From Chitinophagaceae bacterium (GTDB lineage: Bacteria; Bacteroidota; Bacteroidia; Chitinophagales; Chitinophagaceae): DNA of 64,000 nt. The DNA is taken from NCBI GenBank assembly GCA_947488765.1, contig CANLAE010000011.1:1-64000 (forward strand). Direction: 5' to 3'. The notes under the pieces were generated by a model. That model made no database searches, was not told the DNA's origin, and was given only the letters and a program-made list of their open reading frames with translations. Below are positions 1 to 64,000 of the stretch, piece by piece (the stretch's first letter is position 1; each line of letters starts with the position of its first letter). A program made the position numbers and the translations under genes.

Positions 1-2
1 CC

Positions 3-248
3 AGCAATTATTCAGTAACTGAAAAAATATTTACTTCGGGTAAAGATGAAGTGAAAGAAACCTTAATATTTGATTTAAAATGGTTTGAAAGCAAAGGTTT
101 TAAATTAGGAATACCAATATACATTAAGGCTTGTGGTGACGGATATAAAGATGACACTTATGAAAATGCAAATAACGGTTTGCCAGTATATCCAAGCTTA
201 GCAAGTAAAGGAAGTCCAACAATAAATGTAGTAATCCCTGAAAAATAA
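3..248 (+). CDS. C-terminal end of an unknown protein (truncated by window edge)
   Basis: An open frame runs in from the window edge with no start codon and ends at TAA 246-248, leaving 81 residues. A GTG at 51 is available as a start, but the frame stays open upstream of it to base 3, so I read this as the 3' end of a longer gene. The visible part is polar, with no membrane segment or cysteine pair, and ends in TINVVIPEK. I do not recognise the family. A strong intrinsic terminator follows about 140 bp downstream, which fits the end of a transcription unit. Confidence 0.55.
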   Translation, partial: SNYSVTEKIFTSGKDEVKETLIFDLKWFESKGFKLGIPIYIKACGDGYKDDTYENANNGLPVYPSLASKGSPTINVVIPEK

Positions 249-385
249 ATTTTTAGTAAGCCTCTTTTTTGATCTATTTAAAAAAAATCTTTGTAAATAT
301 GCACGATGCGAAACTGTAAAAGACAGCATTGATAATAAAATTGACAAGGAAAATATGAAGCGATAACTTTTTTTGACATTTTTAT

Positions 386-421
386 AACCCTGTTTAATTC
401 TGTTTAAGCAGGGTTTTTTTT
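386..421 (+). terminator. Rho-independent terminator
   Basis: A 12-bp stem (arms 386-397 and 404-415, one G-U pair) with a 6-nt loop is followed directly by a run of about eleven T. It ends the unit of the truncated first gene and insulates the large gene that starts some 50-80 bp later. Confidence 0.85.
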
Positions 422-502
422 TTGTAGTGGATTGAATCAATTATTTTTACTAAGTAAATATATTTCCTGAAGAAAACATTAAAAATATTTCGTTACATTT
501 TT

Positions 503-3500
503 TTGGTGATAATTGCACTCGTGCTCTTATTATGGATAGCTATACAATTAACGCCCGTTCAAAACTGGCTAGTTGGAATAGCTACAAAAAAACTCTCCAA
601 AGAACTTCAAACTGAAGTAAGCATTAAACATGTGAGCTTTTCTTTTTTTAATAAAGCGAATCTTGAGGGCACTTTTATTCAAGATAAAAAAAAGGACACC
701 TTATTATACGCAGGCAAATTAAAAGTGAGTATTACTGATTGGTTTTTTTTGAAGGACAAAGCAGAACTAAAATACATTGGGCTTGAAGATGCCACCATAA
801 AATTGAATAGAAAAGATTCAATTTGGAATTATCAGTTTATTGCTGATTACTTTTCTTCGCCGAAGAAAAAAGAGAAAAAGGGTAGCGTATCTCTCCGCTT
901 TAAAAAAATTGATTTAAAAAATATTCGCTTCATACAAAATGATTTATGGAGTGGCGAGAATTTAACTTGCAACTTATCTAGTTTAAGTTTAGATGCTGAT
1001 AATATTAATTTTGATAACAATACAATCAGTTTAAACAGCCTTGAGATAGATCGACCGTATGTAAGTATCAAAAGCTATGATGGATTAAAACCAATAGTAC
1101 CTGCATATAAAAAAATTATTGATACTGGATTGCTGCTAAACCCATCGAGAATTAGACTTTTGGTTAAAAATCTTACGATAACAAATGGTAGTTTTATTGA
1201 TGATGCAGATGATGATAAACCAACTACCTATTTTGATGGAGCACATCTAAATATTACAAAAATAAATGCGAACTGCAGAAACATTGATTTAAGAAATGAC
1301 ACAATTACTGCTAATATCAGTATTACGTGTAAGGACCGAAGTGGAATTGAAATAAAATCCTTAACAGCAAATTTTAAAGTAACTCCACAAATTATGGAGT
1401 TTGCAAAACTTGATTTGCAAACCAACAAAAGCAGATTAGGGAATTATTACGCAATGAAGTATCAGCATTTCAATAAGGACTTTGGAGATTATGAAACCAA
1501 AGTAATTATGAAAGCGAATTTTAAACCAAGCACTATCCATTCAGATGATATAGCATACTTCGCACCCGAATTAAAATCTTGGGCTTTAAAAGCTATTATA
1601 GCCGGTAGTTTTGATGGAACTGTTTCAGATTTTTCGACTAAAAATTTATTTTTAAAAACAAAATCATCTTCAATATATGGCAATCTGAGCATGAAAGGCT
1701 TACCTGATATTGATAAAACAATCATCAATTTTACTAATGGAAATATCATTACAAACTATCAGGATTTATGCACGATAGTACCTGATTTGAAGGGAATGAA
1801 AAACCCAAATTTAGCTGCACTTGGTAGCATTAATTACAAAGGATTTTTTAATGGTTACTATAATAATTTTTCTGCCAAAGGCATTATCAATAGTGCATTG
1901 GGAAATGTTTTGGCAGATTTAAAGCTAACTTTTCCTGCGAATAAAGAACCAACTTATGATGGCATTATTGGCTCATCACAATTTAACTTAGGCGGTTTGA
2001 TCAACACTCCTTCTATTGGAAATATTGATTTCAATGGAAAAATTAAAGGATATAGTTTTAATCCTGAAAAATTAAAAACTGATTTTGAAGGACAGTTTAA
2101 TCAATTTCAATTTAATGATTATAACTACACTAATATTTCCACTTCTGGTACTTTTGAAAATAAAACATTTACAGGTAATCTGAAGATAAATGACCCTAAT
2201 GTTGATTTAACGAGTGGAATGCAAATTGATTTTTCCAGCAATCAACCAAGATATAATCTATTTGGAGATTTGGTAAACTTCAATTTTAAAAATACCAACT
2301 TTACGAAAGACAATCTTGAACTTACAGGAACTTTGGATGTAAATTTTTCAGGAACCAATATTGATAACTTTTTAGGTGAGGCCAAACTATTGAATGCAAT
2401 AGTAAAAAGCAATGATGATGAAATAAAATTTGACTCACTTAATCTAGTTTCATCTTTTATCAATAACATCAAAAATTTAAAAATATCTGGCAGTGATTTT
2501 ATGGCAGGCATTTCAGGTGAGTTTAATATTCTAGACTTACCTAACAGCCTTCAATCTTTTCTGCACAAGTATTATCCCAGCTATGTTTCAGCACCTAACT
2601 CTACCCCAAAAAATCAAGATTTTTCATTTAGGGTAAATACAAATTATATTGATCCGTATTTGAAATTATTTGATAAAAAATTATCCGGGTTAAATGATAT
2701 AAATATTGAGGGTTCAATTAATACAAAACAAAATCAGTTTCAAGTTTTATTTCAAGTTCCTTATTTTAAATATGATACCTATTCATTTACAGGAATTGAT
2801 TTGAAAGGTGATGGCAATTTGGATTCTTTGGCAATGATTGGTTCTATTACAAGTACACAATTAAATGATAGTTTTTATTTGCCAACCTCCAAAATCAATA
2901 TTACTTCATCCAATGACCACTCCATTGTAAGTATAAAAACAAAAGCAAATAATACATTAAATGACGCATCATTATTGGCAGATGTTTTTACTTTAGATGA
3001 TGGTATCAGATTGCAGTTCAGACCATCTTCATTTGTAATTAATGAAAAAAAATGGAACATTGACACAGATGGCGAACTTGTACTTAGAAAGAGCTATGTA
3101 AGTGCTAAAAAATTGAAGTTAGTTCAAGGATTACAGGAAATTAATATTGCAACTGAAAATGAAGAAGACAATAATTCGAGTAATTTAATTGTGCAATTAA
3201 GTAATGTTGTTTTAGGTGATTTTACATCAATGTTTTTTAAAGATCCAAAACTAGAAGGTATTACATCGGGCAAAATTAAACTGAAAGACTTTTTCGGAAA
3301 TTTTGAAGCTGAGTCTGATTTGAAAGTTGAACAAATGAGATTAGATCAAGACTCAATAGGTCGAATAGAATTAAAAGCTGGCTTTACAAAAAAAACGGGT
3401 GTTGTTTCATGGGATTTGAATTCAAATAATAAAGATTACAACTTTACTAGTAAAGGGACTTATAATACCAAAGACTCTGCAAAAAGTTCTCCTTTGTATA

Positions 3501-5215
3501 CAGAGTCTAAATTGGTTAATGTTAAACTATCGGTTGTAGAAAAATATTTAAGCAGTATTTTTTCTCATTTTGACGGATATGGGAAAGGGGTATTAAAAAT
3601 CAGTGGCAATCCTGATAATTTAAATTTTTTAGGAGATGTGAAAATACATGATGCCGGAATGATGGTAAATTATACGCAAGTATATTATTGCATAGATACT
3701 GCTACTATTAAGTTTGAAGAAGATGGTATCAATTGCGGTACAATAAACATTAGGGATAAATATAACAACAAGGGTATTGTAAAAGGAAAATTGTATGAAC
3801 GAGGATTTAAGGATATGATTTTTGATTTTGATTTAGCTACCAAAAAATTATTGTTGATAGATACGAAAGCCAAAGACAATGAACAGTTTTATGGAAAAGC
3901 AATTGGCAAGGCAAATCTTAGTTTCAAGGGGCCCGAAAGCAATTCTAAATTGGTAATCGTTGGTGAAGCCAATGATACATCACATATCTATTTACCAATT
4001 AGTAGCAGTAAGGAAAGCGGTGAGGCAGATTTTATAGTTTTTAAAGAATTTGGTGAAGAGATTATACAACAAAAATCTGAGAATAAATTTAATCTATCTG
4101 TTGATTTAGATTTAACAGCAAATAACAAAGTTGATATTGATGTAATCTTAGATGAGGCAGAAGGCGATGTGATTAAAGCATCTGGAAATGGTCGTTTAAG
4201 AATCAAAGCAGGGACCAATGAAAAATTGGATATTCGAGGCAGATATAATATAGAAAATGGCTTGTACGACTTCAACTTTCAATCCATTATTAAACGACCA
4301 TTTTTGTTATTACCTCAGTCTGGTAATTATATAGAATGGAGTGGCGATCCATTCAAAGCAGAATTACATGTTGATGCACAATATGAAGCTGAAAATATTA
4401 GTCTTGCTGATTTGCTGAATAATGCAAATTTCGGATCAAACGACAACTCATTAAAAGCACAAAGAGGGCCGGTTTATATTATTGCTCAACTAAGAGATAA
4501 ATTAATACAACCAACCATTAAATTTAAAATTGATTTTCCACAAAATAGTCCTGCAAAAACAGACCCTAGTTTCAGACAATTTTTAGCTCGAATTGAAAAG
4601 GATGACAACGAAATGCTGACTCAGGCAACGTCATTAATTGTATTCAAAACATTTACACCTTATGGTCAGGGTTTAATAGGTGGTGGGGCTGCAAGTTCAA
4701 TCAATTATAGTTCATTGGGGATTAATACTATTTCACAAAAAATAACAACAGAAATAAACAAACAAGTCTCAAATGTTTTATTCAAATTATTCAAAGACAA
4801 GAACTTGAAATTTGATTTGGGTTCGTCGGTATACAGCAGCTCTAATTTATTCAATACCAACTTAAGTGCAACAAACAACAACAAGCTTGACAGAACAAGG
4901 GTTAACTTTAAAATTGGCAGGAGTTTTCTCAACAATAAATTATTGGTAACATTTGGTGGCGACCTTGATTTTAATGTTGGAAATACAGCAGCACAAAGCG
5001 GTAATTTGCAATGGCTACCTGATTTGAATATTGAATATATTATTTCTCAAAGTAATAATTCTAAATTACTAGGTATTGCTTTCAGCAAAAATAGTTTGGA
5101 CATTAGCGGCTTTACTTTAGGTAGCAGAAACAGAAAAGGTGTAAGTATTTCTTACAGAACTGAATCTAATACCTTCCCCATATTCGGGAAAAAAGAAGAA
5201 ATAAATAACAAATAA
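503..5215 (+). CDS. TamB/AsmA-like translocation and assembly module protein
   Basis: A roughly 1570-residue protein with one N-terminal membrane anchor followed by a very long run of beta-rich, Asn/Ser/Lys-rich sequence and a C-terminal TamB (DUF490) domain. Near the end are FDLGSSVYSS and GRSFLNNKLLVTFGGDLDF, the kind of short barrel-like strands seen at the end of TamB proteins. Family members bridge inner and outer membrane and take part in outer-membrane protein insertion or lipid transport; which applies here is unknown. The start is doubtful: TTG 503 or GTG 506 are the first usual codons, but the frame is open back to a stop at 455-457, and a CTG at 467 followed by KKTLKIFRYIFLVII would give the positively charged n-region normal for this anchor. 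The true protein is therefore probably 12 residues longer. The gene stands alone and converges on rpoC. Confidence 0.88.
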   Translation: MVIIALVLLLWIAIQLTPVQNWLVGIATKKLSKELQTEVSIKHVSFSFFNKANLEGTFIQDKKKDTLLYAGKLKVSITDWFFLKDKAELKYIGLEDATIKLNRKDSIWNYQFIADYFSSPKKKEKKGSVSLRFKKIDLKNIRFIQNDLWSGENLTCNLSSLSLDADNINFDNNTISLNSLEIDRPYVSIKSYDGLKPIVPAYKKIIDTGLLLNPSRIRLLVKNLTITNGSFIDDADDDKPTTYFDGAHLNITKINANCRNIDLRNDTITANISITCKDRSGIEIKSLTANFKVTPQIMEFAKLDLQTNKSRLGNYYAMKYQHFNKDFGDYETKVIMKANFKPSTIHSDDIAYFAPELKSWALKAIIAGSFDGTVSDFSTKNLFLKTKSSSIYGNLSMKGLPDIDKTIINFTNGNIITNYQDLCTIVPDLKGMKNPNLAALGSINYKGFFNGYYNNFSAKGIINSALGNVLADLKLTFPANKEPTYDGIIGSSQFNLGGLINTPSIGNIDFNGKIKGYSFNPEKLKTDFEGQFNQFQFNDYNYTNISTSGTFENKTFTGNLKINDPNVDLTSGMQIDFSSNQPRYNLFGDLVNFNFKNTNFTKDNLELTGTLDVNFSGTNIDNFLGEAKLLNAIVKSNDDEIKFDSLNLVSSFINNIKNLKISGSDFMAGISGEFNILDLPNSLQSFLHKYYPSYVSAPNSTPKNQDFSFRVNTNYIDPYLKLFDKKLSGLNDINIEGSINTKQNQFQVLFQVPYFKYDTYSFTGIDLKGDGNLDSLAMIGSITSTQLNDSFYLPTSKINITSSNDHSIVSIKTKANNTLNDASLLADVFTLDDGIRLQFRPSSFVINEKKWNIDTDGELVLRKSYVSAKKLKLVQGLQEINIATENEEDNNSSNLIVQLSNVVLGDFTSMFFKDPKLEGITSGKIKLKDFFGNFEAESDLKVEQMRLDQDSIGRIELKAGFTKKTGVVSWDLNSNNKDYNFTSKGTYNTKDSAKSSPLYTESKLVNVKLSVVEKYLSSIFSHFDGYGKGVLKISGNPDNLNFLGDVKIHDAGMMVNYTQVYYCIDTATIKFEEDGINCGTINIRDKYNNKGIVKGKLYERGFKDMIFDFDLATKKLLLIDTKAKDNEQFYGKAIGKANLSFKGPESNSKLVIVGEANDTSHIYLPISSSKESGEADFIVFKEFGEEIIQQKSENKFNLSVDLDLTANNKVDIDVILDEAEGDVIKASGNGRLRIKAGTNEKLDIRGRYNIENGLYDFNFQSIIKRPFLLLPQSGNYIEWSGDPFKAELHVDAQYEAENISLADLLNNANFGSNDNSLKAQRGPVYIIAQLRDKLIQPTIKFKIDFPQNSPAKTDPSFRQFLARIEKDDNEMLTQATSLIVFKTFTPYGQGLIGGGAASSINYSSLGINTISQKITTEINKQVSNVLFKLFKDKNLKFDLGSSVYSSSNLFNTNLSATNNNKLDRTRVNFKIGRSFLNNKLLVTFGGDLDFNVGNTAAQSGNLQWLPDLNIEYIISQSNNSKLLGIAFSKNSLDISGFTLGSRNRKGVSISYRTESNTFPIFGKKEEINNK

Positions 5216-5325
5216 ATGTACAATCCTAAATTGGATATTTACCCACCATCATCTATAAATTTATTTCAATTTAGTTAGAAAATAATACGCTTGAATTAAA
5301 TTAGATAGCAGAATATTAGACATTA

Positions 5326-5361
5326 AAAAGGGGCAAAAAGTATATACTTTTTGCCCCTTTT
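5326..5361. terminator. Bidirectional terminator between tamB-like gene and rpoC
   Basis: A perfect 17-bp inverted repeat (5326-5342 and 5345-5361) built on aaaaggggcaaaaagta, with A-rich left and T-rich right flanks, so it has a U-tract in both directions. It lies between two convergent genes and should stop both transcripts. Confidence 0.9.
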
Positions 5362-5396
5362 ATTTATTCATAAAATTCATTTAACTAAATGAATTT

Positions 5397-8300
5397 TTAT
5401 TCTTCTTCATCAAAGCTCATTGCTTCACGAGTAGCAGATAAAACTTCATATTCTTCTTTACTACCTACAATCAAGTTTTCAAAGTCACGCTGACCAGTAC
5501 CTGCAGGAATTAAATGACCTGTAATTACATTCTCTTTTAATCCGATCATATAATCTGCTTTACCATTAATTGCAGCGGTGCTTAGTACTTTAGTAGTCTC
5601 TTGGAATGATGCAGCACTTATCCAGCTTTGTACTCCCAAGGAAGCTTTTGTAATACCTAATAAAACCGGAGTTGCAGTAGCAGGTTTAGCATCACGAACT
5701 TCTACTAGTTTTTTATCAGCACGACGTAAGATAGAGTTTTCTTCTCTAAACTCACGAAGTGTAACAATTTGTCCAGCTCTCATTTTTGTACTTTCGCCAG
5801 GCTCTGTAACTACTTTTTTATCAAATATTCTGTCATTCTCATCAATGAAGTCAAATCTGTCTTCCAAATCTTCTTCTAAGAATTTAGTATCGCCTGCATC
5901 TACAATTTCTACCTTCTTCATCATTTGACGAACAATTACTTCAACGTGCTTATCATTGATACGCACACCTTGTAAACGGTATACTTCTTGTATTTCATTT
6001 ACTACATATTCCTGAACTGCAAATGGTCCTTTAATATTTAAAATATCATAAGGAGCAATTTGACCATCGGATAATGGAGCACCTGCTTTTACAAAATCAC
6101 CATCCTGAACTAAAATTTGACGAGACAATGGAACTAAGTATTTCTTAGTCATACCATCTTTTGCTTCTACCATAATCTCTCTGTTACCACGCTTTACATT
6201 TCCAAAAGTAACTACACCATCAATTTCACAAACAACGGCAGGATTACCAGGATTTCTAGCTTCAAATAATTCTGTAACACGAGGAAGACCACCCGTAATA
6301 TCCCTCAATTTACCCAATACACGTGGTATTTTAACCAATACCTGAGCAGCTTTTACTTCATCTCCTTCTTCTACAGCGATATGGCTACCTACAGGTAAGT
6401 TATAATGCTTCATATCCTTGCCTTCAACAATGATAGTAGCTAACTTGGTTTTATCTTTTGTTTCAATTACCACTTTTTCGCGGTGACCTGTTTGGTCATC
6501 GCTTTCCTCGCGGTAAGTAATACCATCTAAAATGCTTTCAAACTTAATAGTACCTTGTTGTTCAGCAACAATTACATTATTAAATGGATCCCAAGTACAA
6601 ATAACATCTCCTTTTTTAACTTGTTGACCATCTTTAACAGTCAATGTGCTACCATAAGGAACGTTATTGGTAATAAGTAATCTGTCGTTTTTCACATCCA
6701 TGATTCTTACCTCACCTGTTCTTCCGATAACAACATTTACTTTTTTACCTTCATTATTCAATGTGCTTACTGTACGCAAACCATCAAACTGAATTGTACC
6801 ATCAAATCTTGCATTTAATGAAGATTCAATATTTGCACTTCCTGCCACACCACCTACGTGGAATGTACGAAGTGTAAGCTGTGTACCAGGCTCACCAATA
6901 CTTTGAGCTGCAATAATACCAACAGCATCTCCACGTTGTGCAATGTAACCTGTAGCTAAGTTTTTGCCATAACATTTCACACACACCCCACGTTTAGCTT
7001 CGCATGTAAGTACACTTCTGATTTCAACAGTTTCAATTCCACACTCTTCAATAAACTTAGCAACATCAGTGCTAATTTCTTCGCCTGCATTGATAATTAG
7101 TTCATCGTTTAATGGATTAATTACATCATGCAATGAAGTTCTACCTTCAATTCTATCTGCCAAACCTTCAATTACATCTTCATTATCTTTTAATGCACTT
7201 GTAGCAATACCACGAAGTGTACCACAATCATCATCAGCAATTACAACATCTTGAGCAACGTCTACCAATCTACGAGTTAAGTATCCTGCATCCGCAGTTT
7301 TCAAAGCCGTATCTGCAAGACCTTTTCTAGCTCCATGTGTACTAATGAAATAATCCAATACGTTCAAGCCACCTTTAAAGTTTGATAAGATTGGATTTTC
7401 AATTACTTCACTTCCTGTGCTACCACTTTTTCTTGGTTTTGCCATCAATCCCCTGATACCTACCAACTGCTTAACCTGTGTTTTACTACCTCTAGCTCCA
7501 CTATCCAACATCATGAAAACAGAGTTGAATCCTTGCTTATCAGTAGCCATTTCACGGATAAGTGTTTCCGTAATTTTCATATCCACTCTACCCCATATAT
7601 CAATTACCTGATTGTAACGTTCGTTGTTGGTAATTAAACCCATGTTGTAGTTATCCCAAACTTCTTCTACTTCAACCTTAGCACTATCCAATAATTCATT
7701 TCTCTGATCTGGAACAATTAAGTCATTAACGCTAAATGATAATCCACCTTTGAATGCCATACGGAATCCAAGTGTTTTTATTTCATCTAAGAATTTTGCT
7801 GTAGTAGGTATATTGGTAATTTTAATGATATCACCAATAATTTCTCTCAAGCTTTTCTTTGTTAATAACGCATTTACATAACCAACTTCCTTAGGTACAA
7901 ATTGATTGAAAAGAACTCTACCAACAGTAGTATCAATTAATCTTTTTACCAGTACACCACCTTCACGAACATTGGTACGTACTTTAATGCCTGCATGTAA
8001 ATCAATTGCACCTTCATTGTATGCAATAACCACTTCATCAAGGCTATAAAATGCTTTACCCTCTCCTTTTACAATTTCTGTTGGAGTTGATTTCTTAACT
8101 TTAGTAATATAGTATAAGCCCAACACCATGTCCTGAGAAGGAAGGGTAATTGGAGTACCATTTTGAGGGTTCAAAATGTTGTGTGAACTCAACATTAGTA
8201 ATTGAGCCTCTAACACAGCAGCACTGCTCAAAGGAACGTGAACGGCCATTTGGTCACCATCAAAATCCGCATTAAATGATGCTGTAACCAACGGATGTAA

Positions 8301-9683
8301 TTGTATTGCCTTACCTTCTACCAATTTTGGCTGGAAAGATTGTATAGACAAACGGTGCAATGTTGGGGCACGATTCAATAATATTGGATGACCTTTTAAT
8401 ATATTTTCTAAGATATCCCAAATAACAGCTTCTTTTTTATCAACTAATTTCTTAGCAGATTTTACTGTTTTTACGATACCTCTTTCAATTAGTTTTCTAA
8501 TAATAAATGGCTTAAACAATTCTGCAGCCATATCTTTAGGTAATCCGCACTCATGCATTTTCAACTCTGGTCCTACCACAATTACAGAACGACCTGAATA
8601 GTCAACACGCTTACCCAATAAGTTCTGACGGAAACGACCTTGCTTACCTTTAAGTACATCACTCAATGATTTTAAAGGACGACCACCTTCTGCTTTTACA
8701 GCATTGGATTTACGGCTGTTATCAAACAAGCTATCAATTGCTTCTTGTAACATCCTTTTTTCATTTCTCAAGATTACTTCTGGAGCTTTAATTTCCATCA
8801 ATCTTTTCAAACGATTATTTCTGATGATTACACGTCTGTATAAATCATTTAAATCAGAACTTGCAAAACGACCACCATCTAAAGGAACCAATGGTCTTAA
8901 TTCTGGTGGAATTACAGGGATGTATTGCATCACCATCCATTCTGGACGATTGGTAATACGTTCGCTGCTATCTCTAAATGCTTCAACAACACTCAAACGT
9001 TTTAAAGCATCAGCTTTACGTTGTTGAGATGTTTCATTTGCTGCAGCATTTCTTAATTGATAACTTAATTCATCCAAATCCAATCTTTCTAACAAATCAT
9101 GTACTGCTTCAGCACCCATTTTAGCAATAAACTTTTGTGGGTCTTCATCTGGCAAATACTGATTTTCTTTAGGTAACCCATCAATAATATCTAAGTATTC
9201 TTCTTCAGTTAATAAATCTCCGGTTCCTAAGGTTTCTTTTATACCACCCTGAATTACTACATATCTTTCGTAGTAAACAATTGTTTCTAATTTTTTTGAG
9301 CTTACACCTAATAAGTAACCAATTTTATTTGGTAAACTTTTGAAGTACCAAATATGTACAACAGGTACTACTAATTTGATGTGACCCATTCTCTCACGAC
9401 GAACTTTTTTCTCAGTTACTTCAACACCACATCTGTCACACACAATACCTTTATAACGAATACGCTTGTACTTTCCGCAAGCACACTCATAATCTTTTAC
9501 AGGTCCAAAAATTCTTTCGCAAAATAAACCATCTCTTTCCGGCTTATACGTACGGTAGTTAATGGTTTCAGGTTTTAATACTTCGCCAAAACTTCTTTCC
9601 AAAATACTGTCTGGAGAAGCAAGGCTGATGGTGATTTGTGAAAATGCACTCCTAGGTTTGTTGTATTCTCTTTTGATTGCCAT
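5397..9683 (-). CDS. rpoC: DNA-directed RNA polymerase subunit beta'
   Basis: The beta' subunit of RNA polymerase, 1428 residues from ATG 9683, where the family's usual N-terminus ([14 protein letters not shown]) begins; an in-frame 24-residue extension upstream is unlike the family. Seen in the sequence: the first zinc-ribbon cysteines C67, C69, C82 and C85; the catalytic magnesium loop NADFDGDQM at 471-479; and the second zinc site C820, C894, C901 and C904. All key residues are present and the length is normal for Bacteroidota. Unusually, rpoB is not upstream: der lies there, and rpoB is about 50 kb away on the same strand. The 600-bp gap upstream contains a promoter-like TAnnTTTG box, so rpoC is probably transcribed from its own promoter. 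Confidence 0.98.
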
Positions 9684-9849
9684 AATGCTAAAAAAGATTT
9701 TTGATTTTGAACATTTGTCTTCATCAATTATTGATTCATTTGGCTTCCATAGCATAAGATACTTGTACGTTCTTTATTACCTGTGTAAAAAAGACAAGCT
9801 GCCGTCTAGCTCAAATCATAAATAAAAGGGATACAATTCTTCAAAATTG

Positions 9850-9890
9850 TTAAGGCGGCAAAGGTATGGATTGGAATTGAATTAAAAAAT
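9850..9890 (-). promoter_or_regulatory. Candidate rpoC promoter (-7 box TACCTTTG)
   Basis: On the reverse strand, 9859-9866 reads TACCTTTG, matching the Bacteroidota -7 consensus TAnnTTTG, about 175 nt upstream of the rpoC ATG. No strict -33 TTTG is visible at 19 bp, only a T-rich stretch. The sequence around the box (CAATCCATACCTTTGCC) is closely matched upstream of rpoB (see 63880-63905), which supports a real shared promoter. Confidence 0.6.
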
Positions 9891-10294
9891 ACATTATTGA
9901 TGAATATTTTCTAATGAATCATTACATTCTCATAAGAATTGAAAATATCCTACATTAACATTCCTATCTGATGATAAAAATATTTAATTTCTATTGCCCT
10001 GTGAGCATTTAAATATGTTATCACAAAATAAGATTTTATTGAAAGCTTCAATAGTTTACATTTCAAGAAGATAAATATTGTTTGAAAACAAGTATTATTT
10101 ATGAGTAGGAATTCAATTGTTATAAATCTTTACACTAAATGAATAAAAAAAATCGCAATCCGAATTTGGAATACGATTTAAGTTACAATTACACCTCTTA
10201 ATTGGAAAAAGTTGAAGTGTCTAAAAACTAAACTATAAGTAACAAGTAAAGTTTTATAAAATGCCTCATTATTAATGTTAGAAAGTAATAGATT
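9891..10294. other. Non-coding AT-rich gap between der end and rpoC promoter
   Basis: About 400 bp without a convincing gene, RNA or repeat on either strand. It is very AT-rich with many stops in all frames. It may hold further rpoC upstream elements, but nothing definite can be pointed to. Confidence 0.5.
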
Positions 10295-11608
10295 TTACTT
10301 CTTTCTAAAGAATATTCTAACAGGAACACCCTTGAAATTAAAATTTGACCTTAATTGATTCTCTAAATAATTTTTATAGGGCATTTTAATATCATCTGGG
10401 AAATTGGTAAAAAATGCAAAACTTGGCACATGCGTTGGCAATTGTGTTACAAACTTAATCTTTACAATATGCCCACGTACCACAGGAGCCCTGTAATGCT
10501 CAATTGCCTTTAACATTACTTCATTTAATTTAGAAGTTGCAATGCGGCGTGATTTACTTTCATAAACTTCAAGTCCTATTTCAATCGCTTTAAAAATTCT
10601 TGTTTTTTCAATCACCGAAATAAAAATAATCGGCACATCTGTAAAAGGCGCAATTTTTTCTTTCAATCGCTTTTCATAATCTCTTGCAGTATTGGTTTCT
10701 TTAGTTACCAAATCCCACTTGTTTACTAATATCACAATACCTTTTCCTTTTCTTGCAGCCAATCCAAATATCGTAACATCTTGCGCAGTAATTCCTTTGT
10801 CTGCATCAATTACCAGTAAACAAACATCCGCTTCATCCATCGCTTTTATAGCACGTATGATGGAATAAAATTCTAAATCATCTTTGTCTTTACTTTTCTT
10901 TCTGATACCCGCTGTATCAATCAACACAAACTCTTTGTTGTATAAATTATAGTGCGTATGAATCGTATCTCTTGTCGTTCCTGCAATTTCACTTACAATC
11001 GTTCTTTCTTGTCCAATCAATGCATTTAGCAAAGAAGATTTTCCAACATTCGGTTGTCCAATAATTGCAAACTTTGGAATTTCATTTACGCTGCCTTCTT
11101 CATCCGTTTTATCCATAGGAACTGGTGCTGTCAGCGCATCCAACAATTCGCCCGTTCCGGTACCGCTGATACTGCTGATGGTATAAATTGTATCAATACC
11201 CAAACTATAAAATTCACTTGCTTCCAATTCACGTTGACCATTATCAACCTTGTTCACTGTAAGGTATACTGGCTTCTTGCTACGGCGTAGTAAAGCAGCC
11301 ATACTGTTGTCTAAATCTGTAATGCCGGTAGCAACATCCACCATAAAAATAATAGCATCCGCTTCATCAATTGCAATCTTTACCTGCTTCCTGATTTCAG
11401 TTTCAAAAATATCTACACTATCTGGCACAAACCCCCCGGTATCGATTACATTAAAGGTTTTACCGCACCATTCGCTAATGCCATATTGCCTGTCTCTTGT
11501 AACGCCACTCACATCGTCCACAATGGCTTTACGTTGTTCCAACAAACGATTAAAGAAAGTACTTTTCCCTACATTCGGTCTTCCCACAATTGCTACTGTA
11601 TAACTCAT
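10295..11608 (-). CDS. der: Ribosome biogenesis GTPase Der (EngA)
   Basis: A 437-residue double-GTPase needed for assembly of the large ribosomal subunit. Two tandem G domains are visible: the first with P-loop GRPNVGKS at 9-16, DTGG near 57 and NKVD at 119-122; the second with GQPNVGKSS at 184-192, DTAG and NKWD further on. The C-terminal KH-like domain follows (VPSFAFFTNFPDDI, then a basic tail ending RIFFRKK). ATG 11608 gives the usual MSYTVAIVGR start; a TTG two codons upstream is less likely. The gene lies downstream of era on the same strand, separated by about 280 bp that carry repeats, so cotranscription is uncertain. Confidence 0.97.
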   Translation of the reverse strand: MSYTVAIVGRPNVGKSTFFNRLLEQRKAIVDDVSGVTRDRQYGISEWCGKTFNVIDTGGFVPDSVDIFETEIRKQVKIAIDEADAIIFMVDVATGITDLDNSMAALLRRSKKPVYLTVNKVDNGQRELEASEFYSLGIDTIYTISSISGTGTGELLDALTAPVPMDKTDEEGSVNEIPKFAIIGQPNVGKSSLLNALIGQERTIVSEIAGTTRDTIHTHYNLYNKEFVLIDTAGIRKKSKDKDDLEFYSIIRAIKAMDEADVCLLVIDADKGITAQDVTIFGLAARKGKGIVILVNKWDLVTKETNTARDYEKRLKEKIAPFTDVPIIFISVIEKTRIFKAIEIGLEVYESKSRRIATSKLNEVMLKAIEHYRAPVVRGHIVKIKFVTQLPTHVPSFAFFTNFPDDIKMPYKNYLENQLRSNFNFKGVPVRIFFRKK

Positions 11609-11677
11609 AACCAATTCCCCCGAAGGGCACGATTTTAATTAAAAAATGATGTACTAAGCTGTAGATATGCTGTCAGG

Positions 11678-11698
11678 CACCTATTGCGTCGCACATTT
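11678..11698 (+). repeat. Copy A of the GCGTCGCA dispersed repeat
   Basis: The core ttgcgtcgcacattt (11684-11698), together with the preceding six bases, matches 18579-18599 at 20 of 21 positions; two more diverged copies lie at 17387-17403 and 37730-37746. All four copies are intergenic. Function unknown. Confidence 0.7.
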
Positions 11699-11760
11699 GT
11701 ACTGTATATTTTCAATCAACAAAAAAAATAAAAATTTCAATCACTTTCACCTCATCAAAT

Positions 11761-11789
11761 CGAAGATTGCTTCGTTCCTCGCAATGACG
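11761..11789 (-). repeat. Short repeat-like sequence (cattgcgaggaacgaagca)
   Basis: On the reverse strand this 29-bp stretch reads cattgcgaggaacgaagca followed by atcttc. It resembles a palindromic interspersed sequence I recall from intergenic DNA of many unrelated bacteria. Only one copy is seen in the window, so its repeat status here rests on recall, not on the sequence. Confidence 0.4.
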
Positions 11790-11885
11790 CCAACTTCTTG
11801 AACCCTTTCATCCTATTGAACTTCTTAAACTTTAAACTCCCTAAACTATTAAACCAAGTAACCATATAACTAAATAACTAAAAGC

Positions 11886-12755
11886 CTAATATCCAAACTC
11901 CTTCAACTGCATTTCATTATCTCTCCACTTCGGTTTCACTTTTATAAACAATTCTAAAAATATTTTTCTTTCAATAAATTTTTCTATATCCTGTCTTGCT
12001 AAGATACCAATTTGACGAACCATTTTACCACCTTCGCCAATCATAATGGCTTTTTGAGTTTCTCGTTGTACAATAATATCTGCCTGAATTTTAACCAGTG
12101 TTTCTTTTTCTTTAAACTCATTAATCAATACAGCAACATGGTACGGAATTTCATCTTCAAACAATTGATATACTTTTTCTCGTATGATTTCACTCACAAA
12201 AAACTTTGTAGGCAAATCACTCAAATCATCTTCATTATAAAAAGGAACGCCTTCGGGCAATAACTCAACAATTGCACTTGTAAGTTTTACAATATGATGT
12301 TGTTGCAATGCAGATACTTTAATGATTTTTTTTACATACGGCTTTACTTCAAAAAAAGCAGCAGCATCGGCAATTCTGCCATTTACAGCTAAGTCAATTT
12401 TATTCAAAATCAACAAACACGGGACTTTAAGATTTAATTGCTGAAAAATAGCATCATTCTCTTCAAAATTATCATTCACATCCACAATCAATAAAGCTAC
12501 ATCTGCATCTTCTAATGCGCCTTTTACGGCAGCCATCATTTTTTCATGCAACTTATATTTTGTTTCAATGATGCCCGGTGTATCAGAAAATATTATTTGA
12601 TATTCTCCAGCTTTTGTAAGAAAGCCTTTAATTCTGTGCCTTGTAGTTTGTACTTTAGGAGATACAATCGCCATCTTCTCTCCCATTAAGGCATTGAGCA
12701 ATGTACTTTTACCAGCGTTGGGCTTTCCAAATATGTTTACAAACCCTGATCTCAT
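11886..12755 (-). CDS. era: GTPase Era
   Basis: A 289-residue GTPase that binds 16S rRNA and helps mature the small ribosomal subunit. The N-terminal G domain shows GKPNAGKS at 10-17, a switch region with TTRHRIKG, DTPG and NKID. The C-terminal type-II KH domain contains the GEGGKMVRQIG RNA-binding loop, followed by the family ending WRDNE...LKEFGY. Length and motifs are complete. It sits just downstream of the initiator tRNA gene and upstream of der, so three translation or ribosome-assembly genes lie together on the reverse strand. Confidence 0.97.
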   Translation of the reverse strand: MRSGFVNIFGKPNAGKSTLLNALMGEKMAIVSPKVQTTRHRIKGFLTKAGEYQIIFSDTPGIIETKYKLHEKMMAAVKGALEDADVALLIVDVNDNFEENDAIFQQLNLKVPCLLILNKIDLAVNGRIADAAAFFEVKPYVKKIIKVSALQQHHIVKLTSAIVELLPEGVPFYNEDDLSDLPTKFFVSEIIREKVYQLFEDEIPYHVAVLINEFKEKETLVKIQADIIVQRETQKAIMIGEGGKMVRQIGILARQDIEKFIERKIFLELFIKVKPKWRDNEMQLKEFGY

Positions 12756-12848
12756 GTTACAAAAATATTAACCTATAAAACACCAAAAGCATACAGAACA
12801 ATAGTATTATTTTAACTACCGGTCTCTATGCCTTTGAGTTAAAAAACA

Positions 12849-12868
12849 AAAGCCTCAAAAGAGGCTTT
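12849..12868 (-). terminator. Terminator of tRNA-fMet
   Basis: Perfect 8-bp stem (aaagcctc / gaggcttt) with an AAAA loop. On the reverse strand it is followed by a T-rich tract (complement of 12841-12850). It lies 13 bp past the 3' end of the tRNA. Confidence 0.85.
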
Positions 12869-12880
12869 ATTTTGTTTTAG

Positions 12881-12952
<72 letters not shown>

Positions 12953-12965
12953 GTTTATTGGACGG

Positions 12966-12997
12966 CAAATGTAGCCTTGTAATTGGTACTACCAAAA
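12966..12997 (-). promoter_or_regulatory. Promoter of tRNA-fMet
   Basis: On the reverse strand a -33 TTTTG (12993-12997) is separated by about 19 bp from a perfect -7 TACATTTG (12966-12973), ending 13 bp before the tRNA. This is a textbook Bacteroidota sigma-ABfr promoter. Confidence 0.88.
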
Positions 12998-13129
12998 TTT
13001 ATTTTGAAATGAGTTGATTATTTAACAACTTTTATCACCTTATAAGCAACTTAGAAAAGACTATAATAAATAAAAAAATATTTTTGATTCTCGTCAATAA
13101 CTAATCTCAATATCTTCGCTTCGAAAATT

Positions 13130-13228
13130 TCCTCGGGGTGCTGTTAAGTTTTTGATGCATCAACAACTTAATCTGCTGAGATCAAACCCGTAGAACCTGA
13201 ACAGGGTAATTCCTGCGAAGGGAAGGTG
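13130..13228 (+). ncRNA. TPP riboswitch (THI element)
   Basis: The conserved thiamine pyrophosphate aptamer is recognisable from cggggtgct, ctgaga, acccgtagaacctga, cagggtaattcctgcg and aagggaagg in order. P1 is formed by cct / agg at the ends; P3 carries an extension of two complementary arms around an inner gatgcatc palindrome. It lies 78 bp upstream of the TonB receptor. An AT-only inverted repeat just before the start codon could be part of the expression platform, but I cannot tell whether control is at transcription or translation. Confidence 0.95.
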
Positions 13229-13305
13229 ACTTCTTTCTTTGTGTATAGTCTTCTTTCTGTAGCGTTTTTCCTGTTCCCATTTTTTAATAATTTAAAAAAC
13301 AAACA

Positions 13306-15666
13306 ATGAAAAAATTGTTGGGAACACTGGCATTTACATGTCTTACATTCATCGCATTCAGCCAAAAAATTGTAGTAACCGGTATTGTATTAGACAACAT
13401 TACCTATCAACCTTTGAGTGGTGCAACTGTTACCATCAACAAACAAAATATGGTTACTGATGACAACGGTGCTTTTGTTTTTAAAAAAATAACAAAACAA
13501 AATTTCTCAATTGAAGTTTCAATTGTTGGTTATGCTAATTTCAATGAAACAACCACTTCTGCAGCTGCAGAAAAAAGCATCATCATCAAAATGAAAAGTA
13601 TTGCTTTGAACTTGCAAGCACTCGAAGTAAAATCAATAAGAGCTAGCAATAAAGCACCTTTTACAAAAACCAACTTATCTAAAGAAGAGATTGCCAAAGT
13701 AAACCTTGGACAAGATTTACCATTTATTTTAAATCAAACTCCATCTGTGGTTGTAAATGCAGATGCCGGCAATGGCGTGGGTTACACAGGTATTCGTATT
13801 AGAGGGACAGATGCAACAAGAATTAATGTAACACTTAACGGCATTCCATTCAATGACGCAGAAAGTCAGGGAACATTTTTTGTAAACTTACCCGATTTTT
13901 CTTCATCAGTAAATTCAATTCAAGTACAAAGAGGGGTTGGTACTTCATCAAACGGAACAGGTGCATTTGGAGCAACTATTAATCTTTCTACCAATGAATT
14001 AAATGAAAAAGCTTACAGCGAAATCAACAATAGTTTTGGTTCATTCAACACCTGGAAAAACACAATGAAAGCCGGTACTGGCCTAATTGACGGACATTTT
14101 ACAGTAGATGCAAGATTGAGTCAGATTACAAGTGACGGATACATTGACAGAGCCAAAAGCAACCTTCAATCATTTGCATTATCAACAGCTTATTTAAATG
14201 CTACATCTTCTTTGAGATTGAATATTTTTTATGGAAAAGAAAAAACCTATCAGGCATGGAATGGTGTTCCTGATTATTTATTAGCATCACAAAGAAAATT
14301 CAATTCTTCCGGTACAGAAAAAGCTGATGCACCATACGATAATGAAACAGATAATTACAAACAAACCCATTATCAATTGTTTTACAACAAGCAATTAAAA
14401 AATAAATGGAATTTTAGCACCGCTGCATTCTTAACAAGAGGTTTGGGTTATTTTGAAAATTACAGAGCAGAAAGAAATGTATCTGATTATGGATTACCCA
14501 ATATATTTTCATCAACTAAATCAGACTTAATTATTCAACAATGGTTGGATAATTATTTTTATGGACAACTATTATCATTCCAGAAAAAAACAACTAAAAA
14601 CACCATAACGATTGGTGGTGGATGGAATAACTACGAAGGCTTACATTACGGAAAAATAATTTGGGCAAAAGTTGGGATTAATAACGAGTTTAAATTTTAC
14701 AACAATTACGCTCAAAAAAGTGATGCCAATATTTATGTAAAATGGGAACACCAAATCAATAGCAATCTTCAATTATTTGCTGATGTTCAATACAGAAATG
14801 TAGTACATAAAATGAATGGCTTTAAATATAATCCTACATTATTGATAAATAGAAAGTTTGATTTTGTAAATCCTAAATTCGGACTTACATACAATAAAAA
14901 AGGTTGGCAAGCTTACTTCAGTTATGCGATGGCTAGTAAAGAACCCAACAGAGATGATTTTGAAGCAGGACAAAGCTTACAACCTAAAGCAGAAGTACTG
15001 CATGATTTTGAATTAGGTACTGAAAAGAAAACAAACAACTATCATTTTGCTGCAACTTTTTATTACATGATGTATCAGGATCAATTGGTACTGACAGGCA
15101 AAATAAATGATGTGGGATCATACACAAGAACCAATGAACCTAACAGTTATCGAATGGGTTTAGAGTTGCAAGGTGGTTATGTAATTAACAATTGGTTAAA
15201 TGCAAATGCAAACCTTACACTCAGCAACAATAAAATAAAATCATTTACAGAATATGTTGATGATTATGACAATGGTGGACAAGTCGCAATACCTCATAAC
15301 AATACAGACATTACATTATCTCCAAGTGTTATTGCCGGTGGAACAATAAATATTATTCCAACAAAAAATCTTGAATTGAGTTTAATAAGTAAATATATAA
15401 ACAAGCAATATTTAGACAACACACAAGACAATGAAAGAATGCTGAAAAGCTTTTACACACAGGATTTCAGAGTATCTTATACCATTAAGAAGAAGTTATT
15501 TAATGAATGGAATATCATAGCGCAGGCTAACAATATTTTTGATAAAAAGTATGAACCAAGTGGTTATACATTCAGCTATATTTATGGTGGAGCTTTTACT
15601 ACAGAAAACTTTTTTTACCCAATGGCCGGGACTAATTTTATGCTTGCTTTTAATATTAAAATGTAA
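13306..15666 (+). CDS. TonB-dependent outer-membrane receptor under TPP riboswitch control
   Basis: A 786-residue outer-membrane receptor. Seen in order: a signal peptide (MKKLLGTLAFTCLTFIAFSQ), a carboxypeptidase-regulatory-like beta-sandwich at roughly 22-105 (GATVTINKQNMVTDD), a plug domain at about 120-235 (IRIRGTDATRINVTLNGIP) and a beta-barrel to the C-terminus ending NFMLAFNIKM. The TPP riboswitch directly upstream indicates repression when thiamine pyrophosphate is plentiful, so the likely cargo is thiamine or a precursor. This pairing is known in Bacteroidota. The specific ligand is inferred from regulation only. No inner-membrane thiamine transporter or thi biosynthesis gene is next to it. 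Confidence 0.93.
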   Translation: MKKLLGTLAFTCLTFIAFSQKIVVTGIVLDNITYQPLSGATVTINKQNMVTDDNGAFVFKKITKQNFSIEVSIVGYANFNETTTSAAAEKSIIIKMKSIALNLQALEVKSIRASNKAPFTKTNLSKEEIAKVNLGQDLPFILNQTPSVVVNADAGNGVGYTGIRIRGTDATRINVTLNGIPFNDAESQGTFFVNLPDFSSSVNSIQVQRGVGTSSNGTGAFGATINLSTNELNEKAYSEINNSFGSFNTWKNTMKAGTGLIDGHFTVDARLSQITSDGYIDRAKSNLQSFALSTAYLNATSSLRLNIFYGKEKTYQAWNGVPDYLLASQRKFNSSGTEKADAPYDNETDNYKQTHYQLFYNKQLKNKWNFSTAAFLTRGLGYFENYRAERNVSDYGLPNIFSSTKSDLIIQQWLDNYFYGQLLSFQKKTTKNTITIGGGWNNYEGLHYGKIIWAKVGINNEFKFYNNYAQKSDANIYVKWEHQINSNLQLFADVQYRNVVHKMNGFKYNPTLLINRKFDFVNPKFGLTYNKKGWQAYFSYAMASKEPNRDDFEAGQSLQPKAEVLHDFELGTEKKTNNYHFAATFYYMMYQDQLVLTGKINDVGSYTRTNEPNSYRMGLELQGGYVINNWLNANANLTLSNNKIKSFTEYVDDYDNGGQVAIPHNNTDITLSPSVIAGGTINIIPTKNLELSLISKYINKQYLDNTQDNERMLKSFYTQDFRVSYTIKKKLFNEWNIIAQANNIFDKKYEPSGYTFSYIYGGAFTTENFFYPMAGTNFMLAFNIKM

Positions 15667-15678
15667 GTATTGATGGTT

Positions 15679-15710
15679 GACAGACTATAGTCGAATGGCT
15701 ATGGTCTGTC
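15679..15710. terminator. Hairpin between convergent genes
   Basis: A 12-bp stem with one G-U pair (gacagactatag / ctatggtctgtc) and an 8-nt loop lies between the ends of the TonB receptor and cmk. No long T-run follows on either side, so terminator function is likely from position but not certain. Confidence 0.55.
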
Positions 15711-15722
15711 GGCTATTAACTA

Positions 15723-16403
15723 TTAGTCTTTCAACTTTTCATCTACCCATTCCAAAGCAATGGAGAGTTGCTCATCACGAGTGATATTGCTATTATCCAA
15801 AACAATTGCGTCATTAGCTTTTTTTAGCGGACTTACTTCACGGTTGCTATCAATATAATCTCGCATTTCTAAATTTTGTTGCACTTCTTCCAATGTGATA
15901 TTTGCATCTTTTGCAAACAATTCCTGGTACCTTCTTGCCACACGAACAGCAACATCGGCAGTAACAAATATTTTTAATTCGGCATCAGGAAATACAGTGG
16001 TACCAATATCTCTCCCATCCATTACGATACCTTTTTTATTACCCATTTGTTGTTGTTGAGCAACTGCAAATTCGCGAACTTCTTTAATTGTACTCACTTC
16101 ACTTACACTTTCACTTACCAGCATATCACGAATAAATGATTCAACATTTTCATCATTAAGAAAGATATCGCTTGTTCCTTTTAAATCATTGTATTCAAAA
16201 TCTAAAGTAATATTTTGCAATGCTTCGTGAACAGCATTTTCGCTATTCCAATCTATATGATTTCTTAAAAAATACAATGTTATTGCACGGTACATAGCAC
16301 CACTGTCAACAAAAACATAGTTAAGCTTTTTAGCCAATTGTTTTGCTAATGTGCTTTTACCACATGAAGAAAATCCGTCTATTGCTATGATAATTTTTTT
16401 CAT
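15723..16403 (-). CDS. cmk: Cytidylate kinase
   Basis: A 226-residue cytoplasmic NMP kinase that phosphorylates CMP and dCMP to the diphosphates. The P-loop GFSSCGKST at 10-18 and the following VDSGAMYRA are diagnostic; GRDIGTTVFPDA and the ARRYQEL lid region are also present. Length is standard. It is separated by 48 bp from dapA upstream on the same strand and may be cotranscribed with it. Confidence 0.96.
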   Translation of the reverse strand: MKKIIIAIDGFSSCGKSTLAKQLAKKLNYVFVDSGAMYRAITLYFLRNHIDWNSENAVHEALQNITLDFEYNDLKGTSDIFLNDENVESFIRDMLVSESVSEVSTIKEVREFAVAQQQQMGNKKGIVMDGRDIGTTVFPDAELKIFVTADVAVRVARRYQELFAKDANITLEEVQQNLEMRDYIDSNREVSPLKKANDAIVLDNSNITRDEQLSIALEWVDEKLKD

Positions 16404-16451
16404 GATATTATGAGAAAAGTTTGCACTCTTGAATTATTTACACAATGTATT

Positions 16452-17345
16452 TCATTGCTTTAAAAAATCTTTCACTTTCTCCTGAACGCCTCTGCTTAAA
16501 GGAACTACAGGCAATCTTAATACATTTTCAATAAGCCCCTGCTCATATAAAAACCCTTTAACACCAGCAGGATTATTTTCTACAAAAAGCAAGTCATAAG
16601 CCTCTAGTAATTTGTAATGAATTTTTCTTGCTGCAGCAAAATCACCTGCCAAACACAAACGAATCATTTCAGAAAAATCTTTCGGAAACGCATTTGCAGC
16701 CACACTAATTACACCATCCATTCCGCAGGCAATTTGTGGTAATATCAATGCATCATCCCCACTTACTACTAAAAAATCTTCGGGTCTATCTTTCAATAAT
16801 TGCATACACTGATTCATATCGTCAGTGGCTTCTTTAATACCTGCAATATTGGGCACTTCATGCGCTAAACGAATTGTTGTAGATGCTGCTAAATTTCTGC
16901 CCGTACGACCCGGAACATTGTATAATAAAATTGGTTTCGGACTTGCCGCAGCCAATGCTTTATAATGCTGAAATAAGCCTTCCTGACTTGGCTTGCTGTA
17001 ATATGGCGATGCACTTAACACAGCAATTGCTTTATCCAAAGGATAGCTTTGTAAATCATTGATTAATTCAGCAGTATTATTACCGCCAATACCAACAATA
17101 ATAGGCACTCTGCCATTTACTTTTTCATTGGTATAATGAATAATATCAAACTTCTCTTGTTTTGAAATTGTTGGTGTTTCACCTGTTGTACCAAGTGTAA
17201 TTAAATAATTAACCCCTCCATCTATTACATAATCTATCACCTTACCTAAAGCATCAAAATCTACTTGGGAATTTTGTTTGAAAGGAGTAATCAGTGCAAC
17301 TCCTGTACCGGATAATTGTGAGCGTAAAGACATGTTTTTATTCAT
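16452..17345 (-). CDS. dapA: 4-hydroxy-tetrahydrodipicolinate synthase
   Basis: A TIM-barrel aldolase of about 295 residues that condenses pyruvate with aspartate semialdehyde, the first step of the diaminopimelate/lysine branch. Seen: GTTGETPT near 50 (pyruvate carboxylate binding), LLYNVPGRTGRN with the proton-relay tyrosine, and GIKEATDD with the Schiff-base lysine. Two in-frame ATGs (17345 and 17333) are possible starts; the second gives the more usual MSLRSQLSGTGVAL. It lies between accA and cmk on the same strand. Confidence 0.96.
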   Translation of the reverse strand: MNKNMSLRSQLSGTGVALITPFKQNSQVDFDALGKVIDYVIDGGVNYLITLGTTGETPTISKQEKFDIIHYTNEKVNGRVPIIVGIGGNNTAELINDLQSYPLDKAIAVLSASPYYSKPSQEGLFQHYKALAAASPKPILLYNVPGRTGRNLAASTTIRLAHEVPNIAGIKEATDDMNQCMQLLKDRPEDFLVVSGDDALILPQIACGMDGVISVAANAFPKDFSEMIRLCLAGDFAAARKIHYKLLEAYDLLFVENNPAGVKGFLYEQGLIENVLRLPVVPLSRGVQEKVKDFLKQ

Positions 17346-17386
17346 TATTTATTTCAAAAACTTCATTGTTCAATATTGTTATCAAG

Positions 17387-17403
17387 CTGAAGTATGCGAC
17401 GCC
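17387..17403 (-). repeat. Copy D of the GCGTCGCA dispersed repeat
   Basis: Reverse strand: ggcgtcgcatacttcag, differing at one of 17 positions from 37730-37746. It lies between accA and dapA. The flank atgttgcctggttc (17420-17435 region, forward strand) resembles flanks of the other copies. Confidence 0.6.
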
Positions 17404-17469
17404 ACCACTGTAAATAGTAATTATGTTGCCTGGTTCATAAAAAAATAAAATCTCACAAGCAAATATTTA

Positions 17470-18450
17470 CTACGAAGCCACTTCATCCCAAAAGCCCATC
17501 TTTTCAAATTTTGCTATTCTGTTGTTGATGCGATCTTCGGGTTTAATATGCTTGTATTCATTCAATGCTGCAATGATCTGTTGTTTCAAAAGTTCAGCAG
17601 CCCCGTCATAATCCCAATGTGCACCACCAATTGGTTCGGGAACAATTTCATCTACCAATCCAAACCCTTTCATATCATTGGCTGTAAGTTTCAATTGTTC
17701 GGCTGCAATTTCCTTTTTATCCCAGCTACGCCACAAAATCGAAGAACAACTTTCCGGAGAAATTACAGTGTACCAAGTATTTTCCATCATCAAAGTTTTG
17801 TCGCCAACGCCAATGCCTAGTGCACCGCCACTTGCGCCTTCGCCAATGATGACAATGATTACAGGCACTTTCAACCGAATCATTTCGTAAATGTTTCTTG
17901 CAATTGCTTCACCTTGTCCACGTTCCTCAGCTTCCAAACCAGGATAAGCTCCCGGAGTATCTACCAAACAAACAATTGGCTTATTAAATTTTTCTGCCAA
18001 ACGCATCAATCGCAATGCTTTTCTGTAGCCTTCCGGGTTTGCCATACCAAAATTTCTAAGCTGCCTTGTTTTGGTATTGATTCCTTTTTGTTGACCAATA
18101 AACATAACTGTTTCTCCAGCTAGTTCAGCAAAACCGCCCACCATCGCTTTATCATCTTTTACATTTCTATCGCCATGCAACTCTAAAAAATGAGATGTCA
18201 TTTTGCTAATGTATTTCAAAGTATAAGGTCTGTCGGGATGTCTGCTCAATTGTACCCTTTGCCAAGGTGTAAGATGTGCAGTAATTTCTTGTCGCTTATC
18301 AATGATTGAAGCTTCCAATTGTTCAATGGTAGAAGTGTAATCTATCTTCGGATTTTTTTCTGCTAATTTTTTCGTAGCATCAATTTGTTCATACAACTCT
18401 TTGATAGGTTGTTCAAAATCCAGAAATTGTCTATTCGGGTATTGAGGCAT
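17470..18450 (-). CDS. accA: Acetyl-CoA carboxylase carboxyltransferase subunit alpha
   Basis: A 326-residue subunit that, with AccD, transfers the carboxyl group from biotin to acetyl-CoA to make malonyl-CoA for fatty-acid synthesis. The sequence shows the AccA N-terminal helical region ([15 protein letters not shown]), [11 protein letters not shown] and the crotonase-like core with [20 protein letters not shown] and [12 protein letters not shown], the oxyanion-hole region. ATG 18450 matches the family start; an in-frame extension upstream is not family-like. AccD is not in this window. Confidence 0.97.
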
Positions 18451-18578
18451 CGTACAAATAGTTTTTGGACGGTAAAAGTAGGGATTGCTGCTTTTATATA
18501 AAAGCAATATTTATTCCCAATAAAAAAGTCTATACAAAAAATATTTTTTTTGAACCCGGCAAATGAACCATTATGTTA

Positions 18579-18599
18579 CACCTGTTGCGTCGCACATTT
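18579..18599 (+). repeat. Copy B of the GCGTCGCA dispersed repeat
   Basis: 20 of 21 positions match 11678-11698. It lies in the gap between accA and the downstream end of the short-chain dehydrogenase gene. Confidence 0.7.
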
Positions 18600-18681
18600 C
18601 AACGTTCACAACACTTTTCAGCAAGAAAAACTCATAATAAAATCCTGTCAAAATTTGAAAGAGGCTAGAGTAAACTCCTTA

Positions 18682-19398
18682 TTAAATCGCCTGATGATTA
18701 AACGGCTGCAACACCATTTCACTTACCACGCCACTCACAGGTTGCTGACACAAAAACCAAATTGCCTTTGCTGCTTCATCGGCAACAATCATTTTATCGC
18801 GTTGTACACGCAAATCAATCGTATCCCAAAAACTACTGTCCACACCACCTAAAAACAAATTGGTAATTCTGATATCTGTACGTTTTACTTCTTCTCTTAT
18901 GCTTTGCATCATTCCAACCAAACCATATTTACTTGCAGAGTAAGCAGCAGCTCCTGCCATTGGCACTTTACCCAAAACGCCCGGAATATTTACAATCAAA
19001 CCTTTCTTAGCAATTTTCATGGCAGGTAAAAATTGTTTCAACAATAAAAAAGGAGCATACAAATTAAATTGAATCGTTTGCATAAATTCTTCTTCTGTCA
19101 ATGTATCCATTGGCTTTATAATGCCTATTCCTGCTGCATTTACAAGCACATCTATGGTTTCAAAAACTGTAAAAAAACGTTCTTTCAATAAAGCTACATC
19201 ATGTGCATTACTAATATCTGCAGCAAATCTTTTATCAACATTGATATTTAATTCGTTGCCTATTAATTCTAATTTTTCAGCATTTCTTCCGGTGATAAAA
19301 ACATTGGCACCGCTGCTTAATAGTAATTTAGCTGTTTTGCTGCCAATACCACCTGTTGCTCCGGTTAATAAAACATTTTTGCCTTTTAATAATTCCAT
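18682..19398 (-). CDS. SDR-family short-chain dehydrogenase
   Basis: A 238-residue NAD(P)-dependent oxidoreductase with a Rossmann fold. Seen: TGATGGIG near 13 (TGxxxGxG cofactor loop), NAAG near 85, and YSASK with the catalytic tyrosine and lysine; a serine-equivalent position precedes it in the GVLGKVPMAGAAAYSASK stretch, where the usual catalytic serine is not obvious. ATG 19398 starts the normal MELLKGKNVLLTG; upstream in-frame sequence is unlike the family. The substrate cannot be told. It is divergent from the flavin reductase-like gene, with about 100 bp between start codons. Confidence 0.88.
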   Translation of the reverse strand: MELLKGKNVLLTGATGGIGSKTAKLLLSSGANVFITGRNAEKLELIGNELNINVDKRFAADISNAHDVALLKERFFTVFETIDVLVNAAGIGIIKPMDTLTEEEFMQTIQFNLYAPFLLLKQFLPAMKIAKKGLIVNIPGVLGKVPMAGAAAYSASKYGLVGMMQSIREEVKRTDIRITNLFLGGVDSSFWDTIDLRVQRDKMIVADEAAKAIWFLCQQPVSGVVSEMVLQPFNHQAI

Positions 19399-19498
19399 GA
19401 GTTTGTATTTTAGAAGGTTAAACAATATGACTTTGATTTTGTTGAAGTAGCATAAAAATAATTTTCCGTAACCGGTCAATCTTCAATCATATAAGCTC

Positions 19499-19990
19499 AT
19501 GCAACGTCCCTGGAACAGAGTAAATTTACCCGTTTATTCCATCAGCAGTTTTAATAGAATAGACAGTTACAACATGCACATCATTACCTATGCACAGGCA
19601 GTTAGTATGCAGCCCAAACAATTTGTATGTGCCATTTACAACGGCACCAAAACTCTGGAAAATGTTGAAGCCAATCCACATTTTGTGTTACAAATTTTAG
19701 CCGAAGGCCAATATCGATTGGTAGATTTATTGGGAAAAAAATCGGGAAAAAATATTAATAAAATTGAAAGGCTTAAAAAAAGAAATTTATTAACCGATTG
19801 GAAAGGATTTCCTATTTTGAAAGATTGCATTGCAGTGATGGAAATGAAAGCAACACCTTTAACAGCAAAAAAAGATGAACAAGTAGATCATCGGCTTTTT
19901 TTGTGTGAAGTAATCAGTTATAAAAATATTAATGAGGGAAAGGCTTTAACGCTTGATATTTTAAGGGAAAAGAAATTAATCAGGATGTGA
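19499..19990 (+). CDS. Flavin reductase-like (FMN-binding split barrel) protein
   Basis: A 163-residue protein resembling the flavin reductase / DIM6-NTAB family: NRVNLPVYSISS at the start, HIITYAQAVSMQPKQF, then VCAIYNGTKTLENVEANPHFVLQIL, which fits the flavin-binding split barrel. It is predicted to be cytoplasmic and to bind FMN; substrate unknown. It is the first gene of a forward run of six closely spaced genes to 24389. Confidence 0.72.
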   Translation: MQRPWNRVNLPVYSISSFNRIDSYNMHIITYAQAVSMQPKQFVCAIYNGTKTLENVEANPHFVLQILAEGQYRLVDLLGKKSGKNINKIERLKKRNLLTDWKGFPILKDCIAVMEMKATPLTAKKDEQVDHRLFLCEVISYKNINEGKALTLDILREKKLIRM

Positions 19991-20078
19991 TTAAATACTG
20001 AGAAATAACTTGCATTTATCAAAAAATTACAAATTCCCATTCATTCAGCTGTTGCAATCAATTAACTTCGCACCACAA

Positions 20079-20606
20079 ATGAATAAACCAATGGAAACTA
20101 GAAAAGCAAGCGACAGTTTTACAATTATGAATGAACTGGTATTGCCAAATGATACCAACACATTCGGCAACTTGATGGGTGGTCGTTTAATGTACTGGAT
20201 GGATATTGCAGCAGGCATTGCAGCAGGCAAACATTGCAACACGCCAAGCATGACAGCAAGTGTAGATAATATCAGTTTTAAAAATCCCATCAAATTAGGG
20301 AATGTTGTACACATAGAAGCCAAGGTTTGTAGGGCTTTCAATACTTCGATGGAAATACATATTAAAGTTTGGGGCGAAGATTTATTACATCAGTACAAAT
20401 ATGAAAGTAACGAAGCCTATTTTACATTTGTAGCATTGGACCCAAATGGCAAACCAAGATTGGTTCCTGCATTGGTTCCTGAAACCGAACAGGAAGTTCG
20501 TTTGTTTGAAGGTGCTTTACGCCGCAGACAAATTCGTTTAATTTTAGCTGGCAAAATGAAACCCAGCGATGCAAATGAATTGAAGGCATTATTTACAAAT
20601 GATTAA
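20079..20606 (+). CDS. Acyl-CoA thioesterase (hotdog fold)
   Basis: A 175-residue hotdog-fold thioesterase of the YciA/BACH type, which hydrolyses acyl-CoA to free acid and CoA. Seen: LPNDTNTFGNLMGGRLMYWMD with the conserved Asn-Gly-Gly region, followed by SVDNISFKNPIKLGNVVHIEA and a strand rich in E/V. ATG 20079 gives MNKPMETRKAS; a TTG 23 codons earlier is less likely. It is followed after 23 bp by the ureohydrolase gene. Chain-length preference is not visible. Confidence 0.88.
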   Translation: MNKPMETRKASDSFTIMNELVLPNDTNTFGNLMGGRLMYWMDIAAGIAAGKHCNTPSMTASVDNISFKNPIKLGNVVHIEAKVCRAFNTSMEIHIKVWGEDLLHQYKYESNEAYFTFVALDPNGKPRLVPALVPETEQEVRLFEGALRRRQIRLILAGKMKPSDANELKALFTND

Positions 20607-20629
20607 ATCATAATTTTCACAATTTTCAG

Positions 20630-21664
20630 ATGGCAGACTTATCTAATTTTAATCCCAACTCAGTTAGTAATCCCAATAATAATATTTTCGGATTGCCTTT
20701 TACAGAAGAAGAAGCAGCAATTGTGTTATTACCAATTCCATGGGATGTTACTGCAAGCTATAACGCAGGCACAGCAAGGTCTGCAGAGCATATTGTTCAA
20801 GCAGCTTTACAAGTAGATTTATTTGACTCTGATGGTGGTGACGAATGGAGAAAAGGTTTTTTTATAAAGCCTATTGATAAGAAAATATTATTGAAGAGTG
20901 ATTATTTAAGAAAAGAAGCTGAATTGTATATTGACTATATTTCTAAAGGTGGAAACACCGGTGAGAATAAATTCATGAATAAAAGTTTAAAAGATATCAA
21001 TGAAGGAAGTAATTTTTTAAACAACTGGGTACTAGAGCAAACCAAACAAATCCTCGCAAAAAATAAATTTGTTGTATTAGTTGGTGGAGATCACAGCACT
21101 TCATTTGGATATATTAAAGCGCTGGCAGAAAAACACCAAAACTTTGGAATTTTACAAATTGATGCACATTGCGACCTGAGAAAAGCATACGAAAATTTTA
21201 CTTATAGTCATGCAAGCATTATGTACAATGTTTTAAGTGAAATTCCTGAAGTTACTAAGTTGATTCAGGTGGGTGTGAGAGATTACTGTGAAGAAGAAAG
21301 TATTTTTATAAAAAACAATGAAAATAGAATAGCTGTTTTCTTTGATAAAAATATTAAAGAAGCCATGTTTGAAGGAACAACATGGAAAACAATTGTTGAT
21401 GAAATTATTGCGACATTACCCGAAAAAATTTATCTAAGTTTTGATATTGACGGATTAGACCCAAAACTTTGCCCTAACACCGGAACCCCTGTCCCCGGCG
21501 GATTTGAAGTAGAACAGATTTTATATTTATTTAGAAAAGTAAAAGAAGCGGGGAAAGAAATTATTGGTTTCGATTTGGTTGAAACAGGCGTAAGCGAACA
21601 AGACTGGGATAGCAATGTAGCTGCAAGAATACTATTCAGAATGTGTAACCTTATTGTCAAATAA
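20630..21664 (+). CDS. Agmatinase/arginase-family ureohydrolase
   Basis: A 344-residue binuclear-manganese hydrolase. The metal-binding signatures are complete: GGDHST, DAHCDLR and SFDIDGLDP, followed by the TGTPVPGG substrate loop. The family hydrolyses agmatine, arginine or formiminoglutamate; the sequence alone does not separate these, though agmatinase is the usual annotation in Bacteroidota. The DAHCD variant places Cys between the metal ligands. It is embedded in the forward run, 23 bp after the thioesterase and 6 bp before the next gene. Confidence 0.88.
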   Translation: MADLSNFNPNSVSNPNNNIFGLPFTEEEAAIVLLPIPWDVTASYNAGTARSAEHIVQAALQVDLFDSDGGDEWRKGFFIKPIDKKILLKSDYLRKEAELYIDYISKGGNTGENKFMNKSLKDINEGSNFLNNWVLEQTKQILAKNKFVVLVGGDHSTSFGYIKALAEKHQNFGILQIDAHCDLRKAYENFTYSHASIMYNVLSEIPEVTKLIQVGVRDYCEEESIFIKNNENRIAVFFDKNIKEAMFEGTTWKTIVDEIIATLPEKIYLSFDIDGLDPKLCPNTGTPVPGGFEVEQILYLFRKVKEAGKEIIGFDLVETGVSEQDWDSNVAARILFRMCNLIVK

Positions 21665-21670
21665 GATTAA

Positions 21671-22276
21671 TTGCTAAATCATACCAACTTGAAAACATAC
21701 GATTACATTGTTACTTTAAAAAAAGGAAAATATAGTGCAGCCGTAAACTGGATTTCACAATTACTAGTTTTATTGTCTTTGGTATTTTTAGTGATTCAAT
21801 TCAATTTATTGGGTGGGTTTTCTAAAGAAATTTTGGTTTTTGGTTCACTACATTTTAAAACTTCATTGTTCATTTTCATTATTTTATCCGGCTGGATTTA
21901 TCTGATAATTCAAGCTCAAAAAAAAGAAGAAGTCAATTACAGAAATTTACTTTTCATAGCATCAATATCATGGATGATTATTCCAGGTTTACTTTGGATT
22001 TGCTTTGTTTATGTCATTGCTGGATGGTTGGAAAAACCTGTAAAACTCAATCCTGAATTTGGTTTCAGTGAAAATGAAATTGTACTGAATGATTTTCCGG
22101 TTAAGCGATACGAATGGAATGAATTCAACAATATTGTTTTAAAAGATGGATTACTGACATTGGATTTTACCAACAATAAAATTTACCAGAAAGAAATTGA
22201 ATCTGAATATTCTTCAGCCGAAGAAAAAGAATTTAACGACTTTTGTAACACACAACTGAAAACAGTAATTGCTTAA
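21671..22276 (+). CDS. Membrane protein of unknown function
   Basis: About 195-201 residues, depending on which TTG is used (21671 or 21689; no ATG fits). Three hydrophobic segments lie in the first 125 residues (around 30-50, 58-78 and 94-120), followed by a soluble C-terminal part of about 75 residues rich in E and N. The layout resembles small YcxB/PH-like-domain membrane proteins, but I do not recognise it firmly. Tight spacing on both sides suggests cotranscription with the ureohydrolase and radical SAM genes. Confidence 0.6.
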   Translation: MLNHTNLKTYDYIVTLKKGKYSAAVNWISQLLVLLSLVFLVIQFNLLGGFSKEILVFGSLHFKTSLFIFIILSGWIYLIIQAQKKEEVNYRNLLFIASISWMIIPGLLWICFVYVIAGWLEKPVKLNPEFGFSENEIVLNDFPVKRYEWNEFNNIVLKDGLLTLDFTNNKIYQKEIESEYSSAEEKEFNDFCNTQLKTVIA

Positions 22277-22307
22277 TTGCTACCTTCATTTATTATTATC
22301 AATTAAT

Positions 22308-23603
22308 ATGCCACATCAATCGCCTTATTTGTTATACTCTGACGGAAATGGAAATATTTTTGAAGACACAAGTTTATATGCAGTTGGCAGAGCTGGTTGG
22401 GATGCGTTTCCAATTCCGGAAGAAGACTGGATTGAATTGCCTGATGGAGGAAACTTGTATGAACTACCTGGCAGAAGAGGTATTGGTATAGATGTTGAAA
22501 ATGGAGAAATGCGTTTGTGCGAAAAAGGTTGGGCTGTTGCTGCATTCATTCCGCCGGCTCACACAGGATTATTTCTTGCAGCTTATGAAGCATTGCCCGA
22601 AGCACCTATGCTTCCTTTGTTTTGTTACACAGCAGCCGGCTGGTTGAATGAAAAAACGTATGTTGCCGGAGTTAGAATTGAAAAAGATATCCGTCAGGAA
22701 TGTGCTGGATATGATGATAATAAAATACAAACAGGAACGGAATATTTGCTAGAATCCTTTCCACACAACCGTTTGGTGAAACACCTAATGGAAAAATGTT
22801 GTCTTACTTATAATTGTCCTGCTGCCAGAAATTTTTCATTGAGCAGATGGGAATGTCCCGTTCCTGCATCACCTGCTTGTAACGCCAATTGTATTGGTTG
22901 TGTTTCTTTTCAACCACAGGAAGAAGAAATTACTTCTCCTCAGGATAGATTAACCTTTAAACCAACTGCTGAAGAAATTGTAGAGTTTACGGTTCCTCAT
23001 TTAATGAATGCACCTTTTCCAATTATTAGCTTTGGACAAGGTTGTGAAGGTGAACCATTATTGATGTGGGAAACTTTGTGTGAAGCAATTAAAGAAATCA
23101 GAAAACATACTCGAAGAGGCAGTATCAACATCAATACAAACGGCAGCAAACCCGATGCCGTGAAAGCTATGTGTGAAGCGGGTTTGAACAGCATTAGGGT
23201 AAGTACAAATAGTGCAAGAAAAGATATTTATACAAAATATTATCGCCCCAATAATTATACTTTCGAAGACATTATTGAGAGTTTGAAAGTTGCAAAAAGT
23301 ATGGGTGCTTGGACAAGTATTAATTACTTTGTTTTTCCGGGAATGACAGATTGCGTTGAAGAATATGAAGCCCTTAGAAAATTAATTCAGGAAACCGGAT
23401 TAAATATGATTCAATGGCGCAATTTTAATATTGATCCTGATTGGTATCTCGGACAAATTGGAGTTGTTGAAACGGGAGAATTAATGGGCGTAAAACAAAT
23501 GCAAGAATTGATTCAGGAAGAGTTTCCTGATTTAAAATTTGGATATTTTAACCCACCAATGGAACGAATCAAAGGAAATTACGAAGCAGATTTTGCTCAT
23601 TAA
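22308..23603 (+). CDS. Radical SAM protein
   Basis: A 431-residue protein with the radical SAM cluster motif CNANCIGC (C191, C195, C198), preceded by an unusual N-terminal domain of about 180 residues that includes further cysteines (C164, C165, C170, C183). After the motif come the GQGCEGEPLL (GGE-type) and INTNGS strands typical of the SAM-binding barrel. ATG 22308 (MPHQSPYLLY) is preferred to an upstream in-frame codon that overlaps the previous gene. Substrate unknown; related proteins occur in several phyla without an assigned reaction. Confidence 0.85.
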   Translation: MPHQSPYLLYSDGNGNIFEDTSLYAVGRAGWDAFPIPEEDWIELPDGGNLYELPGRRGIGIDVENGEMRLCEKGWAVAAFIPPAHTGLFLAAYEALPEAPMLPLFCYTAAGWLNEKTYVAGVRIEKDIRQECAGYDDNKIQTGTEYLLESFPHNRLVKHLMEKCCLTYNCPAARNFSLSRWECPVPASPACNANCIGCVSFQPQEEEITSPQDRLTFKPTAEEIVEFTVPHLMNAPFPIISFGQGCEGEPLLMWETLCEAIKEIRKHTRRGSININTNGSKPDAVKAMCEAGLNSIRVSTNSARKDIYTKYYRPNNYTFEDIIESLKVAKSMGAWTSINYFVFPGMTDCVEEYEALRKLIQETGLNMIQWRNFNIDPDWYLGQIGVVETGELMGVKQMQELIQEEFPDLKFGYFNPPMERIKGNYEADFAH

Positions 23604-23618
23604 TTTAATCATTATTTT

Positions 23619-24389
23619 TTGGCTACAACTACCATCATACTATTGTGTATTGCGGCTTTCAGCGCAGGACTCGTAGATGCGATTGTTGGCGGTGGTGGTT
23701 TGATACAAACACCTGTAGGATTGATTCTGCTCCCTAATTTACCTGTTGCAACTGTAATTGGTTCGCTTAAAATTCCGGCTTTCAGCGGAACATTTTTTGC
23801 TGCAATTCAATACATCAAAAAAGTAAAAATGAAATGGAAAATGTTACTAACAATGATGTTATTGGCATTTTGTGCGGCATTCATTGGCTCAAAATTATTA
23901 TCAATGATACATAATGATTTTATGAAGCCCATTGTATTAATCGTTTTATCACTTGTAGCAATTTATACTTACAGCAAGAAAAATTTTGGAGCAAACACTG
24001 AAAAAAATCTTACACCAAAAAGAGAAATATTTTATGGAATAATTATCAGCATTATTATTGGATTTTATGATGGATTTATTGGACCCGGTGCTGGAAGTTT
24101 TTTAGTGCTTGCATTTATTACGATTGTAGGATTTAATTTTTTGCATGCATCTGCTCATGCTAAGATGGTAAATCTGGCAACAAATTTTGGTTCAATTTTA
24201 TTTTTCCTCATCAAAGGAACAATTCTCTGGAACATAGCAATACCAATGGCTTTGTGCAATGCAGCCGGCGGATTTATCGGTGCAAAAATTGCCATTAAAA
24301 AAGGCAACTCTTTTATCAGAATTTTCTTTTTATTAGTTGTGGTGGGTACTTTAATCCGATTTGGATACGATGTGTTTTTTAAAAAGTAA
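23619..24389 (+). CDS. TSUP-family (TauE/SafE) permease
   Basis: A 256-residue inner-membrane protein with about eight hydrophobic segments and the two TauE/SafE repeats: AGLVDAIVGGGGLIQTP at the start and IGFYDGFIGPGAGSFL in the second half. The family exports or imports small anions such as sulfite or organosulfonates. TTG 23619 is the apparent start. It closes the forward run. Substrate cannot be read from sequence. Confidence 0.88.
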   Translation: MATTTIILLCIAAFSAGLVDAIVGGGGLIQTPVGLILLPNLPVATVIGSLKIPAFSGTFFAAIQYIKKVKMKWKMLLTMMLLAFCAAFIGSKLLSMIHNDFMKPIVLIVLSLVAIYTYSKKNFGANTEKNLTPKREIFYGIIISIIIGFYDGFIGPGAGSFLVLAFITIVGFNFLHASAHAKMVNLATNFGSILFFLIKGTILWNIAIPMALCNAAGGFIGAKIAIKKGNSFIRIFFLLVVVGTLIRFGYDVFFKK

Positions 24390-24396
24390 TTTTTAA

Positions 24397-25611
24397 TTAC
24401 TCAATACCTGCAGGAACAAGATTTCGCTGACTCATTTTTTTCAACACCACAATTGATAACGCAATAAACACAACAGCAGCCAAAGCCTCTGTTACAAGCA
24501 TGTATTTACTGCCTTTCAAATCATGTGCCCAGCCATCAAATGCGGTCATGTATACCACTGGAATATTTGCAATAGAAGACAATAAAGAATATTTAGTAGC
24601 AGCAGCTTTTTTGCCAGTAGCATACAATGCGAGAGAAGTAAAGGCTGCATTAATTAATCCCAATACAAATGCATAAGCCAAAACACCGGCAATGTAGGTC
24701 ATTGGATGATAAGGTAACAAAGCCATCAAAATGGTAATCAACGCACATAAAAATCCGGCTCCAAGATATGCCCACCAATTGCCAAATTTATCAGCAAAAA
24801 ACCCTCCGATAACACAACCTATTGCACTGATAATACCACTCAATATTCCCGTTACCAATGCAACTGTATCTGCATCTGCTTTCCAATCTGCTGCAATAGA
24901 AGACCATAAGTTGGAAGCTGCTCCTGTGCCTATCGGCATACAAAATAAAAGCATCACAAAAATTACAATAGGAATGCGCAACATGCTTACCACATCTTTT
25001 AGCATTACATTCAGAGAAACAAAAATATTTTCATTTTTTTCACTGTAAACATCTTTTATAAAAATTACAAACAATGCACAAAGCAAACTTCCTAAACCCA
25101 GCACAATACCTGCTGCGCCTACATTATAATGTGTTGTAAGCCACAGTCCGGCACCTCCGCCCAAACCCATTCCGCCTAAGTTTCCTGCTTGATACCAACC
25201 GCCTGCACTTCCTTTTTTGTTTTCTTCAATACGTTTTGCCATGATTCCACCAACAGGCAATACCACAAATGTTGCAGCTACTTGTGAAAGAAAAACTACA
25301 CCGGTAATTAAAGTAATATTTTGAATTTTGAAAGGAATAAAACACAATAGTATTAACGTTGATACACAAGCTGTAACACCAATCCAATACCATTTTTTTA
25401 AACTAAGTGTAAGGTCCGCCATAGGTCCCCAAAAAAACCGCCAGATATTTGCAGAAAGTCCGAGCGATACAATGCCTGCAACTTCAGCTACTGAAAATCC
25501 TTTATTCGTTAATACAAAAGGCAGTGTTACTGTTATAAACCCAATGCTTATACCATAAGGCAACACGAGAAAAAAAATATAAAATGGTTTTGAAAATGAT
25601 TGTTGATTCAT
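24397..25611 (-). CDS. MFS transporter, AmpG-like
   Basis: A 404-residue major facilitator protein with about twelve transmembrane segments. The N-terminus (FSKPFYIFFLVLPYGISIGF) and the loop after the second helix (NIWRFFWGPMADLTLSLKKW) resemble the AmpG/PAT branch that imports muropeptides, but this is a weak distinction. It ends 8 bp from the convergent TSUP gene and lies downstream of the Lrp-type regulator on the same strand. Confidence 0.78.
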   Translation of the reverse strand: MNQQSFSKPFYIFFLVLPYGISIGFITVTLPFVLTNKGFSVAEVAGIVSLGLSANIWRFFWGPMADLTLSLKKWYWIGVTACVSTLILLCFIPFKIQNITLITGVVFLSQVAATFVVLPVGGIMAKRIEENKKGSAGGWYQAGNLGGMGLGGGAGLWLTTHYNVGAAGIVLGLGSLLCALFVIFIKDVYSEKNENIFVSLNVMLKDVVSMLRIPIVIFVMLLFCMPIGTGAASNLWSSIAADWKADADTVALVTGILSGIISAIGCVIGGFFADKFGNWWAYLGAGFLCALITILMALLPYHPMTYIAGVLAYAFVLGLINAAFTSLALYATGKKAAATKYSLLSSIANIPVVYMTAFDGWAHDLKGSKYMLVTEALAAVVFIALSIVVLKKMSQRNLVPAGIE

Positions 25612-25693
25612 GTGCAGTAAATATTGGTGCTACAAGATAATATAAACAATTCATCCTCCATAAAAATTATAAAATTGTTTCAATCAATCATTA

Positions 25694-26194
25694 TTAATGC
25701 ACCAATACATGTGTTTGTTTGATTACGCCCATTACAAATACACTTTGCACATTTCCGATATTTTCACTTTGACTTAATTTGTTTACATGAAAATCATAGT
25801 AAGTATCCATATTTTCTGCCACTACTTTCAGCATAAAATCAAACTCACCCGAAATATTGTAGCACTCAATAATTTCAGGTAATGCATGAATCAATTTAAT
25901 AAATTTTGTTCCTGCAGTTTTGCTGTGTTCTTTCAAAGAAACATAACAAATTACCATCAGCCCTTTTTTTACTTTGCTATGGTCTACAAGTGCTGCATAT
26001 TGTTTTATAACACCTGTATTTTCCAATCGCTTTATTCTTTCATGGACAGGCGTGGTGCTTAAATGAACTTTTTCAGCAATTTCTTTTACGGTGACCCTTG
26101 CATTTTGTTGCAATAAATTTAAAATTATCAAGTCTGTTTTATCCAAAACAATATTGCTGTTAGTAGATTGTTCTGTTTTAAGTGCTTTTGGCAT
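25694..26194 (-). CDS. Lrp/AsnC-family transcriptional regulator
   Basis: A 166-residue feast/famine regulator. An N-terminal winged helix-turn-helix covers about 20-65 (ILNLLQQNARVTVKEIAEKVH, LSTTPVHERIKRLENTGVI) and is followed by the RAM ligand-binding domain (GEFDFMLKVVAENMDTYYDF). Such proteins form octamers and respond to amino acids. It is divergent from ahcY with a perfect palindrome in the shared 118-bp gap, so autoregulation and control of ahcY are plausible. The MFS gene is 82 bp downstream. Confidence 0.93.
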   Translation of the reverse strand: MPKALKTEQSTNSNIVLDKTDLIILNLLQQNARVTVKEIAEKVHLSTTPVHERIKRLENTGVIKQYAALVDHSKVKKGLMVICYVSLKEHSKTAGTKFIKLIHALPEIIECYNISGEFDFMLKVVAENMDTYYDFHVNKLSQSENIGNVQSVFVMGVIKQTHVLVH

Positions 26195-26228
26195 ACAGAA
26201 ATAGTATTAAATGATTTTAAAAAGGTGC

Positions 26229-26251
26229 AATTTAGAATTTTATTCTAAATT
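26229..26251. promoter_or_regulatory. Perfect palindrome, candidate Lrp/AsnC operator
   Basis: Arms of 10 bp (aatttagaat 26229-26238 and attctaaatt 26242-26251) around a TTT spacer, symmetric and AT-rich as Lrp-family sites are. A related half-site tttattcta recurs at about 26270-26278. It lies 35-60 bp upstream of the ahcY -7 box and 35 bp from the regulator's start codon. Confidence 0.65.
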
Positions 26252-26285
26252 ATTATTCAATCCTATTATTTTATTCTATTAAAAC

Positions 26286-26293
26286 TACATTTG
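26286..26293 (+). promoter_or_regulatory. ahcY promoter -7 box
   Basis: TACATTTG is a perfect match to the Bacteroidota -7 consensus, 19 bp before the ATG, which predicts a leader of only about 15 nt. No clear -33 TTTG at the right distance, consistent with an activator- or operator-dependent promoter. Confidence 0.65.
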
Positions 26294-26312
26294 CATCTTA
26301 AAACAAATAAAA

Positions 26313-27638
26313 ATGTCAACATTATCATCAACAATTGATTTTTCATTACCCTACAAGGTTGCAGACATGAGTCTTGCAGATTGGGGAAGAAAAGAAATTC
26401 GTTTAGCAGAAGCTGAAATGCCGGGCTTAATGTCTATAAGATCAGAGTATGGTCCTAGCCAACCATTAAAAGGCGCAAGAGTTGCAGGTTGTTTACACAT
26501 GACAATTCAAACTGCAGTTTTAATTGAAACTCTAGTTGCATTAGGTGCAGAAGTAAAGTGGAGTTCTTGCAATATCTTCTCTACGCAAGATCAAGCTGCT
26601 GCTGCAATTGCCGCTGCAGGTATTGGTGTATTTGCATGGAAAGGACAAACACAAGAAGAAGCTGATTGGTGTATTGAACAAACATTGTTCTTTGGTGCTG
26701 CCGACAGACCATTGAATATGATTTTAGATGATGGTGGTGATTTAACCAATATGGTTTTTGATACTTACCCTGAATTGGTTGCCAACATCAAAGGTTTATC
26801 AGAAGAAACGACAACCGGCGTTCACCGTTTATATGAGCGTATGGCAAAAGGAACTTTACCAATTCCTGCGATTAATGTAAATGATAGTGTTACAAAATCT
26901 AAGTTTGATAATAAATATGGTTGTAAAGAATCTTTGGTAGATTCTATCCGTCGTGCTACAGATGTAATGATGGCCGGAAAGGTTGCTGTTGTTGGATCTT
27001 ATGGTGATGTAGGTAAGGGTTCTGCAGCTTCATTAAAAGGTGCGGGTTGCCGTGTAATTGTTACTGAAATCGATCCAATTTGTGCTTTACAAGCTGCAAT
27101 GGATGGTTTTGAAGTAAAGCCTATGGTTAAAGCAGTTCCTGAAGCTGACATCATTGTTACTGCATCAGGTTGTAGAGATTTAATTACTGAAAAACATTTC
27201 AGATTGATGAAGGACAAAGCGATTGTTTGTAACATTGGTCACTTTGATATTGAAATTGATATGGCTTGGTTGAATACCAATTATGGTCATACAAAAGATA
27301 CCATTAAACCACAGGTTGATTTATACAATATTGAAGGGAAAGATGTAATTGTATTGGCTGAAGGAAGATTGGTAAACTTAGGTTGTGCTACAGGGCATCC
27401 AAGTTTTGTAATGAGTAATTCATTTACAAACCAAACATTGGCACAATTGGAACTTTGGACAAATGCAGACAAATACGAAAATCAAGTGTATGTTTTACCA
27501 AAACATCTTGATGAAAAAGTAGCTCGTTTGCACCTTGAAAAAATTGGTGTTGAGTTGGATGAATTAACAACTGAACAAGCTGCATACCTTGGTATTCCTC
27601 AGTTTGGACCATTTAAATCTGATGCATACAGATATTAA
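26313..27638 (+). CDS. ahcY: Adenosylhomocysteinase (SAH hydrolase)
   Basis: A 441-residue NAD-dependent cytosolic enzyme that splits S-adenosylhomocysteine to adenosine and homocysteine in the methyl cycle. Seen: [19 protein letters not shown] at the N-terminus, [24 protein letters not shown] with the catalytic lysine region, [18 protein letters not shown] near 230 (NAD Rossmann loop), and the family C-terminus SDAYRY. The length is that of the shorter bacterial/eukaryotic form. A terminator follows. The divergent Lrp-type gene suggests amino-acid-linked control. Confidence 0.98.
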
Positions 27639-27660
27639 TATATAGTTGATTTTTATCAGC

Positions 27661-27690
27661 AAAAACCCACTTCTTTTGAGGTGGGTTTTT
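27661..27690 (+). terminator. ahcY terminator
   Basis: Perfect 10-bp stem (aaaaacccac / gtgggttttt), 10-nt loop, followed by a T-rich tract, 22 bp after the ahcY stop. Confidence 0.88.
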
Positions 27691-27915
27691 CTTTTTATAT
27701 ACAAAATATCAAAAACAAACATTGTGAAAATTTGAATAGAATAATCAACAAATATTAATTCTTCAGTTTTTATATTTAAATAATAAAATTATTTCTCATA
27801 CATAAATCTGAAATAAGTTTATTGGATACATTTCTATAATTATTAACACCCAAAGAATAACTTAACCAATCAAGCTGAGTTATCAATTCTTACCTTTATT
27901 CAATAAAAAATTATA

Positions 27916-28743
27916 ATGAACATGATGAAGAATGTAATAGTTGGTGTTGCAATTGTTTTTGTATTAAATGCGTGTAACAATGGCAAAACAAATACTGAAT
28001 CCAAAGATTCCTCAATAGTAGCTACTTCAACAAAACCCATACCTGGAACTCCCATAAAATATGACAGTTCAAAACGGTATATTTTTCTTACTTGGGATGA
28101 TTCTCCTCAACCACCGGGCACTACTAATTGCAGAAAAATATTTCATGAAGAAGGTGTAAAATCAACATTCTTCGCAGTTGGTTTTAATCAGGTTGGACCT
28201 TTCAAAAAAAGATTGATTGATTCAATCAGAAACGGATATCCCGAAGTTTTATTAGCCAATCATAGTTTTTCACATGGCTTCAATGATAAGTATAGTAAGT
28301 TCTACAGCTCACCTGATAGTGCCTATCAGGATTTTATGAGAAATGAAAGAGACTTAAAAGTTGGTGTAAAAATCATTCGCCTTCCAGGCAATAATACCTG
28401 GGCTTCTAATGGCAATATTCATGGGCAAAAAGCCGATAACCCTTTAATCAAAAAATTAGATGCCAATGGCTATAAATTAGTTGGTTGGGATATGGAATGG
28501 GGGCAGCAAAGTAAAATGAAAGCTCCGAGAGAAAGTGTTGATGAAATGATTCGCAACCTCAATCAAAAATTAGATGATGGCAGCACCAATGAACAAAATA
28601 TGATTGTAATTCTATCACACGACAGACTTTTCGAAAAGCAACAATATGCTGATTCATTAAGAAAATTCATTCGTACATTAAAGCAGGACAATCGCAATGT
28701 ATTTGAAACAATTGATCACTATCCTACCGTTCAAGGCAAATAA
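27916..28743 (+). CDS. Polysaccharide deacetylase-like lipoprotein
   Basis: A 275-residue envelope protein. The N-terminus has a lipoprotein signal (VIVGVAIVFVLNAC, lipid Cys at residue 20). The NodB-type fold follows, with motif 1 as TWDDSP instead of TFDDGP, motif 2 NHSFSH (metal histidines kept) and RLPGNNTW at motif 3. GWDMEW and ILSHD occur at later family positions. The metal triad Asp-His-His is intact, so activity on an N-acetylated or O-acetylated polymer is possible, but the altered motifs make the substrate unclear. A single-gene unit with its own terminator. Confidence 0.82.
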   Translation: MNMMKNVIVGVAIVFVLNACNNGKTNTESKDSSIVATSTKPIPGTPIKYDSSKRYIFLTWDDSPQPPGTTNCRKIFHEEGVKSTFFAVGFNQVGPFKKRLIDSIRNGYPEVLLANHSFSHGFNDKYSKFYSSPDSAYQDFMRNERDLKVGVKIIRLPGNNTWASNGNIHGQKADNPLIKKLDANGYKLVGWDMEWGQQSKMKAPRESVDEMIRNLNQKLDDGSTNEQNMIVILSHDRLFEKQQYADSLRKFIRTLKQDNRNVFETIDHYPTVQGK

Positions 28744-28758
28744 GACAGAAAAAAATAT

Positions 28759-28795
28759 AAAAATCCCTTTTGTGAAAATTACAAAAGGGATTTTT
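28759..28795 (+). terminator. Terminator after deacetylase-like gene
   Basis: Perfect 15-bp stem (aaaaatcccttttgt / acaaaagggattttt) with a 7-nt loop and a following T-rich tract. Confidence 0.92.
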
Positions 28796-28936
28796 ATTTT
28801 ATACTGATTATATAAAAAAGAATGCTAAAAAAAAGAGTAAATGCTAGAAAGGATAATTAATTTTAGGAATTGAGGAAATAGTAATTTATTACCTACCGTT
28901 ACCTTTATGAAATATCCATACCAATTTTAAAAAATA

Positions 28937-29953
28937 ATGATGATTGATTTTAGAAGCGATACCGTTACAAAGCCTTCACAAGAAATGATTCAGGCAATGA
29001 TGGCAGCACCTGTGGGCGATGATGTATTTGGCGAAGACCCTACCATCAACTTACTGGAAAAAACAGCAGCTGATATGTTTGGAATGGAAGCAGGTGTTTT
29101 TTGTCCGAGTGGAACAATGACCAATCAAATTGCCATTAAAGTACACACACAAGCCGGTGATGAAGTTATTTGCGATAAAATGAGTCATGTGTATTTATAT
29201 GAGGGCGGTGGCATTGCATTCACCAGCGGTTGTAGTGTAAGATTGATTGATGGCGACAGAGGAAGAATTACTGCAGCACAAGTAATTCAAAGTATCAATC
29301 CAGAAGATGTGCACAAACCGATAAGTACACTCGTAAGTGTTGAAAATACAGCTAATCGTGGTGGAGGTGCTTGTTATAATTTTAATGAACTTGAAAAAAT
29401 AAAAACAGTTTGTACAGAAAATAATTTGAAATTTCATTTAGACGGCGCAAGAATTTGGAATGCTTTAATTGCAAATAATGAAACACCAAAACAATACGGT
29501 GCTTTATTTAACAGCATTTCAATTTGTTTAAGCAAAGGTCTTGGAACCCCAGTGGGCAGTGTGTTATTGGGTGATAAGGATTTTATTAAAAAAGCAAGAA
29601 GATGGAGAAAAGTATTTGGCGGCGGCATGCGACAAGCCGGATTTATTGCAGCTGCCGGTTTATATGCTCTGGAAAATAATATCAACCGATTGGCACAAGA
29701 TCATGAACATGCACAAATTATTGCAGCGGTATTAAAAGAAAAAGATTTTGTTGGAGAAATTTTACCTGTAGAAACCAACATCATCATTTTTGAAATTAAA
29801 GGCAGATTATCTGCAAATGATTTTGTAGAAAAAATGAAAGCAAATAATATTTGGATGTTTGCTGTTTCAGCAACACAGGTAAGAATGGTTTTACATTTAG
29901 ATATCACTCCTTCAATGGTAGCTGAAACAATAGATGCATTTAACCGCTTATAA
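28937..29953 (+). CDS. Low-specificity L-threonine aldolase-type PLP enzyme
   Basis: A 338-residue fold-type I PLP enzyme of the beta-eliminating lyase/threonine aldolase family, splitting beta-hydroxy amino acids to glycine and an aldehyde. Seen: [11 protein letters not shown] at the N-terminus, [22 protein letters not shown] with the PLP-binding Asp, and [12 protein letters not shown] with the Schiff-base lysine. Complete length. It starts a forward run with pgi, a GNAT gene and an arylsulfotransferase-like gene (gaps 44, 25 and 12 bp). Confidence 0.92.
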
Positions 29954-29997
29954 AAATAATTGTACTTTTCAGCTCCAATAAATAATATTCAGAAACT

Positions 29998-31659
29998 ATG
30001 ATTCCGAAAATAAATCCTACTCATACCGCAGCATGGGCTTCATTACAACAACATTTCAACGAGGAAATGAAAAACTGTAAAATGAAGGAATTATTTGCAA
30101 ATGATCATGACCGCTTCAAGCAATTTTCTTTGTGCATAGACAATATTATTTTTGATTACTCTAAAAATATTATTAACAACAGAACTGTTCAGCTTTTACT
30201 ACAATTAGCAGAAGACTGTAAACTGCAAGATGCAATAGCAGCAATGTTTTCGGGGGAAGCTATTAATGAAACAGAACAAAGAAGTGTTTTGCATACAGCC
30301 TTGAGAAATTTTTCTGGTGCACCGGTTTTTATAGATGGTACTGATGTAATGCCGCAAATAAAAAAGGTGTTACAACGAATGAAAGATTTTTGTACCAATA
30401 TTCACAACGGAACGTTGAAAGGTTACACCGATAAAAAAATAAAATACATTGTAAACATAGGAATTGGTGGCAGCGATTTAGGTCCAGTAATGGTTACAGA
30501 AGCTTTAAAACCTTACTGGGTAAAGGGTATTGAAACTTTTTTTGTAAGCAATGTTGATGCATCTCATATTGCAGAAATATTAAAAAAGATAAATCCCGAA
30601 GAAACCTTATTTATTGTTGCATCCAAAACTTTTACAACACAAGAAACCATGACAAATGCACTAACTGCAAGGTCTTGGTTTTTAGAGTTTTCAAAAGAGG
30701 AAAAACATATTGCCAAACATTTTGTAGCACTCAGCACCAATGAAAAAGCGGTTGTTACATTTGGAATTGACAAAGAAAATATGTTTGAGTTTTGGGATTG
30801 GGTTGGCGGCAGATATAGTTTATGGAGTGCCATTGGATTATCAATTGCGTTGACGATTGGCTATAATAATTTTGAGCAATTACTACAAGGCGCTTTCATT
30901 GCTGATGAACATTTTAAGAATGAAAAATTCAATACCAATATTCCGGTAATCATGGCTTTAATTGGAATATGGTACACCAATTTTTTTGGTACTCAAAGTG
31001 AAGCGATACTTCCTTACGATCAATATTTACATCGCTTTGCAGCTTATTTTCAACAAGGAAATATGGAAAGCAATGGTAAAACAATTGATAGGTTAGGCAA
31101 TACAATTGATTATCCTACAGGACCTGTAATTTGGGGCGAACCGGGTACAAATGGGCAACATGCTTTTTATCAATTGATACATCAAGGATCACCTTTAATT
31201 CCATGTGACTTCATTGCTCCTGCTATTAGCCACAACCCTATTGGAGACCATCACACCAAACTATTGAGCAATTTTTTTGCGCAAACAGAAGCATTGATGA
31301 ATGGCAAAACAGCAACAGAAGTAAGAACAGAATTAGAGCAATCAGGAAAGTCTGAATTAGAAATAGACAAATTAATTCCTTTCAAAGTTTTTGAAGGCAA
31401 TAAACCAACCAATTCATTCATTATTAAACAAATCAATCCAACAACACTTGGTACAATGATTGCGTTATATGAACATAAAATTTTTGCTCAGGGAATTATT
31501 TGGAATATTTTCAGTTTTGATCAATGGGGTGTTGAATTAGGGAAACAATTAGCCAATAAAATTTTACCCGAATTGCAATCAGATGAATTAATAAATTCTC
31601 ATGATGCTTCTACCAATGGATTGATTAATTGTTATAAATATTTCAGAAAAAATAAATAG
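29998..31659 (+). CDS. pgi: Glucose-6-phosphate isomerase
   Basis: A 553-residue cytosolic enzyme interconverting glucose-6-phosphate and fructose-6-phosphate in glycolysis and gluconeogenesis. Seen: [53 protein letters not shown] with the catalytic glutamate/histidine region, and near the C-terminus [13 protein letters not shown]. The length matches the long bacterial form. It lies in the forward run beginning with the aldolase gene. Confidence 0.98.
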
Positions 31660-31684
31660 TTTCAAAACAAACAATTCAACAACC

Positions 31685-32188
31685 TTGAGTACGTTAGAAG
31701 GAATAACAATCAGGAAAATTGAGCCCTCGGATAATCAAACCATCGCAACTATTATTCGTGCTGCATTAAAAGAATTTGGGGCTGATAAAGCCGGCACAGT
31801 TTACTATGATGAAAGTACCGACCATTTATTTGAATTGTTTGAGCAAGAAAAAATGAGCTTTTATTATGTTGTTGTTCACCATGATCAAATATTAGGCGGT
31901 GCCGGAATTTTTCCAACGGAAGGATTACCAAAAGGTATTTGCGAATTGGTAAAAATGTATCTCTCAAAAAATGTAAGGGGATTAGGATTGGGTAAAATGA
32001 TGATTGAAAAATGTATGGAAACTGCTGTTGAATTGGGATACACAAAAATGTATCTTGAAACATTACCAGAATTAAAAAATGCAGTTCATTTATACGAAAA
32101 AGTAGGTTTTGAAAGATTAAAAAATCCATTGGGAAACTCCGGTCATACTGGTTGTGATATTTGGATGTTAAGAGACATTGCAGATTGA
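31685..32188 (+). CDS. GNAT-family N-acetyltransferase
   Basis: A 167-residue acetyltransferase. The acetyl-CoA loop VRGLGLGKMM (R-x-x-G-x-G) sits near 100-110, and YLETLPELKNAVHLYEKVGF is the usual C-terminal half of the fold. TTG 31685 is the only reasonable start. Substrate unknown; position after pgi by 25 bp suggests cotranscription only. Confidence 0.88.
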   Translation: MSTLEGITIRKIEPSDNQTIATIIRAALKEFGADKAGTVYYDESTDHLFELFEQEKMSFYYVVVHHDQILGGAGIFPTEGLPKGICELVKMYLSKNVRGLGLGKMMIEKCMETAVELGYTKMYLETLPELKNAVHLYEKVGFERLKNPLGNSGHTGCDIWMLRDIAD

Positions 32189-32200
32189 TAATTATAAATT

Positions 32201-33925
32201 ATGCAACAAATAAAATATTGCTTCATTCTCACAATAGCCTTAATTTCATTGAGTATGAAGTCTGCTGCAAGAATTTTTCCTTCGGAAGGAATCAGATTGA
32301 ACTACACACAAATCATGTTTGAATACAATCCGGTATTTGGCGCAACTGAATACAGAATTCACATTTTTCCTCAAACTAAATTTGGAGGCAACGACACTAA
32401 AAGAGAAATCATTATTCGCAACTATTCTCTTGCAATTATTGTAGATAATGTTCTTGAATTTGGAGAGAATTATAAATGGTATTACGAAGCCTATCAAAAC
32501 AATTGTAAATTAAAAACTTCTCACGAATTTTTCTTCGGCATTAACACTTGCCCTTTTGTTGATTCAAATCGTTATAAATTTTCTGTAACACAATACGATT
32601 CAATTGCTCTCACCAATAATATTTTATTCTTAGATCAGTTAGGTATTGCAGTAAATAGAAAAGGAAAACCAATTTGGTTTTTACCAAACGAAAGAAAATC
32701 AACGTATCGCAATATTGAAATGAGTAGCAATGGAACCATCACTTTATTACAAGACAACGATTGCATTGCAAAAGATTTACTCGGAAATGTAATTTGGCTG
32801 GCGCCCAATGATGGCAAGGTTTCCGGAGATAGTGCTGAATATTATCACCATGATTTTGCAAAGTTGAAAGATGGTACTTTTTTTACAAGTAGTTATATTT
32901 TCGATAAAACATCGAATCCATTCAATCCAAAAGCATTTATAAAAATTCGTTACAACACATTGATTCAATATGATGTCAATAAAAAAGTTTTATGGAGTTG
33001 GAATGAAAAAAAATTCATAGACACCAAAACAATGTTTGCTGGAATTTTAAAAGACCAAACAGAAAGTGCCGGAACACATTTGAATAGTTTTTTTGTGGAT
33101 GAAAAAAATAATTGCATCTTGACTAGCTACAGAAACAATTCAAGAATTGCAATGATTGATAAAAAAACAGGTTTATTCAAATATCAATTTACAGGTAAAA
33201 AAGATACATTATTGCCCGAAAGTGTTGTTGCGGTTGACTTTTCCAAACAACACCATGCCACCATTCTTAAAGATGGGAACATACTATTTTACAACAACAA
33301 TGTTGATTTTATCAATACAAACGGCAATGCAGTATTTCCGCATATTGTAATCATAAATCCGCCCACAAAAGTTAAAAAAGCGGAGATTGTTTGGGACTAT
33401 GAGTGCAGCACAAATGCATTTCCAAAAGGAGTAAATGGTAAAGAAGGATTTGCAAAAGAATTACCCAATGGAAATATTTTAATAAGTATGGGCGGGGCTA
33501 ATAGAAGCTTTGAAGTAACCAGAAATAAAAAAATAGTTTGGGAATGTTTTTTCGAAAAAATGGATGCTACAACCAACACTTGGCAACCTGTAAATAATTA
33601 CAGAACAAATTTTACAAGTTCCTTGTATCCTCAATATTATACAGTAGATATGGGCGTTGTAACAGATTCAATTTCATTAAAGAACCATGTTATCACAATC
33701 AATAATGAAGGAACCGAAGATGACATTTATCAGATAAATATTTTTGATGCTGATCAAAAAACAATATTAATGTCTTCCAATATTTCTGTTAAAAACAGAT
33801 CTGCTAAGTCAGTAAAAATTCAACTGAATAAAAAAATAAAAAATCTGCAATCTATTTATTTAGAAATATTTCCGCTCAACAATAAAGAATATGCTTACAA
33901 TTCAAAACTCATTGCATTGAATTAA
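32201..33925 (+). CDS. Arylsulfotransferase (ASST)-like exported protein
   Basis: A 574-residue protein with a signal peptide (about residues 1-22), a fibronectin-like N-terminal part (FEYNPVFGATEYRIHIFPQ) and a six-bladed-propeller-like body with repeated blade strands ending in conserved His motifs: YYHHDFAKL, GTHLNSFF and SKQHHATIL. These positions match the catalytic and substrate histidines of periplasmic aryl-sulfate sulfotransferases, which move sulfate between phenolic compounds. Family assignment is fairly secure; the reaction in this organism is not known. Its stop codon overlaps that of the convergent cytochrome gene by four bases. Confidence 0.75.
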   Translation: MQQIKYCFILTIALISLSMKSAARIFPSEGIRLNYTQIMFEYNPVFGATEYRIHIFPQTKFGGNDTKREIIIRNYSLAIIVDNVLEFGENYKWYYEAYQNNCKLKTSHEFFFGINTCPFVDSNRYKFSVTQYDSIALTNNILFLDQLGIAVNRKGKPIWFLPNERKSTYRNIEMSSNGTITLLQDNDCIAKDLLGNVIWLAPNDGKVSGDSAEYYHHDFAKLKDGTFFTSSYIFDKTSNPFNPKAFIKIRYNTLIQYDVNKKVLWSWNEKKFIDTKTMFAGILKDQTESAGTHLNSFFVDEKNNCILTSYRNNSRIAMIDKKTGLFKYQFTGKKDTLLPESVVAVDFSKQHHATILKDGNILFYNNNVDFINTNGNAVFPHIVIINPPTKVKKAEIVWDYECSTNAFPKGVNGKEGFAKELPNGNILISMGGANRSFEVTRNKKIVWECFFEKMDATTNTWQPVNNYRTNFTSSLYPQYYTVDMGVVTDSISLKNHVITINNEGTEDDIYQINIFDADQKTILMSSNISVKNRSAKSVKIQLNKKIKNLQSIYLEIFPLNNKEYAYNSKLIALN

Positions 33926-34920
33926 TATTTAGGATACAATCCTTTTTCTTTCCAGTATTTGATGATGGGTTTATATGGCCCGAATTTATGGGCACTAGCA
34001 GAGAATGTATCGGCATGAGGTGGCACTCCATAATCAATTGCTTTTTCTACTGCATTTGGGTAATCTAAAGTTTTAGGATTCGGTCTTGAGTGAATAGCAT
34101 CATCATTTACAAACGCAGCAACATCAAAAGCTTCAGCATCTGATAACAAAGGATTTTGCCATGTTGCAGAATCATGAGGCATATTCGCTTTTAACCATTG
34201 TGCTTGTTTTATTACACGATGCATACTCGAACCAGGCTGATATCCTTCTTTACCCCATAATGGCGGATACACATACGTTATATCATCAAACTGCATTTGC
34301 CCTTCTCCATTTGTACCATGGCATCGCACACAATGTTGTGTATAAAGTATTTTACCATTTTCACTACTTGCTTTTCTATCAATAAATTCAATTTCAAGAG
34401 GTTTTTCACCTTTATATTCTTTATGTTTTTCAGTAAAACCATTGATCCATTTTAAGTAAGCCAAAAAAGCCAGCATCTCTCTGCTGTCTAAAGGCAAAGG
34501 TTTGCCATTGTGTGGTCTCATTACACAATTATTTACACGTTCTGCTAAAGACAGCACTTTGCCTTCTCTTGCACGATACTGAGGATATTGATCATGCGAT
34601 TTCATTAAGTTAAATGCAAATGGTTTTGTACCTGCATCACGATGACAATTGGTACAATTCATTTTATTACCCAAATATGTTTTCACAATTCCTTTCGGAC
34701 CAATATAATAAGCTGTATTAAGCATCAAGGCTCTTCCATAACGAATCATGTTACCCATTGAATCATTGGGAATCTGGTTAGTATCTACAATTGGCAACAT
34801 AGCAATTGAGTCTGATGCCTTTTCAATTTTCACATTGCCCTTTTCACTGCTATTGTTACAAGCAGTTGAATAAACAATAGCAATACTCAAAACAAATAAG
34901 GCAATTGAAAATTTTTTCAT
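33922..34920 (-). CDS. Dihaem cytochrome c, thiosulfate dehydrogenase (TsdA)-like
   Basis: A 332-residue exported protein with two haem-binding motifs: CTNCH (89-93) and CVRCH (197-201). Between them, SLAERVNNCVMRP places Cys132 where TsdA and SoxA proteins carry the cysteine axial ligand of the first haem (TsdA: ERxxxCFxRS). The N-terminus is a signal peptide; STAC at 18-21 may be a weak lipobox. By family, it would oxidise thiosulfate to tetrathionate or the reverse, in the periplasm. It is a single-gene reverse-strand unit, convergent with the arylsulfotransferase-like gene. Confidence 0.82.
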   Translation of the reverse strand: MKKFSIALFVLSIAIVYSTACNNSSEKGNVKIEKASDSIAMLPIVDTNQIPNDSMGNMIRYGRALMLNTAYYIGPKGIVKTYLGNKMNCTNCHRDAGTKPFAFNLMKSHDQYPQYRAREGKVLSLAERVNNCVMRPHNGKPLPLDSREMLAFLAYLKWINGFTEKHKEYKGEKPLEIEFIDRKASSENGKILYTQHCVRCHGTNGEGQMQFDDITYVYPPLWGKEGYQPGSSMHRVIKQAQWLKANMPHDSATWQNPLLSDAEAFDVAAFVNDDAIHSRPNPKTLDYPNAVEKAIDYGVPPHADTFSASAHKFGPYKPIIKYWKEKGLYPKY

Positions 34921-34995
34921 TAATCAATTTATTAAATAATTCATCAGAAATCAAATGGCACTTAGCAAAAATTCGTAAAATAAAAAGCAATAAAA

Positions 34996-35017
34996 AAACC
35001 TTCGTAATTGAAGGTTT
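34996..35017 (-). terminator. Terminator of the PUR-family gene
   Basis: 8-bp stem (aaaccttc / gaaggttt) with a 6-nt loop, followed on the reverse strand by a T-run (complement of 34992-34998). Confidence 0.8.
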
Positions 35018-35037
35018 ATAATATTAAGTTTTTACAA

Positions 35038-35502
35038 CTACCATTTATCTACCTCTTCGTTGGAAAGGTTATCATTGGTATCAGCAATATTTTCTGTTGG
35101 TGTAGGCTTAACCTCAATATGTTCAGGTGTTTCAGCAGGTGCTTCTGTTGTTGGTTGTGTTGCTGTTGCAGCTTCTACATTTTCTTCAGATCCTTCCATT
35201 TCGTATTCATGGTTGAAAGCATCAAAATCAAAATCAGGCATTAATTCTGTTTTCACATGATCAATTGTTTCGCCCAATGCTTTGATAAACTTATTGAAAT
35301 CTTCTTTGTAAATGAAAATTTTGTGCCTGTCATAACCATTATCATCAAAGCGTTTTCTACTTTCAGTAATCGTTAAAAAATAGTCACTGCCACGAGTTTC
35401 CCTTACATCAAAAAAGTAAGTTCTTCTTTTGCCAGCTCTGATACGTTTACTAAAAACGCTTTCAATTCTTTTTTCGCTGTTGTCGTTGTTATCGTATGCC
35501 AC
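35038..35502 (-). CDS. PUR-family DNA/RNA-binding protein (DUF3276)
   Basis: A 154-residue protein whose first 90 residues form the bacterial PUR-alpha-like domain: ESVFSKRIRAGKRRTYFFDVRETRGSD split over two strands, then FLTITESRKRF and HKIFIYKEDFNKFIKAL. The rest is an acidic, Thr/Pro/Glu-rich tail. Bacterial PUR proteins bind single-stranded nucleic acid; the tail is probably disordered. The family is nearly universal in Bacteroidota and otherwise known from spirochaetes. It has its own terminator. Confidence 0.9.
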   Translation of the reverse strand: MAYDNNDNSEKRIESVFSKRIRAGKRRTYFFDVRETRGSDYFLTITESRKRFDDNGYDRHKIFIYKEDFNKFIKALGETIDHVKTELMPDFDFDAFNHEYEMEGSEENVEAATATQPTTEAPAETPEHIEVKPTPTENIADTNDNLSNEEVDKW

Positions 35503-35590
35503 AAATAAAGGTTTTGATTTTAAACTAAAGCAAATATAGTTTTATTACACAAATCCAAAAATATTTATAGCCTATTTGACTAACAAAATT

Positions 35591-37432
35591 TTATTGTTTG
35601 CTTTCTTGTAATTGATGACGGTACAACTCAGCGTAATAGCCATTCAAAGCTAACAATTGTTCATGTGTTCCTTCTTCGGTAATACCCCCATTTTCCAATA
35701 CCACAATTTTATTAAATGTGATAGATGAAAAAATACGATGCGTAATAATCAATGCAGTTTTATCTTCTAAAAAAGTAGATAAATTTTTCACTATTTCACT
35801 TTCCGTTTTGGCATCTACAGCACTTAAACAATCATCAAACACTACAATTTCCGGGTTTTTAATTAAAGCCCTTGCAATAGATATTCTTTGCTTTTGTCCG
35901 CCACTTAATGTAACGCCTCTTTCACCAATCATTGTTTCGTATTGCTTATCAAACTGTGTAATTTCATTGTGAATGCTTGCAAATTCGGCAGCTTTTTGTA
36001 CCATTTCAGCAGTGGCTCTTTCTTTCAAACCAAAGCTGATATTGTTATGTACGGTATCACTAAATAAAAAAACATCCTGAGGTACATAACTAATTTGTTC
36101 TCGCAAACTATGCAAAGAAAATTCTTTCAGTTCTTTATTGCCTATCAAAACTTTTCCATTATCCGGTTCATAAAAGCGAAGTAATAATTGAGCGATTGTT
36201 GTTTTGCCCGTTCCGGTTTTACCCAACAACAACACTTTTTCTCCCTGATGAACCCTTAAATTAAAATGCTTCAATGCTTCAATTCCGGTATGCGGATAGG
36301 TAAAGCTTACATCTTGAAAATGTATGTCACCGGAAATAGTTTCTTTTGAAGCAAATTCATTTTCATTGATAGTAGGAACAGTTTGCAAAAATTCGTTCAA
36401 TCTTTTTTGAGAAGCGGCTGCACGCTGCGTGATACTTGCCGTCCAGCCAATTGCACTCACTGGAAAAGTGAGCATATTTACATAAATTACAAACTCTGTA
36501 ATGGTACCCGCAGTAACATTAGTTGTAGCACTATTCAAAACATACACACAGCCCATTGCAATTGTTACCAAAGTGCTAAGCCCAATCATCAAAGCCATTG
36601 AAGGAAAATAAGCAGCTTCAACTTTTGCCAGTCCAACCGCATTTTTTTTATATAACTCACTGTTATTGTTAAAAAAATTAAAAATCGCTTTTTCTTGCAC
36701 AAAAGATTTAATCACCCGTATGCCACTGTAAGATTCTTGAGCTGTAGTAGTTAAGTCTGAAAGCAGTGATTGTATATGTTCACTTTTTTTATTGATGATT
36801 GTATTCACAAAATAAATTGTAACCGCTAAAATCGGTAATGGACACAACACATACAACGTAAGCAGCCAATTTTCTCTGAGCATAAAAAAAATACTGAAAC
36901 CTATTGTAGCAGCTAAGTTGATGAAATACATAATTGCCGGACCCGTATACATTCTTACCCTGCTCACATCTTCAGATATTCTGTTCATCATATCTCCCGT
37001 GCTATGGGTTTTATAAAAATTGATGTCCAACTTTTGATAATGATTAAACACTTCATTTTTTTGTTCATATTCAATGTGCCTGCTCATTACAATAATTGTT
37101 TGCCGCATCAAAAACATAAACAAACCACCTAAAATTGCAAGCACTAATAATGAAATTGCGCAACAAACAACAATTGTACTTAATGATAAAGTTTTACCTT
37201 CCATCAGCAGCACCAGTTGTCTTACTAAAATATCATAGCTACCAACTCGCTTTACATGAAATTCAGCACCGGTATTGGCTGCAATAGCTTGTTGTACTTT
37301 ATCTACCACAAACCCCGAAATCTGAGGACTTAAGATTCTGAAATAGTTGGATAAAAGAATGAAAAGAATACCAAATAAAAAATATCGTTTATACTTAAAA
37401 AAATACTTATTTAGAACAGAAAGATGCTTCAA
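35591..37432 (-). CDS. ABC exporter half-transporter (MsbA-like), degenerate Walker B
   Basis: A 613-residue fused permease/ATPase: six membrane segments in residues 1-340, then an NBD with Walker A GKTGTGKTT, signature LSGGQKQRISIARALI and an H-loop ITHRIF. The Walker B reads IVVFDDCLSA, with Asp in place of the catalytic Glu. This substitution is typical of the weak site in heterodimeric exporters, so a partner encoded elsewhere is possible; a working homodimer cannot be excluded. Substrate unknown (lipid or drug-like by family). Single-gene unit upstream of the PUR gene. Confidence 0.92.
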   Translation of the reverse strand: MKHLSVLNKYFFKYKRYFLFGILFILLSNYFRILSPQISGFVVDKVQQAIAANTGAEFHVKRVGSYDILVRQLVLLMEGKTLSLSTIVVCCAISLLVLAILGGLFMFLMRQTIIVMSRHIEYEQKNEVFNHYQKLDINFYKTHSTGDMMNRISEDVSRVRMYTGPAIMYFINLAATIGFSIFFMLRENWLLTLYVLCPLPILAVTIYFVNTIINKKSEHIQSLLSDLTTTAQESYSGIRVIKSFVQEKAIFNFFNNNSELYKKNAVGLAKVEAAYFPSMALMIGLSTLVTIAMGCVYVLNSATTNVTAGTITEFVIYVNMLTFPVSAIGWTASITQRAAASQKRLNEFLQTVPTINENEFASKETISGDIHFQDVSFTYPHTGIEALKHFNLRVHQGEKVLLLGKTGTGKTTIAQLLLRFYEPDNGKVLIGNKELKEFSLHSLREQISYVPQDVFLFSDTVHNNISFGLKERATAEMVQKAAEFASIHNEITQFDKQYETMIGERGVTLSGGQKQRISIARALIKNPEIVVFDDCLSAVDAKTESEIVKNLSTFLEDKTALIITHRIFSSITFNKIVVLENGGITEEGTHEQLLALNGYYAELYRHQLQESKQ

Positions 37433-37476
37433 TTGTAGAGATTTGAAACGAAGTTAAATAAAGTATTATTATTTTT

Positions 37477-37508
37477 TTTGGAAGTTAAGCTTTCAACCTA
37501 TTATTTTG
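37477..37508 (+). promoter_or_regulatory. Promoter of tRNA-Ser
   Basis: TTTG (37477-37480), a 20-bp spacer, then TTATTTTG (37501-37508; one mismatch to TAnnTTTG), 5 bp before the tRNA. Confidence 0.65.
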
Positions 37509-37513
37509 CACGT

Positions 37514-37601
37514 GGAGGGATGGCAGAGTGGTCGATTGCGGCAGTCTTGAAAACTGTTGACTGTTACAGGTCCAGGGGTTCGAATCCCTTTCCCTCCGCC
37601 A
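37514..37601 (+). tRNA. tRNA-Ser (TGA)
   Basis: An 88-nt class II tRNA with acceptor stem GGAGGGA / TCCCTCC, anticodon TGA in the loop CTTGAAA, a long variable arm and an encoded CCA end (37599-37601). A terminator follows 10 bp later. The encoded CCA contrasts with the other two tRNAs here, which lack it. Confidence 0.96.
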
Positions 37602-37610
37602 AGCTTTTCA

Positions 37611-37637
37611 AAACCCACGATTTCGTGGGTTTTTTAT
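37611..37637 (+). terminator. tRNA-Ser terminator
   Basis: 9-bp perfect stem (aaacccacg / cgtgggttt) with a 4-nt loop and a T-run. Confidence 0.9.
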
Positions 37638-37729
37638 TAAATAAACTCCAACCGCTTCATCTTTAAACTCAAACATTTACAATCAATATATTTTTTTAGC
37701 CAAGCAACACATCATTGTTCAGCACTCTC

Positions 37730-37746
37730 GGCGTCGCACACTTCAG
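37730..37746 (+). repeat. Copy C of the GCGTCGCA dispersed repeat
   Basis: ggcgtcgcacacttcag; 16 of 17 positions match the reverse strand of 17387-17403, and the core matches the copies at 11.7 and 18.6 kb. It lies about 95 bp downstream of the tRNA-Ser terminator. Confidence 0.65.
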
Positions 37747-37777
37747 GGCTTGATACTTTTTAGGACTTTTTTACGAG

Positions 37778-37809
37778 AATCATAAAACAATAAAAATTGT
37801 TTTATGATT
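37778..37809. repeat. Perfect 14-bp inverted repeat (hairpin)
   Basis: Arms aatcataaaacaat and attgttttatgatt with an AAAA loop. No gene ends nearby on the forward strand, so it is not an obvious terminator. Confidence 0.7.
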
Positions 37810-38025
37810 TATAATAATACTTCTAAAATTGAAAATACGATACACAGATACGCTGCACACAAAACATGACGGCATATCTGCGCTAGTGGGGGAATACGCC
37901 AAGCAAAGGAGCTGTGATTTTGATTTTTTACGAAAAAATGCTCACCGTTGTTTGCAATAGAATTACGCTAGCAGCTAACTGTAGTTAATGATTATTATGT
38001 TCCTGATATTTTATTCGAAAGCTTC

Positions 38026-38931
38026 TTAAATTTCCTGATTACCATTGGTAGTTGAAATTTTCTTTTCAAATTTATTGTGTATTATGGTTATAAATAGGCC
38101 ATAAACAATTGCGCAAATAATTAATAAGTTATTGACCAAGCCAGTTGTTGAAAATGATATTCTAATCAAAATAGTTGAAATAATGAATCCAGAGTTTCTC
38201 ATTACTTTGTGAAAGTCGTCTGTTAGGTAAAAGGAAAATAGCAATAACAATACATCAGCAAAGATTAAAATATTAAAAAACTGCTCGAAAAAGATGTTAT
38301 TAATGTTTGAGAATGAATTTGTACTATTCACATCACTAAAAATTATGTCACTAATCCATGTAGCAAAAGAATAAATAGAAAGGGAAATAAATATTGGCAC
38401 TAATAGTAAAGCCAAGATTTTTTTTATTTTTATAAAATTCATTAGCGACAAACTGCTTATAACACTAGTATCTACAATATTTTTCTTTGGTTCACTCTGT
38501 AGATAGAAAAGATATATTAGAAAAAACATTAGTAAGGAAGTTGCTAAGTCATAAGAAAATTGTAAATCATACTTTATATTAAACCAATCACCTGAAATTC
38601 TTAAATTAGAAAGATCCTTGAACAATCTTCGAATAATGATTAAGCTCATTATTTCATACTGTTTACTTACATACTTTGTAAAAGATTTTGGGAGATAATA
38701 AATCAATAAATATACTTCGTACAAAAGTATAAATGAAAAAGGAGTATAAATTGCAGCAATTGGATTTGTAAATAGATTAGAGGTTGTGCTTAAAGAAACA
38801 AATTTCAGATCGACTAAATAGATAATTAAAAGATGTATAATAAAACTAGCGATAGCTATCGATAAAATTATTTTTTCGATTCTTTCCTTTATTTTTTCTG
38901 AGAGAATATTTTGATATAATTTTTCAAACAT
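38026..38931 (-). CDS. Polytopic membrane protein of unknown function
   Basis: A 301-residue inner-membrane protein with about seven hydrophobic segments (roughly 22-42, 58-78, 130-148, 170-192, 218-238, 250-268 and 270-288) and charged loops; the stretch PKSFTKYVSKQYEIMSL followed by IIIRRLFKDLSNL is the most distinctive. No catalytic or transport motif recognised. It is a lone reverse-strand gene in the accessory zone with high A+T content. The start ATG at 38931 is followed by an amphipathic segment (KIKERIEKII). Confidence 0.7.
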   Translation of the reverse strand: MFEKLYQNILSEKIKERIEKIILSIAIASFIIHLLIIYLVDLKFVSLSTTSNLFTNPIAAIYTPFSFILLYEVYLLIYYLPKSFTKYVSKQYEIMSLIIIRRLFKDLSNLRISGDWFNIKYDLQFSYDLATSLLMFFLIYLFYLQSEPKKNIVDTSVISSLSLMNFIKIKKILALLLVPIFISLSIYSFATWISDIIFSDVNSTNSFSNINNIFFEQFFNILIFADVLLLLFSFYLTDDFHKVMRNSGFIISTILIRISFSTTGLVNNLLIICAIVYGLFITIIHNKFEKKISTTNGNQEI

Positions 38932-39099
38932 CTTTATCCCTTTTTTTATAATTTACGACAATAAATTAAATTATTGTTTTGCATCAACACTTGAATTGTT
39001 ACAAACACAATGTAAGTTAATTCATTTTAACTCAATGAATAGAGCTAAAAAATATTGAGAAATTTTAAAATTCAGGAATTTCTTGGGTAACAAAAAAGT

Positions 39100-39204
39100 T
39101 TAGTTACCATTCTTTTTTGGAGTAGCTTTGAAAAGTGTATAACCAAATGCGATGCCGAACAACAAGGTTATCAATCCAGCAAAGTAGGGAATAAAATCAA
39201 TCAT
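39100..39204 (-). CDS. Tiny single-pass membrane protein (34 aa)
   Basis: ATG at 39204 to TAA at 39100-39102 gives 34 residues: a hydrophobic helix (FIPYFAGLITLLFGIAFGY) followed by a short basic tail (KATPKKNGN). Its start overlaps the end of the 61-residue gene upstream by 8 bp, which suggests translational coupling and argues that both are real. Function unknown; small subunits of membrane complexes look like this. Confidence 0.6.
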   Translation of the reverse strand: MIDFIPYFAGLITLLFGIAFGYTLFKATPKKNGN

Positions 39205-39382
39205 TTTTATCTTTATTTATTAGTCGCAAGTATATTCCGAAACATAGAATTGAAGGAACCCAAAGTCCAAGAAAAATTGCATGATTTTGGTGCCCTGAAA
39301 AAAATAAGATTTCAGAATAAATTAGGGAAAGTAGAGCCGCTACAAAAAGCAACTTGTCTGTTAAGTTAAATTTTTTAAACAT
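39197..39382 (-). CDS. Small two-pass membrane protein (61 aa)
   Basis: A 61-residue protein with two hydrophobic segments (about 12-28 and 33-53) joined by a short polar loop containing SGHQNH, with charged ends (MFKKFNLTDK and LINKDKND). ATG 39382. It overlaps the 34-residue gene downstream. I vaguely recognise the GLWVPSILCFGIY type from Bacteroidota but cannot name a function. Confidence 0.6.
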   Translation of the reverse strand: MFKKFNLTDKLLFVAALLSLIYSEILFFSGHQNHAIFLGLWVPSILCFGIYLRLINKDKND

Positions 39383-39396
39383 TTTTAATTTTTGTC

Positions 39397-39504
39397 TTAC
39401 TCTTTAGGCTTTTCAGAATTATCTCCGTTTATTGTAATCACTGTTTCACGATCATCACAAGTAAATATATACTTGATTATTCAATAATCAATACTTTTTT
39501 TCAT
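39397..39504 (-). pseudogene. Possible small gene interrupted by in-frame TGA
   Basis: From ATG 39504 the frame reads seven codons (MKKSIDY), a TGA, then 27 protein-like codons (KYIFTCDDRETVITINGD, ending EKPKE) to TAA 39397-39399, just upstream of the 61-residue gene. Either a nonsense mutation, or the start is an unusual codon after the TGA. Short length makes this uncertain. Confidence 0.3.
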
Positions 39505-39790
39505 CTCCACTAGCGCAAGTGTTCCGCAGAAGCGGTTCTCTTGTGTTAAATAATTTTATCGGACTGTGCCCGAAATGCGTATTACAAAAGTTCAATAAAG
39601 TACTACAGTTCAAAGGCATGGGGATTGTAGCAAAGTAGCCCGCAGCTTTGCGAGGACTACATGCGAAAAGCCCCAAATGCACCTTGGCAAAGCGTTGCAG
39701 CTGATTGCCACAAAAAAAATGTTTGAAAGCAATACAAATTGTAAATAGAATTTTTATGCGATAAGGCAAATTATACATTTGCAAACAGAA
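39505..39790. other. Composition-shifted non-coding block
   Basis: About 285 bp noticeably richer in G+C than the neighbours, with local repeats and inverted segments such as gtagcccgcagctttgcgag and ggcaaagcgttgcagc. A 98-codon reverse-strand frame crosses it but its translation (many Cys, His, Pro, no domain) does not look like a gene. Shares tgcgctagtgg with the stretch at about 37886-37896. Probably a fragment of an intergenic repeat element. Confidence 0.45.
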
Positions 39791-39813
39791 TAAACTAGAC
39801 TGTAGACTACAAT

Positions 39814-40233
39814 TTATTCAGTAACAACAATTGCATCTTTAATTACAACATCACTTAAAAACCCTGTACAAAAGCCTTTAAGGCATATTTTAGATCCAAC
39901 TGTTGGTGATGTAGCGCTTGGTGATTGCAATGTGCAAAAAACATTTGCAAATGCATCATTAGATTTTATGGTAACAGTTGTTTTACCTTCCTGATCTTTT
40001 TTTACTTCACTTACTTCACCAACTATTTTCAGTGCTTTGTTCAGGTACTTTGCATTTGAAGCACTTTCATTTGTTTGATATTCAGTTACCAACTGGGTAG
40101 CAGCAATATCAATTGTTTTTTCTTCTGCTGCACTTCTGTGATGATTGGCAGAGTATACAAAAACATAATACCATGTTCCAGCTCCGGTAATAAGTCCTAA
40201 TAATAATAAGCTAAGTACTATTTTCTTTTTCAT
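39814..40233 (-). CDS. OB-fold (tRNA_anti-like) membrane-anchored protein
   Basis: A 139-residue protein with an N-terminal signal anchor (KIVLSLLLLGLITGAGTWYY) and an OB-fold domain of the tRNA_anti-like type at about 55-139 (KALKIVGEVSEVKK, TTVTIKSND, VGSKICLKGFCTGF). In Bacteroidota this domain occurs beside YceI and DUF5777 genes, as here. It is last in a four-gene reverse-strand operon; nucleic acid binding is not implied for an exported OB-fold. Confidence 0.78.
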   Translation of the reverse strand: MKKKIVLSLLLLGLITGAGTWYYVFVYSANHHRSAAEEKTIDIAATQLVTEYQTNESASNAKYLNKALKIVGEVSEVKKDQEGKTTVTIKSNDAFANVFCTLQSPSATSPTVGSKICLKGFCTGFLSDVVIKDAIVVTE

Positions 40234-40270
40234 AAAAATGATTAAAGCAACAAATAAGCCAAATAAATAA

Positions 40271-41281
40271 TTACCAACCTAACTTCTTTGCTTTTTTAAT
40301 AGTAAAAACACGAGCAATATTGAAACCAAAATGAATACCACCATCTTCCCAAGTATCAAGTGTTTCATTGATTACGGCTCTTTCGTTGATGCCTGTAGAG
40401 TTACTGAAATTTAACTGAAATACATGTCCGCCTGTTTCAATATCAACACCTAATGAAAAAGAATTTACATATCCATCTAATTTGGTAATACGAGGATAAT
40501 ACTCTGCTGTTAAATTTACACGCTTGGTAATACGTTGTCTTGCACCAATACCAATAGAATAATAATCGTTGGGATATTTATTCAAAGGAGCAGAATTATT
40601 ATAATGCACTAAAGTGGGAACTACTTGTAAAGAAAAATAATCACTCATTTTTCTTGCAATGATTAATTGATGGGCATACGTTAAACGATCTGTATAATGT
40701 ATAATATCATTTTGTGTAGCATCAAAATGAATAGTTTTCCAATGCATAGAAGCAACATAACTTACAGAAATAGGCATGTTTACTTTTCCGGTAGATTGAC
40801 GAAGCATTCTGTACTTAAAAAAACCATCATACGTTTTTTGATATTCACTTCTTCCAATACCCACCATTAAACGATTAGTAATGCCATAATCAACGCCCAT
40901 GCGCATCGTAGCTGCATCTAAGCCCCAAATTGCATAAGCCCCCTCATTTAAAGTTCCGAAACGATGGCTGATTTTAACATCCAAAACTCCCTTTGCTACA
41001 TTCTCAATAGAATGACCATTGATTAATCTTGTGGTTTTAAATGTTGCAGTGGTAAGGTCTGTTTCAGATTGTTTGCCCGATACATTTTGCTTGTCTAATT
41101 CTGCAAACAAATCGCCCGATGGTTTTACTGTTGTATCAACGGTTGTAGTTTGTTTTGATAGAGTTGATTTTTTTTCTGATTCCTTTTTACCCTTTTTATC
41201 TTGTGCCTTTGCACTTATTTGAATAAGAGAAATTGTAAAAATTAAAATTGTAAAAATGATATTTTTTTTATGATTGAACAT
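40271..41281 (-). CDS. DUF5777 beta-barrel-like outer-membrane protein
   Basis: A 336-residue exported protein: signal peptide to about residue 27 (ending SAKAQD), a Lys/Thr/Ser-rich linker with KKGKKESEKKS, then a beta-strand-rich domain (HRFGTLNEGAYAIWGLDAAT, MRMGVDYGITNRLMVGIGRS) and C-terminal strands with alternating aromatic residues. It fits DUF5777, predicted to form an outer-membrane barrel. Lies between YceI and the OB-fold gene with gaps under 40 bp. Confidence 0.83.
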   Translation of the reverse strand: MFNHKKNIIFTILIFTISLIQISAKAQDKKGKKESEKKSTLSKQTTTVDTTVKPSGDLFAELDKQNVSGKQSETDLTTATFKTTRLINGHSIENVAKGVLDVKISHRFGTLNEGAYAIWGLDAATMRMGVDYGITNRLMVGIGRSEYQKTYDGFFKYRMLRQSTGKVNMPISVSYVASMHWKTIHFDATQNDIIHYTDRLTYAHQLIIARKMSDYFSLQVVPTLVHYNNSAPLNKYPNDYYSIGIGARQRITKRVNLTAEYYPRITKLDGYVNSFSLGVDIETGGHVFQLNFSNSTGINERAVINETLDTWEDGGIHFGFNIARVFTIKKAKKLGW

Positions 41282-41320
41282 ATGATTGATATAATAAGTG
41301 AATAGAATGTAATTATAGAT

Positions 41321-41851
41321 TTATTGATATTCGCAGTTTACTGTTATTGCTGCTTCTTCAGCAATTTGTGAGCCTATATAACTTCCTGTTATAAAATCTT
41401 TCAACTTTATTTTAAATAAAGTTTTGATGGTAACCTTTCCATTGCTAACAGTTATAGTTCCAGGTGCGGTGATTTTTTTAGCTACTCCATGAATGGTAAG
41501 TGTACCATCTGCATTTACTGGATATGTTCCATTTTTTGTAAAGTTTACAGAAGCAATGTTAGATATATATCCTTTGAAATCTGCTTTAGGAAATTTTGTA
41601 CTTTCCATATAGTTTTCATTAAAATGATCTTCCATTAAACCATTGGCAAACTTGAAACTTTTAATCAACAGACTAAAAATCATCTGACCTGTGTTATCAA
41701 TAAACTTAGAATCTACTTGATTGTTTACTGCTTTAATATCCACCGTTGCAGAAGCATCAAAAGATATTTGTCCGGTTTTTGTGCTGTATGTTTTTTGTGC
41801 AAAAATACTTATGGACACAAGCATAAATATTGAAGCGAAAAATAGTTTCAT
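41321..41851 (-). CDS. YceI-family periplasmic protein
   Basis: A 176-residue exported protein: signal peptide to about residue 18 (SIFAQ), then a YceI lipocalin-like barrel (YSTKTGQISFDASA, MIFSLLIKSFKFANGLMEDH, STKFPKADFKGYI, GTLTIHGVAKKITAPG). YceI proteins bind isoprenoid-like lipids or quinones in the periplasm. Second in the operon, 19 bp after the lipoprotein gene. Confidence 0.92.
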   Translation of the reverse strand: MKLFFASIFMLVSISIFAQKTYSTKTGQISFDASATVDIKAVNNQVDSKFIDNTGQMIFSLLIKSFKFANGLMEDHFNENYMESTKFPKADFKGYISNIASVNFTKNGTYPVNADGTLTIHGVAKKITAPGTITVSNGKVTIKTLFKIKLKDFITGSYIGSQIAEEAAITVNCEYQ

Positions 41852-41870
41852 ATCAAAAAAATTTAAAAAT

Positions 41871-42764
41871 CTAATTATTTAATTTCCCTTGCGTAATCCA
41901 CAACTGAAATAAGTCTCTGAATAACCCACTTGAAACTTGAGTTGTTGGAACTGGAGATAAAGAAGAACCTTGAGGCATATTACCCGTAGGTTTTAATCTG
42001 CTATAAATGGCTGCACTTTCATTGTTAATTGTTGACCATTGAGTCCAGGTAGTATGAGAACCATGATGACATGTTGCACACTGATTACTTATTATCGGCA
42101 AAATATCTACACTAAATCTTACCAAATAAACAATGGTTAATGAATAGGTTGTAGATATTGAACCAACAGAGTTTGTTGCTTTTACGGTAATTGAATAAGT
42201 ACCAGGCGACATTGTATTTGCCCAGCTGATTACGCCAGAGGTAGCACTGATGGTAATTCCCGTAATTGCAGTGGTTAATGAATAAGTTATAGCTGCTCCT
42301 CCGGTATTAATAGATGGAGCAAGTGAACTGCCAGCCGTTCCCTGATTTACAGTACTTGAAGCAGGAGAATAAACAAAACTTGAAGGCGCTGTAGCAACAC
42401 CCGATGCATTTACATACAGGGTATATCGTGTACTATCAACCATTCCTTTTGTATTGGTTGCAACAATTCCCAAATTATAGGTTCCTTTCGGAACACTATT
42501 AGCCCAGCTGATTACACCATTGTTATCTAAAGAAAAACCTGTTGTAGGGACTGAAATTTTAAATGTAACAATGCCAACTACGGTATTTTTAATAATGGGA
42601 GAAACAGAACTTCCTGCTGTACCAACTATGATAGTTGAAGAAGAAGGCGAATAAGAAATTTTCAAAGTGTCTTTAGGAATATTGGGCATATCAACCTCTG
42701 CTTTATCGTAATGACAACTTGATATTACGCCAATGATAGAGAGTAAAATAATAAACTGTCTCAT
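41871..42764 (-). CDS. Lipoprotein with Ig-like repeats and a C-terminal CxxCH haem motif
   Basis: A 297-residue lipoprotein (signal FIILLSIIGVISSC, lipid Cys at 17). Two tandem putative Ig-type repeats cover about 36-120 and 130-212: each has SPSS/SPAS...GTAGSS and GVISWAN with a following GTY. The last 80 residues carry CATCHHG, a c-type haem motif, in a region that resembles the cytochrome-like domain of surface lipoproteins. It leads the reverse-strand operon with YceI, DUF5777 and OB-fold genes; together they look like an envelope electron-transfer or binding module, but this is inferred. Confidence 0.82.
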   Translation of the reverse strand: MRQFIILLSIIGVISSCHYDKAEVDMPNIPKDTLKISYSPSSSTIIVGTAGSSVSPIIKNTVVGIVTFKISVPTTGFSLDNNGVISWANSVPKGTYNLGIVATNTKGMVDSTRYTLYVNASGVATAPSSFVYSPASSTVNQGTAGSSLAPSINTGGAAITYSLTTAITGITISATSGVISWANTMSPGTYSITVKATNSVGSISTTYSLTIVYLVRFSVDILPIISNQCATCHHGSHTTWTQWSTINNESAAIYSRLKPTGNMPQGSSLSPVPTTQVSSGLFRDLFQLWITQGKLNN

Positions 42765-42920
42765 TTTTATTATGATTTTAAGACTACAATGTAAAGTTTT
42801 TGTACGAAAAAGAACCTATTTGTTGGTGAATTAAATCAAATTAACACTAATTCAAAATTATTGAATTACTTGTTAAATCTACTGATCTTTATCAATGTTC
42901 TATTGGATTTAAAAAATAAA

Positions 42921-42949
42921 AAAAGGCTTCAATTGCTTGAAACCTTTTT
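42921..42949 (-). terminator. Terminator downstream of the tRNA-Val fragment
   Basis: 12-bp stem (one U-G pair on the reverse strand; arms 42921-42932 and 42937-42948) with a 4-nt loop and a T-rich tract on the reverse strand. It sits in the position of a tRNA terminator relative to the truncated tRNA copy and was probably the original terminator of the tRNA-Val gene. Confidence 0.7.
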
Positions 42950-42950
42950 T

Positions 42951-42996
42951 GTGGGAGTTGACGGGGTCGAACCGCCGACCCTCTGCTTGTAAGGCA
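42951..42996 (-). pseudogene. tRNA-Val 3' fragment (46 bp), probable att site
   Basis: Identical over 46 bp to 45579-45624. It covers the 3' part of tRNA-Val: anticodon loop with TAC, variable loop, T arm and acceptor 3' strand, and lacks the 5' part (D arm and acceptor 5' strand). The match stops inside the anticodon stem. This is the product expected at the far end of an element integrated into a tRNA gene. Confidence 0.85.
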
Positions 42997-43148
42997 ACCC
43001 ACATATAATTATTGATATTTACGTTTTGATAATAAATTACCCAGAAGATTTTGGAAATATAATTTTAGATGTTACAACAAAGGGAATTTTTCAATATTTA
43101 TTAATTATTATTTTTCTTTATTTTTAATTCTAAAACAAACTAACTGTT

Positions 43149-45188
43149 ATGAAAAAAATATGTTTCTCATTACTCTTTTTTTTATTCAATATAAATGGCA
43201 ATTCACAAATAATTATAAATACTGATACTATAATACGAGAAAATAATTATTGTGAGTTCAACGGAAAAAATATTAGTAGTAGTGCAACTTATTATCAAGG
43301 TAATTGCCAAGGTAACCAAGCAAATGGTTTTGGAACTTTACAGTTTGAAAATGGAACTTTAATGAAAGGTTATTTTACTAATAATAAAATTCAAGACCTG
43401 TATTTAGACTATTTATTTCAAAAAGAAAAATTGGTCGTAATTGGTCCAAATCAAGGATTTCTTCTTCATGGTCCTTGTATGTATATTAGAAATAACAATA
43501 TGGTTACTTTGGAAAATTTTAGCAATGGAAAATGGTTTAGTAATCGAATGGATTCATATACTATACCATCGCCTTCTGAAAAAGTTGAAGATATTTTAGC
43601 AATAAATACTGAAATTACTAACGATGGTGGCATCAACATCCCAAATACCAATTCTGTGCTGTTTATTTCATGTAAAAAGCCAAATAAAAAACGTGGTAAG
43701 GATTACAATGTTTTTTGGATTACACAATACGATATAGATAAAAACAAGGTTATAAATCAATTCGGTAATTATGATAACCCTATTTCTTATTCAGGAATTC
43801 CAGAATTTGTCACTTTTGATTCATTAAATAAGATTGCTTATTTCAAATTCATTAATGAAAAAAAATCAATTATATATGTTAAATGCAACTTAAACAACGG
43901 GCAAAAATCATTAATAAACACATTTGTAAAACCTATAACTGAATCTATTCGATTTGAACAAAAGTTGTATAACAGTGATTTTGAAAACTATCATGCAATA
44001 GGCAGAATTTATTTTACTAGTGATTTAAAGAATAAATATATTTTACTGAAGGATAGTTCTTATGTAAAAATATATTGTAAATACAACCCATTTTTGAATT
44101 CTAGTGATACAAGTCATGGAAGTATAATAATAAAATATTCTAAAAAACATGAGATTTTACAAAAAAAAATATTGCCAAACATTAATATATATGATTTTTG
44201 TATCGATGAAAAAAGCAATAGAATGGCTATTAATTCAAGGGATAATGAACATGTTTATTTAGAGTATTACAGCCTTAATAATTTTCTAAAATTATCGACT
44301 GTTTTTGCAAAAAAAACTAATAGTGATAATCCAATATTATTAGGAAAAGTTTCTTTTTCGAAAAATGGAATTTATTTGTTTTATCAAACTGGTTCATCCG
44401 GGGCACTAGGTACAACTATTTTTCTAAATAATAATTTATATTATGGGGTTGCGGGTGAAATTTTGGCCGAAAGCGAAAATGATAATGTTGTAATTACAAA
44501 TATTGATGATAATATTCTTGCTTTTGATCTCGAAAAAAAGAGAATTATTTGGCGTTATGATTTAGGTGTCGAAAGTCATGCAGTTTTTACAAATTCAAAC
44601 AATAACAATCTCTATATTATCAAGTGGAATACAAAATCAGATAAATTCTATTTTTTAAAATTTAAACTACCCAATCCTATAATTAATTTAAATTACTTTG
44701 TTCAAAAAGCAGATTTAAACTCAACTATAAATCAGGAAATTGAAGAAATAAAAATCAATGATTTAGACAAAAATGCTGACAAAACAAAGAACTTAATTAA
44801 ACCGAATAAAACAGTATATGAGCAGAAAAAAATGCCAACAGAAATAAAATATCAATACAACAAAACATCTGTAACAACTTGTAAATGGTGCAAAAAAAGA
44901 TTTAACTGTGAAAAAAATTCTAATGAGGCTATAGAATTAGGAAAATCTTTTTCAGCTGAAATGTACAAAATGGCACTTCAAAATAGAAACTCGGATGAAG
45001 TTATGAGCAAAAATTTAAATGATGCAAAAAAGAGGTACGGAGTTGAGGATAACCCAGAAATTGACAATTTTGTAATGAACAAAGTTGATAAATATTTAAA
45101 AGAAATGTTGGTTATTAATATTTATAATTGTCCTGAATTTTGTTCGTTAAAATGTGAAACTGAATTTAATTTTTATAAAAATCATTAA
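43149..45188 (+). CDS. Exported MORN/propeller-like protein with C-terminal zinc-finger-like motif
   Basis: A 679-residue protein of unknown function. Seen: a signal peptide (MKKICFSLLFFLFNINGNSQ); a MORN-like repeat at about 55-80 (GFGTLQFENGTLMKGYF); from about 140 to 510, propeller-like strands with repeated short blades (FDSLNKIAYFKF, DEKSNRMAINS, ILAFDLEKKRIIWRYDLG); a lysine/asparagine-rich linker; and a Cys-rich C-terminus with CKWCKKRFNC and CPEFCSLKC, spacing like a treble-clef zinc finger. Signal peptide plus zinc finger is an odd combination. It is the only gene in the tRNA-Val-flanked segment. Confidence 0.75.
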   Translation: MKKICFSLLFFLFNINGNSQIIINTDTIIRENNYCEFNGKNISSSATYYQGNCQGNQANGFGTLQFENGTLMKGYFTNNKIQDLYLDYLFQKEKLVVIGPNQGFLLHGPCMYIRNNNMVTLENFSNGKWFSNRMDSYTIPSPSEKVEDILAINTEITNDGGINIPNTNSVLFISCKKPNKKRGKDYNVFWITQYDIDKNKVINQFGNYDNPISYSGIPEFVTFDSLNKIAYFKFINEKKSIIYVKCNLNNGQKSLINTFVKPITESIRFEQKLYNSDFENYHAIGRIYFTSDLKNKYILLKDSSYVKIYCKYNPFLNSSDTSHGSIIIKYSKKHEILQKKILPNINIYDFCIDEKSNRMAINSRDNEHVYLEYYSLNNFLKLSTVFAKKTNSDNPILLGKVSFSKNGIYLFYQTGSSGALGTTIFLNNNLYYGVAGEILAESENDNVVITNIDDNILAFDLEKKRIIWRYDLGVESHAVFTNSNNNNLYIIKWNTKSDKFYFLKFKLPNPIINLNYFVQKADLNSTINQEIEEIKINDLDKNADKTKNLIKPNKTVYEQKKMPTEIKYQYNKTSVTTCKWCKKRFNCEKNSNEAIELGKSFSAEMYKMALQNRNSDEVMSKNLNDAKKRYGVEDNPEIDNFVMNKVDKYLKEMLVINIYNCPEFCSLKCETEFNFYKNH

Positions 45189-45536
45189 TTACATTCTGTA
45201 TAAATCATCAACATATTGTGAAAAAATTTCAGAAAGAGATAATTGCTTAAAATATTTTAATCACAATTCTATCGATCAACTGCACCATTAAGATTTTTGG
45301 TAGCCAAATTAAGAGAAATTATTAACGATAAAAAAGAATAAAAATTTAAATTCAAGTAATATTTAAAAAATTGGATTTTAGTACAGTTACATATGAAAAT
45401 ATTTGCACTAGTTTAGGGTGAAAGATAAATATATTTATGATTGTAGGTTAATAATGAAGGGTTTTATTCAATTTTTTTAAAACAAAACGAAAGGTTTCAA
45501 AGGCTAAAAACAGCTAAATGTTTAAACCAGAAAATA
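45189..45536. other. Non-coding part of the tRNA-Val-flanked segment
   Basis: About 350 bp with stops in all frames. One short frame (about 45280-45345) gives a protein-like string, LRFLVAKLREIINDKK, but is only some 25 codons between stops; it could be a decayed gene end. No repeat or tRNA seen. Confidence 0.4.
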
Positions 45537-45570
45537 AACAAGGGTTTCAGTTTTCACTGAAACCCTTGTT
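45537..45570 (-). terminator. tRNA-Val terminator
   Basis: Perfect 15-bp stem (aacaagggtttcagt / actgaaacccttgtt) with a 4-nt loop and T-rich tract on the reverse strand, 9 bp past the tRNA 3' end. Different in sequence from the terminator at 42921-42949. Confidence 0.9.
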
Positions 45571-45579
45571 GTTGTTGAG

Positions 45580-45654
45580 TGGGAGTTGACGGGGTCGAAC
45601 CGCCGACCCTCTGCTTGTAAGGCAGATGCTCTAAACCAACTGAGCTAAACTCCC
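45580..45654 (-). tRNA. tRNA-Val (TAC)
   Basis: A 75-nt cloverleaf with acceptor stem GGGAGTT / AACTCCC, anticodon TAC in loop CTTACAA, and normal D and T arms. CCA is not encoded. Its 3' part is duplicated at 42951-42996. Confidence 0.96.
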
Positions 45655-45671
45655 TTTCATTAATCGGAGTG

Positions 45672-45703
45672 CAAAAATAGGGGCTTAGATACATTAGACA
45701 AAA
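45672..45703 (-). promoter_or_regulatory. Promoter of tRNA-Val
   Basis: On the reverse strand TTTTTG (-33, ending at 45699), a 19-bp spacer and TATTTTTG (45672-45679), a perfect -7 match, 17 bp before the tRNA 5' end. Confidence 0.85.
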
Positions 45704-45839
45704 ATATTTTTTACTTTTTTAATTGAAATATTTAATTCAAGTTGAATTTATACGTAAAAGCAAGAAATAAATTTTAGAAAATATGGTTTTACGCTAAAAA
45801 TATTATTGCAACTCAGTTTATTATTGAATCTACAGTTAT

Positions 45840-45847
45840 TACTTTTG
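45840..45847 (+). promoter_or_regulatory. clpS promoter -7 box (possibly leaderless)
   Basis: TACTTTTG matches TAnnTTTG and ends only four bases before the clpS ATG (45852), which would place the transcript start at or next to the start codon. Confidence 0.5.
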
Positions 45848-45851
45848 CAGC

Positions 45852-46157
45852 ATGCCGAGTTGGAACAATCAAACTGAATACTCAGAAAAATCTGATGTAG
45901 CTATTTTAGAGTCTACTTCCTTTCCATTTTCATTAATTGTATGGAATGATGAGGTTAATACATTCGATTGGGTGATACGAACACTGATAGAAGTTTGTGA
46001 GCATTCGGAAGAACAAGCAGAACAGTGTGCTATGTTGATTCACTTCAAAGGAAAGTATGCTGTAAAAAATGGTGATTACGACACTTTAAAACCAATGTGT
46101 AACAGTATAACCGAACGTGGCATTGGCGCTACAATAGAAGAAACTGTTGGTAGTTAA
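45852..46157 (+). CDS. clpS: ATP-dependent Clp protease adaptor ClpS
   Basis: A 101-residue adaptor that delivers N-degron substrates to ClpA/ClpC. The core LIVWNDEVNTFDWVI carries the conserved N/D pocket residues, and HFKGKYAV is the following substrate-pocket histidine region. The N-terminal extension is longer than in E. coli. It is followed after 35 bp by aat, whose product creates the N-degrons ClpS recognises. Confidence 0.94.
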   Translation: MPSWNNQTEYSEKSDVAILESTSFPFSLIVWNDEVNTFDWVIRTLIEVCEHSEEQAEQCAMLIHFKGKYAVKNGDYDTLKPMCNSITERGIGATIEETVGS

Positions 46158-46192
46158 AAAAATCTTTTTCTTTCCTACTACAAACAACAATA

Positions 46193-46834
46193 GTGCTTCA
46201 TATCCTTACAGAAAAATTATGGTTTCCTCCAGCTGAAGATGCAATGTCAGATGGGCTTTTGGCAATGGGAGGAGATTTAAATACCGACCGATTATTATTA
46301 GCTTACAAATCTGGTATTTTTCCATGGTACGATAATGATTTGCCGTTGTGGTGGCATCCTGATCCTCGCTTTGTTTTATTTCCAAATGAATTAATTGTCA
46401 GCAAAAGCATGAAGCAATTAATCAAACAAAAAGCATTTCAGTTTACAACCAATACTGCATTTGAAGCAGTGATTAATAATTGCAAAACCATTAGCAGAAA
46501 AGATCAGGATGGTACATGGATAAATGAAGATGTAAAAAAGGCTTATTGTCAATTACACAAAATGGGTGTTGCACACAGTGCAGAAGTTTGGAGCAATGGA
46601 AAACTCGTAGGAGGCTTGTATGGCATACGTTTGGGTAAAATTTTCTTCGGAGAAAGTATGTTTAGCAACCAAAGCAATGCCAGCAAATATGCATTTATTC
46701 AGTATGTAGAAATATTAAAAAAGGAAGGTGTTGTAATGATAGATTGCCAAGTATATACATCACATTTAGAAAGCCTTGGAGCAATAATGATTGCAAGAAA
46801 TGAGTTTATGGAAATACTGAAAAGCAATATATAA
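46193..46834 (+). CDS. aat: Leucyl/phenylalanyl-tRNA-protein transferase
   Basis: A 213-residue enzyme that adds Leu or Phe to proteins with N-terminal Lys or Arg. Seen: WFPPAEDAMSDGLLAMGGDL, YKSGIFPWY, WWHPDPRFVLFP and GGLYGIRLGKIFFGESMFS, all family hallmarks. GTG 46193 is the start. Functional partner of the adjacent clpS; together they form the bacterial N-end rule pathway. Confidence 0.96.
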   Translation: MLHILTEKLWFPPAEDAMSDGLLAMGGDLNTDRLLLAYKSGIFPWYDNDLPLWWHPDPRFVLFPNELIVSKSMKQLIKQKAFQFTTNTAFEAVINNCKTISRKDQDGTWINEDVKKAYCQLHKMGVAHSAEVWSNGKLVGGLYGIRLGKIFFGESMFSNQSNASKYAFIQYVEILKKEGVVMIDCQVYTSHLESLGAIMIARNEFMEILKSNI

Positions 46835-46864
46835 TCATGTTTCCGCTACTTTTTCCAAGCCATA

Positions 46865-47302
46865 TCAATCATCGTATCTCTTCTTTTTTTCTTCCTTGTA
46901 TTCCAATTGCTCTAATAAAGATTCTGCTGTTGGATTTTTTGTAACAGTTACTGCAACCTGAAACAATGCAATGAATAAACCAATTGAAGTAAGTAACTCT
47001 CCCCATGTAATCCAGTAACCCCAAAAGTTGTAAATCTTCGCCAGTTCGGGATGCCTTGAATGATAAATTATTTCTACGGCTTTATTCTCAGTTAAATTTC
47101 TGAAGACGTAGCTTGCATCAACAGCATATTGTTTTGTATTTACTTCAAAAACAGCCTTCGGAATTTTTTGTTGTGTTGCACTATCCAAACGATAATGAAT
47201 AGTTGCACCTAGTGTTTCACCATCAAAATAATCTGGTTCTCTGCTGTAAAAAATATACAACGAAAAACAAACAACGTATAAAAAAATCAACCCTTTGTAC
47301 AT
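46865..47302 (-). CDS. DUF3592-like small membrane protein
   Basis: A 145-residue protein with an N-terminal hydrophobic segment (about 4-19), a central beta-rich domain of about 70 residues with a VEIIYHSRHPELAKI stretch (like the VxYxPxNP strand of DUF3592), and a second hydrophobic segment (about 95-117), ending in a charged tail. It lies between aat and the divergent epimerase gene. Function unknown. Confidence 0.65.
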   Translation of the reverse strand: MYKGLIFLYVVCFSLYIFYSREPDYFDGETLGATIHYRLDSATQQKIPKAVFEVNTKQYAVDASYVFRNLTENKAVEIIYHSRHPELAKIYNFWGYWITWGELLTSIGLFIALFQVAVTVTKNPTAESLLEQLEYKEEKKKRYDD

Positions 47303-47457
47303 GCTGCGAAATTAATCTTTGAGATGTTAATACAAACAGTTTGTTGAATTAGTCAGAAATTAAACGAAGTCATTAATAAATTTCAAATTTGAACAAACTA
47401 AAATGATTGTGTGTTTAAACTATACAAATTGTATTTTTAATTTTTTATACTAAAATT

Positions 47458-48381
47458 ATGGCAACAGTACTGATAACAGGAGGAACAGGATTAGTGGGCA
47501 AAAGACTTACTGAAATATTGGTTTCAAAGGGTTACGAAGTAATTATTGTAACCAGAAAGATTCCTTTATCGGCTCAAAAAAATATTCAATATGCTTTGTG
47601 GAATGTAGAAGCCGGGCAAATAGATTCAAATGCTATTAAAAAATCGGATTACATTATTCATTTAGCCGGTGCCGGTGTTGCGGATAAGCGATGGACAGTT
47701 AAACGAAAAAAAGAAATCGTTGACAGCAGAATTAAAAGCTGTGAATTATTGGTGAATGCATTACGAACAAATGAAAATAAAATCAAAGCAGTTATCAGTG
47801 CAAGTGCAATAGGTTGGTATGGACCAGACCCTTCGACACATGAAAATGGATTTGATGAAAATGATGTGCCTGAAAATGATTTTCTGGGAAACACCTGCAA
47901 ACTTTGGGAAGAAAGTATTCAGCCAACAACCTTATTAGGCAAACGTTTGGTTATTTTAAGAACCGGAATTGTACTGAGTAAATTTGGTGGTGCGTTGAAA
48001 GAATTTTTAACGCCTTTGAAATTTGGTATCGCTGCAATTTTGGGCAATGGCAAACAAAAAATTAGTTGGATTGATATTGATGATTTGTGTGCAATCTATA
48101 TCAATGCTATTGAAAATAACAATTGGCATGGTAGCTACAATGCAGTAGCACCAAGCCCTGTAAGCAATAAACAATTGACACTTGCACTGGCAAAAAAATT
48201 AAGAGGAAAGTTTTTTATTCCGATTTATGTTCCTGGTTTTGTTCTAAACTTTATACTTGGTGACATGAGTATTGAAGTATTAAAAAGTTGTACCGTTAGT
48301 GCAGAAAAAATAAAACATGCAGGATACAATTTTTTATACCCTACACTTGAAAGTTCATTGGATCATTTATTAAAAAAATAA
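47458..48381 (+). CDS. TIGR01777-family NAD(P)-binding epimerase-like protein
   Basis: A 307-residue Rossmann-fold protein: ITGGTGLVGKRL at 6-17 (cofactor loop), HLAGAGVADKRW near 70, SASAIGWYGP, and the C-terminal DUF1731-like part (VPGFVLNFILGDM). This is the YfcH/SulA-like branch of the extended SDR family, which lacks a defined substrate. Its end is 1 bp from the stop of the convergent ABC permease gene. Confidence 0.9.
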   Translation: MATVLITGGTGLVGKRLTEILVSKGYEVIIVTRKIPLSAQKNIQYALWNVEAGQIDSNAIKKSDYIIHLAGAGVADKRWTVKRKKEIVDSRIKSCELLVNALRTNENKIKAVISASAIGWYGPDPSTHENGFDENDVPENDFLGNTCKLWEESIQPTTLLGKRLVILRTGIVLSKFGGALKEFLTPLKFGIAAILGNGKQKISWIDIDDLCAIYINAIENNNWHGSYNAVAPSPVSNKQLTLALAKKLRGKFFIPIYVPGFVLNFILGDMSIEVLKSCTVSAEKIKHAGYNFLYPTLESSLDHLLKK

Positions 48382-48382
48382 T

Positions 48383-49159
48383 TTACAAATCCTCTTTCTC
48401 AAATTTCCTAACTGCAAAAAAGCAAAATATTGAAATGTATAATAGACTCAAGAATAATAAAACATAAGTTTCCGGAGCATCTTTAAAAAACATATTTCCG
48501 CCAAAAGGCATTGGAACTAAAATATCTGTCACTTCCAATGGCATGTAATAAAAAAAGTAATGTTTATTCAAAATTTTATTATCTACAAAACCGCCAATCA
48601 ATTGTTCAAATATTAAACCATACATAAAGAAAATAGTAATTGCCAAGCCACTTTTTCTAAGCAAGACAGCCAATATCATTGCAAAAAATAAATAGCATGT
48701 ACTTTGTACAAAACTATAGCCGATAAATTCAATACCTTCTAAAGAAAACTTTCCACTTACCGCAGCACCAAAGCCCCATGCATTCAGCGTTACAAACAAA
48801 GTAGTGATTAAACTTAACATTAATCCCATTAAAATTTTACCTGTAATAAATTCTCTTCGACTTGATCCGTCAATGATATTTTGACGATGTGTTTTAAAAG
48901 TATATTCATTAGAGATAATCAATATCATCAACATCCCCGGGAAATACAATAACCAGCTACTTATCCAGGCAATTGTTTGGTACACTTTGGGAAAGCTGTA
49001 CGGAAATAAATCGAGTGGTACATTTTTTTTAACCTCTATCTGAAACTGATAGGCTATATAATTTACACTGAATAAACCTAAAACGTACAAACCTAAAAAA
49101 ACCCAAAAGGCTTTGTAATTTTTTACTTTCAGCCATTCAATATGTAAGAGTTTTACCAT
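48383..49159 (-). CDS. ABC-2 type transporter permease
   Basis: A 258-residue inner-membrane protein with six hydrophobic segments and the ABC-2 layout. N-terminus MVKLLHIEWLKVKNYKAFWVF is typical. Pairs with the ATPase gene 63 bp upstream on the same strand to form an exporter of unknown substrate. Confidence 0.88.
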   Translation of the reverse strand: MVKLLHIEWLKVKNYKAFWVFLGLYVLGLFSVNYIAYQFQIEVKKNVPLDLFPYSFPKVYQTIAWISSWLLYFPGMLMILIISNEYTFKTHRQNIIDGSSRREFITGKILMGLMLSLITTLFVTLNAWGFGAAVSGKFSLEGIEFIGYSFVQSTCYLFFAMILAVLLRKSGLAITIFFMYGLIFEQLIGGFVDNKILNKHYFFYYMPLEVTDILVPMPFGGNMFFKDAPETYVLLFLSLLYISIFCFFAVRKFEKEDL

Positions 49160-49222
49160 AAAATTAATTTGTAGAAATACGTTTTTTTGTAAAAGAAAAT
49201 TTCAGCTTAAAACTGTAAGTCT

Positions 49223-50122
49223 TTAGTTATTGGTTAGTTCGAAAAATTTAGACTCCAAGCTTTTCTTTTTCAACTGCAAATGATTTAATACAATTCCATG
49301 ATTGAAACAATGCTGATTCACTTCAGCCAAATTAGCTTTCCCCATAGAAAAAAACAACTGAAAATTATTTCCAACTTGTTTTAAAGTACTGAAATGTCCG
49401 CCCAATTGCAGTAAAACAGATTCTAGATTTGTAATATCATATGCACTAACTTCCACAATATCTTCATTAACTAAAACATCATCTACAGCACCTGCGGTGA
49501 TTAATTTTCCTTTTTTTAAGATGGCAACATGTGTACAAACTTTTTCAACTTCATCTAATAAATGACTTGCCATAATAATGGTCTTTCCTTCTTTTGCTAA
49601 CCTCAAAATCAAAGTTCTTATTTCGGCGATACCTTCAGGATCCAATCCATTGGTAGGTTCATCAAATACCAACAAATCCGGATTACCCAACAAACAACTT
49701 GCAATAGCAAGTCTTTGTTTCATACCTAAGCTGTAAGTACTGAATTTGCTGTCTTTCCGGTGTGCAAGATTTACTTTTTCCAAAGCAGCACCAATATCAT
49801 TTTTGCCTCTGCCTTTTATTGCAGCAGCAATTTCTAAATTTTTTTGGGCAGATAAATAATGATAAAAATTGGGTGTCTCTAACAATGTTCCAATATTTTT
49901 TCTGGTATCAGCAGTTGGCATCTTTCCTGAAAATTGAAATGACCCGCTCGTTTGTTTTAAAATATCCATTACAATTCCCAATGTCGTTGTTTTACCGCTT
50001 CCATTAGGACCTAACAAACCAAAGACTGAACCAGAAGGAACATCAAAACTTACTTCATCTAATGCAGTAATATTTCCATACTTTTTTATAAGCTTATTGA
50101 TTGATAAAACAGGTACGCTCAT
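49223..50122 (-). CDS. ABC transporter ATP-binding protein
   Basis: A 299-residue ATPase: Walker A GPNGSGKTT near 39, Q-loop in the TLLETPNF region, signature YSLGMKQRLAIA, Walker B LLVFDEPTNGLDPEG with the catalytic Glu intact and a switch His. The C-terminal 80 residues form an accessory domain. It works with the downstream ABC-2 permease; multidrug or bacteriocin-type export is common for this pair but not shown. It is 41 bp after fadN-like, probably by operon drift. Confidence 0.93.
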   Translation of the reverse strand: MSVPVLSINKLIKKYGNITALDEVSFDVPSGSVFGLLGPNGSGKTTTLGIVMDILKQTSGSFQFSGKMPTADTRKNIGTLLETPNFYHYLSAQKNLEIAAAIKGRGKNDIGAALEKVNLAHRKDSKFSTYSLGMKQRLAIASCLLGNPDLLVFDEPTNGLDPEGIAEIRTLILRLAKEGKTIIMASHLLDEVEKVCTHVAILKKGKLITAGAVDDVLVNEDIVEVSAYDITNLESVLLQLGGHFSTLKQVGNNFQLFFSMGKANLAEVNQHCFNHGIVLNHLQLKKKSLESKFFELTNN

Positions 50123-50163
50123 TTTTGTTATTTAACATGATAAATATATGAATAAAATTAAAA

Positions 50164-52539
50164 CTAATTCCTTAAAGGCTTACCGCTTTTTAAAACGCTT
50201 TGAATTCTTTCCAATGTTTTTCGTTCACCACACAAACTCAAAAATGCTTCACGTTCTAGATCCAATAAATATTGTTCACTTACCATTTGAGGTTCGCTTA
50301 AATCTCCGCCACACATTACATAAGCCAATTTACGTGCTACCAACGCATCATGATCTGTTGCATAATTTCCACGCCACATGCCGTTTATGCCCGCCAACAT
50401 TGCCCCCAAGCCCAGCCGCCCCAATACTTTAATATCTTTTCTTTGTTGTGGCATTGTGTAACCTGCATCAAAAATTTCAATTACACTTTTCTTTGCTTCG
50501 GCAATTCTTCTTCCCTGATTCATTACAATTTGGTCATGCCCTTTTCTTAATATTCCCATATCAAAAGCTTCATGCGCAGAGGTTGCAACTTTTGCAGTAG
50601 CAATAGCAAAAAAGCGGTCTTTCAATGTATTTGTTTCTGGTTCATCATTGTGTAGTTCATCACTAGCACGCAACACAAATTCTTTTGTTCCACCACCGCC
50701 CGGAATTAATCCTACACCCAATTCTACCAAGCCAATATATGTTTCAGCAGCTGCACAAACTTTATCGGCATGTAAATTCATTTCACATGCCCCACCCAAT
50801 GTTAATCCATGTGGTGCAGTAACAACAGGCACAGCAGAGTATCTTAAACGCATCATGGAGTTTTGAAAATAACGAATAGCAAAATCCAACTCGTCATACT
50901 CCTGTTCAATTGCATACATAAATATCATTCCAACATTAGCACCCGCACTAAAATTTGGACCATCATTTGCAATTACCAATCCTTTAAATTCCTCTTCTGC
51001 AATTCCGATTGCTTTATTAACCCCTTCTAAAACTTCGCTGCCTATACTATTCATTTTTGTATTCCATTCCAAACCTGCAACACCATCGCCAATATCATAT
51101 AATCTGCATGCTGCATTTTTCCAAAGTAGTTTATCGGTGTTGTGATTTAATACAATAAATGCATCTCCTCCGGGTAATGTTTTGTATGATTTTGTGGGCA
51201 CATCATAATACAATCTTTTGCCCGATTCAACTTTATAAAAAGAGGTACAACCTGCTTCCAACATTTCTGTAACCCAGCCGGCAACTTTATATCCAGCATC
51301 TAGCATCTTTTTCACAGTAGCTTCTACACCCAACACATCCCAACTTTCAAATGCACCAATTTCCCAGCCAAAGCCCGCCATCATTGCATCATCCACTCTA
51401 TAAATCTCATCACTGATTTCAGGAATTCTATGAGAAATATAAGAGAACAAAGAATAATGAAATTGACGGTAAAAATCTCCAGCTTTATCTGTACCAACAT
51501 TTAATGCTTTTAATCTTGCTTTTAAATCATCAATTGGTTTTGCAGTTTCAAGTGTTGCAAATTTTGGTTTCAATCTTGCACCATATTCCATGGTTTGCAA
51601 ATTCAACGTAAGAATTTCTTTGCCCTCTGCAGATTTTATTTTCTTGAAAAATCCTTGACCTGTTTTATCACCCAACCAATTATTTTCTACCAATTTTTCT
51701 AACCAAGACGGAATAGTAAAAATGGAAATTGCTTCATCTGTTGAACAATTATCAGCAACGCCTTTTGCAACTTTCACTAAAGTATCTATACCAACCACAT
51801 CTGCTGTTCTAAAAGTTGCTGATTTCGGACGACCAATAATTGGTCCTGTTAATGCATCAACCTCATCAATGGTTAATCCAATTTTTTGCATCAAATGAAA
51901 AATGCTCATGATGCTGAAAACCCCAATTCTATTGGCAATAAACGCCGGAGTATCTTTACAAAGCACAGTTGTTTTTCCTAAATACAAATCGCCATAATGC
52001 ATTAAAAAACCAACCACTTCCCTATCTGTATGAGGTGTTGGAATAATTTCTAATAACCGCAAATAACGTGGCGGATTAAAAAAGTGCGTACCACAAAAAT
52101 GTTTTTTAAAATCTTCGCTTCTTCCTTCTGAAAGCATGTGAATAGGAATACCCGAAGTATTTGAAGTGATGAGTGTTCCTGGTTTTCTGTATTGTTCTAC
52201 TTGCTCATAAATTTTTTGCTTGATGTCTAAACGCTCTACTACTACTTCTATGATCCAGTCGCAGGTAGCAATGTCTTTCATGTTATCGGTGAAGTTGCCA
52301 GTAGTAATTTTTTTAACGACATCTTTTGTATAAACCGGACTGGGATTACTTTTGATGGCAGCTACCAAAGCATCATTGACTATTTTATTTTTCAATGCAG
52401 GCTTCGCATCTGAGGCTACATCTTTAGGTATGATATCTAATAATAAAACCTGAACACCAATGCCTGCAAAATGGCAAGCAATACGAGAACCCATTACTCC
52501 ACTTCCAAGAACAGCTACTTTTTTTATGACTCTTTTCAT
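50164..52539 (-). CDS. FadN-like 3-hydroxyacyl-CoA dehydrogenase/enoyl-CoA hydratase
   Basis: A 791-residue beta-oxidation enzyme with the FadN order: 3-hydroxyacyl-CoA dehydrogenase first (NAD loop GSGVMGSRIACHFAG at 11-25, then THFFNPPRYLRLLE), an HCDH C-terminal domain, and a crotonase-fold domain at the C-terminus (GLTLGGACEMNLHADK, VELGVGLIPGGGGTKEF). This is reversed relative to E. coli FadB. It oxidises hydroxyacyl-CoA and hydrates enoyl-CoA in fatty-acid breakdown. The thiolase and acyl-CoA dehydrogenase partners are not adjacent here. Confidence 0.93.
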   Translation of the reverse strand: MKRVIKKVAVLGSGVMGSRIACHFAGIGVQVLLLDIIPKDVASDAKPALKNKIVNDALVAAIKSNPSPVYTKDVVKKITTGNFTDNMKDIATCDWIIEVVVERLDIKQKIYEQVEQYRKPGTLITSNTSGIPIHMLSEGRSEDFKKHFCGTHFFNPPRYLRLLEIIPTPHTDREVVGFLMHYGDLYLGKTTVLCKDTPAFIANRIGVFSIMSIFHLMQKIGLTIDEVDALTGPIIGRPKSATFRTADVVGIDTLVKVAKGVADNCSTDEAISIFTIPSWLEKLVENNWLGDKTGQGFFKKIKSAEGKEILTLNLQTMEYGARLKPKFATLETAKPIDDLKARLKALNVGTDKAGDFYRQFHYSLFSYISHRIPEISDEIYRVDDAMMAGFGWEIGAFESWDVLGVEATVKKMLDAGYKVAGWVTEMLEAGCTSFYKVESGKRLYYDVPTKSYKTLPGGDAFIVLNHNTDKLLWKNAACRLYDIGDGVAGLEWNTKMNSIGSEVLEGVNKAIGIAEEEFKGLVIANDGPNFSAGANVGMIFMYAIEQEYDELDFAIRYFQNSMMRLRYSAVPVVTAPHGLTLGGACEMNLHADKVCAAAETYIGLVELGVGLIPGGGGTKEFVLRASDELHNDEPETNTLKDRFFAIATAKVATSAHEAFDMGILRKGHDQIVMNQGRRIAEAKKSVIEIFDAGYTMPQQRKDIKVLGRLGLGAMLAGINGMWRGNYATDHDALVARKLAYVMCGGDLSEPQMVSEQYLLDLEREAFLSLCGERKTLERIQSVLKSGKPLRN

Positions 52540-52580
52540 ATTTCTTTCAAATAATTCGGTTAAAATAAAAATTTAATTTC

Positions 52581-52606
52581 TCACAGATAACACGGATAAC
52601 ACAGAT
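52581..52606 (+). repeat. Left terminal inverted repeat of the GxxExxY cassette
   Basis: 26 bp built from near-repeats of ggataacac. It matches the reverse complement of 53114-53139 at 22 of 26 positions. A further shorter copy (tctgtgttatcag) lies at 53011-53023, just upstream of the gene. Confidence 0.8.
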
Positions 52607-52621
52607 AATTATTCGTTGTTG

Positions 52622-53002
52622 TTAATTATTTACTATTCTAACAATTGATTCTTTGTCTTTTAAAAAAGCTACATTGAAGTTTACTAATATCCCTACTTCT
52701 ATTCCGCTTAGTTTGAGATAAGTTAGTAATTGTTTTTTATGAACATCTTCTAAAGCTTTAACTGATTTTATTTCTATGATAATTTTGTTCTCAACTAAAA
52801 TATCAATCCTGTATCCTAGCTCAATATCATATTGTTTATAAGTTACAGGCAGAGCCAATTGGTTTTTTGCTTTCAATCCAATCAATTCAAACTCTTTCAT
52901 TAATGCAGCTTCATAAACATTTTCCAATAATCCAGGACCTAAATTATTATATACTTCAAAAATAGCACCCCGAACTTTATAGGTTATGTCATTTATCTCC
53001 AT
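52622..53002 (-). CDS. GxxExxY protein (PD-(D/E)xK nuclease-like)
   Basis: A 126-residue protein with the name-giving motif GLLENVY (24-30) and a nuclease-like core with D67 (RIDIL) and E77-x-K79 (IIIEIKS), followed by a KQLLTYLKLSG helix. It fits the PD-(D/E)xK superfamily (GxxExxY family, TIGR04256-type). No experimentally defined role is known to me. It is flanked by inverted repeats. Confidence 0.9.
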   Translation of the reverse strand: MEINDITYKVRGAIFEVYNNLGPGLLENVYEAALMKEFELIGLKAKNQLALPVTYKQYDIELGYRIDILVENKIIIEIKSVKALEDVHKKQLLTYLKLSGIEVGILVNFNVAFLKDKESIVRIVNN

Positions 53003-53113
53003 GAATAATTTCTGTGTTATCAGTTTTTTATAAATAACTTTTTAATTACGAAATCCAAATAAAAATTTTAATGATTATATAGATAAGAAATCACTTCAAC
53101 CCACACAAACAAT

Positions 53114-53139
53114 ATCCGTGCTATCTGTGTTATCAGTGA
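53114..53139 (-). repeat. Right terminal inverted repeat of the GxxExxY cassette
   Basis: 26 bp whose reverse complement matches 52581-52606 at 22 of 26 positions. Confidence 0.8.
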
Positions 53140-53228
53140 GCATTTTCATTGTGTAACAAATTTAAAGAAAAAATTAGTTAGCTATGCAACTAATTTTTTC
53201 AATTTGAAATTAAATTTTAGATAAAAAA

Positions 53229-53254
53229 AGGGAGTCATCAATCGATAACTCCCT
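53229..53254 (-). terminator. Terminator after the homogentisate dioxygenase gene
   Basis: 7-bp stem (agggagt / actccct) with a 12-nt loop and a T-run on the reverse strand (complement of 53223-53229). Confidence 0.8.
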
Positions 53255-53284
53255 CGGGCATTGCAAGCATGATAAAAGTTGCAT

Positions 53285-54442
53285 TTATTCTGCCCAACTC
53301 ATTACATAATCTTTATTCTCAATTTCGAGTGCTTCTTTGGTTAACATCAGCGGATGAAAAGTATCAACCATTACAGCCAATTCGTTCGTTTCTTTTTTGC
53401 CAATACTTTTTGCAACAGCACCGGGATGTGGCCCATGTGGTATTCCGGCAGGATGCAATGTAAGCATACCTTTTGTTACATGTTTTCTGCTCATAAAATC
53501 ACCATCAACATAATACAATAATTCATCACTGTCAATATTACTGTGATTGTAAGGCGCAGGAATAGATTGTGGATGATAGTCATATAACCTCGGACAAAAA
53601 CTGCACACCACAAAATTATGTGCATCAAAAGTTTGGTGCACCGGCGGTGGCTGATGTACCCTTCCGGTAATAGGTTCAAAGTCATGTATGCTAAAAGCCG
53701 AAGGATAACATTGTCCATCCCATCCTACTACATCAAAAGGATGATGGGCATAATGCAACCCATATAAAACACCTTTCTTTTTTGTTTTAATTACAAAATC
53801 ACCGGCTTCATCTTTTGTAGTTAAATTTTTTGGCTTTCTAATATCACGTTCACAAAATGGGGCATTTTCTAATAGTTGTCCATTAGTACTGATGTATCTT
53901 TTTGGATAACGAATTGGGCTAAAACTTTCTACAATAAACAAACGATTATCAGGTGTATCAAAATGAATCTGATAGATTGTTCCTCTTGGAATCAACAAAT
54001 AATCACCATAACCAAATTCAATTTCTCCGTATTGTGTAAGCAACTTGCCGGTTCCCTGATGCACAAAAATCATTTCATCGGCATCGGCATTTTTATAAAA
54101 ATAACTAGTTAAGCTTTCTTGAGGTGCTGCAAGTACAATATGACAATCATTATTTACCAAAACTGGCACACGACTTTGCAAAAAATCAGCGGCAGGTTTT
54201 ATGTTGAAACCCTCGAAGCTCCTGTGTTTCAGCATTTTTTCTTCTGCAATTGTTGGAGCAACAACTATTGGTTCATCTGTACTGATTATCTGAGTTGGCG
54301 GATGAACATGATACAACAAAGAATAATCATTGCTAAAGCCTTCTGTACTGAATAATTGCTCGGAATACAAGCCTCCATCAGGTTTGCGAAATTGTGTATG
54401 ACGCTTGTGAGGAATATCTCCTAATGTATAATAATGTGGCAT
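53285..54442 (-). CDS. hmgA: Homogentisate 1,2-dioxygenase
   Basis: A 385-residue iron dioxygenase that opens the ring of homogentisate to maleylacetoacetate in tyrosine/phenylalanine breakdown. Seen: MPHYYTLGDIPHKRHTQF at the start, a cupin-type iron site in the C-terminal half with YNHSNIDSDELLYYVDG and HPAGIPHGPHPG. It is shorter than the animal enzyme but in the range of bacterial members. ATG 54442 is preferred to a TTG 12 bp upstream. No other gene of the pathway is adjacent. Confidence 0.88.
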   Translation of the reverse strand: MPHYYTLGDIPHKRHTQFRKPDGGLYSEQLFSTEGFSNDYSLLYHVHPPTQIISTDEPIVVAPTIAEEKMLKHRSFEGFNIKPAADFLQSRVPVLVNNDCHIVLAAPQESLTSYFYKNADADEMIFVHQGTGKLLTQYGEIEFGYGDYLLIPRGTIYQIHFDTPDNRLFIVESFSPIRYPKRYISTNGQLLENAPFCERDIRKPKNLTTKDEAGDFVIKTKKKGVLYGLHYAHHPFDVVGWDGQCYPSAFSIHDFEPITGRVHQPPPVHQTFDAHNFVVCSFCPRLYDYHPQSIPAPYNHSNIDSDELLYYVDGDFMSRKHVTKGMLTLHPAGIPHGPHPGAVAKSIGKKETNELAVMVDTFHPLMLTKEALEIENKDYVMSWAE

Positions 54443-54514
54443 AGCAATCGGCAATTATAAATTCAAAAACCAAATCAACAATATCAAAGAAAACAAAAAT
54501 TATTTCAGTAGTAC

Positions 54515-54994
54515 TTAATTTACCAAAATACCTTTTGCAACGATCACAATTTCTTTTTTAGGTTCTTTGATAGCAGCTATTTCAGCCTTAGTTTTTCCTG
54601 CATCTTCGGCATAATGTTGTAACATTTCTACAGAAGTTGTTTTCTCTTCGGCAATTCCATTGATGATGATTTCTTTTTCATTTAATACCAAAGGAACAGT
54701 GAACTTATGGTCTTTCATTTTTACCATAAATTTATCGGTAGTTCCTTTGATTTTTATCCAACAACCTTCTTTAGTACATACATCAGTTACATTGGCTTTT
54801 AACTGTACTTCTACTTTCTTTTTATCAGCAGGTAATTTTTGTAATTGAGCTACTAAATCACTAACAGAAACAGCATTTCCGGCAGTAAATTTTTCACCAA
54901 AGAAAGTTCCTTTTTCAGCCGGAACGCTTGGTGGCTGTGCATTTAAAGCAACAAGAGTAAATAAAGAGACGATTGTTAAAACAATATTTTTCAT
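54515..54994 (-). CDS. DUF4920-containing exported protein
   Basis: A 159-residue protein with a signal peptide (to about residue 19, LNAQ) and a DUF4920 domain: GTFFGEKF, then VQLKANVTDVCTKEGCWIKIKG with two conserved cysteines, and MVKMKDHKFTVPLVLNEKEIIINGIAEE split over two strands. The Cys-x4-Cys pair may bind a metal or form a disulfide; function unknown. 72 bp separate it from the hmgA gene downstream. Confidence 0.85.
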   Translation of the reverse strand: MKNIVLTIVSLFTLVALNAQPPSVPAEKGTFFGEKFTAGNAVSVSDLVAQLQKLPADKKKVEVQLKANVTDVCTKEGCWIKIKGTTDKFMVKMKDHKFTVPLVLNEKEIIINGIAEEKTTSVEMLQHYAEDAGKTKAEIAAIKEPKKEIVIVAKGILVN

Positions 54995-55076
54995 AATGAT
55001 ATTTTTTTGAAAATCCTTTTATAAAGTTTATATTTTGGTAAAAAGACAGACCGGTGATTAAATAAAACAATAAGTA

Positions 55077-55424
55077 TTAAATGTGCATTTTAGCTTTCTT
55101 AGCCATTAATTCTTCCACGGTTTCTTTGTACATTTCATCAGGCACACAACAATCTACCGGACAAACTGCAGCACATTGTGGTTCTTCATGAAAGCCTTGA
55201 CACTCAGTACATTTATTAGGTGTGATATAGTAAGTATCAACACTAATTGGTGCATAACGCTGACCAGCATCGGTAACCGTTCCGTCCATTAATACAAAAC
55301 TTCCTTTGATAGTTGTTCCATCTGCAATTGCCCATTCTACACCGCCTTCGTAGATAGCATTGTTAGGACATTCGGGCTCACAAGCTCCGCAATTGATACA
55401 TTCGTCTGTTATTTTAATAGCCAT
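55077..55424 (-). CDS. 2[4Fe-4S] ferredoxin (YfhL-like)
   Basis: A 115-residue electron carrier with two cluster motifs: [12 protein letters not shown] near the N-terminus and [18 protein letters not shown] further on; the long insert between second-cluster cysteines is typical of YfhL-type ferredoxins. ATG 55424 (MAIKITDEC) is the family start. Divergent from the acyl-CoA reductase gene, with 94 bp between start codons. Confidence 0.93.
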
Positions 55425-55518
55425 AAAAAACTGTTTTAAATTGATTGGTTTTTGTTTTGCAAAAATGCGACGAAATTGGATGCCGTACATTTGCGTTATT
55501 CAAAAATAAAGTTTAGAA

Positions 55519-56523
55519 ATGATTTTACAAGATAGAATTAAAATTTTAGTTGAATTAGGCAAATATATTGCTACAAATAATGATGAATGGCAGGAAATAA
55601 AAGACCGGGCAGCAAGATCTAATCCCTGGTTTGCGGAAGTTTTTGTGGAAACAAGTACAAAAAATATTGCTATAGCATTTTTAGATGAAAAATTATTGAA
55701 GCAATGGACTGAGAATTATGGATTAAAAGCTGAAATTGGTGTACCAAAAAATGTTGGGATTGTAATGGCTGGAAATATTCCACTAGTTGGATTTCATGAT
55801 TTTTTATGTGTATTTATCAGTGGTCACAACATTACTATCAAAACATCTTCAAAAGACGATGTTTTAATCAAGCATCTTGTTGGTAAAATGTTTGAATGGA
55901 ATAATGATTTAGCCCATATTATTTCTTTCGCCGAAAGGCTAAATGGCTGTGATGCATACATAGCAACCGGCAGCAACAACAGCAGCAGGTATTTTGAATA
56001 TTATTTTGGTAAATACCCAAGCATCATCAGAAAAAATAGAACATCTGTTGCAATTTTAACCGGTGATGAAACAAAAGAAGAATTGAGTTTATTGGCCGAT
56101 GACATTCAACAATATTTTGGATTGGGTTGCAGAAATGTTACCAAACTTTATGTGCCTGAAAAATATGATTTTATACCCTTAATGGAAGCATTGAAAAAAT
56201 ATGAATTCTATGCCGACTTTCATAAGTACAAACACAACTTTGATTATCATCTGGCTTTGTTAATAATGGGCAATAAATTGTACATGAATAATGGCACGAT
56301 AATTTTTTCTGAAGACACACAATTGTTTTCGCCTATCAGTCAAATTAATTATGAATACTACGAAAACAAAACCCAATTAACAGAGATATTAAAATCCAAT
56401 CAACAAGTACAATGTATTGTTGGAAATGGAAACATACCATTTGGAAAAGCGCAACAGCCAAGCCTTACAGATTATGCTGATGGAATAGATACCATGGAAT
56501 TTTTAGTGGCATTAACTAAATAA
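55519..56523 (+). CDS. Acyl-CoA reductase (LuxC-like)
   Basis: A 334-residue protein of the LuxC/acyl-CoA reductase family: GIVMAGNIPLVGFHDFL, IATGSNNSSRYFEYYF (cofactor region) and FGLGCRNVTKLYVP with the candidate active-site cysteine. The family reduces acyl-CoA or acyl thioesters to aldehydes with NADPH; members in Bacteroidota have no agreed role. It faces the ferredoxin gene across a shared promoter region. Confidence 0.82.
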   Translation: MILQDRIKILVELGKYIATNNDEWQEIKDRAARSNPWFAEVFVETSTKNIAIAFLDEKLLKQWTENYGLKAEIGVPKNVGIVMAGNIPLVGFHDFLCVFISGHNITIKTSSKDDVLIKHLVGKMFEWNNDLAHIISFAERLNGCDAYIATGSNNSSRYFEYYFGKYPSIIRKNRTSVAILTGDETKEELSLLADDIQQYFGLGCRNVTKLYVPEKYDFIPLMEALKKYEFYADFHKYKHNFDYHLALLIMGNKLYMNNGTIIFSEDTQLFSPISQINYEYYENKTQLTEILKSNQQVQCIVGNGNIPFGKAQQPSLTDYADGIDTMEFLVALTK

Positions 56524-56617
56524 AGAATTATAGTCAAATGCTCAATTAGTTTTTTTAATTTTACAAATAGAACAATTGCTATTTTTTGAATGAATCAAAT
56601 GCCCCATCAATTTTTAT

Positions 56618-57745
56618 ATGGATAGAATTTATTTTGATAATGCCGCAACTACAACATTAGACCCTAAGGTTTTAGAAACAATGATGCCTTACCTAACGCA
56701 ACACTTTGGCAATCCAAGTAGCATTTATAGTTATGGAAGAGAAAGCAGATTGGCAATTGAAAATGCAAGAAAATCGGTAGCAAAAATCTTAAATGCACAT
56801 CCATCAGAAATATTTTTTACAAGCGGAGGAACAGAAAGCAGCAATACTGCAATCATCACAGCGGTAAGAGATTTGGGTTGCAAAAATATCATCAGTTCAA
56901 AAATTGAACACCACGCTACTTTGCATACTGTAGAACATTTGCATCAACAAGGAGAAGCAAGTTTGAACTATGTAAAATTATTGGAAGACGGGCATATAGA
57001 TATGCATGATTTAGAAACTTTATTAGCTTCTGCGTCAGAAAAAACTTTGGTTACACTAATGCATGCCAACAATGAAATTGGAAACATTTTAGATATTGAT
57101 ACAGTAGGTGAATTATGTAAAAAATATGATGCAATATTTCATAGTGATACGGTACAAACAGTAGGGCATTTTCCATTTGATTTACGCAATACACATGTAC
57201 ATTTTATTACCGGTGCAGGACATAAATTTCATGGCCCAAAAGGCGTTGGTATTTTGTACATTAATGAAAACATTACCATCAAACCCTTTGTTCATGGGGG
57301 TTCGCAAGAACGAAACATGCGGGCAGGTACTGAAAATTTATATGGCATTGTTGGTTTTTCTAAAGCCTTACAATTAGCAACAGAACATTACGAATCAGAC
57401 AGCATTTATATTCAATCGTTGAAGTTATACATGAGCGAACAGTTGAAACTGAAGTTCGATTCCATCTCATTCAATGGTGATGTTTTTGGCAAAAGTTTAT
57501 ACACCGTATTAAGTGTCAATTTTCCAAAAACAGAAAAGAGTGAAATGATTTTATTTAATCTGGACATCAATAAAATTTGTGCCAGTGGCGGCAGTGCATG
57601 TACAAGTGGTGCAGATGCAGGTAGCCATGTTATTAGGGCAATTAACAACAATCCCAATCAGGTAACTGTTCGTTTTAGTTTTTGTAAAAACAATACCAAA
57701 GCAGAAATTGATACTGTAATTAATAAGTTGGCAGAAATGACTTAG
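56618..57745 (+). CDS. Cysteine desulfurase (NifS/IscS type)
   Basis: A 375-residue PLP enzyme that takes sulfur from cysteine for Fe-S cluster and thio-cofactor synthesis. Seen: YFDNAATTTLD at the start, GAGHKFHGPKG with the Schiff-base K203, and SACTSG with catalytic Cys C328. Complete. No iscU or suf gene is adjacent, so which cluster system it serves cannot be decided from context. A forward gene that converges on amtB. Confidence 0.92.
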   Translation: MDRIYFDNAATTTLDPKVLETMMPYLTQHFGNPSSIYSYGRESRLAIENARKSVAKILNAHPSEIFFTSGGTESSNTAIITAVRDLGCKNIISSKIEHHATLHTVEHLHQQGEASLNYVKLLEDGHIDMHDLETLLASASEKTLVTLMHANNEIGNILDIDTVGELCKKYDAIFHSDTVQTVGHFPFDLRNTHVHFITGAGHKFHGPKGVGILYINENITIKPFVHGGSQERNMRAGTENLYGIVGFSKALQLATEHYESDSIYIQSLKLYMSEQLKLKFDSISFNGDVFGKSLYTVLSVNFPKTEKSEMILFNLDINKICASGGSACTSGADAGSHVIRAINNNPNQVTVRFSFCKNNTKAEIDTVINKLAEMT

Positions 57746-57856
57746 TAAATCAATTTTTCAAATCAAATTACTTTTTGATGCTTGTATTTAAGAATATTGG
57801 AAGGGAAATATCCAGATAAATTTCTTTTGTGCTACAACAAATTATTGATAATCTGT

Positions 57857-59245
57857 TTACAAAACTTCTTCAATAAGCACACCTTCCTTTTGAACCAATA
57901 AAGTTGTTCCCTGAACATAATTTTCATTGTGTTGGGAAGCATCCAACCCTTCTTCTTCATCTGCCTCTGAAACCCTTAATGGGACAAGGTAGTTAATGAA
58001 TTTGAATATAATAAAGGATGCAATAAAACTATAAGATGCAGCAAATGCCATACCTTTTAATTGAATTAAAAACTGACCATCCAACACCAATGGATTTACA
58101 ACTTTACTACCCAATGCACCAGTAAGCAACATACCTGTAATACCCCCTAATCCATGACATGCAAATACATCCAAAGGGTCATCTAATTTCGTTTTATGTT
58201 TCAAAAATTCTGCTACAGAATTTGAAACGATAGCAGCCACAAAGCCAATAAAAATTGCTTGAGGAACGCCAACGAATCCGGCTGCCGGAGTAATTGCGAC
58301 CAAGCCAACAACCGCACCAATGCAAAAGCCAAGCACAGAGGGCTTCTTGCCTCTTAATACATCAAAAAACATCCAAGCCAACCCAGCAGCAGCTGCAGAA
58401 GTATTGGTTGTTGCAAATGCATACGCAGCCAATGATCCAGCACTTGTAGCGCTACCCGCATTAAAACCAAACCAACCAAACCACAGCAAACCTGTTCCAA
58501 TTAAAACATAAGGAATATTTGCAGGAGAATTAAGATTGGTTGATTTACGGGGTTTTAAAACCAAAGCACCTGTAAGAGCAGCCATACCCGCTGAAATATG
58601 CACTACTGACCCACCGGCAAAATCTAATACGCCCCATTTAAACATTAATCCATTAGGATGCCAAGCCATATGGGCCAATGGAGCATAAACAATTATACCA
58701 AATAATACAATAAATAAAGTATAAGCTGTAAAACGAATTCTTTCGGCTACAGCACCTACTACTAATCCTGGTGTAATGATTGCAAACATTAATTGAAAGA
58801 ATGAAAATAATGGCAAAGGAATAGTCGCAGCAAGACTCCAGGGTTCGCCATTCATTACATTTTTAAACATAAAGAATGTACGAGGATCCCCAATAAAACC
58901 GCCGATAGATTTGCCAAAACAAAGGCTGAATTGAACAACGATCCACAGTACAGAAATAATACCGGCAGATACTGTACTTTTCATCATAGTAGAAAGAACA
59001 TTTTTTCTGCCTACCATTCCACCATAAAAAAAAGCCAAAGCTGGTGTCATTAAAAAAACAAATGCACACGATAGCAGCATCCAAGAAATGTCTCCGGTAT
59101 TGTAAACATATTTGGGCGATTTGCCATCTGCACCCATTAATTTAGTTGGATCAAAAGAAGCATCAGGGGTAACAAATAATGCTAAAATGGCTATAAAAGA
59201 CAAAATAAAAAATGGTGTAACACCCTTAAATGTGGATTTGCTCAT
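57857..59245 (-). CDS. amtB: Ammonium transporter
   Basis: A 462-residue Amt-type channel with a signal-like N-terminal segment and eleven transmembrane helices. Seen: FFYGGMVGRKNVLSTMMKS, the first pore His in HMAWHPNG, GSVVHISAGMAALTGA and the second in FACHGLGGITGM. Membrane import of NH4+/NH3. No glnK lies next to it, unlike in many bacteria. The C-terminal tail (about 30 residues after the last helix) is available for PII binding. Confidence 0.95.
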   Translation of the reverse strand: MSKSTFKGVTPFFILSFIAILALFVTPDASFDPTKLMGADGKSPKYVYNTGDISWMLLSCAFVFLMTPALAFFYGGMVGRKNVLSTMMKSTVSAGIISVLWIVVQFSLCFGKSIGGFIGDPRTFFMFKNVMNGEPWSLAATIPLPLFSFFQLMFAIITPGLVVGAVAERIRFTAYTLFIVLFGIIVYAPLAHMAWHPNGLMFKWGVLDFAGGSVVHISAGMAALTGALVLKPRKSTNLNSPANIPYVLIGTGLLWFGWFGFNAGSATSAGSLAAYAFATTNTSAAAAGLAWMFFDVLRGKKPSVLGFCIGAVVGLVAITPAAGFVGVPQAIFIGFVAAIVSNSVAEFLKHKTKLDDPLDVFACHGLGGITGMLLTGALGSKVVNPLVLDGQFLIQLKGMAFAASYSFIASFIIFKFINYLVPLRVSEADEEEGLDASQHNENYVQGTTLLVQKEGVLIEEVL

Positions 59246-59892
59246 GCTTTAAAACTTATATATTTGCTATATTAATAATATTAATTAATCTAGTGCAAAT
59301 TATCAAATTTTAAAACAAAATTGACTATAAATATTACATTTATTATATTATAATATATATTTTTCAGTGTAAATAGTATTGAACAATAAAAAAGGACTGA
59401 AAAATAAATGAGAATAAATTAATTAAGCCAAATTTTTATCTGCATTGATTTTGCCAAATGATGTTCGAATTATCAACTTTTCAAAGTTAAATTTAGTAGA
59501 AGTATCGAAAGCACTTCCAGAACATCAAACAACATTGCTTGCCTTTCTATTTATTGAACAAAATGAAACAATAAATCTACTTTTTGATCCTCGTTTATAA
59601 AAATTGTTTGTAGTAAAGAATCAATAATTTCTAGATGTCTAACTCCATTCTTGTAACCATCCTCACAATTAAGTAATTATAATGATACAAGAATATCAGT
59701 TTTTCTAATGTATAAAATGGCAAGGAAGGAAATAACTATTGTATAATTGATATTTTATGCTAACAAAACTCTTAAATTAGTTAAGGGCATTGTTGTTTGA
59801 ATTAGTCGTAAAATTTAATTTATAATAAGCAAGCCTGGTATTAGTAACTTGCAAATAATAGAATCCTTTCGAGGTTCTGCAAACACTTTTAC
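59246..59892. other. Long non-coding gap between amtB and rpoB terminator
   Basis: About 650 bp. The amtB promoter should lie near the left end, but no perfect TAnnTTTG is visible. One short forward frame (TTG 59445 to TAA 59598-59600, 51 codons: LVEVSKALPEHQ, NLLFDPRL) looks somewhat protein-like but lacks support. Nothing else seen. Confidence 0.45.
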
Positions 59893-59922
59893 AAAAAAAA
59901 GAGGCTACCATTTGGCAGCCTC
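59893..59922 (-). terminator. rpoB terminator
   Basis: Hairpin gaggct (59901-59906) / agcctc (59917-59922), 23 bp past the rpoB stop, followed on the reverse strand by a run of eight T. Transcription should therefore end here instead of continuing into an rpoC gene. Confidence 0.85.
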
Positions 59923-59944
59923 TTGGCAATATACAATTTTTTGC

Positions 59945-62900
59945 TTAATCAAATTTCAGGTCTAAACCTAATCCTCTTAATTCATGAACCAATACATTGA
60001 ATGATTCAGGAACACCGGCTTTAGGGATATTCTCACCTTTTACAATTGCCTCATAGGTTTTTGCACGGCCGATGATATCATCTGATTTAAGTGTCAATAA
60101 TTCTTGTAAGATATTTGCAGCACCATAAGCTTCCAATGCCCAAACCTCCATCTCACCAAAACGCTGACCACCAAATTGTGCTTTACCGCCCAATGGTTGT
60201 TGCGTAATTAAGCTGTATGGTCCGATAGAACGTGCATGCATTTTATCATCAACCATATGGTGTAATTTGATTACATAAATAACACCAACAGTTGCTTTTT
60301 GATGGAAACGTTCTCCCGTTTCACCATCATAAAGGTAGGTATGTCCATTTAATGGAATATCTGCTTCTTTACAATAGTTTTCAATTTCTGTGGTAGTAGC
60401 ACCATCAAAAATTGGCGTTGCAAATTTTACTCCAAGTTTCTTAGCACTCCATCCTAAAATGGTTTCATAGATTTGTCCTAAGTTCATACGAGAAGGTACC
60501 CCTAATGGATTCAATACAATGTCAACTGGTGTACCATCTTCCATAAAAGGCATATCCTCTGCACGTACAATTTTAGCAACAATCCCTTTATTTCCGTGAC
60601 GTCCAGCCATTTTATCTCCTACTTTCAACTTACGTTTTACAGCAAGATATACTTTAGCTAATTTCAAAACGCCAGCAGGTAATTCGTCTCCAATTGAAAT
60701 ATTAAATTTCTCTCTTTTGTATCTACCCAACTCTTCGTTGAACTTAATATTATAGTTGTGCAACAAAGTATTGATTGCATCATCAGTTTTTGCATCACCT
60801 GTCCAACCTAATGGATTTACGTTTGCAAAATCAATTGAAGCGATATTTTTAGGATTAAATTTAGCAGCTTTTCCTACTAACATTTCACCAAAATTATTGC
60901 TAACTCCTTGAGAAGTTTTGTCTTTCAACAACATTCCCAATTTATTCAATAATTGTTCTTTAATATCATCTTCGTTTTGCAGATGTGTTTTCTCTACCTT
61001 ATCCAACAATGCTTTTTCACGAACCTTTGCATTCTTATCTTTCTTGGCACGTTGGAATAATTTTTTGTCAATTACAACACCTTCAGTTCCGTTAGGAGCT
61101 TTCAAAGAAGCATCTTTGGCATCGCCAGCTTTATCGCCGAAGATTGCACGTAATAACTTCTCTTCTGGAGTTGGATCACTTTCACCTTTTGGTGTAATTT
61201 TTCCAATTAAAATATCCCCTTCTTTAATAGTTGCACCAATACGAATAATACCGTTTTCATCTAAATCTTTGGTTGCTTCTTCACTAACATTCGGAATATC
61301 CGGAGTTAATTCTTCTTCACCCAATTTAGTGTCACGAACTTCTAATTCATATTCATCAATATGTACAGAAGTAAACCAATCTTCACGAACTACTTTTTCA
61401 TTGATTACAATCGCATCTTCAAAGTTGTATCCTTTCCAAGGCATGAAGGCAACTTGTAAATTTCTACCTAAAGCTAATTCACCATTTTTGGTTGCGTACC
61501 CTTCAGTTAAGAAATCACCTTTTTTAACCTTTTGTCCCTTAGATACTGCTGGGCTTAAGTTAATACAAGTAGCCTGATTCGTTTTAATGAATTTAGTAAT
61601 TTTATAAATTCTTAAATCATCATCAAAACTTGTCAAACGATCTTCGTCATTTCTTTCATAACGAACATGTATTTCATTAGCATCAACAAATTCTATAACA
61701 CCATTCCCTTCGGCATGTAATTGAATCCTTGCATCACGTGCAGCTCTTCCTTCTAATCCTGTACCCACAACTGGTGCTTCAGGACGAACTAATGGAACAG
61801 CTTGACGTTGCATGTTAGATCCCATCAATGCACGGTTGGCATCATCATGTTCTAAGAATGGAATTAATGAAGCACTTAACCCTACAATTTGGTTTGGTGC
61901 AACGTCCATGTATTGAACATCATTTTTATCAAGAATAGGGAAATCACCTGTTTCACGACTTACAATCTTACTTTCAGTAAAGTTTCCTTTGTCATCCAAT
62001 GGCGTATTACTTTGTGCAATTTTTGCAGAATCTTCTTCTTCAGCACTCAAGAAAGTTAATTCTTTCATGTTTACTTTTCCATTCTCTACTTTACGATAAG
62101 GCGTTTCAATAAAGCCCATATCATTGATAGCAGCATGCACACACAAAGTTGAAATCAAACCAATGTTTGGTCCTTCCGGAGTTTCAATAGTACACAAACG
62201 ACCGTAGTGGGAATAGTGTACATCTCGAACCTCAAAGCCAGCTCTTTCTCTGCTTAAACCACCGGGTCCAAGAGCTGAAATACGACGTTTGTGCGTAATT
62301 TCAGAAAGCGGATTTGTTTGATCTAAGAATTGAGATAACTGTGATGTTCCAAAGAATGAATTGATTACAGAAGATAATGTTCTTGCATTAATCAAATCTA
62401 CCGGAGTAAATACTTCATTGTCACGAACGTTCATTCTTTCACGAATAGTACGAGCCATACGAGCCAAGCCCACACCAAACTGAGCATACAATTGTTCGCC
62501 TACAGTACGTACACGACGATTGCTTAAATGGTCAATATCATCAATCTCAGCTTTCGCATTTGTTAAACGAACCAGGTATTTAATGATTTCAATAATGTCT
62601 TGTTTGGTTAATACCTTTTTTGTTAAAGAATATTCCAATCCAAGTTTCTTATTGATTTTATAACGGCCCACTTCACCTAAATCATATCTCTTATCAGAGA
62701 AGAATAATTTATCAATGATTCCACGGGCAGTTTCATTATCAGGAGCATCAGCACCACGTAATTGACGATAAATCAATTGAACGGCTTCAAGCTCACTATT
62801 ACTGGTATCTTTATTTAATGTATTGTAGATGATCGCATAATCTCCACCAACATCTTCTCTTTGCAAGAAAACGCTTTTGATTTCCATTTCAATGATTGTG

Positions 62901-63748
62901 TCGATTGCTTCTTCATCCAACACAACATCACGCTCCATTACAATTTCATTACGCTCAATACTTACAACTTCACCTGTATCCTCATCAACAAAATCTTCTA
63001 CCCAAGTACGAAGTACACGAGCAGCCAATCTTTTGCCAACATGTTTTAATAATTCTTTTTTATCAGCATTCACCTCATCGGCCATACCAAATAATTCAAG
63101 AATATCTTTATCAGTTTCAAAACCTATGGAACGTAATAATGTAGTTACCGGGAATTTCTTTTTACGATCGATGTATGCATACATAACATTGTTGATGTCT
63201 GTTGCAAACTCCATCCAAGCTCCTTTGAAAGGGATTACCCTTGCAGAGTAAATTTTAGTTCCGTTCGGGTGAACAGATTGACCAAAAAATACGCCCGGAC
63301 TACGGTGTAATTGTGAAACAACAACACGTTCAGCACCATTCACTACGAAAGTACCTCTTGGTGTCATGTACGGAATATTTCCTAAGAATACATCTTGTAC
63401 AATTGTCTGGAAATCGACGTGTTCCTCATCATTACAACTCAAACGAAGTTTTGCCTTTAGAGGCACAGCGTAGGTTAAGCCACGCTCCATACATTCGTCG
63501 ATAGAATAACGGGGGGGATCAATAAAATAATCCAAGAATTCCAACACGAAAATATTTCTGGTGTCAGTGATCGGAAAATTATCCTTGAATACTCGGAATA
63601 ATCCTTCCACATCACGTTTGTCAGGAGTAGTTTCTAACTGGAAAAATTCTTTGAAAGACTCTAATTGAATGTCTAATAAATCGGGTGTTTCAGCAAGATG
63701 TTTTGTTTTACCGAAGTTTACCCTGTTGTTCAAAGTTTTTGTTGACAT
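59945..63748 (-). CDS. rpoB: DNA-directed RNA polymerase subunit beta
   Basis: The beta subunit of RNA polymerase, 1267 residues from ATG 63748 ([13 protein letters not shown]). Seen: the rifampicin-contact region [19 protein letters not shown] starting at 467, with Q473, D476, H486, R489 and S491 all of the sensitive type; [19 protein letters not shown]; the C-terminal catalytic-core lysine region [12 protein letters not shown] and the C-terminus GLDLKFD. Complete. It is not followed by rpoC: a terminator follows, then amtB. No rplL or other ribosomal protein gene is seen in the 250 bp upstream inside the window. Confidence 0.98.
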
Positions 63749-63879
63749 AGTATTTTTGTAAAACCGGTTTATTGCAATAATAACTTTGGCGAGAATTTAA
63801 AATCCTCTTATTCTTTGCTGTTAAATTTACATCATTTATTTAATGAAAATAAAAATAATAGTTAGCTTACCAAAATTTA

Positions 63880-63905
63880 AAGGAGGGCAAAAGTAAGGAT
63901 TGCAA
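63880..63905 (-). promoter_or_regulatory. Candidate rpoB promoter (-7 box TACTTTTG)
   Basis: On the reverse strand 63888-63895 reads TACTTTTG, a match to TAnnTTTG about 140 nt upstream of the ATG. From CAATCC to ATTTTG the region agrees with the rpoC promoter region at 24 of 32 positions. A clear -33 is not visible. Confidence 0.6.
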
Positions 63906-64000
63906 TCGAAAGGTAAAAAGAAATTTTAAAAAGAAATAAAAATTTATAGAAATATTTGTGTAAAACCTCTATTTTCTACCTATTTGAAGGCAATAAATGT

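Follow-up and report, generated by a model that had tools for sequence, protein, structure and literature searches.

The window analysed here is a 64,000-nucleotide stretch of a Chitinophagaceae bacterium genome (GCA_947488765.1, contig CANLAE010000011.1, positions 1 to 64,000). It contains an intact tRNA-Val (TAC) gene whose 3' 46 bp are repeated perfectly on the same (-) strand, at a start-to-start spacing of 2628 bp (Table 1); an earlier note, written from the sequence alone, had described such a repeat flanking 2.6 kb, and the description is accurate. In + coordinates the intact tRNA-Val forms the higher-coordinate end of the element, and is "proximal" only along the tRNA's own direction. 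Just two matches of such quality occur in the genome (2.5 Mb), the intact gene and the truncated copy. Ten further matches at E ≤ 10 extend over longer stretches at 72–86%, or reach 91–100% over 14–22 bases only. Just after each copy lies a terminator-like hairpin with its U tract (two found, 0.7 expected in the scanned region); the earlier note had assigned one to the truncated copy, and the intact tRNA proves to have its own. Upstream of the intact gene is a match to TTTG-N-TAnnTTTG, which we take to be the Bacteroidota-type promoter consensus; with eight matches in the window and 6.4 expected, this match is weak when taken alone.

Table 1. Features of the tRNA-Val locus, listed along the direction of the tRNA gene
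Feature	Position	Strand	Basis
Promoter match TTTG-N-TAnnTTTG upstream of intact tRNA-Val	45702-45672	-	Presumed Bacteroidota-type consensus
Intact tRNA-Val (TAC)	45579..45654	-	ARAGORN and repeat
Element-proximal attachment-site copy (3' 46 bp of intact tRNA-Val)	45579-45624	-	Repeat
Terminator-like hairpin after intact tRNA	45537..45570	-	Hairpin scan
Single arm-type repeat TGGTTTAAAC at +49 from core	45520..45529	-	10/10 match to arm of Hymenobacter sp. BRD67 element
Non-coding DNA on the proximal side (24.4% G+C); integrase remnant not found	45189..45578	.	Composition and tblastn
Cargo ORF, 679 aa	43149..45188	+	ORF list; fills usual integrase slot
Non-coding DNA on the distal side (19.1% G+C); arm pair not clear	42997..43148	.	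Composition and repeat tests
Element-distal attachment-site copy (truncated 3' tRNA-Val)	42951..42996	-	100% identity over 46 bp
Terminator-like hairpin after truncated copy	42919..42950	-	Hairpin scan

The DNA between the two tRNA-Val copies (2.58 kb) has a G+C content of 25.0%. None of 123 overlapping stretches of equal length from the window, some of which overlap the element itself, is lower (mean 33.2%, sd 2.1), and on this composition the element DNA appears to be of foreign origin. It contains a single ORF of at least 80 residues, referred to here as the cargo. No recombinase ORF was detected between the copies, and a tblastn search of the whole window with one tRNA-Val-type integrase as query detected no integrase remnant within the element (E ≤ 10). 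With the same query, a search restricted to the 391-bp proximal stretch gave a best E of 0.14. The earlier note's statement that the element carries no recombinase thus agrees with both the ORF list and this single-query search.

To compare the truncated core with similar loci, genome_contigs was scanned for copies of the 3' core in which the C that stands before it in the intact tRNA is replaced by another base. This pattern excludes elements with C before the core, so the 27 loci recovered are a subset. All 27 matches fall outside any predicted tRNA, and a tyrosine integrase was found by blastp in 26 of the 27 loci. The five queries were the integrase of viral contig L102 and four of the nine PF00589 matches of the source genome, a set that omits one match below cut-off and four whose loci are truncated by a contig end. 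In 25 of the 27 loci the first start codon of the integrase lies 30–197 bp inside the truncated copy and the gene reads away from it; L187 has integrases that are positioned otherwise. The only comparison locus without a detected integrase beside the truncated core is L178 (417–463), where the DNA next to the core resembles, by eye, the beginning of a transposase gene. An intact tRNA was found in all 25 genomes that were searched for it, the remaining two loci, L162 and L174, having already shown one, and the intact and truncated cores are identical in 25 of 27 pairings (L172 and L173 differ). The distal flank starts with TA in 20 of the 27 loci and does not in the window.

In 12 of these elements both copies lie on one contig, within a single locus for L162 and L174 and on contigs paired by length for the ten others. 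The 12 span 3.3–50 kb, and genome G023, a member of the same family, adds an element of 9.4 kb; the 2.6-kb window element is shorter than all 13. Among 394 family genomes the truncated core occurs in six, of which the five others all have an integrase and the window does not; by position, four of these five records seem to be the same as L162, L182, L183 and L186, and one is new. The tRNA-Val integrases scanned against Pfam (that of L102, the first one of L162, and those of L174 and G023) all exceed the cut-off for Phage_int_SAM_5, with Phage_integrase over cut-off in three of the four and Arm-DNA-bind_5 in two. Integration by a tyrosine recombinase, as the earlier note had read the arrangement, is strongly supported by this comparison, because 26 of the 27 truncated cores elsewhere have an integrase in their locus and because an integrase-bearing element occupies tRNA-Val within the same family. 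Following the logic of such integration, the hairpin beyond the truncated copy would be the original chromosomal terminator of the tRNA, and the hairpin after the intact gene would have been brought in by the element. Hairpins are similarly placed, by eye, in many of the comparison flanks, and the proximal hairpin region matches viral contig L102 at 87% over 95 nt, core included.

A tandem or segmental duplication of tRNA-Val could in principle have left a pseudogene fragment of this kind, with old chromosomal DNA between the copies, and partial tRNA-Val copies do occur near intact ones in G018 and G033. This origin is very improbable given that the copy begins where 27 other loci do (a position that the search pattern itself partly dictates), that different DNA follows the 3' end of the truncated copy, and that the composition looks foreign. 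The genus is represented by 10 genomes including the source genome, and no truncated tRNA-Val copy was detected in the nine others, which speaks against the old duplication common to relatives that the earlier note had named as its refuting case.

Many tRNA-Val elements carry typical arm-type sites, a pair of direct repeats of approximately 10 bp placed 10–12 bp apart. A 9/9 pair is present in 18 of the 27 distal flanks (off the usual place in L172), and a pair of at least 8/9 with its first copy at +41 to +53 follows 22 of 30 intact tRNAs, a sample that includes G005, a genome of the same genus, and second tRNA copies. The best pair in the 200-bp inner flanks of the window is 7/9 at both ends, with 91 and 72 of 100 shuffles as good. 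The power of this test is limited: eight of the 26 integrase-bearing loci (L163, L167, L170, L179, L182, L186, L187 and L188) also reach at most 8/9 with at least 12 of 100 shuffles as good, so the missing arms of the window are not conclusive. An 8/9 tandem pair lies 298 bp inside the distal copy, within the cargo ORF (no shuffle control). In 12 flanks after tRNA-Val from further genomes of the genus and family, most of them with no element known, no pair stands at the usual place; the G012 flank has a 9/9 pair at +140.

On the proximal side, the 10-bp sequence TGGTTTAAAC at +49 is identical to the arm that the tRNA-Val element of Hymenobacter sp. BRD67 carries at +48. This half-site was first spotted by inspection. 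None of 300 Markov controls reach 10/10 and 14 reach 9/10; in the control, 22 arm pairs and 26 offsets were searched again, with the arm definition taken as given. The tandem partner of the repeat is missing in the window. We read this single proximal repeat, with its partner gone, as a probable sign of a decayed attachment region. The best arm match in the distal flank is 8/10, reached at two of 143 offsets. Two 9-mers common to the inner flanks are AT-rich and were counted as chance.

Among the relatives, G005 belongs to a sister species (the neighboring aat protein is 92% identical) and is the only one seen with both flanks. Contig C11 of G005 aligns with the window as far as 42781, and contig C55 resumes the match from tRNA-Val. 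Beyond the match, C11 continues with a RadC-domain ORF and then, by eye, the start of an S74-type gene, while C55 opens inside an S74-domain gene; the two contigs are presumably neighbors. The C11 stretch contains no truncated core (best 21 of 46 positions). Immediately after its tRNA-Val, at +48, G005 has a tandem repeat that is equalled by 3 of 100 shuffles and is identical to the repeat of L174, an integrase-bearing element in another genome. The same tRNA-Val site thus appears to hold different DNA in two sister species, and since this other DNA lies between the same flanks the site is seemingly a hotspot. For the same reason no undisturbed empty site with these two flanks was found among the relatives, where the earlier note had suggested looking for one: the sole relative seen with both flanks has other DNA there.

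The G005 stretch (L081, on C55, 1–1309, and L080, 3276–5447) holds the RadC-domain ORF, the S74-type gene and the tandem arm repeat by tRNA-Val, and neither a truncated core nor an integrase was seen in it. This may be another remnant, distinct from that of the window, in the same tRNA-Val site. An additional terminator match, in G004, was not recovered by exact-string search and was dropped.

The source genome is assembled in 37 contigs, and a wrong contig join through the 46-bp repeat, or a mixture of strains, might in principle produce the observed layout. We regard such an artefact as highly unlikely. The same left and right flank genes seem to be neighbors in G005, on the presumed join of C11 and C55, where C11 ends and C55 begins inside what is apparently one S74-type gene. 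A 46-bp repeat is also short for modern assemblers.

The N-terminus of the 679-residue cargo reads by eye as a signal peptide and its C-terminus is, also by eye, Cys-rich. One MORN-like repeat is present (PDB MORN1, E 9.5e-6 over 38 residues; Pfam, E 0.19), together with a weak β-propeller-like region, and the MORN and propeller Pfam matches are all under the Pfam cut-offs. PHROGs gave one family of unknown function at E 0.029, and NCBIfam and PADLOC gave no families. The predicted structure has a mean pLDDT of 34, and the model is too poor to use. The cargo is a probable secreted or surface protein. The earlier note had described a single exported protein of this length; the single gene stands, as the sole ORF of at least 80 residues, and export is probable from the signal peptide read by eye.

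Matches to the cargo at E ≤ 0.01 were found in five of 59 relatives including its own genome, the other four being short and at E 0.001–0.01. Its own genome is the only one of 394 family genomes with a match at E ≤ 1e-5, two others among 395 phylum genomes reach E ≤ 0.001, and the nine other genomes of the genus give none. Plasmids and phages likewise gave none, and single-protein scans of genome_contigs and viral_contigs, which reach close relatives only, returned no relative. The strongest phylum match (L160, E 1.9e-6, 28% over 169 residues) reads by eye as a glycosyl hydrolase and was discounted; the remaining weak matches, where readable, are MORN repeats and β-propellers. No convincing homolog was therefore found among the relatives, the 394 family and 395 phylum genomes, the genome and viral contigs, the plasmids or the phages, and the same gene beside tRNA-Val in other genomes, for which the earlier note had proposed a search, did not turn up in these collections. 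Like the integrases in 25 of the 27 loci, the cargo ORF points away from the truncated copy, and with its start 152 bp inside that copy it lies in their slot. This placement may be a coincidence that followed a deletion.

The same tRNA-Val core occurs in nine viral contigs, in none of which ARAGORN finds a tRNA-Val. In the five that were scanned (L096, L097, L099 and L100 lay outside the scan), the ORF next to the core has integrase-family matches, with a full integrase in L102 and matches to Phage_integrase in L095, L098, L101 and L103, two of these four below the Pfam cut-off. These integrase-type ORFs beside the core indicate that phages, too, use the tRNA-Val site. In L095, L097, L099, L100 and L103 the core is bounded, by eye, by near-inverted repeats and not by tandem arms. 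A Phage_integrase protein adjoins the core in L095 and L103, and the distal flank of the window resembles these two phages by eye.

The source genome itself has nine PF00589 matches, eight over cut-off. Tyrosine integrase genes lie by tRNA-Met, tRNA-Asp and tRNA-Phe (L146, L148 and L149, on contigs C13, C32 and C1), and the genome probably has several tRNA-located islands. Neither perfect tandem repeats nor TGGTTTAAAC were found near these three integrases in the stretches examined. Two further tyrosine recombinases, at 4667–5908 and 8032–9072, are encoded on the 9.2-kb contig C34 (L147), which has no tRNA and no copy of the tRNA-Val core. No integrase of the source genome was found beside the tRNA-Val core; the two C34 recombinases are not placeable, which keeps a resident helper conceivable.

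The earlier note had left the choice between a satellite moved in trans and a degraded island. The former would be a minimal, one-gene cassette with intact attachment cores, mobilized by the integrase of another tRNA-Val-targeting element. It would fit the two perfect, identical 46-bp cores and the one remaining arm half-site, and possible helpers could be drawn from the phages and integrative elements with the same core that circulate (nine viral contigs) or from the two C34 recombinases, which are not tied to a tRNA. We nevertheless consider it unlikely: the tandem arm sites look incomplete at both ends, within the limited power of the test, a moving cassette should recur and no collection searched, none with a second strain of the species, holds a convincing copy of the cargo, and the source genome shows no integrase beside the core. 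Somewhat less probable still is a related arrangement, a one-gene mobile cassette between perfect tRNA-Val attachment sites, with the gene for a secreted protein standing in the integrase position and with a foreign integrase that moves it by recognizing the core together with the single arm repeat. The degraded island is preferred because the arms are incomplete, because no resident integrase lies by the tRNA-Val core and because the cargo has no convincing homolog.

We therefore favor, with a probability of roughly 0.78, a decayed, CIME-like remnant of a tyrosine-integrase element at tRNA-Val (TAC). The repeat, its layout, the lack of a detected integrase, the arm half-site and the integrase-bearing elements at the same core are direct observations; loss of an integrase, as opposed to its never having been present, is what we infer from them. 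An integrative element would have entered the 3' end of tRNA-Val (TAC) by means of a tyrosine integrase, most likely a Phage_int_SAM_5 enzyme, with crossover presumably in the anticodon region. The tRNA would have been rebuilt by the 3' end of the element, and its original 3' end and terminator pushed 2.6 kb away. Later losses would have taken away the integrase gene, the arm sites at the distal end and one repeat of the proximal pair, so that a single AT-rich gene remained, whose product is probably secreted or surface-located, if it is indeed exported. Lacking an integrase and with incomplete arms, the element is probably fixed in place, except for homologous recombination or accretion with an element newly inserted at this tRNA.

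The remnant can be set beside known classes of element. Cis-mobilizable elements (CIMEs), as described in PMC5704250, keep attL and attR and have lost their integration and transfer genes. By that description the likeness lies in the retained attachment cores and the lack of a detectable integrase. The window element differs in being small, in carrying a single gene and in having apparently lost part of its arm sites, and no tandem element was found; mobilization in cis by a neighbor may no longer work. The only ORF of at least 80 residues is the cargo, with no conjugation gene, and descent from a conjugative element, as the CIME comparison might imply, is conjectural. Genomic islands delimited by TIGER/Islander also have precise ends and often lie in tRNA genes, and according to PMC12424338 the software demands at least one integrase gene per island. 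The precise ends in a tRNA gene are alike; on that rule an integrase-less class falls outside the scope of the software. Literature searches that included tRNA-Val or Chitinophagaceae returned no publication.

As a single case the element is modest, one ordinary, stranded island. A more useful by-product is the anatomy of the tRNA-Val (TAC) integration site in Bacteroidota: a core that runs from the anticodon stem to the 3' end of the tRNA, a hairpin that follows the proximal core, in most elements an arm pair near +48 and, at the far end, an integrase that starts 30–197 bp inside. This anatomy allows integrase-less remnants to be recognized, whereas software such as TIGER/Islander needs an integrase gene (PMC12424338).

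The Bacteroidota tRNA-Val elements with a Phage_int_SAM_5 integrase (for example L162, 3.3 kb; L174, 5.6 kb; G023, 9.4 kb) use the same tRNA and core region as the window element. L162 and L174 further share with it a hairpin just beyond the proximal core and, near +48, an arm repeat. In contrast to the window, these tRNA-Val elements carry an integrase, mostly where the window has the 679-residue ORF, and most have paired arms, the G023 element showing no arm pair in the tandem-repeat test. The G023 element (L142, 3668–13183) encodes its integrase as a 355-residue ORF, for which Pfam reports the SAM-like domain only. The 3.3-kb element of L162 (4341–7694) contains little beyond two recombinase-like genes, one of the Phage_int_SAM_5 type and one with DUF6538 and a Phage_integrase match below cut-off.
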